32,929 nt of DNA from Ignavibacteria bacterium (GCA_030835005.1 JAUQWT010000112.1:1-32929); one strand, 5' to 3'; numbered from the stretch's first letter, positions 1 through 32,929 are shown. Numbers and translations are program-made. Notes: a model not told the origin generated them from the letters alone.

Positions 1-1238
<1,238 letters not shown>

Positions 1239-1272
1239 CTAATACATATTGATATTCGTGATTATCAATAGT

Positions 1273-2184
1273 TTACTGAGTAACTATGCCGTCTTTGTTA
1301 ATTACAAGGTTTTTGATGGAAGTTCCGGCTGTAGAGGTGGGTTTTCTGAGGTATCTTCCGTTAAGATAGATCTCAACACTTTGGTTTGCATTTGCAGAAA
1401 AGCGGAATTGGTTCTTTGCAGATATTATGACCGAGTCTTTTGCAGCAATTTCTCCATCTATAGCATCGGGATCGTCATCAACATACACTTTTACTTTTAT
1501 ATCTTTTAATGCTTTTATGGTGAGCCTCAGTGAATCAACTGCAAGTGTTTTGAGTGAGTCTTTTATTCTCGCAGAATCTATTTTACCGGATATCTTATTT
1601 TCATATTCGCTGGATATTTCATTGAATGATTTCGGCTTAACATCAGATTTTTTATCACCGGAATGATTTAGATAATCCACAAGGAAATATATCCCTGCAC
1701 AAACTGCAAGTATCAATACGCCTATCAGGATCTTCCTGACTATGCTGCTTTTCTTGGTGTCACTTTCATAGTCGTAATCATATGAAGGTGTCTTGGGTTT
1801 CATGTAATCCGGCTTATCTTCCTTTATGCTCTGCTGGTAAACCGGCTCTTCGGCTTTTTCTTTTGCATTATCTAGAACCGAGATACGAAGCTTCTCATCT
1901 ACAGTCAATTTTGTTGCGTCATCTGATGCAAATTTTCTCTTAGCATAAAAGCCGGCCTTAGCCTTGTCATATTCATTCAATATCTGATTTTCGTTTTCAT
2001 CAATTGCTTTTGCATACGCTTTTATGAACGACCTTGTATAAGTTTCCGGAACAAAATCAAAAATGCCGTTTTCAATATTATAAAGGAATTTAGGATTGAT
2101 CCTGCTCTCAGCGGAAATTTCTGCTACAGAAATACCTTTTAATTCACGCAGCTTTTTAAGATCCTGTCCGAATTGCTTGAGCAT
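1273..2184 (-). CDS. RodZ-like helix-turn-helix protein with single TM and C-terminal DUF4115-like domain
   Basis: N-terminal HTH (LKKLRELKGISVAEISAESRINPKFLYNIENGIFDFVPETYTRSFIKAYAKAI), TM segment ILIGVLILAVCAGIYFLVDYL, C-terminal beta-rich domain. Confidence 0.8.
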   Translation of the reverse strand: MLKQFGQDLKKLRELKGISVAEISAESRINPKFLYNIENGIFDFVPETYTRSFIKAYAKAIDENENQILNEYDKAKAGFYAKRKFASDDATKLTVDEKLRISVLDNAKEKAEEPVYQQSIKEDKPDYMKPKTPSYDYDYESDTKKSSIVRKILIGVLILAVCAGIYFLVDYLNHSGDKKSDVKPKSFNEISSEYENKISGKIDSARIKDSLKTLAVDSLRLTIKALKDIKVKVYVDDDPDAIDGEIAAKDSVIISAKNQFRFSANANQSVEIYLNGRYLRKPTSTAGTSIKNLVINKDGIVTQ

Positions 2185-2399
2185 TTAATCGAGAGTAATG
2201 ATTAGTTTGAAAATTACTTTGATTTCGTAAAAATAATCGAACTTTGTCATAGTTTCAATTGAATTACTAATGATTTTCGCAAAATGGGAATAAAGTTTTG
2301 CAGCTCTAACCTACTTCAAATTCTTACAGTTCAGATTTTGTCCTCAATGGCCGCTTGGTTAAGACTTATTATTCCTTTGAATAACTTCTAATAAACAGG

Positions 2400-2407
2400 T
2401 ATATTTG
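2400..2407 (+). promoter_or_regulatory. Candidate Bacteroidota-type -7 element TATATTTG (with TTTG at 2376-2379)
   Basis: Matches TAnnTTTG; TTTG lies 20 nt upstream, fitting the -33/-7 architecture described in Bacteroidetes. It sits only 7 nt before the ATG at 2415. Confidence 0.4.
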
Positions 2408-2414
2408 TTACTTA

Positions 2415-3374
2415 ATGCTTAATTTTTACAGATTACCGCAGGATTACCTGAAGTTTGAAGGCGCCGAGCGTCTTGACCTGATAAATCGCTTATCGACCAA
2501 TTCAGTTAACACAATTGAAGAATTCGGGGCCATTAAGACCATTTTAACAAGCGATAAGGGCAGATTTGTAGATATACTGCATCTGTTCAACTTTGGTGAT
2601 TTCGTTTTCAGTACATGTTCTTTCAATAACTGCGCAAGTGTTGCAGCTCATCTGGATAAATACACTATCATGGATGATTTCAAATGTGTTGATATGTCCG
2701 GAACTCATGAAACGCTGTTTTTTTATGGTATTGGAGTTACTGAATATCTTGATGAAGTATCCGGTGTTAAAGTCAGCAGCTTGAATGAGAATTCGTTTAA
2801 AATAGTTAAGCATGAGGGGCATGATGCAATAATTATTCCAAACGACGAAACTTTCGGCGGTTATTTGGTTATTTATGCAATAGAAGGAAAAGCTGTATGG
2901 GAAAAATTATTATTTTCATATAGTGCGATCGCAAATTACGGAATAAGCGAAGTCAATAATGAAGATTTTAATTCTCAGAGAATATTGTACGGCATCCCGA
3001 AATTCCCAAATGAAATGAGTGAACTTACTAATCCGCTTGAGTGCGGCCTGAACAAATATGTCAGCTTCACAAAAGGATGTTACATCGGGCAGGAAGTTAT
3101 CGCAAGGCTTGATGCTTACGATAAGATCAGCAAACATATGGTAGGAATTACAAGTAACGGAGTTATTGCACTCACTGAACAATTGGGAACAGCTAAAATT
3201 ACATTGGATGGTAAAGAGTGCGGTTTTGTAACAAGCGCCGGACATTCAGTTAAACACGGCAATATTGGACTTGGATTTGTAAAAACTATTTTCCTGGACT
3301 ACAGCAAGCATTACAGTATAAAGTCTGGTGATAATTTAACTGATTGCAGGATCATCAAACTTCCGTTCAGTTAA
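2415..3374 (+). CDS. ygfZ: YgfZ/GcvT-like folate-binding protein
   Basis: KGCYIGQEVIARLDAYDKISKHMVGI matches the YgfZ signature (KGCYxGQE); GcvT-like fold organisation. Confidence 0.85.
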   Translation: MLNFYRLPQDYLKFEGAERLDLINRLSTNSVNTIEEFGAIKTILTSDKGRFVDILHLFNFGDFVFSTCSFNNCASVAAHLDKYTIMDDFKCVDMSGTHETLFFYGIGVTEYLDEVSGVKVSSLNENSFKIVKHEGHDAIIIPNDETFGGYLVIYAIEGKAVWEKLLFSYSAIANYGISEVNNEDFNSQRILYGIPKFPNEMSELTNPLECGLNKYVSFTKGCYIGQEVIARLDAYDKISKHMVGITSNGVIALTEQLGTAKITLDGKECGFVTSAGHSVKHGNIGLGFVKTIFLDYSKHYSIKSGDNLTDCRIIKLPFS

Positions 3375-3432
3375 ATACATTTTATTTAATTAAGAATAAT
3401 TTACACAATATAATACAGGAGATTTACTCAAG

Positions 3433-4494
3433 ATGTCAATAAACATAAAAGAAATATTGGGAGCAGATTCAAACCTGCTTGAACATAAATGCATTACAAT
3501 TCCAAAAGAGAGTCTTCATCTGCCCGGACCGGATTTTGTTGACAGGATATGGAAGGATTCAGACCGCTCTCCGCAGGTATTAAGGAATATGCAGGCGATC
3601 TTTAACAGCGGTAAGCTTGCAGGAACGGGTTATCTTTCTATTTTACCGGTTGACCAGGGCATAGAACACTCTGCGGGTGCATCGTTTTCACCAAACCCTG
3701 CCTATTTTGACCCCGAAAACATCGTTAAACTTGCAATAGAAGGCAATTGTAATGCCGTTGCCTCAACTCTTGGGGTTTTGGGAGCAGTTTCAAGAAAGTA
3801 TGCTCACAAGATTCCTTTTGTTCTGAAGATCAATCACAATGAGTTCCTTTCATACCCTAATAAATACGACCAGCTTTTGTTTGCAAGTGTTGAGCAGGCA
3901 TACAATCTTGGAGCCGCTGCTATTGGCGCAACCATTTATTTCGGCTCTGATGAATCAGCAAGGCAAATACAGGAGATCTCGGCTGCATTCCAGTATGCTC
4001 ATGAGTTTGGAATGGTTACAATACTGTGGTGCTACCTAAGGAATTCTGCATTCAATGTTAAAGGTGATAAAGACTATCACCTCTCAGCTGACCTGACAGG
4101 GCAGGCAAATCACTTGGGTGTAACCATAGAAGCCGATATTATCAAACAGAAACTTCCCGAGAACAACGGCGGTTATAATGCACTTAAATTCGGCAAAACC
4201 AGCAAGCTTGTTTATGAGAAGCTTTCTTCGGATAATCCGATTGATCTGACACGCTACCAGGTCGCAAACTGTTACATGGGCAGATGCGGGTTGATAAATT
4301 CCGGCGGCGCCTCAACCGGCAAGGGTGATTCTGACTTAAAAGAAGCGGTAAAGACTGCAGTCATAAACAAACGCGCAGGCGGCATGGGGCTTATTTCAGG
4401 AAGAAAAGCATTCCAAAAACCTATGAATGAAGGTGTGGAACTACTTCATGCAATACAGGATGTATATTTAAGTAAAGATGTTACAATAGCATAA
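3433..4494 (+). CDS. fbaB: Class I (DhnA/FbaB-type) fructose-bisphosphate aldolase
   Basis: [37 protein letters not shown] and the GLISGRKAF region are characteristic of DhnA-type aldolases. SD-like CAGGAG upstream. Confidence 0.88.
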
Positions 4495-4512
4495 TATAAA
4501 TTAAAACAGCAA

Positions 4513-4614
4513 ATGAATAAAACACTGAAAAAAGTAAACCTTAAGCACAGAAGAAAAAAAGCAAAAGTTAAAGCTAAAATTAAAGAATCGAAAGCCAAAG
4601 CTACTAAGAAATAA
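4513..4614 (+). CDS. Tiny, extremely basic protein (33 aa), function unknown
   Basis: ATG at 4513 to TAA at 4612-4614: MNKTLKKVNLKHRRKKAKVKAKIKESKAKATKK. Below the ORF-track length cutoff. Stop overlaps the next start (TAATG); fills the gap between aldolase and transporter genes. Confidence 0.6.
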   Translation: MNKTLKKVNLKHRRKKAKVKAKIKESKAKATKK

Positions 4615-5495
4615 TGAAGAACCTGATGCTGCTGGTTTTTATTACACTGGCAGCAACTTTCACACCAATATTTGCAAAGCTAAGTGTGGCAGAAATTTCT
4701 CCGCTTTCCTTTGGGTTTTTTCGTTTTGGCACGGCTGCAATTCTATTCTATATAACGCTTAAGATCAGGAAGCAGGATCTGAAGTTTGAGAGGAAAGACT
4801 ACCCGCGGCTTTTGCTGTTATCACTGCTTTGCATTCCGTTAAACCAGTTTTTCTTTCTATCGGGCATAAAATTATCTTTAGCTTCGCATTCAGGAATCAT
4901 ATATTCACTCAACCCTGTGTATGCCTATATTATTGCTGTATTGATAAGATATGAAAAGTTTCAATTATCAAAGTTGTTTTCGATCTTACTGACTGTTTTG
5001 GGGATTGTATTCATTTTTTACGAAGGCATAACGGCATCACAAGTAAATAACAACGTAATATCAGGTGATGTGCTGCTTCTGTTTGCAGTACTGACTTTTT
5101 CTATGTATTTAACGCTTGGCAAGAACATAATAGAAAAATACGGAGCATTGAAAGCATCTGCGTTTATCTTTATTGTTGGCAGTATTTTCTATGTCCCGCT
5201 TTTTATATATGATCTACCGAATCTGACTTTTGCCAATTTGACATATAAAGGCATAATCGGGTACTTTTATCTTTCGTTTGTTGTGGCATACCTGGCATAT
5301 TTTATTTGGTATTATGCTTTAAAGAATATAGCCGTTAGCAAACTTACCACCCTCTCAAACGTTTCTCCCCTGCTAACAGTTTTGTTTTCGATCATTTTTC
5401 TTGGAGAGCATATTTCACTTTTTTTCATAATCGGTTCTGCCGTAACGCTGATAGGTGTTTTCATAATGCACCGTGTAAGCATAGATATTTCATGA
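4614..5495 (+). CDS. EamA/DMT-superfamily transporter
   Basis: About ten hydrophobic segments; N-terminal LAATFTPIFAKLSVAEISPLSFGFFRFGTAAI and C-terminal LTTLSNVSPLLTVLFSIIFLGEHISLFFIIGSAVTLIGVFI typical of EamA repeats. Confidence 0.9.
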   Translation: MKNLMLLVFITLAATFTPIFAKLSVAEISPLSFGFFRFGTAAILFYITLKIRKQDLKFERKDYPRLLLLSLLCIPLNQFFFLSGIKLSLASHSGIIYSLNPVYAYIIAVLIRYEKFQLSKLFSILLTVLGIVFIFYEGITASQVNNNVISGDVLLLFAVLTFSMYLTLGKNIIEKYGALKASAFIFIVGSIFYVPLFIYDLPNLTFANLTYKGIIGYFYLSFVVAYLAYFIWYYALKNIAVSKLTTLSNVSPLLTVLFSIIFLGEHISLFFIIGSAVTLIGVFIMHRVSIDIS

Positions 5496-5502
5496 TATAC
5501 GA

Positions 5503-6498
5503 TTGAATAATAATACTATAAATATCGGGCTTGTTGGCTGCGGCCATTTGGGCAAAATTCACTGCAGGCTTTTGAGTGAGATATCAGCAGATAATCCAAT
5601 GTTTGAGTTTGTTGGAGTGTTTGATACTGATAAGCATAATTCAGATGAGGTTAATAAGCTATACGGCCTGGCTGAGTACAATTCACTGGATGAACTTCTG
5701 GAAAAAATCAGCACATTAGTAATTGTAACCCCTACGACTACTCATTATTCCATTGCAAAGAAAGCAATTAAGAAAAATATTAATGTTTTTATCGAAAAGC
5801 CGGTAACCGCTTCACTTAAAGATGCAGAGGAGCTTATCGAACTAGCAAAAACAAACCCTGTAAAAATACAGGTCGGGCATGTCGAAAGATTCAATCCTGC
5901 ACTTACTTCACTTGCCGGATTTGAAATGAAGCCGATGTTTATAGAGTCCCACAGGCTTGCGCAGTTCAATCCGCGCGGTACTGATGTTTCTGTTATTCAG
6001 GACCTGATGATCCATGATATCGACATAATTCTTCATCTGGTGAACTCACCTATCACTAAGATCGATGCAAACGGAGTTGCAGTAATTTCTGACGTGATTG
6101 ATATTGCTAATGCACGTCTTACTTTCAAAAACGGATGCGTTGCAAATTTAACAGCGAGCAGGATATCGCTTAAGAAGATGCGCAAGATGAGGATTTTCCA
6201 GAGTAATGCTTATATCTCGATCGATTTTCTGAACAACAAGTCTGAGATATTCAGGTTAACTGATATCGATACAAAGGCAGAAGGCATGAGTTTTCCGCTC
6301 TCGGATACAAAAAAAGTAATTTTTGAACAGCCTCAATCAGTCAGCGAAAGCCCCGAAAAGCCAAACCCTATCAAAAATGAGCTTGAATCGTTTTTTGAGA
6401 GCATTATTAATGATAAACCGGTAAAAGTATCATTGACGGATGGCAAAGAAGCCGTAGAGGCGGCAGATGAAATAATCAGAATAATTTCCGGAAATTAG
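5503..6498 (+). CDS. Gfo/Idh/MocA-family oxidoreductase (TTG start)
   Basis: NIGLVGCGHLGKIHCRLL (Rossmann), VIVTPTTTHYSIAKKAIKKNINVFIEKPVT (EKP motif), QVGHVERFNPAL. Confidence 0.9.
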   Translation: MNNNTINIGLVGCGHLGKIHCRLLSEISADNPMFEFVGVFDTDKHNSDEVNKLYGLAEYNSLDELLEKISTLVIVTPTTTHYSIAKKAIKKNINVFIEKPVTASLKDAEELIELAKTNPVKIQVGHVERFNPALTSLAGFEMKPMFIESHRLAQFNPRGTDVSVIQDLMIHDIDIILHLVNSPITKIDANGVAVISDVIDIANARLTFKNGCVANLTASRISLKKMRKMRIFQSNAYISIDFLNNKSEIFRLTDIDTKAEGMSFPLSDTKKVIFEQPQSVSESPEKPNPIKNELESFFESIINDKPVKVSLTDGKEAVEAADEIIRIISGN

Positions 6499-6500
6499 AA

Positions 6501-7919
6501 TTGACAGATTTCTTAAATTCCAGCATTGTTGTTTCCAGAATTGCAGCGCTTGCGAGAAAAGAGAAAGTACAATCTTATCTTGTGGGCGGATATGTGCGCG
6601 ATAAACTCCTTGGTATTAATAAAACTGATATTGATATCTCGGTTATTGGTGATGCAATTGATTTTGCAGGTAAAGCCGCAAAAGAGTTTGACCTCAAGCT
6701 CACGGCAATCTACAAAAAGTTCGGTACTGCAATGCTTGAAATTGAGAACAGCAGGATCGAATTCATTTCTGCAAGAAAAGAAAGCTACCGCAAAGAGTCC
6801 CGTAAACCTGATGTTGTGGCTGCTTACTTGGAAGAAGACCTTTCAAGAAGAGATTTCACAGTAAATGCACTTGCAGTATCAATGAATAATGATACTAATG
6901 AAGTCATTGACCTGTTTGATGGGTTAATTGACCTCAAAGATAAAGTCTTAAGAACGCCATTAGATCCGGAATCGACTTTTGATGATGATCCGCTTAGAAT
7001 GATGCGGGCTTGCAGGTTTGCCTCACAGCTGGGTTTTGAGATTGCAGGCGATACATTTGACGCAATGAAACGTATGAAGCAAAGGCTTAAACTGAATGAA
7101 AATACACCAAGTGTAGTTTCACAGGAAAGGATCACTGATGAGCTGTTGAAAATCATGTCCTCACCCAATCCATCTATTGGTTTAAGTCTTTTGTTTAAAT
7201 CAGGTATAATGGAGATCATTTTCCCTGAAGTTCATAACCTTGAGGGTGTTGATCAAAGGAAAGATTTTCATCACAAAGATGTATTCTACCATACTCTGCA
7301 AGTAGTGGATAATATCTCGCAGAAAACAGATAATTTATGGCTGAGATTTGCGGCATTAATGCATGATATCGCAAAACCGCCTACGAAAAAATTTATAGAA
7401 GGAACAGGTTGGACATTTCACGGACATGAGGAGATGGGTGCACGGTGGCAAAAAAGAATTTTCGCAAAACTCAGGCTGCCCTTTGATAGATTACCATATG
7501 TAGAAAAGCTCGTCAGGCTTCATTTAAGGCCGATTGCACTGGCAAATGAGAACGTAACGGATTCTGCGGTAAGGCGTCTCATATTTGATGCAGGAGATGA
7601 CATTGAAGACCTCTTTATGCTTTGCAGGGCTGATATAACTTCAAAGGACCCCGGCAAAGTGAAGAAATACCTTGAAAACTTCGATAAAGTTGAGCAGAAA
7701 GTTAAGGAAGTTGAGCAGCGGGATAAGATAAGAAACTTCCAGTCGCCTGTTAGGGGCGAAGAGATCATGAAGATATGCAAACTTGAACCCTCAAAGAAAG
7801 TTGGCGTACTGAAAACTATGATAGAAGAAGCAATACTTGACGGTATAATCCAAAACAACTACGAAGCAGCCCTTGATTATCTCTATAGTATCAAAGATGA
7901 AGTGTTAAATAAACCTTGA
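6501..7919 (+). CDS. cca: CCA tRNA nucleotidyltransferase / poly(A) polymerase family with HD domain (TTG start)
   Basis: YLVGGYVRDKLLGINKTDIDISVIG (GGxVRD, DxD), RRDFTVNALA, DPLRMMRACRFASQLGF, HD segment RFAALMHDIAKPPTK. Confidence 0.9.
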   Translation: MTDFLNSSIVVSRIAALARKEKVQSYLVGGYVRDKLLGINKTDIDISVIGDAIDFAGKAAKEFDLKLTAIYKKFGTAMLEIENSRIEFISARKESYRKESRKPDVVAAYLEEDLSRRDFTVNALAVSMNNDTNEVIDLFDGLIDLKDKVLRTPLDPESTFDDDPLRMMRACRFASQLGFEIAGDTFDAMKRMKQRLKLNENTPSVVSQERITDELLKIMSSPNPSIGLSLLFKSGIMEIIFPEVHNLEGVDQRKDFHHKDVFYHTLQVVDNISQKTDNLWLRFAALMHDIAKPPTKKFIEGTGWTFHGHEEMGARWQKRIFAKLRLPFDRLPYVEKLVRLHLRPIALANENVTDSAVRRLIFDAGDDIEDLFMLCRADITSKDPGKVKKYLENFDKVEQKVKEVEQRDKIRNFQSPVRGEEIMKICKLEPSKKVGVLKTMIEEAILDGIIQNNYEAALDYLYSIKDEVLNKP

Positions 7920-7935
7920 AAAAAGGTTGAATTGA

Positions 7936-8913
7936 TTAGCCTCTGGGATGGAATTGTTTGTGAACTTCTTTCAGATAAGTTATGTCTACGTGAGTGTATA
8001 TCTGTGTTGTGCTGATATCAGAATGTCCCAGCATTTCCTGAATCGAACGAAGATCTGCACCGCCTTCAAGCAAATGTGTGGCAAACGAATGGCGGAATAT
8101 GTGCGGGTGAATGTTCTTTTCTATCTTTGCCATTTTTGAATATTTGTTCATAATATCCCAAATTGCCATCCTCGAAAGCTTCCTTCCCCTCCAGTTCAGA
8201 AATAAATGATCCTCCGAGTACGGTTTAGCAATTGTGAACCTGGACTTTGAAAGATAAATATCGATCCATTCCACAGCAGACCTTGCAATAGGCACAATCC
8301 TCTCTTTAGAACCTTTACCGAAAACCCTCAATATCATATCATTCACTATCAGATTAGAAGTTTTCAGATCGATCACTTCACTCACTCTTAATCCGCAGGC
8401 ATACATTGTTTCAAGAATGGTCTTATCCCTTAGTCCAAGCACTGTATTTACATCGGGCTGGCTCAAAATGTTGTCGATCTCCTCAACAGTCAATACGTCG
8501 GGCAGCTTCCTGCCCAGCTTTGGTGAATCAAAGAATTCAAGCGGATTAATTGTTACCGAAGTTTTCTGTTTATCGATCAGATGGTTAAAGAACTGCCTGA
8601 GTGATGATAAAATTCTTGCAGTAGTGGATGCCTTATTCTCCTTTTTCAGATGTAAGAGGAATTTGTTGATTAGTTCTTCATTGATGGCTTCAAATGAATC
8701 TACTCCAAGCGAATTCACAAACGTCTTGAACTTATTCAAATCAAACTCATAGGAGCTGATCGTGTTTTCAGAAAGTGATTTTTCAAGCTCCAAATAAAGC
8801 AAAAATGATCTTATCTGTGCTGATTTAACGTCATTTTCTGCATTATCATGATTTTTCTTCTTCTTCACTCTCAATACTTTCGGGGTATTTAATTCTGTGG
8901 TGATGAATACCAA
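7936..8913 (-). CDS. xerD: Tyrosine recombinase XerD-like (likely housekeeping)
   Basis: SAM-like N-terminal domain; catalytic signature ACGLRVSEVIDL ... HPHIFRHSFATHLLEGGADLRSIQEMLGHSDISTTQIYTHV. In-frame GTG/TTG starts further downstream are possible, so the 5' boundary is uncertain. Confidence 0.88.
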   Translation of the reverse strand: MVFITTELNTPKVLRVKKKKNHDNAENDVKSAQIRSFLLYLELEKSLSENTISSYEFDLNKFKTFVNSLGVDSFEAINEELINKFLLHLKKENKASTTARILSSLRQFFNHLIDKQKTSVTINPLEFFDSPKLGRKLPDVLTVEEIDNILSQPDVNTVLGLRDKTILETMYACGLRVSEVIDLKTSNLIVNDMILRVFGKGSKERIVPIARSAVEWIDIYLSKSRFTIAKPYSEDHLFLNWRGRKLSRMAIWDIMNKYSKMAKIEKNIHPHIFRHSFATHLLEGGADLRSIQEMLGHSDISTTQIYTHVDITYLKEVHKQFHPRG

Positions 8914-11083
8914 CGATCGTCTTAAGGAAACTTTGTTTGATCTTTATAAGATCTTTTAAGGTCAGATCGCATTCATCAAGTTCTCCATCAAGGAATCTCG
9001 CCTTAATAATTTCACTGATCTGGGTCTCAAGTTTTGCAGGTGTTGGATCTTCGATCGATCTTGTGGCCGCTTCGGTGGAATCAGCAAGCATAACAATGCC
9101 TGTTTCTTTTGTCTGGGGCTTCGGCCCCGGGTAGCGGTATATATACTCATGAGTAGTATCAACTTCCCCGTCATCGGTTCTTGCTTTTTCATAAAAGTAA
9201 GATACAAGGTTAGTACCGTGATGCATTGGGATAAAATCTATTATCTCCTTTGGCAGTCGGTGTTTTTCAGCAAGTTTAATCCCGTTCCTAACGTGGGAAA
9301 TAATCATCTTTGCGCTTAAAGAGGGATTCAAATCATCATGTTTGTTTGAATCCATTTGATTTTCCACGTAATAGTCGGGATTGAGTATCTTTCCTATATC
9401 ATGATAATAACATCCCACCCTGGCCAGGATCTGGTTAGCACCAATTTCCTTTGCGGCTTGTTCAGATAGATTCCCCATGATTATAGAGTGATGAAATGTG
9501 CCTGGCGCTTTTGAAGAAAGCTCCCTCAATAACGGATTATTAAAATCACTCAGTTCAAGAAAAACAAGGTCAGTAGCCACTCTGAATACCCGCTCATAAA
9601 ATATCAATAAACCATAAGCCAAAATCGGCGAAAGAATGGAGTTAAGAGCAGCGAAAAATACCTGAGATTTCATCATTCCGAAATCCTCATACCTTTCCAG
9701 CCCTATGGCCGCTATTGCGGCAAAATACCCTGCAAAAATATATATCATTGAAACAAAGATCTGTGATCTGTTTTTTATATCCCTTACTGAATAAACTACT
9801 AGTACAGATGCACAGAAATTAGGGATCAGGATATCATAGTCCCCACCCCTTACAGCCGAGACAAGTATGCAGATAATAATAATCACATATACAGCCAGCC
9901 TGGAGTCAAAAATTATTGTTAGAAGCATTGCTGCTACAGGAACAAATATTACATACTCAATAGGAAAGTTGACTTTCAGCTGAAGGCTAAGATACGAGAA
10001 AAGGCATTGAAGCAGTATAACTGATGTAATAATTATCAGCTTGAAATTATCTTCGAAAATTCGAGTTCTCATCTTGAACAGGAATATCCCGATAAGAAAA
10101 ACCATTAATCCAACAAAGAGGAATCGGCCTAACTGCTGCAGGATAAAGTCTGTATTGCCTATCTGTTCATTTCTGACCCGCTTATAGGATTCCAGTTTTA
10201 GCTTAGTAACTTCATTGATCGGTTCATGCTTGCTGACGATCCTCTCATTTTCCCTGACCAGGCCAAATGTTTTAGGAACTGCTTCAGTAACAGCGAACAG
10301 TATTTTTTCAGTCTCATTTTTGTCATATACAAAATCAGGAAATACAAATGTCCTTGCTATTTTGAAAGATATGCTGGCAAGCTCCTGGTTCTTGAAAAAA
10401 CTGTTAAAGTCATTTGTAAGTATTCTTTCAGTTTCAGATCCGTCCCTTACATCATTAAGGTCAATGGTTTCTTCTATCTTGTTCTTTATATATGCAATTT
10501 TTCCTGTGCTTATTCCGCTTTTGGGAATGTCGATAATTTTCTTGTCATTTAATTGGTTCAAAGACTGAATTATCTTCTTCTTAAAGGCATCCAATGAGGG
10601 CTGGCTGCTCAAATTTCCTGTTAGACTGCTCCATTCTGCTTCAGTAAATGTGATCCCCAGATCTGATTTTAGGTTGTTGAGGACTTGCTCTGAAGTAGTT
10701 CTCTTTTCTTCAGGCAATGATTTCTCTTTCTCAAATTCAGATTCATAATCTATAACTTTCTGCAATTTTGCAAACAAAATGTTTAGCGAGTCAAGCCAGT
10801 TCTGGTCAAATGTTTTGTTTTGATTCAAGTTAAAGACAGGAAGAACCCTGTTTTTGGCTTCATCAACTTCATTGCCATAAACTGATTCACTTTTGTAAAT
10901 AGGAAAGCTAAAAGGCGCAATCAGATCCTCTTTACTCCAAACCATTCCTACGGTATAATCTGCTTCGATTGTCTCATATTTGGGAAACATCGCTGTTACA
11001 AGAATGACCGTGAGCAAACCAAGAAAGAACCTGACAATTTTGTCGGTTCTGAAGGTCAGCTTATTTCTCTTAAGTTGTGCCAA
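8846..11083 (-). CDS. 7TM receptor with intracellular HD hydrolase (PgpH/YqfF-like)
   Basis: N-terminal extracellular 7TMR-HDED-like region, multiple TMs, then HD domain LSSKAPGTFHHSIIMGNLSEQAAKEIGANQILARVGCYYHDIGKILNPDYYVENQ, matching the PgpH family. Confidence 0.92.
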   Translation of the reverse strand: MAQLKRNKLTFRTDKIVRFFLGLLTVILVTAMFPKYETIEADYTVGMVWSKEDLIAPFSFPIYKSESVYGNEVDEAKNRVLPVFNLNQNKTFDQNWLDSLNILFAKLQKVIDYESEFEKEKSLPEEKRTTSEQVLNNLKSDLGITFTEAEWSSLTGNLSSQPSLDAFKKKIIQSLNQLNDKKIIDIPKSGISTGKIAYIKNKIEETIDLNDVRDGSETERILTNDFNSFFKNQELASISFKIARTFVFPDFVYDKNETEKILFAVTEAVPKTFGLVRENERIVSKHEPINEVTKLKLESYKRVRNEQIGNTDFILQQLGRFLFVGLMVFLIGIFLFKMRTRIFEDNFKLIIITSVILLQCLFSYLSLQLKVNFPIEYVIFVPVAAMLLTIIFDSRLAVYVIIIICILVSAVRGGDYDILIPNFCASVLVVYSVRDIKNRSQIFVSMIYIFAGYFAAIAAIGLERYEDFGMMKSQVFFAALNSILSPILAYGLLIFYERVFRVATDLVFLELSDFNNPLLRELSSKAPGTFHHSIIMGNLSEQAAKEIGANQILARVGCYYHDIGKILNPDYYVENQMDSNKHDDLNPSLSAKMIISHVRNGIKLAEKHRLPKEIIDFIPMHHGTNLVSYFYEKARTDDGEVDTTHEYIYRYPGPKPQTKETGIVMLADSTEAATRSIEDPTPAKLETQISEIIKARFLDGELDECDLTLKDLIKIKQSFLKTIVGIHHHRIKYPESIESEEEEKS

Positions 11084-11203
11084 TGATGTTAATTCGGTTT
11101 ATATGTCTAAATTAACAATAATTAAATTTTTTAAGTGTGCAGATATAAAGGTATATGCAGTATTGATAAATACTTGATTATAATCCAATTTTTACATAAA
11201 ACG

Positions 11204-11506
11204 TTAATTGATCTGGTAAAGCGTGGAGTATCTTGTTTTGCCGCCAACCACATACTCACCCAGGATCTTAGTTGTCAACCCGTAGATCGTATCGTCCATT
11301 TCGTCTTCAAGGCCCTCAAACTCAGCCTCATCATTTAGAACGTAAATCTCTGAAAAACTATTCTTTTTGTTCTTATCCTCAACAATCATATAATTATGTT
11401 TAGTATGAGAATTCATGTAATTTTCCAGTTCTTTGGCATCTGAAAGATAATCGTCCCTTTTTTCCGGGTGAACGTCGTAACTAATTTGAAATAGTATTTT
11501 ATTCAT
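11204..11506 (-). CDS. Conserved-looking hypothetical protein (100 aa), possibly a ferredoxin-like/dimeric alpha-beta barrel
   Basis: Open frame with ATG, compact acidic sequence MNKILFQISYDVHPEKRDDYLSDAKELENYM...; no opposing gene. Fold assignment is an impression only. Confidence 0.6.
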   Translation of the reverse strand: MNKILFQISYDVHPEKRDDYLSDAKELENYMNSHTKHNYMIVEDKNKKNSFSEIYVLNDEAEFEGLEDEMDDTIYGLTTKILGEYVVGGKTRYSTLYQIN

Positions 11507-11700
11507 GATTAGGCAATATAATTTTAAGCAATTTTAATTGAAAGTGCATTTTTTAAGTAACTCTTTTTAATTCACTCTCTTACTGAAAGACACATTTGTG
11601 AACAAAAATTTGCCGGATTATTGATACAAATAATGCAATTTTTAAATGATATGCTTTTTATTAAATTTATGGACTGCTTTCAAAACGGTTTTTTTGTACA

Positions 11701-13635
11701 TGCAGAAATCAGACCATAAATAGCATAAGTACCGAACAATCAAATATTTCTCCAGTAGAAAATAGAAGTAGAAATAAACATCTAAAGTACTTATTATATT
11801 TATCCATAGGGGCTTTAGGTGTTGTGTATGGAGATATAGGTACCAGTCCTTTATACGCACTAAAAGAATGTTTTTCGCCGGCACACGGTGTCTTACCAAC
11901 TCATGATAATGTTTTGGGAGTGCTTTCACTCGTATTCTGGGCTCTGATAATTGTCATCTCGATCAAGTACCTGATAATTGTAATGAGGGCCGATAACGAA
12001 GGTGAAGGCGGAATTCTTGCATTAATGGAATTAGTGCGCCCGAATAAATACGGATTGAATTACATTATCATAATTAGCATCGGATTGTTCGGAGCAGCTT
12101 TGCTTTATGGAGACGGAATAATAACTCCAGCTATTTCAGTTCTTAGTGCCGTTGAAGGTCTTCAGATAGCAACACCTCATTTAGAGCATTATGTAATTCC
12201 AATTACCGTAGTAATATTGTTCTTTTTGTTTTATTTTCAGCATAGAGGTACAGGTAAAGTTGGCATTGTGTTCGGGCCAATCATGATTGTTTGGTTCTTA
12301 TCCATTGCAGGTCTTGGTATTGCTGCAATATTAAACAATCCTGAAGTTATTTTGGCTTTGAATCCTTTATATGCTTATCATTTCTTTCTTTCAAATGGAT
12401 TTCACGGATTTGTGATTCTGGGATCTGTTTTTCTCGTTGTCACAGGCGGTGAAGCGCTTTATGCCGATATGGGTCATTTTGGACCAAAGCCCATTAGGTT
12501 TGCCTGGTTTACAATAGTACTTCCTTGTTTGCTGTTGAATTATTTCGGGCAGGGTGCAATGATGCTGCAGAATCCTCTTGCAGCAAAGAACCCGTTTTAT
12601 TTCCTTGCCCCGGATTGGGCACTTTATCCAATGGTTGCGATATCTACAATTGCCACTGTAATTGCCTCACAGGCGCTGATCTCAGGAGCGTTTTCAATTA
12701 CCCAGCAGGCGATTCAACTGGGCTATTTGCCAAGGGTGAGAATAATACATACTTCCCGTGAAGAGCGCGGACAGATCTATATTCCACAGCTTAACTGGAT
12801 GTTATTCATCGGAACGATTTGGCTCGTATTGAGCTTCAGAACTTCCGGAAACCTGGCAGCGGCTTATGGTATTGCAGTTACCTCAACTATGGTTATAACC
12901 ACAATACTTGCCTTTATTGCAATGAGAAAGCTCTGGAAATGGTCAATAATATTTTCGGTATTTATTTCACTATTCTTCATAACTGTTGATCTGGCATTTT
13001 GGGGAGCCAATTTGCTGAAAATACTACACGGAGGATGGGTACCTCTTGCAATTGGTTCAATGATTTACCTTATCATGACTACCTGGAGTTGGGGCAGAAA
13101 AAAACTTCTTTTGAAGATCGAAGAAGAAACTCAGCCGATAGAAAAATTTATTGATGAAGTTATGAGCGTGAGGGTCGTTTCAACACCGGGGACTGCTATA
13201 TATATGTCAAGCAATCCTAAAGGTACGCCTCCTGCACTTGTTAAGAATCTAAAGCATAATAGAGTCCTACACAAGCAGATAATTGTTCTGAGCATAATCT
13301 TCAAGAAAGTGCCTCATATCAATGAAGAAGATTCTATTGTAATTGCCAATCCTACAGAAGGTTTTTACAGAGTTATGGCTTCGTATGGGTTTATGGATAA
13401 TGCGAATATGCAGCAAATAATATCTCTTTTGAATTCTAAAGGGATTGTAATAAATATCGACAAAACTACCTTCTTCCTTGGCAGAGAACTTCTGGTTGTA
13501 AAAGATCGGAATGGATTTATCAGACTAAGGAAGAAATTGTTCGTACTTCTTTCCAGAAATTCTCAAAGAGTTACAGAGTTTTTTAATATTCCTAATGACA
13601 GGGTATTTGAAGTAGGTTCACAGATTGAGCTTTAG
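11701..13635 (+). CDS. kup: KUP/HAK/KT-family potassium uptake protein; exact start unresolved
   Basis: LSIGALGVVYGDIGTSPLYALKECF ... FGAALLYGDGIITPAISVLSAVEGL ... GGWVPLAIG. The ORF track starts at GTG 11824, inside TM1; reading is open upstream to after the TAA at 11662-11664 but has no ATG/GTG/TTG. Start given is approximate. Confidence 0.93.
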   Translation, partial: CRNQTINSISTEQSNISPVENRSRNKHLKYLLYLSIGALGVVYGDIGTSPLYALKECFSPAHGVLPTHDNVLGVLSLVFWALIIVISIKYLIIVMRADNEGEGGILALMELVRPNKYGLNYIIIISIGLFGAALLYGDGIITPAISVLSAVEGLQIATPHLEHYVIPITVVILFFLFYFQHRGTGKVGIVFGPIMIVWFLSIAGLGIAAILNNPEVILALNPLYAYHFFLSNGFHGFVILGSVFLVVTGGEALYADMGHFGPKPIRFAWFTIVLPCLLLNYFGQGAMMLQNPLAAKNPFYFLAPDWALYPMVAISTIATVIASQALISGAFSITQQAIQLGYLPRVRIIHTSREERGQIYIPQLNWMLFIGTIWLVLSFRTSGNLAAAYGIAVTSTMVITTILAFIAMRKLWKWSIIFSVFISLFFITVDLAFWGANLLKILHGGWVPLAIGSMIYLIMTTWSWGRKKLLLKIEEETQPIEKFIDEVMSVRVVSTPGTAIYMSSNPKGTPPALVKNLKHNRVLHKQIIVLSIIFKKVPHINEEDSIVIANPTEGFYRVMASYGFMDNANMQQIISLLNSKGIVINIDKTTFFLGRELLVVKDRNGFIRLRKKLFVLLSRNSQRVTEFFNIPNDRVFEVGSQIEL

Positions 13636-13641
13636 TAGCTG

Positions 13642-14034
13642 TCAATAACCTGCTTGTCTGATCTCATCTTCATTCATCCCAAAATAATGTGCCACTTCAT
13701 GTATCACCACTTCCCTGATCTTCTCTTTTAGTTCATCCATAGTATCGCAATGAGACTCAATATTCCTTTGAAATAAGATTATCCTGTCGGGAGTAACTCC
13801 CATATAATAAGTATTTCTAAAAGTGTACGGTGTGCCTGAATACAATCCGAGCAGCGAATAAATATTCGGCAGTCCTAATCGTTCTATATCGCTTTCTGTT
13901 GGATACTGCTCAACAATAAACGCTACATTATCGATCTTTTTTTTGAAATCTGCAGGTATTGCTGCAATTGCATCATCCATCATGCCGTGGAATTCGTCTT
14001 CACTTACTCTTATCATCACAATCCTCCATAACAA
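13642..14034 (-). CDS. Minimal zincin metallopeptidase family protein (PF06262-like)
   Basis: C-terminal VVIHEVAHYFGMNEDEIRQAGY (HExxHxxGMxExxI) typical of the short metallopeptidase family. Confidence 0.85.
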   Translation of the reverse strand: MLWRIVMIRVSEDEFHGMMDDAIAAIPADFKKKIDNVAFIVEQYPTESDIERLGLPNIYSLLGLYSGTPYTFRNTYYMGVTPDRIILFQRNIESHCDTMDELKEKIREVVIHEVAHYFGMNEDEIRQAGY

Positions 14035-14707
14035 ACGGTTTTTTTATTTCTACTATTCTGAATTTTTCGCTATACTTATATTTCCTTGTATAGTTAGATA
14101 AATGGGATCTAACCCACTTAGACATTGAATCATGATCATCAAATTGGGACCGGTGAGCCTCGATTAATCTTATCTTTGAGTCTATATACTTTGTAATATT
14201 CTCAAAAAAATTAGGCTTTTCAGGACCGAAAAAATGAAAAAAACTCACTGCATGCGGGTTACCGGGATAAGCATAACGGTTTCTTGCTGCAAAAACTGCA
14301 TCAAATACAGCTTCTGCAATAATTCGATGATCGCGGTGATTGAGATTTATGCTTTCAAAAGATTTATTCGCCGGGTCAAAACTGAAAATAATATCTGGCT
14401 TTACTGCTTTGATTATTTTCACCAGCTTTGAGCGCAAACTCTCGGTATATTCCAAATGGCAATCTCTTTGATTGAGAAAAAATACTTCCTTTACTCCAAG
14501 TATTGCCGCAGCCTTCAGCTGTTCTTTATGCCTGATCTTAATTCTCTCTGCTTTAGGCTTATGTTTGATCTTAAAGCCATTTTCACCATTAGTAGCGACT
14601 GCAAAAAAGATATCATAACCCGATTCTTTATACTTAAACATAGTACCGCCGCAGGAAAACTCGATATCATCAGGGTGGGCAGAAACTGCTAGGATAACTT
14701 TTCTCAT
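14000..14707 (-). CDS. PIG-L/LmbE-family deacetylase
   Basis: VILAVSAHPDDIEFSCGGTMFKYKESGYDIFFAVATNGE (AHPDD motif), NHRDHRIIAEAVFDAVF. Confidence 0.88.
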   Translation of the reverse strand: MRKVILAVSAHPDDIEFSCGGTMFKYKESGYDIFFAVATNGENGFKIKHKPKAERIKIRHKEQLKAAAILGVKEVFFLNQRDCHLEYTESLRSKLVKIIKAVKPDIIFSFDPANKSFESINLNHRDHRIIAEAVFDAVFAARNRYAYPGNPHAVSFFHFFGPEKPNFFENITKYIDSKIRLIEAHRSQFDDHDSMSKWVRSHLSNYTRKYKYSEKFRIVEIKKPFVMEDCDDKSK

Positions 14708-15444
14708 TGCTGGTACCTATCCAGCTTGAAACTTTCGCCTAAATAGAGTTTCCGGACTTTTTCGTCATCCGCAAGAACTTCAGAAGAACCTTGACGAAAA
14801 ATCTTTCCTTCAATCAAAATGTAACCCCTGTCAACAATTGATAACGTTTCATGTACATTATGATCCGTTATCAGAACACCGATACCTTTTTCCTTCAGCT
14901 TGGCAACTATCTTCATGATTTCTTCTACAGCAATCGGGTCTATTCCGGCAAAAGGTTCGTCAAGCAGTATGAATTTAGGGTCAGTAGCAATTGCCCGAGC
15001 AATTTCAGTGCGTCTTCTTTCGCCTCCGGATAAAACATAGCCTTTGCTTGAAGCGATGTTGCTTATACCAAACTCTTTCATAAGCTCGTTAGTCTTATCT
15101 TCCCTCTCGAATTTTTCCAGATGCATGAATTCAAGTACTGAATAAATATTTTGATAAACAGTCATTTTTTGAAATATTGAAGCTTCCTGTGGCAAATAAC
15201 CTATGCCAAGTCTTGCTCTTTTATACATAGGTTGAGAAGAAATATCTTCACCATCCAGTAAAACCTCACCGGAGTTAGGTTTTATCATTCCTGTAATAAC
15301 ATAAAACGTTGTTGTTTTACCGGCTCCGTTTGGTCCAAGAAGCCCCACAACTTCACCCTGCTTCACAGAAATGGAAACTCCGTCAACAACTGGTCGTTTG
15401 TTGTAGATCTTAACAAGATCATTTGCTTTTAGAATAGATGCCAA
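14704..15444 (-). CDS. lptB: LPS export ABC transporter ATP-binding protein LptB
   Basis: GLLGPNGAGKTTTFYVITGMIKPNSGEVLLDGEDIS, GIGYLPQEASIFQKMTVYQNI, LSGGERRRTEIARAIATDPKFILLDEPFAGIDPIAVEEI, LITDHNVHETLSIVDRGYIL. Confidence 0.95.
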   Translation of the reverse strand: MASILKANDLVKIYNKRPVVDGVSISVKQGEVVGLLGPNGAGKTTTFYVITGMIKPNSGEVLLDGEDISSQPMYKRARLGIGYLPQEASIFQKMTVYQNIYSVLEFMHLEKFEREDKTNELMKEFGISNIASSKGYVLSGGERRRTEIARAIATDPKFILLDEPFAGIDPIAVEEIMKIVAKLKEKGIGVLITDHNVHETLSIVDRGYILIEGKIFRQGSSEVLADDEKVRKLYLGESFKLDRYQQ

Positions 15445-15450
15445 TGAATA

Positions 15451-16194
15451 TTAATTTCCTTTAATTGATTTAATTTGTTTAGCCAATTCACTCAAAACTT
15501 CTCCGCTTTTTCCCAGAATTGTTTCATCAAGATCCATTGACATAGCTGTAGGTTTTGTATTTATCTCTACAACATATGCTCCGGCTCTTTTGGCTATTAT
15601 CGGCATTAAAGCTGCCGGATAAACCTCTGACGATGTTCCGATCGAAAAGAACACATCTGAAGCAGCTGCGCACTCCTGAGCATAGATCAATGATTCTTCA
15701 GGTAGCATCTCCCCAAACCAAACAACATCTGGTCTGATCAGGCCTCCACACTTCTCACATTTTAAAACTTTTTTTTCAGTAACATCTATCTCGTTGTAAA
15801 AAGTCCTGCACTTCAGGCAGAAATTCCGCTCAATATTCCCGTGAAGCTCGGTAATATTTCTGCTCCCGGCACGAAAATGAAGATTGTCAATATTCTGGGT
15901 TATGACATCAAATTTCGGGAACAATAATTCCATTTCGGCTAGAGCAATATGACCCGGATTCGGCTTGACCTCACGCATGATCTCACGTCTATGCTGATAC
16001 CAGTTCCATACAAAATCAGGATCATTAATGAAGGCATCAAAATTAGCAAGATCTTCGGGTCTGAATTTTTCCCAAATTCCCCCTTTATCTCTAAAGGTGG
16101 GGACACCGCTTTCTGCAGATACTCCGGCCCCGGTTAAGACCGAAACATTTCTCGCTTTTGCAAGCCGGTTGATCAATTCTTTGCTGAACTTCAC
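15451..16194 (-). CDS. cobB: Sir2-family NAD-dependent protein deacylase (GTG start)
   Basis: VLTGAGVSAESGVPTFRDKGGIWEKF, TQNIDNLHFRAGSRNITELHGN, CLKC...CEKCGGLIRPDVVWFGEMLPE, IGTSSEVYPAALMP. Confidence 0.93.
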   Translation of the reverse strand: MKFSKELINRLAKARNVSVLTGAGVSAESGVPTFRDKGGIWEKFRPEDLANFDAFINDPDFVWNWYQHRREIMREVKPNPGHIALAEMELLFPKFDVITQNIDNLHFRAGSRNITELHGNIERNFCLKCRTFYNEIDVTEKKVLKCEKCGGLIRPDVVWFGEMLPEESLIYAQECAAASDVFFSIGTSSEVYPAALMPIIAKRAGAYVVEINTKPTAMSMDLDETILGKSGEVLSELAKQIKSIKGN

Positions 16195-16916
16195 TATTGC
16201 CTGATTCTTCTGATTATTGTCAGCATTTCTCTCACTGCAGAATCAAGACCTGTAAAAACAGCTCTCGCTAAAATAGAGTGCCCGATACTCACTTCATCAA
16301 TATCGTATATATTCGCAATTGCAGTAATATTCTGGTAATTAAGTCCGTGCCCTGCATTAACACCTATTCCAAGTCCTTTGGCTATAGATGCAGTCTGCCT
16401 GATCTTTTCCAGCTCAGTTATGAGCTCAGCTGAATTGTGAAGCCTTGCATACTTTCCGGTATGAATTTCAATCATATCTGCTCCGTATTCTAATGCCAAA
16501 TCTACACTTTCCGGCGATGGCTCAATAAATAGGCTAATCTTGATGCCTGCTTCTTTAAGATGTTCGATCGCAGGCGTCAGCTTAAATTCAGCAGCAGCCA
16601 GATCAAGTCCGCCTTCAGTTGTCAACTCTTCTCTTTTTTCCGGAACAAGTGTGACCATATACGGTTTCAGACCACACGCAATCCTAACCATTTCATCAGT
16701 TGCTGCCATTTCAAGATCAAGTTTAGTCTTAACAGTTTCCATCAGGATCTTTACATCACGATCTATAATATGCCTTCTGTCTTCTCTCAAATGGCATACT
16801 ATTCCGTCTGCTCCCGCTAATTCACAAATACCCGCTGCCAAAACAGGATCAGGTTCAACTTCCCTTCTTGCCTGCCTTAAGGTAGCGATATGATCGATAT
16901 TTATGCAAAGTCTCAT
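16194..16916 (-). CDS. pdxJ: Pyridoxine 5'-phosphate synthase PdxJ
   Basis: LCINIDHIATLRQARREVEPDPVLAAGICELAGADGIVCHLREDRRHI, LEMAATDEM, VTLVPEKREELTTEGGLDL, GVNAGHGLNYQN, EVSIGHSILARAVFTGL. Confidence 0.96.
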   Translation of the reverse strand: MRLCINIDHIATLRQARREVEPDPVLAAGICELAGADGIVCHLREDRRHIIDRDVKILMETVKTKLDLEMAATDEMVRIACGLKPYMVTLVPEKREELTTEGGLDLAAAEFKLTPAIEHLKEAGIKISLFIEPSPESVDLALEYGADMIEIHTGKYARLHNSAELITELEKIRQTASIAKGLGIGVNAGHGLNYQNITAIANIYDIDEVSIGHSILARAVFTGLDSAVREMLTIIRRIRQ

Positions 16917-16930
16917 AGGTTTACACTATA

Positions 16931-17701
16931 TTAGTTTGTAAAAAGTTTTATGAATGAGTCAATTCCAATTCCGTAAGATTGCGACTTATATCTCAATACC
17001 GAGATCACATCTACAAATATCATTACAGACCAATGAACAAGAAAACAGTAAATAAACGAGTTGGCCCTCCAGGCCTGTATTCCAAGTATCAGCCCTGCAA
17101 AAATTGATGCAAATGTCTCAATGTCCGGTTTCCCCCTATGTAGAATAAAGAACGGCACCATCTGTATAAAAATTGCATAGTAGCCGAACTTTTGTTTCAG
17201 ACCAAACATCATGTAACCGCGCCAAAAAAACTCCCAAGCAAGCATGTATAGCCCGACAAATAGCTCATAATACAGCAATACACTGATATTTTCTCTTACA
17301 AATAGTCCGCCCTGCGGATAAGTTCTTGCAAAACTCTCTGATCCGGATGCCATCCACAGGAATGGAAGCATAACAATAATAAACAGCAAACTCGATTTTA
17401 GTCCGAACTTGTAATCACCAAGCCTGAAGCCATAATCCGAAGGCTTGCCTTTCAGTACAAGCGGTATCAATACCAGGGGCACTATAAGCATCAGGAAACT
17501 ATCAGCAGAAAACCAGTACAACGTTGAATAGAATTTGTCATCACTCGTGTCAAAAACCTTTCTGAAGAAGTTTGGAGAGGCATAATACATTGAAAGGAAT
17601 GTGATAACTGCAACAGAAATGAAAATAAAACTCTCCTTGAAACTTAGAGTCTTAATTGCATTAATCAAAGACCGCAATTCATTTTTCAATCCGCTAATCA
17701 A
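16931..17701 (-). CDS. CPBP-family (Abi-like) membrane protein/putative intramembrane protease (TTG start)
   Basis: Multi-TM protein with LAWEFFWRGYMMFGL and FFILHRGKP, resembling CPBP motifs 1 and 2, and a late LVHWSVMIFVD. Confidence 0.7.
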   Translation of the reverse strand: MISGLKNELRSLINAIKTLSFKESFIFISVAVITFLSMYYASPNFFRKVFDTSDDKFYSTLYWFSADSFLMLIVPLVLIPLVLKGKPSDYGFRLGDYKFGLKSSLLFIIVMLPFLWMASGSESFARTYPQGGLFVRENISVLLYYELFVGLYMLAWEFFWRGYMMFGLKQKFGYYAIFIQMVPFFILHRGKPDIETFASIFAGLILGIQAWRANSFIYCFLVHWSVMIFVDVISVLRYKSQSYGIGIDSFIKLFTN

Positions 17702-17715
17702 GATTATTTTTTGGT

Positions 17716-18642
17716 TTATTGTGTCTTCTTTTTAATAACATACTGGATCAAATCCGGTTTAGACGCAATTACAATACAGCCTTCCGGGACATCAAATTTT
17801 GGAGATAGTGAACCCGTTGTATCAGATAGTATTTTTGCGAAATCTATTACTGCCTTTATCTTGGTATTATCAACCTTAGCCAGTTGATTTACACCGCCTT
17901 TCAAATGCACAGCAATAGTTTGGGGAATCAACAGTACATCTTTATCAGGCGGAATATCCGAGACACCGATCTCAACTCCGGTGAATTCCTTTTCGGCAGT
18001 TAACTCGATATTGACCATCAATCTGACTTCATTCTGTGATATCCAGAGCAAGTTTGACAAGCTATCGGAAACCGGAATATTCCTCATGATCTCAGCATTA
18101 ACTCCGTCAAAGAAGAATGATTTCGTATTCAATTGACTGATATTTTTCAGAAGATCAACTGCACCACCTATCTTTAAACTGTCCGGTGTTAGAACCGGTT
18201 TTCCCACTACCTGGTATCCTTCCATGCATTCTATTGAAACCCTTGGAACAAGCTTCACGTACTTTTCTTCATAGCTTTCAATATTCACAAACAATGTTTC
18301 TGGAAAAGCCGATACGATTACCATATTGTCAGTAAGGCCGAGATTACTTTCTAGATAATCTTTTGTCAATAAGATAAATCGATCCTTTTTCCTCGTGTTA
18401 ATGTCGTAATTGAACTGCAAATTCAATGAGGTGAAAAGTCGAAGAAGATTCCAGCCGCTCCCTCTGAACTTCACTTCAAGATTCAATGGAATATTGCCTG
18501 ATACAGCAAAAGGCTTATTAATGTTGATTTTTACAGGAATAGTTTTTTCTATCTCATAAGTCTGGTTTAAGTTAAGCGATAACCATAGAATTACGGATAA
18601 AACAAACGATGCAATTACAATATGATACCTGTATTTCAGCAA
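17716..18642 (-). CDS. YbbR-like domain protein (TTG start)
   Basis: N-terminal single TM (HIVIASFVLSVILWLSLNLNQTYEIEKTIPVKINI) followed by beta-rich repeats as in YbbR/CdaR-family proteins. Confidence 0.75.
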   Translation of the reverse strand: MLKYRYHIVIASFVLSVILWLSLNLNQTYEIEKTIPVKININKPFAVSGNIPLNLEVKFRGSGWNLLRLFTSLNLQFNYDINTRKKDRFILLTKDYLESNLGLTDNMVIVSAFPETLFVNIESYEEKYVKLVPRVSIECMEGYQVVGKPVLTPDSLKIGGAVDLLKNISQLNTKSFFFDGVNAEIMRNIPVSDSLSNLLWISQNEVRLMVNIELTAEKEFTGVEIGVSDIPPDKDVLLIPQTIAVHLKGGVNQLAKVDNTKIKAVIDFAKILSDTTGSLSPKFDVPEGCIVIASKPDLIQYVIKKKTQ

Positions 18643-18712
18643 AATTCAAACTAAATAGTTAATTTCAAATATCTTAAATAATTTGCTTTGTTTAAATCCT
18701 AAATAAAATCAT

Positions 18713-18737
18713 AAAAAAAGCCGGCTTCAGGCCGGCT
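18713..18737 (-). terminator. Rho-independent terminator after the GWxTD gene
   Basis: AGCCGGC-ctgaa-GCCGGCT stem followed by TTTTTTT on the minus strand. Confidence 0.85.
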
Positions 18738-18756
18738 CAATAACGATTAACTATCC

Positions 18757-20118
18757 TCAGCGCAGCTTTAGTTTCTCTTGCCAGTCTTCATCGCGTACTT
18801 CATTCTGTGCTGTAGAGTGAATAAGCTGATAATCTCCATATCCAGCACTCATATCAATAAATACGAATATTGCACCGCCCTGAAGCTTATTGTAAGTCCA
18901 AATCTCATATGCTCTGGTTGATCCTTCATATGGAAATCTTTCGATTTCATCATATTTCCCGAAAATTGCATAAACTCTTCCTCTATCTGACTTCCATCCT
19001 TCACGGAAATCACTTCTGAAATTCTTTTTTGCATATTCGATCCTTGAAAAATATTCTTTCTTGGTTAAGATCGAGCTTATTAGTTTCCAGTATTTGAACA
19101 TGAACATTCTTTTTTCGTCAACACTCTTTAACTGTTCATATTGGTCTTTCTGAACATCAGTCATAATATAGATCGCTCTGTCGAATTCACTATCAACATC
19201 TTTTTCTGTCATCTTCGGGTATTCGCTTAATAAGTATTCATTTTCCAGGTCAGTCAGGTTAACATTACTTACGTTAGAATCACTGCTGTAAATATAGAAA
19301 TATTTATAAGCTCTTATTCTTTCCTCCTTCTTTTCGTCAAAAAGCTTCACAAGCAGTAAGTAACGGTTAGAAGGCAGCCCGCCAATATCAATCGAGCCAA
19401 ATTCCACTTTCGAATCAGCCTGTACAGGATACTCTTTATCTGCAGATTTAATATCTGATCCATCCTGGTTAGCAATAGAAACTGCTACTGAATACTTGCT
19501 GCCAAGATCTGAAGTATTTATATTATATATTTCGAGATAATAATATAATTTACTCAGGTTATTGCCGAATAATGAAGACGGATTGGGAGTTACTTCCAGT
19601 GTGTTCTTATAAAATATATTGTCAGCATCATTTGATTTAACAATATTCGTGCCAAGCTGTATAGTACTGAGGTTTAACTGATTGGTTGAAAAATCTTTCA
19701 GTACAATATCTTCTTCAAAATCAGCAAACTTAGAAGAATCTCCAAAATCCGATGCTCTTATCTTGACAGAATAGGTACCTGAATCGAGTAGCACATTTAT
19801 CTGGCCGGTCAGTTTGAAACCTTTGCTGCTCTGAGTTGTATCTTTAAGTACGAAAGGAACCTTAAAATCTTTAGCAACAACAGTTTTTTGCAGATTTTTG
19901 TTAAAAATTGTCATTGAAATCTTGCCATTTGCTTCATATCCTTCATTCGATTTAACAAAGATCAGGTTATCAGGATGAAAAGAGTAATAAAACTCAACAA
20001 AGTTTTTGCTTGATTCATCTTTAAAAATTGAATAATCAAAATCGAAGTTAAAATCATCGCCTGATAAAGCAATTGATTGAAACAACACGAGGACTAATAA
20101 TATTCGGATAATTTTCAT
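18757..20118 (-). CDS. GWxTD domain-containing protein, exported
   Basis: Signal-peptide-like N-terminus; C-terminal EGWKSDRGRVYAIFGKYDEIERFPYEGSTRAYEIWTYNKLQGGAIFVFID matches the GWxTD domain with T to S variation. Confidence 0.85.
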   Translation of the reverse strand: MKIIRILLVLVLFQSIALSGDDFNFDFDYSIFKDESSKNFVEFYYSFHPDNLIFVKSNEGYEANGKISMTIFNKNLQKTVVAKDFKVPFVLKDTTQSSKGFKLTGQINVLLDSGTYSVKIRASDFGDSSKFADFEEDIVLKDFSTNQLNLSTIQLGTNIVKSNDADNIFYKNTLEVTPNPSSLFGNNLSKLYYYLEIYNINTSDLGSKYSVAVSIANQDGSDIKSADKEYPVQADSKVEFGSIDIGGLPSNRYLLLVKLFDEKKEERIRAYKYFYIYSSDSNVSNVNLTDLENEYLLSEYPKMTEKDVDSEFDRAIYIMTDVQKDQYEQLKSVDEKRMFMFKYWKLISSILTKKEYFSRIEYAKKNFRSDFREGWKSDRGRVYAIFGKYDEIERFPYEGSTRAYEIWTYNKLQGGAIFVFIDMSAGYGDYQLIHSTAQNEVRDEDWQEKLKLR

Positions 20119-20149
20119 AAGATAAAAATATTAAAAGTGGGTTAAAAAG

Positions 20150-20181
20150 AAAATGCCATTTACAGTTGTAAATGGCATTTT
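20150..20181 (-). terminator. Strong hairpin, probably a terminator of the PorV-like gene
   Basis: Perfect 14-bp stem AAAATGCCATTTAC-agtt-GTAAATGGCATTTT, A-rich on the left and T-rich on the right; could act on both strands. Confidence 0.75.
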
Positions 20182-20210
20182 CAAATAAAGTTTTCAACTA
20201 GCTATGCATT

Positions 20211-21272
20211 TTAGAATCCGATAGTCAAAGAGAACCACTGGTTTGCATTAAACCGTTGGGTAACTCTGTAAGCATAATCAAGCCCTAATTTTAAATTCCC
20301 AAAAGGATACTGAAGCCCTACACCAAAAGAAGGTCCGAACAGATTCTGATCTTTCTTGACCAGTCCGTCTTCAGCCTTATAATCAGGTGTAAAAGCATAT
20401 GCACCTCTTAAGAAGACATAGTTGTTATAGTTGTATTCCAGTCCAACTCTGTATTCATCGCTTGAAAAGTTATTGTTCTGGAAAGTAGTTGATAACTGGA
20501 CGTTATTCTTTTTGCCAATTGGAAGATCGTAAGATATACCGATTTCCAGTGTTGTCGGCAAAGAGAAGTCCTGTAAAGTTATCCTTCTTGGTTCAGTAGC
20601 AGTTCCAACGCTTCCGGCAGGAGAATAATTCTGCTCCAGCGCAATACCATCAAACCTCATAGATGGACCGAAGTTCTTCAAAGCAACGCCGAATTTGAGT
20701 CCGGATTTACCTGCAAGGTACTGCAAACCGAAATCAAATGCATAACCGGTAGCAGAAACAGTGGAGATCTGTTCATAAATGATCTTTACAGTTGTCCCGA
20801 AAAGAATCTTATCAGACATCTTTCTTGAGTAAGAAAGCGAAGTAGTCAAATAAGTTGGAGACCATGTTTCTCCCGTACCATCAGGACTCTCCAAAGTGGT
20901 AACCAGCTCATCACCAAAACTAAGTGTCTTCAAGCTGGCACCAATAACTCCCAGGTTGCCCAGATTAACGGCACCTGCAACATAGTTTACATCAATATCA
21001 GCAATATATTTCATATGTGATGCAAGTACTTCAGTCTGATTGGTCATCATTGATAACCCCGCAGGATTCCAGTACATTGCATCTACTCCGGTAATAGATG
21101 ATATCATTGAACCACTGAGTGAAGTTCCTTTAGAGCCTACAGGTATCAGTAATTCCGGAGCTGCAGATGTACCATATTTACTGCGGTCACCTGCGAAGCC
21201 TATGCTGCCTGCAATCAATAAAGCTATCATTGCAATTTTAGCAGTTTGAATTATTTTATAATATGATTTCAT
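20211..21272 (-). CDS. PorV/PorQ-family outer-membrane protein
   Basis: Start revised from 21314 to ATG at 21272 (MKSYYKIIQTAKIAMIALLIAGSIGFAG) because an AAAGGAG SD lies upstream. SSITGVDAMYWNPAGLSMM and a terminal beta-barrel strand match PorV/PorQ-like proteins. Confidence 0.82.
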   Translation of the reverse strand: MKSYYKIIQTAKIAMIALLIAGSIGFAGDRSKYGTSAAPELLIPVGSKGTSLSGSMISSITGVDAMYWNPAGLSMMTNQTEVLASHMKYIADIDVNYVAGAVNLGNLGVIGASLKTLSFGDELVTTLESPDGTGETWSPTYLTTSLSYSRKMSDKILFGTTVKIIYEQISTVSATGYAFDFGLQYLAGKSGLKFGVALKNFGPSMRFDGIALEQNYSPAGSVGTATEPRRITLQDFSLPTTLEIGISYDLPIGKKNNVQLSTTFQNNNFSSDEYRVGLEYNYNNYVFLRGAYAFTPDYKAEDGLVKKDQNLFGPSFGVGLQYPFGNLKLGLDYAYRVTQRFNANQWFSLTIGF

Positions 21273-21303
21273 TTTGTGCTCCTTTAGTTTTTCAAAAAAG
21301 TGT

Positions 21304-24300
21304 TTAGAACGCATCTAGTCTTTCCTCCGGAGTAAATATCGCAAGCTTAATTGTTTTTGTACCAATACCGGGTGCATCAATGAAAGCAATATATATACCA
21401 CTTGCAATCGGTATTCTATCTGTATTCAGAAGGTCCCAATTAATTGATGTGTTATTATCATTCTTTTGGATCATTCTGATTAGATTACCATTTAACGAAT
21501 AAAGATAAATGGTAGCCTGTTTTGGCATATTCATGAATTTAACAAACCTGTCAAACGAGCTTGTTTCCTGAGCATGACCGCCATAATACGGATTTGGCAC
21601 AACCCTCACTTTTTCTAATTCGCCTCTTTCATTTGCTAAAGCAACACTTCCTAAAGTTGGAGCTACTGTTGAAACTTCCGTAACTGTTACTGTACCGGGG
21701 CTCTGTTGATATTTGAGCTGTGTATACGGAATAACAGTCATCACATCGCCATTCTGGTATGCAGGGTTTCCGCCGTTTAACAACCTTGGCCACCATACAT
21801 ACAATACGTCCATCTGCCCAAACTGCGTTGCAAAGTTTATATTCTTTGTAGTATAGAATGTGCTCTGGACATCTGAATAGTTGGAGTACATAATGTATAT
21901 CATTTCCAACCCGCCATCAGGCTGTGCTTTGGGGTTCCAGGTTCCGCTGGAGTCTCCATCAAAGAATGCCACATTAACCTGTCTTGGCGTAGTGGTGTTA
22001 GTATCCAAAGGATCGTCGATTTCCACTTTAAACGGAACGTCAACATAATCACGGAACGGAGAGTTATTAACTGCACCCATATACCTGTATGCTTTCTGTG
22101 TCTGTCCAAAGGTTATCTTAACCCTTTTTAATGAATAAGTTTTAATGAATGTTGTATCTATTCTGCTTTTAAAGTTATTCTTGAAATTACGAATAGTCGG
22201 CCATGAAAGCCCCATCGATACACTCTGCATTGGTTTGTAATTACCAGTAGGATAATTCACAAAAGAGAGAGTATCAACACCGGCAAAGTTTATGTTACTG
22301 TTGCTGTAAGTCCAGCCTTTGCCGGAAGTTTGAGCACCAACTCCAGGGTCTCTTATGACACCCATATTGTACCTGTTTATAGTATCGGCTTTGAATAATA
22401 TTCCATCAATTACGTATGCATTATTATCAAGAATAGATTTGTTTCTGGATCCCCAGACCAAAGTATCAACCTGAGTATTGTTAATGATCCTAACAATGTT
22501 AAAAGTAGTATCAGGATTGAATACCTGCTGATACCTTGCAGAAATTACTCTCTTCGGATCCAAAACAATTGGTACAAAGCCTCTATCAATCCTGTTGGTT
22601 ACTAAAGTATCACCGAAGTTATTAATGAAGTTAGAACCTAATGTAGGGTAATTCGGAATAACTTCAAAAACCTGAGATCCAATGGGATTCTTGAGTACTT
22701 TGTATGGCGGTAAAGCATGCCTGTTCACACCGTATGCAACAACTGCAAATTTATAGGTAGTACCATTAATAAAAAAGTTGTTTACGCCAGGTGGGAATGC
22801 ATTTTGTGTTAAACTAATATGCCTAGAAATTCCTGAATTTGTGCCTAATGCAGTTGGCTTATATTCCCACACATTTGAGCCATTTGGCTGGAGTGTTTCA
22901 ACAGAATCCATAACAGTTGTTATGCTGTCAACTAAATCATATATGGCAAGCAATCTTCTGTCTTCAGGATTATCTCCGCCTGTTCCCGGTTTGATCTGAT
23001 AAATCTCGTAACCCTGGAACTTCCATGAACCTGTCAAATCGATCTTATCAAATTCATCGTATGCTTCAGAAATACTCGACCAATATAATGTAACCGCACC
23101 ATTTCCATCCGCAACTGCATTAACCTGTGGTGGCGGAGGAAGAGGTATTGAACGGAAATTCAGGTCATAAATTCTCTGAACTCTATCAGCATTATTCAAT
23201 AACACGCAAACACTCTGGAAGTTATCACTGCCGATACCAACAAAGCATCCTATAACTACTGTTTGTGTATCATTGGAATGCATTGTGAATGGTCCGCTGT
23301 TCTGCAGGAATCTTCCGTCATGTGATGCACTATCAAACCAGCCGGTTCTTGTACATGCGTTTCCGGGATACATAAAAAGTGTTGGCTGTCCTGAAGTTGG
23401 ATTAATTCTTGGTCTTCCGCAGCCATCCAAGCCTTTCATTAGATTATAACCGGCACTGTATTCATCCGGGTCATTATTACACGGATCTGGTGCCGAGTTG
23501 ATGAAATAATTGAAGCCTGTTAGCCCTAACTTAATATATCCAACCAATGTATCATATGGAAGGAAGGCAGAATCTGAAGGATTGCCTGTTTGTAATATCG
23601 GACTCTGCAAATACCTGTAACCAATGGCTGGCGGCGGAGTTCCGTAATTACAATCGTTGTTATCTGCATTATATACAAAAGCTACGTTCTTATTAGTATC
23701 ACAACCCACTGCATCGTCACCGGCTCCGCAGGAACCGTTTCCAACATCTGCGTCATCAAACACTGAAATGTAAGTACTATCCCACTGATCATTGCTTCTG
23801 TTAATAACATGCCACTTAACAAAATACATATCTGTTAAGCCGGGAGAGTTAAACTGAAACGCCAATTGCTGAACTTCAACACCCATAGGAGGTGTCCCTC
23901 CGGGTAATGAGATCTGGGCTTGGTGTGTATTGTTTGTACAATTTGTATAATCCTGATATATCATGAACGATATTTCATCAGGCCTTGCCTCACTGTTGCC
24001 GATTCCTGGCCTGTCTCCATCAAAAGACGGCTGATAACCGGGGATTCCGTTAACTTCAACATAGGGCGCACCAAGATCTACAGGCCATGTGGACCACGCA
24101 TCATAAGTAAATGTGTAGTTTCTTCCGCCTGCCAATTTGGTTTTAGTTCCACCTTCGGATAATGTCGGGTCAGTCAGCTGAACGTAATAAATCCTGAAAC
24201 GCGGATCATTGCATACTGATTGAGGTGTAACTTGTCCCAACACGGGAATATTGCCCGGAGTGAAATGCGATGCATAGGCAGCAACAGCTGTTTTAATCGC

Positions 24301-24603
24301 ACCATTGATCTTAGCGCCGACCCATATTCCGGAAGTATAATTTATTGTTTTTCTGTTTGGTGAACTAACCGGCCATATCATACCTGCATCAGAAGTCGGG
24401 AAAGTGATAAAGTCATAGTTAAATATTCCGTCAGATCTGAATGTAGTATTAATATTATTTCCCTGCATAAATAACTGTTGAATACTTGCATCGGTAGTTA
24501 TCACAGGGAGATTCTTAGGCTTGTCTGCAAACGAATTACTTCCAATGAGCAGAAATGCTAATATCAGAAGAAGTATTTTATTATTTTTAACGTATTTATT
24601 CAT
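21304..24603 (-). CDS. Large exported protein (1099 aa) with a VVPNPYY...SGIYIAFIDAPGIGTKTIKLAIF C-terminal domain
   Basis: Signal peptide (ILLLILAFLLIGSNSFA) and a C-terminal FlgD-Ig/T9SS-like domain with a non-standard tail (TPEERLDAF). Confidence 0.8.
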   Translation of the reverse strand: MNKYVKNNKILLLILAFLLIGSNSFADKPKNLPVITTDASIQQLFMQGNNINTTFRSDGIFNYDFITFPTSDAGMIWPVSSPNRKTINYTSGIWVGAKINGAIKTAVAAYASHFTPGNIPVLGQVTPQSVCNDPRFRIYYVQLTDPTLSEGGTKTKLAGGRNYTFTYDAWSTWPVDLGAPYVEVNGIPGYQPSFDGDRPGIGNSEARPDEISFMIYQDYTNCTNNTHQAQISLPGGTPPMGVEVQQLAFQFNSPGLTDMYFVKWHVINRSNDQWDSTYISVFDDADVGNGSCGAGDDAVGCDTNKNVAFVYNADNNDCNYGTPPPAIGYRYLQSPILQTGNPSDSAFLPYDTLVGYIKLGLTGFNYFINSAPDPCNNDPDEYSAGYNLMKGLDGCGRPRINPTSGQPTLFMYPGNACTRTGWFDSASHDGRFLQNSGPFTMHSNDTQTVVIGCFVGIGSDNFQSVCVLLNNADRVQRIYDLNFRSIPLPPPPQVNAVADGNGAVTLYWSSISEAYDEFDKIDLTGSWKFQGYEIYQIKPGTGGDNPEDRRLLAIYDLVDSITTVMDSVETLQPNGSNVWEYKPTALGTNSGISRHISLTQNAFPPGVNNFFINGTTYKFAVVAYGVNRHALPPYKVLKNPIGSQVFEVIPNYPTLGSNFINNFGDTLVTNRIDRGFVPIVLDPKRVISARYQQVFNPDTTFNIVRIINNTQVDTLVWGSRNKSILDNNAYVIDGILFKADTINRYNMGVIRDPGVGAQTSGKGWTYSNSNINFAGVDTLSFVNYPTGNYKPMQSVSMGLSWPTIRNFKNNFKSRIDTTFIKTYSLKRVKITFGQTQKAYRYMGAVNNSPFRDYVDVPFKVEIDDPLDTNTTTPRQVNVAFFDGDSSGTWNPKAQPDGGLEMIYIMYSNYSDVQSTFYTTKNINFATQFGQMDVLYVWWPRLLNGGNPAYQNGDVMTVIPYTQLKYQQSPGTVTVTEVSTVAPTLGSVALANERGELEKVRVVPNPYYGGHAQETSSFDRFVKFMNMPKQATIYLYSLNGNLIRMIQKNDNNTSINWDLLNTDRIPIASGIYIAFIDAPGIGTKTIKLAIFTPEERLDAF

Positions 24604-24624
24604 AGTCTAATTATTTTCCAGATT

Positions 24625-27594
24625 TTAGTTAAAAAATAATCTAAGTCCGAGCCTTATTTGTCTTGGCGGGCCATAGTTGTTAATAGCATGTGATCTGATA
24701 TTATAAAGCCTTACTGCTTCGGGGCCGTTTTGCTGCGCCCATTGCTTTCCGGGAAAACTATCAAGCCATCCGGTATAACCGGCTTCACCTGAACCATCAA
24801 AAACAGCATTTATCAATTCCTGATCAAGTACATTTAATGCCAGGAGATAAATGTTAGCATTAAGTTTATCGAATATCTTTACTGACTTATCAATCTTCAG
24901 ATCGAGTTTATAATTCCATGGGTAATATGCTGAATTGATCGGAGCAATTGGCTGGTTGCCCTGAAGACCGGAAACAACACCCAGTGGATCTGTAGAATTA
25001 TTCTGTGGAGTATATGGCCTGCCTGAATTAAAGCTGAATAGTACGTTTATTCCGAGTCTGGAAAGTACTCCGCCCCAGAATCCTTTGGGTACATCGTCTG
25101 TTCCCCATCTGTAATCAAGCTCAACAGCGCCGGTATGCCTCTGATCAAAATCAAGCGCATTCGGAAGTTTCGGCGGCTCATCGCCGTTGTATGCAACATT
25201 GCTTAAAGTGTTAATATCCGAACCGGTTCCAGATGCGAAGGCTAGTCCATAAGAAATAGAAGCCCTTAACCTGTTGATCCTTCTGAGATCAAGGCTAAAA
25301 TCTAATCCTCTTATGATACCAAAATCACCGTTGTCATATATCGCAAAACCATAAGAAAGATCATATGCTTTAATATTTTTTGCCTGTATGAGATCTGATG
25401 TTTCTTTATAGTAAGCAGTCAAGCCTAAGGTCAGGTAATCACCTGCACTGTGCTTAATACCCAACTCATAAGCAGTCGTCTTTTCGGGTTTAAGCAACGG
25501 ATTATTAAATATAGTAAAATATCCTACACCGCCGTCAGCAAGATCCCTTAAGACTCTCTGATTTGTGTAAAGATTCTCTAAAGCCGGCAACTGGACAAAT
25601 TTTCCATATTGTGCATGGAAAACAGTCTTATCAGTTATCGGGAATGAGAACCCAAGACGCGGACTTACTATAATAGTCTTATCTACCTTTACGAAATCTG
25701 AGCCATTAAACTGGCCATCTGGTCCCTTTAAATCCTGGTAATCAATAGGAACTGTAGTATTTGGATCAAGATAATCAACCCTTATACCCAAATTTGTGTT
25801 AAAATAACTGAACTCCATCTTATCAAGGAAGTAGAAAGCTCCAACCCTTGGTTTCAATGGACCTTCTGTAACATTAAGTCCTGCATTGTCCAAATAATCA
25901 ACATCCGATTCATTGCCAAATGGATCATACCCAAACGCATTCAGAAAAGCTGCATTACCGTCATCATCCGAAATAACCGGAGTATTTACAACAAAACCGG
26001 ATGAATCACTGTACTTGTTGTAATTAATAGTAGAATATGAAAGAGGATTCACATCGTACATCCTGATCTTATATTGCTTGTACTCACCGCCAAATTTCAA
26101 CTCATGATTACCAAATTTCTTTGTTAATACCTGGTGAGTGAAATTCAGGTTAAAGGCTAGCTGGTCTGTTTTTCTTTTTCCAAACAAATTATTAGCAAAT
26201 ACTGTAATTCCTGCAAGATCATACGGATTTCTGAAAACTCCAAAGTTCACGTTATTCGAGATCGAACTTCCGTTTGAACCTAAACCGGGAATCACGTTTG
26301 TATCACCAACTGCCAAATACCATGGATACGTCCATTGACCATTGCGATCCTTGTAAGTTTCATCCATACTGAATAAGCCAGGAGAGCCAACTGATGTTGA
26401 CCTCAGGTATGATGCCTGAAGATCATAAAAAGTCTTTGAACCGAACAATTGATTTATTTTGAAAAATCCCTGTTGATTCTCATCTTTGATCTTCGGATTC
26501 ATGAATGAATTATAAAGCCCAAATGAACCTACCCACTGCCTTGATTTTTCAATATTACCGCTGTATCCGGCTGTAAGGTTGATCTGTACTTTACCTTTAG
26601 TCATTTCATCGATGCTAATTATAGTCTTGCCTGTCCATGAGTGTCCGTCTCTTGAAAAATTAGGCAAAATTCCGTCCGGTGACCACAACAAAGCAACGTC
26701 TGTACTTACAGGCTGATCAACCAGGAAATATTGTCTTTCATAATTACCGAAGATACTCCAGTATTTAGCAAGTTTCTTTGTCGGGATAACCGGTCCGCCT
26801 AAACTGACACTATATATATTGTAACCTTGTGACCTTTTGCCAGCAATAAAATCTGATACAAGGTCAACAGATCCTGAAAATTTAGTTGAAGCCGATTTTG
26901 TAGTTACATTAATAACACCGCTAAGTACATTTCCATATTCAGCGCTGAAACCGCCTGTTAAAACTGCGAGTTCCTGCAATGCACCATTAGACACATTTGC
27001 AGTAGATGTCCTGTCAAGCGGATTATTTGTAACTATACCGTCAATTATGATCTGGGTCTCACCATCTCTTCCGCCGCGGATATTGATGTTCTGTCCCTTT
27101 TCATCCTGGACAATACCGCTTGTCTTTGCAACAATATTTTCGATTCCTCTGATACCGCCTTCATCAATTGTAGTTGAGCTGATAATCTTTCCGCTTCCAT
27201 TATCAATCGTCTTGCGCTTTGCAATAATAACAGTAGTATCAAGAACAACGCCGCCTTGGGACATTGTAAAATTCACTTCAGTATTAATATCAGCGCTCAC
27301 TTTTACATCTTTTTGGATCTGAGATTCGTATCCAACATACGAACATTTTACGGAATAAGTACCAACGGGAACGTTCAATATTGCATATTGACCGCTCTCA
27401 TCAGTACCTGAGCGGAATTGAGTACCCTCAATCTCGACCCTGGCGCCAATAAGCAATTCGCCTTTGTCATCTCTGACAACACCGGTAACCTTACCTGTGG
27501 TGCCATAGAATTCAAAGCCGGAGCTCAATGTATCCGTAACTTTAAACGCAAGAATTAGAAGAAGGGCTAAAAAGAAATGGTTAAATAGCCTCAT
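24625..27594 (-). CDS. TonB-dependent receptor with N-terminal carboxypeptidase-regulatory-like domain
   Basis: GKVTGVVRDDKGELLIGARVEIEGTQFRSGTDESGQYAILNVPVGTYSVKCSYVGYESQ, plug domain (NINIRGGRDGETQIIIDGI, GFSAEYGNVLSGVINVTTKS), terminal RQIRLGLRLFFN. SD GGAGGT upstream. Confidence 0.93.
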   Translation of the reverse strand: MRLFNHFFLALLLILAFKVTDTLSSGFEFYGTTGKVTGVVRDDKGELLIGARVEIEGTQFRSGTDESGQYAILNVPVGTYSVKCSYVGYESQIQKDVKVSADINTEVNFTMSQGGVVLDTTVIIAKRKTIDNGSGKIISSTTIDEGGIRGIENIVAKTSGIVQDEKGQNINIRGGRDGETQIIIDGIVTNNPLDRTSTANVSNGALQELAVLTGGFSAEYGNVLSGVINVTTKSASTKFSGSVDLVSDFIAGKRSQGYNIYSVSLGGPVIPTKKLAKYWSIFGNYERQYFLVDQPVSTDVALLWSPDGILPNFSRDGHSWTGKTIISIDEMTKGKVQINLTAGYSGNIEKSRQWVGSFGLYNSFMNPKIKDENQQGFFKINQLFGSKTFYDLQASYLRSTSVGSPGLFSMDETYKDRNGQWTYPWYLAVGDTNVIPGLGSNGSSISNNVNFGVFRNPYDLAGITVFANNLFGKRKTDQLAFNLNFTHQVLTKKFGNHELKFGGEYKQYKIRMYDVNPLSYSTINYNKYSDSSGFVVNTPVISDDDGNAAFLNAFGYDPFGNESDVDYLDNAGLNVTEGPLKPRVGAFYFLDKMEFSYFNTNLGIRVDYLDPNTTVPIDYQDLKGPDGQFNGSDFVKVDKTIIVSPRLGFSFPITDKTVFHAQYGKFVQLPALENLYTNQRVLRDLADGGVGYFTIFNNPLLKPEKTTAYELGIKHSAGDYLTLGLTAYYKETSDLIQAKNIKAYDLSYGFAIYDNGDFGIIRGLDFSLDLRRINRLRASISYGLAFASGTGSDINTLSNVAYNGDEPPKLPNALDFDQRHTGAVELDYRWGTDDVPKGFWGGVLSRLGINVLFSFNSGRPYTPQNNSTDPLGVVSGLQGNQPIAPINSAYYPWNYKLDLKIDKSVKIFDKLNANIYLLALNVLDQELINAVFDGSGEAGYTGWLDSFPGKQWAQQNGPEAVRLYNIRSHAINNYGPPRQIRLGLRLFFN

Positions 27595-27625
27595 TTATAT
27601 TACCTCCGATTTATTATTCAAAGAA

Positions 27626-27654
27626 AGCCCCGGCTAATTAGATTAACCAGGGCT
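27626..27654 (-). terminator. Hairpin between T9SS cargo gene and TonB-receptor gene (terminator or attenuator)
   Basis: Minus strand AGCCCTGGTTAA-tctaa-TTAGCCGGGGCT with two G-T pairs, then TTTCTTTG. Confidence 0.6.
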
Positions 27655-27670
27655 GACTTCTTAATTAAGA

Positions 27671-29443
27671 TTATTTTACAAGTATCATTTTTTTAGTTTC
27701 AGTAAATTCTCCGGCTTTTAAAGTATAGAAGTAAATTCCGCTTGCAAGGTTTGAAGCTGAAAATTCTACTTCTTTTACGCCGGCAGTTACTGCCTGATTA
27801 TTTGCCAATGTTGCAACAAGTTTTCCGGTCACATCATAAACCAGCAAAGATACATTGCTTGCTTTTGGAACTGAGAACCTGATCTTTGTATTTGGGTTAA
27901 ACGGATTCGGGTAATTCTGTTTTAATGAAAATCCGTTTGGAACCTCATTGGAAATATTGCTTATACCAATTATGCCTCCGGTTTCAGGATTGTACTTTCT
28001 GTAGATCTGCCATACCGGACAGGTTGGTGTAGTAGTGTTGGTAAAGCTTGTTGAACCAGGGCATTCTGATAACTGATAAGTTATCGAAATAGCTGTTGGT
28101 GTATTTCCGGTTACAGATACAGAAGGATAAATTTCATCAAGTGCAGCTGTATTCGTTAAATTACGCGGTGAGCTCCATGTTGCACCGTTATCATCTGAAT
28201 ACTGAACATAAATATCACTATAGTTATACGATCCGTCGCCGCTGTAACTTGTGCTGTTAACTGTATCAAGCTGAACGCCTGAATAAACAACAAAAAGCCT
28301 GGAACCGTCTGAAGAATATGCAAGGCTGGGATGTGACATAGCTGTCATTCCAACCTGAATGTTTCTCAGACTATTATTGAACACGTTCGTATCTGCCATA
28401 GGAAGATAGTTCGCATGATCAACAACTTTTACTGCAGTACCTCCGTTTATTGTCGGGTTATAGAACATCAATTTATAACCGCCTGCTGTTCCGAAGTTAC
28501 CTGTTAATAATGTACCAAAAGCCCAGCATAAATTACCGGTTGGGCTGTAGATCATATCAGCATTAAACCAAGGGGCTACAGGAGTACCGTTAACAATTGT
28601 ACCTTCTGAAAAAGCTGTTTGTTCAGAACCAAATGAAGAACCGCCGTCAGTTGATTCTTTATAGACCAATTTAGTAGGAGCTGTTGCAAACCAATAACCT
28701 ACTGCAACTTTTCCGCTGCCGTTAGAAGCACAATACTGCCTTGCATTAGCCGGAACGCCTGTAAACAATACAGAAACAGGACCATAAGTATTTGTACTAG
28801 TATTATACTTTGCAAAATAAATAGAATCTGCAGTACCGCCGCCAAGCCATGCGCATGCAACCTCTGTTGCACTTACAGGCCAGCCAAAATTGTCACTTCC
28901 GGCACCTGTTGGCACCAATGTGCTTGTAAAAGAACCTGCACCAAGCTGAACATCAACTCCGGTATAGCCTCTTCTTGCACCTGCGACAAACTGCCTTCCT
29001 GTCAAAACAGGAGTTCTTGAGCCGTTTACAATCATTGGATGCAGATCCGGATAAGCGTTTCCGTCAGGATTAACTAAAATTGCATCGCCGGTTCCCCAAA
29101 TTCCTCCGTTATTAAATGAATACTGATAAAACGATCTTCTGGCTGTTGATAACTGAGCGTTGACTGAATCCGTCTGATCTCCGGTAACGATAACAGTATC
29201 ACCGCTGATCCAGATCCTGTGAAGGTTATTACCATTAGTTACATAATCATAATAGCCTCCCATGCCCTGAACGCTTCCAAGTGTATCAACCAAGCCTGAT
29301 GGCTTATATGTTGAAGGAGCCTTTGACTCAATTACATTATTTCCTGTTTCCTTTGCATCGCTAAGCCTTTTAGGGCCGCCGACATTATAAGACATTGCTG
29401 CAATAAATGTTACAGCAACGACAAACAGAATCAATCTTTTCAT
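27671..29443 (-). CDS. T9SS type A sorting domain-containing protein with Asp-box-like repeats (paralog A, 590 aa)
   Basis: C-terminus NYPNPFNPNTKIRFSVPKASNVSLLVYDVTGKLVATL...GIYFYTLKAGEFTETKKMILVK; YSDDNGATWSSPRNLT and STDGGSSFGSE Asp-box-like motifs; signal peptide. Confidence 0.9.
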   Translation of the reverse strand: MKRLILFVVAVTFIAAMSYNVGGPKRLSDAKETGNNVIESKAPSTYKPSGLVDTLGSVQGMGGYYDYVTNGNNLHRIWISGDTVIVTGDQTDSVNAQLSTARRSFYQYSFNNGGIWGTGDAILVNPDGNAYPDLHPMIVNGSRTPVLTGRQFVAGARRGYTGVDVQLGAGSFTSTLVPTGAGSDNFGWPVSATEVACAWLGGGTADSIYFAKYNTSTNTYGPVSVLFTGVPANARQYCASNGSGKVAVGYWFATAPTKLVYKESTDGGSSFGSEQTAFSEGTIVNGTPVAPWFNADMIYSPTGNLCWAFGTLLTGNFGTAGGYKLMFYNPTINGGTAVKVVDHANYLPMADTNVFNNSLRNIQVGMTAMSHPSLAYSSDGSRLFVVYSGVQLDTVNSTSYSGDGSYNYSDIYVQYSDDNGATWSSPRNLTNTAALDEIYPSVSVTGNTPTAISITYQLSECPGSTSFTNTTTPTCPVWQIYRKYNPETGGIIGISNISNEVPNGFSLKQNYPNPFNPNTKIRFSVPKASNVSLLVYDVTGKLVATLANNQAVTAGVKEVEFSASNLASGIYFYTLKAGEFTETKKMILVK

Positions 29444-29497
29444 TTCACTGCCTTTCGTTAAGTTAATATTTGTTGTTTTTATGAATAATTCTAAATA

Positions 29498-29526
29498 AAT
29501 ATAATTGAAATATCTTATGAAGTCAA
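29498..29526 (-). promoter_or_regulatory. Candidate sigma70-like promoter for paralog A
   Basis: Minus strand TTGACT (29526-29521), 17-nt spacer, TATATT (29503-29498); 55 nt upstream of the start codon. Confidence 0.45.
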
Positions 29527-29606
29527 GTATATTTTAAGAAATTATTAAGTGCTTATTATACAAAGATTTTAATTTTCGAGTGCGTAAGTGTCTGACATTT
29601 TTTGAT

Positions 29607-29639
29607 AAAAAAAAGGGGCAAATTCAACATTTGCCCCTT
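29607..29639 (-). terminator. Rho-independent terminator after paralog B
   Basis: 11-bp stem AAGGGGCAAAT / ATTTGCCCCTT with 5-nt loop, followed by a T tract on the minus strand. Confidence 0.88.
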
Positions 29640-29649
29640 CTGTTTTTGC

Positions 29650-31422
29650 TTATTTTACAAGCATCATTTTCTTTGTTTCTTTGAAGTTATCGGCTTCTAA
29701 TGAATAGAAGTAAACACCGCTTGCATATTTCGACGCATCAAACTTAACTTCGTGTGTTCCTGCCTGAACCATTTCACCTTTCACTATTCTTTCAATTTCC
29801 CTGCCTGTAATATCAAATATCTTGATACTGACTGGCGATGCCTTTGAAAGCTGGAATCTGATTGTTGTTGAAGGATTAAACGGATTAGGATAGTTCTGTC
29901 CAAGTGAGAAACTCTCGGGAACTTCGATTGAAATTGTGTTAATTCCAATTGGAATATTATTTCCTGTAGCAGGATCTACCCTTGTATAAATAGGGTAGTT
30001 TCTTGAAACAGGTGCAGTTGTCTGAGTAAAGCTTGATGAACCCGGGTATGCTGACAAATAATATAATACGCCGAAGTTATTTGCAGTGTTTCCGGTTTTT
30101 GAAAGAACAGGATATATTTCATCACCATCTACAGTACAGCTGGCGATCTTTTTTGGTGTTGTCCACGAAGAACCATCATTTGTTGAATAACAAATGTAAA
30201 CATCATTAAAAAGTAATGTTATTGGCGCAGGATAAACAACACTGTCTTTCTGAACTGACGAGAACACGCATGCAAGTGTTGATCCGTCATCTGTATATGC
30301 AAGTGTCGGATGTGAAATGTAAGTCATACCTGTTTGTATTTCGGCAGTAGAGTTGAATACCCAGGCAGTATCGCCAAGAACAGGCATATTTGAATGATCA
30401 GCAACAACAACAGGATTTCCGCTATTTACACCGGGTGACCATGAAAGGATCTTATATCCCTTAACGCTTGATACCGGCTGCGTGCACCATGCTGCTACAA
30501 CTGTGGTTGAGTTTGGTTTGTAAATAAGATCCATACCGAACCAAGGAGCAGTACCGTCTCCATTTGCAACATAAGTTGTTGGCATAACGGTAGTCATTGC
30601 TCCAAAAGTATTGCCGCCATCTGTGGAAAGCTTGCCGGCAAGTTTTTCTGCATTTGCAGTTGATACATACCACATTGCGAAAACATTCTGCCCATTGGTA
30701 GAAGAAGCACATATTTTTCTGCCGTTTGCATCTATTTCGGCAGTTGGAGTTGCGATCTGAAGCCTAGCCCCATATGTATTTGTAGAATAATCATATTTCC
30801 TGAAGAACAAAGTATCACCTGACTGATAAACACCGCCAAGATTCGTTCCGCTTAACAGGCACGAGAAATAATCAGCACCGGGTGCCGGCACTAAATTTGT
30901 TGTTATTGAGCCTGCTCCAAGCTGTACATCAATACCTGCATATCCTCTGCTTCCTGGAGAGAACTGCCTTCCAGAAATTGTAATAGTTCTGGTTCCGTTC
31001 AGCATAACCGGCCAGATATCGGGATAAGCACCGCCAAGTGGACGTGGAGCTACTTCTATAGGAGAAGAAAGCCATGTTTGCCCGCCATCTGTGCTCACTT
31101 GATAAAGAGCTGTTCTGCTGTTTGAAACTTGTGCATTCACAGAATCAGTATACTGTACAGCAACAATAACGGTATCACCAAGCACAACAAGCATTCTCTG
31201 GTTTTGTCCGTTTGTCTGATAGTCCCACCATGTAACCATTCCGGGAACACTCATGCTCGTATCAATTGCAGCTGCTCTTGTGAATGCAACCGGATTAAGA
31301 TTCCTGTTGAGATTTAATGATGTTCCATTTTCCAGTGATTTGTCACGGATGCCCTGGTGGCCACCGGCAAATACCACAATATTAAATACGAGGAGCAACA
31401 AGATTAGAAGTGGTTTTTTCAA
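29650..31422 (-). CDS. T9SS type A sorting domain-containing protein with Asp-box-like repeats (paralog B, 590 aa; TTG start)
   Basis: C-terminus NYPNPFNPSTTIRFQLSKASPVSIKIFDITGREIERIV...GVYFYSLEADNFKETKKMMLVK; STDGGQTWLSS, STNDGSSWTTPKKI; clear similarity to paralog A (DTVIV...TDSVNAQ, GIDVQLGAGS). Confidence 0.9.
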   Translation of the reverse strand: MKKPLLILLLLVFNIVVFAGGHQGIRDKSLENGTSLNLNRNLNPVAFTRAAAIDTSMSVPGMVTWWDYQTNGQNQRMLVVLGDTVIVAVQYTDSVNAQVSNSRTALYQVSTDGGQTWLSSPIEVAPRPLGGAYPDIWPVMLNGTRTITISGRQFSPGSRGYAGIDVQLGAGSITTNLVPAPGADYFSCLLSGTNLGGVYQSGDTLFFRKYDYSTNTYGARLQIATPTAEIDANGRKICASSTNGQNVFAMWYVSTANAEKLAGKLSTDGGNTFGAMTTVMPTTYVANGDGTAPWFGMDLIYKPNSTTVVAAWCTQPVSSVKGYKILSWSPGVNSGNPVVVADHSNMPVLGDTAWVFNSTAEIQTGMTYISHPTLAYTDDGSTLACVFSSVQKDSVVYPAPITLLFNDVYICYSTNDGSSWTTPKKIASCTVDGDEIYPVLSKTGNTANNFGVLYYLSAYPGSSSFTQTTAPVSRNYPIYTRVDPATGNNIPIGINTISIEVPESFSLGQNYPNPFNPSTTIRFQLSKASPVSIKIFDITGREIERIVKGEMVQAGTHEVKFDASKYASGVYFYSLEADNFKETKKMMLVK

Positions 31423-31455
31423 TTTAATTCCTTTCGTTAATTTATAAATGAAATT

Positions 31456-32929
31456 TTATTTAATTAGAATCATTTTCTTTGTATCGGTAAAACTTCCCGA
31501 GTTAAGCGTGTAGAAATAAACACCACTCGGTAAACCGGAGGCATTAAATTCGATTTCCTTTGCGCCAGATGTCTGCACTTCATCAACAAGTGTTTTAACT
31601 TCGCGCCCAAGAACATCAAATACTTTAAGCGTTACAAGTCCGGATTTAATAATATTATATTCAATCTTGGTTGACGGATTGAACGGATTCGGATAATTCT
31701 GTGTCAGACGGTATTCTTTGAGTAAATTCTGATTGTTTATTATCCCAATTGGAGGTAATGCTGCCATTTTTCTATATATCAGTGTATTCCGTGAAGCCGG
31801 AGCTGAGCCGCCAAATGAAGAAGGACCAACACCCGGATCTTTCATGTAAGTAATATGCAGTTCATACGGATTGCCGGGGGTTCCGGGATTCCAGGCAGAA
31901 ACCGAAGGATATGATTCATCAATATTAGGTGTATTGGTAATTCTGATCGGATTAGACCAGGTTGAAGCATTATCAAGTGAATAACTGCAGAAGATATCTC
32001 TTTGATTATAACCGCGGGATGTATCAGGCATTGTTACGCTATAAACACAATACAATGTGCTGCCATCTGCACTCCATCCCATCGATGGAAAATCAATATT
32101 AAACACAAAAGACATGGTAGCTACATAACTTGTGGCTGCACCTAACTGTGCCACAGTAGCAACAACAGATGTATTACCGTCAGTTCTGGTTACAACAAGC
32201 CTGGCTTCGCTATAAAGATTATCATTAGTTATGGGGTAAGCCAAGAACCACATGTCAGAATTTTTCTTATATGTAAAACCTGAACCGCCTGCTGTTGAAA
32301 CAGTATCCTGATCCCCATTCACCGTATAAGGATTAAACACAGGGGTCACTGGACCCCAGTTCGTACCATTATCTGTAGAAGTTCTCTGGTATATTCTGCT
32401 GTTAAATAACGTATCATCCTGAGTAACCGGAGCCATTATTGCAGTAACTCTGCCATTACCGTTAGTTGCCATGTGGAATCTCATATTGCTTCCAATTGTA
32501 ACTCCGGGCTGAAAGACACCACTCGTAAAATAAATTGGTGTATTTGCACCTAAGCTGGTCCCGTTCCATGTTGAAACATAAAGAGTTTCAAGTCCATTGG
32601 CACTAACGTTTCTTCTTGAGAGGATTGAAATATTCCCATTGCTCAAAACTGCATATTGCGGCCATATGCCAAAAGGTGCCGGCGAAGGATGGCCGTATTC
32701 AGTGAAAGTTCCGGCAAGAACGTCAATATCAACATATAAATTAGTATTGAGTGCGCTCCCGACATTTGTGCTGTGATTTGCAATTACAGCAGCTCCGGTG
32801 CCAGTCAACTGCAGTACCCCAAATCCTGATCTAACGTCAGGAACATCAACGTTGAAATCCCATGACTGTCCGCCATTAGTTGTGAAGGAATATTTCGTCC
32901 TCCTTGAAGTTGCTCCGGCAAAATCCAAC
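31456..32929 (-). CDS. T9SS type A sorting domain-containing protein with Asp-box-like repeats (paralog C; 5' end beyond window)
   Basis: C-terminus NYPNPFNPSTKIEYNIIKSGLVTLKVFDVLGREVKTLV...GVYFYTLNSGSFTDTKKMILIK; TNGGQSWDFN, TSTDNGTNWGPVTP, SLDNASTWSNPIRITN. Open to the window end. Confidence 0.88.
   Translation of the reverse strand, partial: LDFAGATSRRTKYSFTTNGGQSWDFNVDVPDVRSGFGVLQLTGTGAAVIANHSTNVGSALNTNLYVDIDVLAGTFTEYGHPSPAPFGIWPQYAVLSNGNISILSRRNVSANGLETLYVSTWNGTSLGANTPIYFTSGVFQPGVTIGSNMRFHMATNGNGRVTAIMAPVTQDDTLFNSRIYQRTSTDNGTNWGPVTPVFNPYTVNGDQDTVSTAGGSGFTYKKNSDMWFLAYPITNDNLYSEARLVVTRTDGNTSVVATVAQLGAATSYVATMSFVFNIDFPSMGWSADGSTLYCVYSVTMPDTSRGYNQRDIFCSYSLDNASTWSNPIRITNTPNIDESYPSVSAWNPGTPGNPYELHITYMKDPGVGPSSFGGSAPASRNTLIYRKMAALPPIGIINNQNLLKEYRLTQNYPNPFNPSTKIEYNIIKSGLVTLKVFDVLGREVKTLVDEVQTSGAKEIEFNASGLPSGVYFYTLNSGSFTDTKKMILIK

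What the first reader, a model, noticed from the sequence alone, without database searches (positions are those of the whole stretch)
20150..27594. Compact transcription unit: TonB receptor + 1099-aa exported protein + PorV/PorQ-like protein
Three minus-strand genes with gaps of about 21 and 31 nt, each with a plausible SD where checked, bounded downstream by a perfect 14-bp hairpin. PorV is the established T9SS shuttle/attachment factor; having a PorV-like paralog in an operon with a large exported protein suggests a dedicated cargo/shuttle pair, with the TonB receptor as a possible uptake or surface-assembly partner. The pairing is inference; the adjacency is seen directly.
Basis: partly seen in the sequence, partly recalled or inferred. 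Interest (0 to 1): 0.6.

Follow-up and report, generated by a model that had tools for sequence, protein, structure and literature searches.

The report
TonB receptor with T9SS-displayed partner operon
A three-gene operon for an outer-membrane uptake receptor, a large surface-display protein and that protein's own PorV-like barrel turns out to be an ancient, widely repeated unit in many little-studied bacterial phyla, where it may replace the well-known SusC/SusD nutrient-uptake pair.

Summary
A TonB-dependent receptor (TBDR), a 1099-aa exported protein ("E") and a PorV/PorQ-family barrel lie head to tail, 21 and 31 nt apart, between two terminator-like hairpins. The barrel is not the genome's general PorV: nine PorV/PorQ-family genes exist, one beside PorU and scoring as canonical PorV. 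The triplet recurs. 82 of 85 complete E proteins with the same C-terminal tail have TBDR upstream and the barrel downstream, across Ignavibacteria, Kryptonia, Marinimicrobia, Calditrichota, KSB1, Zixi-, Latesci-, Eisen- and other phyla, and the linked barrels form one clade. E ends in an Ig-like sorting domain most like that of PorZ (which PorZ retains on PorQ), plus a 9-residue tail. Other TBDR / sorting-domain protein / PorV-family operons with unrelated cargo occur up to 14 times per genome, and their three partners co-vary within genomes. SprA and PorU are found in all 20 such genomes; SusD and the GldM/GldN motor-ring families mostly are not. Best explanation: E is exported through SprA, handed to its own PorV-family barrel and kept there as surface partner of the TBDR, a SusCD-like arrangement served by T9SS. 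Operon and pairing are shown; docking, retention and uptake are inferred.

The parts
24625..27594 (-). TonB-dependent receptor, 989 aa: signal peptide, CarboxypepD_reg domain, plug, TBDR barrel
   Evidence: Pfam PF13620/PF13715, PF07715, PF00593; SusC/RagA model only 39 of 368 bits
21304..24603 (-). E: 1099-aa exported protein, signal peptide at about residues 1-26 by eye, no Pfam family
   Evidence: AlphaFold2 mean pLDDT 78.4, beta-rich multidomain
23155..24483 (-). E residues 41-483: N-terminal module also carried by separate T9SS type A cargo paralogues in this genome
   Evidence: C423 63% identity over 41-483, followed by a type A sorting domain
21307..21615 (-). E residues 997-1099: PorZ-like Ig sorting domain (CTD)
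   Evidence: all 40 aligned CTDs match the PorZ CTD and TIGR04183
21307..21333 (-). Nine-residue C-terminal tail TPEERLDAF (family consensus roughly QEQQxLDxF) beyond the usual end of type A CTDs
   Evidence: alignments; 82 of 85 complete tailed E with visible flanks are in triplets
20211..21272 (-). PorV/PorQ-family outer-membrane barrel, 353 aa, proposed dedicated carrier/anchor of E
   Evidence: NF033709 172.9 bits; model pLDDT 87.5, best PDB hits PorV in T9SS translocon 8gl6_F, 6h3i_F; own clade
20149..20182 (-). Terminator-like hairpin with U-tract after the PorV-like gene
27626..27654 (-). Terminator-like hairpin between upstream T9SS cargo gene and the TBDR gene
18757..20118 (-). GWxTD-domain protein, frequent but not constant downstream neighbour of the triplet
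   Evidence: TIGR04514; present after many triplets

Best explanation
The operon encodes one outer-membrane surface complex. E is exported by Sec, crosses the outer membrane through the SprA (type IX) translocon using its PorZ-like C-terminal Ig domain, and is taken from SprA by its own PorV/PorQ-family barrel rather than by the general PorV. Its sorting domain is then kept docked on that barrel, as PorZ's is on PorQ and type B cargo is on PorP/SprF, so E stays at the surface next to the TonB-dependent receptor encoded in the same operon. There it acts as the receptor's surface partner (capture, lid or processing of a nutrient), doing the job SusD does for SusC. The window's module is the deeply conserved member of a larger class of TBDR / sorting-domain cargo / PorV-family modules. 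Shown: operon, conservation, family membership, pairing, co-variation, co-occurrence with SprA and PorU. Inferred: use of SprA by E, docking and retention, contact with the TBDR, and uptake.
For: Triplet order conserved in 82 of 85 E loci with the tail and in many phyla. Linked barrels form one clade (100 SH-aLRT; 86 of its 89 rows have E directly upstream) apart from PorV, PorQ and PorV2. Canonical PorV present elsewhere beside PorU. SprA 20/20 and PorU 20/20, 18 above cut-off, in genomes of many FCB phyla. CTD matches the PorZ CTD in all 40 members and 5m11 PorZ is the top fold hit. Barrel fold matches PorV in the SprA complex. PorV-family genes number 8-40 per genome; 51 of 96 listed have a sorting domain ending <350 nt upstream, 0 downstream, 0.08 expected. 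38 of 42 PorV-family genes with enough upstream sequence in sampled genomes have a TBDR and sorting-domain cargo upstream. Within-genome shuffles: CTD-PorV r = 0.65, cargo-TBDR r = 0.85, 0 of 5000 shuffles reach them. SusD abundant where E is absent, rare or absent where E is present. Sister modules sit beside LacI, GH94, CBM20, IPT/TIG genes. Dedicated carriers that stay bound to cargo are established for type B (PMC12618676, PMC9143113, PMC12635249).
Against: No experiment and no complex prediction. Across E triplets, CTD-barrel covariation is not stronger than explained by the TBDR distances (partial r 0.06), so residue-level specificity is unproven. The window's own module has no glycan genes next to it (sialidase-like T9SS cargo upstream, GWxTD and YbbR downstream). 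E's body has no recognised ligand-binding fold: apart from PorZ, the Foldseek hits to GH94/GH116 enzymes are weak, TM about 0.2. SusD absence could reflect lineage rather than replacement.
Confidence: 0.6

Rival explanations
1. E and its barrel are a dedicated cargo/carrier pair, but the TBDR is an assembly or energising partner (for example driving release of E or acting as its surface scaffold), not a nutrient importer with E as its binding partner.
For: GldM and GldN families, the known T9SS energy chain, were not found in E-carrying genomes: GldM 0 of 35 above cut-off, GldN 0 of 23, while 8/10 and 5/5 E-lacking Bacteroidota had them. A TBDR in each operon would be one way to bring energy.
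Against: Each module has its own TBDR rather than one shared energiser; sister modules lie beside sugar-use genes; TBDRs are established importers; absence by HMM may be divergence.
Confidence: 0.15
2. E is an ordinary T9SS type A cargo (adhesin or enzyme) that is cleaved and released or LPS-anchored, and the barrel is a FadL-like porin or redundant PorV with no special relation to E.
For: The isolated CTD just passes TIGR04183 (23.8 vs 23 bits); the N-terminal module occurs on type A cargo; PorV is the general type A carrier (PMC12635249).
Against: Near-invariant pairing with one barrel clade, C-terminal tail beyond the usual end, PorZ-like CTD, within-genome co-variation; ordinary cargo in the same window (27671-32928) has no barrel beside it.
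Confidence: 0.15
3. The operon only reflects shared regulation of unrelated outer-membrane proteins.
For: Operon neighbours need not interact; distance covariation is partly phylogeny.
Against: Same order and tight spacing over many phyla and repeated with unrelated cargo; partners without a functional link would be separated by rearrangement.
Confidence: 0.1

Closest known systems
Type B CTD cargo with cognate PorP/SprF carrier (F. johnsoniae, P. gingivalis; PMC12618676, PMC9143113)
   Same: Surface cargo gene directly followed by the gene of its own 14-strand FadL-type barrel; many pairs per genome; cargo stays bound
   Different: Here the barrel is PorV/PorQ family, the sorting domain is PorZ/type A-like Ig rather than TIGR04131, and a TonB receptor belongs to the operon
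PorZ-PorQ and PorU-PorV attachment-complex pairs
   Same: Uncleaved type A-like CTD held by a PorV/PorQ-family barrel (PMC10202324); PorU directly precedes PorV in several of these genomes
   Different: E matches PorZ only in the CTD and has no PorU protease match; nothing marks it as a secretion component; a TBDR is in the operon
SusC/SusD (TonB receptor plus surface lipoprotein)
   Same: Tandem of a CarboxypepD_reg TBDR and a large surface protein, many copies per genome, sugar-use neighbours in sister modules
   Different: Partner is no SusD but carries a T9SS sorting domain and brings its own barrel; TBDR falls far below the SusC model
BamG-BamH in Bacteroidota BAM (PMC12578637)
   Same: FadL/PorV-type barrel holding a surface protein by its extracellular loops
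   Different: BamH is a lipoprotein; the complex is built on BamA; no sorting domain

Membership tests
PorV/PorQ family (NF033709) | Score above the curated cut-off | tested here: met
   172.9 bits, cut-off 90
PorV/PorQ family (NF033709) | FadL-type barrel fold closest to PorV | tested here: met
   Best PDB matches 8gl6_F and 6h3i_F; profile hit 6h3i_F E 1.7e-22
Canonical PorV, PorQ or PorV2 | Equivalog score above cut-off | tested here: not met
   57 of 250, 79 of 220, 89 of 325 bits; these roles are filled by, or closest to, other genes of the genome: PorV 277 of 250, PorQ 247 of 220, PorV2-like 234 of 325
T9SS type A cargo (TIGR04183) | CTD above the model cut-off | tested here: inconclusive
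   18.3 bits for the whole protein, 23.8 for the CTD alone; cut-off 23
T9SS type A cargo (TIGR04183) | Chain ends at motif E | tested here: not met
   Nine further residues, conserved in the family
T9SS type A cargo (TIGR04183) | Genome encodes SprA, PorU and PorV | tested here: met
T9SS type A cargo (TIGR04183) | Secretion depends on PorV and CTD is cleaved | not testable with these tools
   needs mutants and mass spectrometry
Type B CTD with PorP/SprF | TIGR04131 CTD and TIGR03519 barrel | tested here: not met
   No TIGR04131 match in E; barrel 14.1 of 90.6 bits for TIGR03519
Type B CTD with PorP/SprF | Cargo gene directly followed by its carrier barrel gene | tested here: met
   with a PorV-family barrel instead
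PorZ | PorZ-like CTD | tested here: met
   40 of 40 CTDs match the PorZ model; the window copy at its CTD positions 682-755
PorZ | Full-length PorZ model above cut-off | tested here: not met
   Only the CTD matches, 25.6 of 260 bits; no PorZ match listed for full-length E
SusC/SusD | SusC/RagA TBDR above cut-off | tested here: not met
   39.3 of 368 bits
SusC/SusD | SusD-family surface lipoprotein partner | tested here: not met
   E has no Pfam family; no SusD (PF07980) in this genome

The most novel reading that the evidence does not exclude
TBDR / sorting-domain protein / PorV-family operons are a third general class of TonB-dependent uptake machine, in which the surface partner is delivered by SprA and held by its own PorV-family barrel. 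It takes the place of SusCD across the FCB phyla outside Bacteroidia and runs on a T9SS that lacks the known GldLMN motor, so PorV began as one of many dedicated carriers and not as a unique general one.
Probability: 0.4. Interest if true: 0.88.

Novelty: new variant of a known kind. Interest (0 to 1): 0.72.

Why it matters
Current reviews divide T9SS cargo into type A, carried by one general PorV, and type B, each with a dedicated PorP/SprF carrier. Dedicated PorV-family carriers with type A-like domains would break that division and explain why PorV-family genes number 8-40 per genome in many phyla. The link to TonB receptors ties protein secretion to nutrient uptake and gives uncultured phyla a SusCD equivalent that has no family name in the libraries searched. 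SprA and PorU without detectable GldM or GldN poses a testable question about what energises secretion there.

Tried and rejected
PorV-like protein as the genome's only PorV: rejected, nine family members including canonical PorV beside PorU. Type B/PorP pair: rejected by models. SusD in disguise: no Pfam match in the 42 E proteins except weak sorting-domain or flagellar Ig-like hits and one PRC hit; no SusD in this genome. Specific CTD-barrel covariation across E triplets beyond the TBDR distances: not seen (partial r 0.06); the within-genome shuffle test on paralogous modules was positive but shows only that modules evolve as units. E body function by fold: PDB hits other than PorZ are weak and not used. 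PDB sequence search with E gave only the PorZ CTD at E 0.69. Five apparent exceptions to the triplet were checked with tblastn: two were ORF-calling misses in GC-rich loci, three (L047, L055, L106) are real. First attempts with a wrong region length or a reference containing stops failed. Literature searches found no description of the module, limited to open-licence papers.

Full report
What is there. On the minus strand lie a TonB-dependent receptor (TBDR, 24625-27594, 989 aa), a 1099-aa exported protein called E here (21304-24603) and a PorV/PorQ-family barrel (20211-21272, 353 aa). Gaps are 21 and 31 nt. A hairpin with 16-nt arms and a U-tract follows, and another terminator-like hairpin precedes the TBDR, so a three-gene transcription unit is likely. 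E has a signal peptide by eye, no Pfam family and a sub-threshold type A sorting domain. The upstream genes 27671-32928 are ordinary T9SS type A cargo.

Not the general PorV. The assembly holds nine PorV/PorQ-family genes. One, next to PorU, scores as canonical PorV, one as PorQ, one resembles PorV2 (below its cut-off); the window's protein is far below all three equivalog cut-offs. Its model (pLDDT 87.5) is closest to PorV bound to SprA (8gl6, 6h3i).

Conservation of the triplet. E relatives occur in 188 of 396 genomes of the phylum sample (E <= 1e-5, partial matches included). Regions around 40 of them and 80 named loci show TBDR, E, barrel in that order in most cases. Among 85 complete E with the C-terminal tail and both flanks visible, 80 have both neighbours by ORF calls and two more by tblastn. 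Of 15 E-like proteins without the tail, two are in triplets, and those two have altered ends. Record titles of triplet loci include Ignavibacteria, Kryptonia, Marinimicrobia, Calditrichota, KSB1, Zixibacteria, GN15, Latescibacteria, Handelsmanbacteria, Eisenbacteria. The linked barrels form one clade (100 SH-aLRT; 86 of its 89 rows have E directly upstream), apart from PorV, PorQ and PorV2 (quick tree).

The sorting domain. E's last 103 residues are the best conserved part. All 40 aligned copies match the PorZ model and the type A model; the window copy matches PorZ's CTD and scores slightly better with it (25.6 against 23.8 bits), and PorZ is the top fold match of E. PorZ's CTD is retained on PorQ, and the review PMC10202324 proposes that cognate PorV-like barrels protect CTDs from cleavage. 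E adds nine residues beyond the normal end. E's first 440 residues also occur on separate proteins of the same genome, one of which is seen to end in a type A CTD, so E's N-terminal part is a T9SS-type surface module.

A larger class. In 13 genomes, 51 of 96 listed PorV-family genes have a sorting domain ending within 350 nt upstream on the same strand, none downstream, 0.08 expected. The PorU-PorV pair follows the same rule. Reading neighbourhoods showed TBDR, cargo of 589-1604 aa, PorV-family barrel again and again: 38 of 42 PorV-family genes with over 5.5 kb upstream in sampled genomes, including 14 of 15 in a complete Latescibacterota chromosome. Loci were picked by PorV score, not by neighbours, except the ten inspected first (L225-L234), some of which were chosen because a sorting domain was already seen nearby. 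Shuffling partners within genomes, the CTD-barrel (r 0.65), cargo-barrel (0.87), TBDR-barrel (0.84) and cargo-TBDR (0.85) correlations are never reached in 5000 shuffles: modules diversify as units. Some sister modules have PUL-like neighbours: a LacI-type regulator before the TBDR and a CBM20/DUF5018 protein after the barrel (L248), a GH94 enzyme 22 nt after the barrel (L255), IPT/TIG proteins (L228, L229), an M14 peptidase (L251).

Machinery. SprA is in 20 of 20 E-carrying genomes, control 0 of 14; PorU in 20 of 20, 18 over cut-off. GldM is in none of 35 E-carrying genomes above cut-off (one weak partial match, G022) but in 8 of 10 E-lacking Bacteroidota; GldN in 0 of 23 against 5 of 5. SusD numbers 10-41 in four E-lacking genomes and 0-3 in 21 E-carrying ones. 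Absence here means absence at the sensitivity of these models.

Mechanism. E is most likely exported via SprA, taken over by its own barrel, and kept at the surface as partner of the TBDR. Dedicated carriers that hold cargo are established for type B/PorP-SprF (PMC12618676, PMC9143113, PMC12635249), where PorV is described as the one general type A carrier. The present case differs in barrel family, sorting domain and the TBDR. Inferred steps: SprA use by E, CTD retention, TBDR contact, uptake. The covariation test across E triplets did not single out CTD-barrel coupling.

Known or new. No paper found describes it (open-licence library only). By membership tests the barrel is PorV/PorQ family but not PorV, PorQ or PorV2; E is type A-like but not a plain type A cargo; the pair is not type B/PorP and not SusCD. 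It works like a dedicated carrier pair joined to a SusCD-like receptor: a new variant of a known kind.

Noticed in passing
20 E-carrying genomes (handles): SprA and PorU occur in Zixi-, Latesci-, Eisen-, Handelsmanbacteria, Marinimicrobia, KSB1 and Calditrichota genomes although T9SS is often called Bacteroidota-specific, and GldM/GldN are not detected there: a T9SS without its known motor and ring, or with a divergent one.
   Followed up: partly
L225, L226, L227 (own genome C354 and relatives): A second conserved operon: TBDR, PorV-family barrel, NHL-repeat protein, with no sorting-domain cargo between TBDR and barrel; type A cargo genes lie nearby.
   Followed up: partly
L127, L146, L136, L142: Tandem arrays of E-like proteins, mostly without the C-terminal tail and without an adjacent barrel.
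   Followed up: no
window 18757-20118: GWxTD-domain protein follows the triplet in many Ignavibacteria-type genomes, sometimes in two copies; function unknown.
   Followed up: no
window 27671-32928: Three consecutive T9SS type A cargo genes, two of them of identical length (590 aa), with weak BNR/sialidase-like repeat matches; they look like duplicates of one another.
   Followed up: no
L011, L012 (own genome C423, C438): The N-terminal 440 residues of E occur on a shorter protein that ends directly in a type A sorting domain (C423); C438 is a partial second copy.
   Followed up: partly
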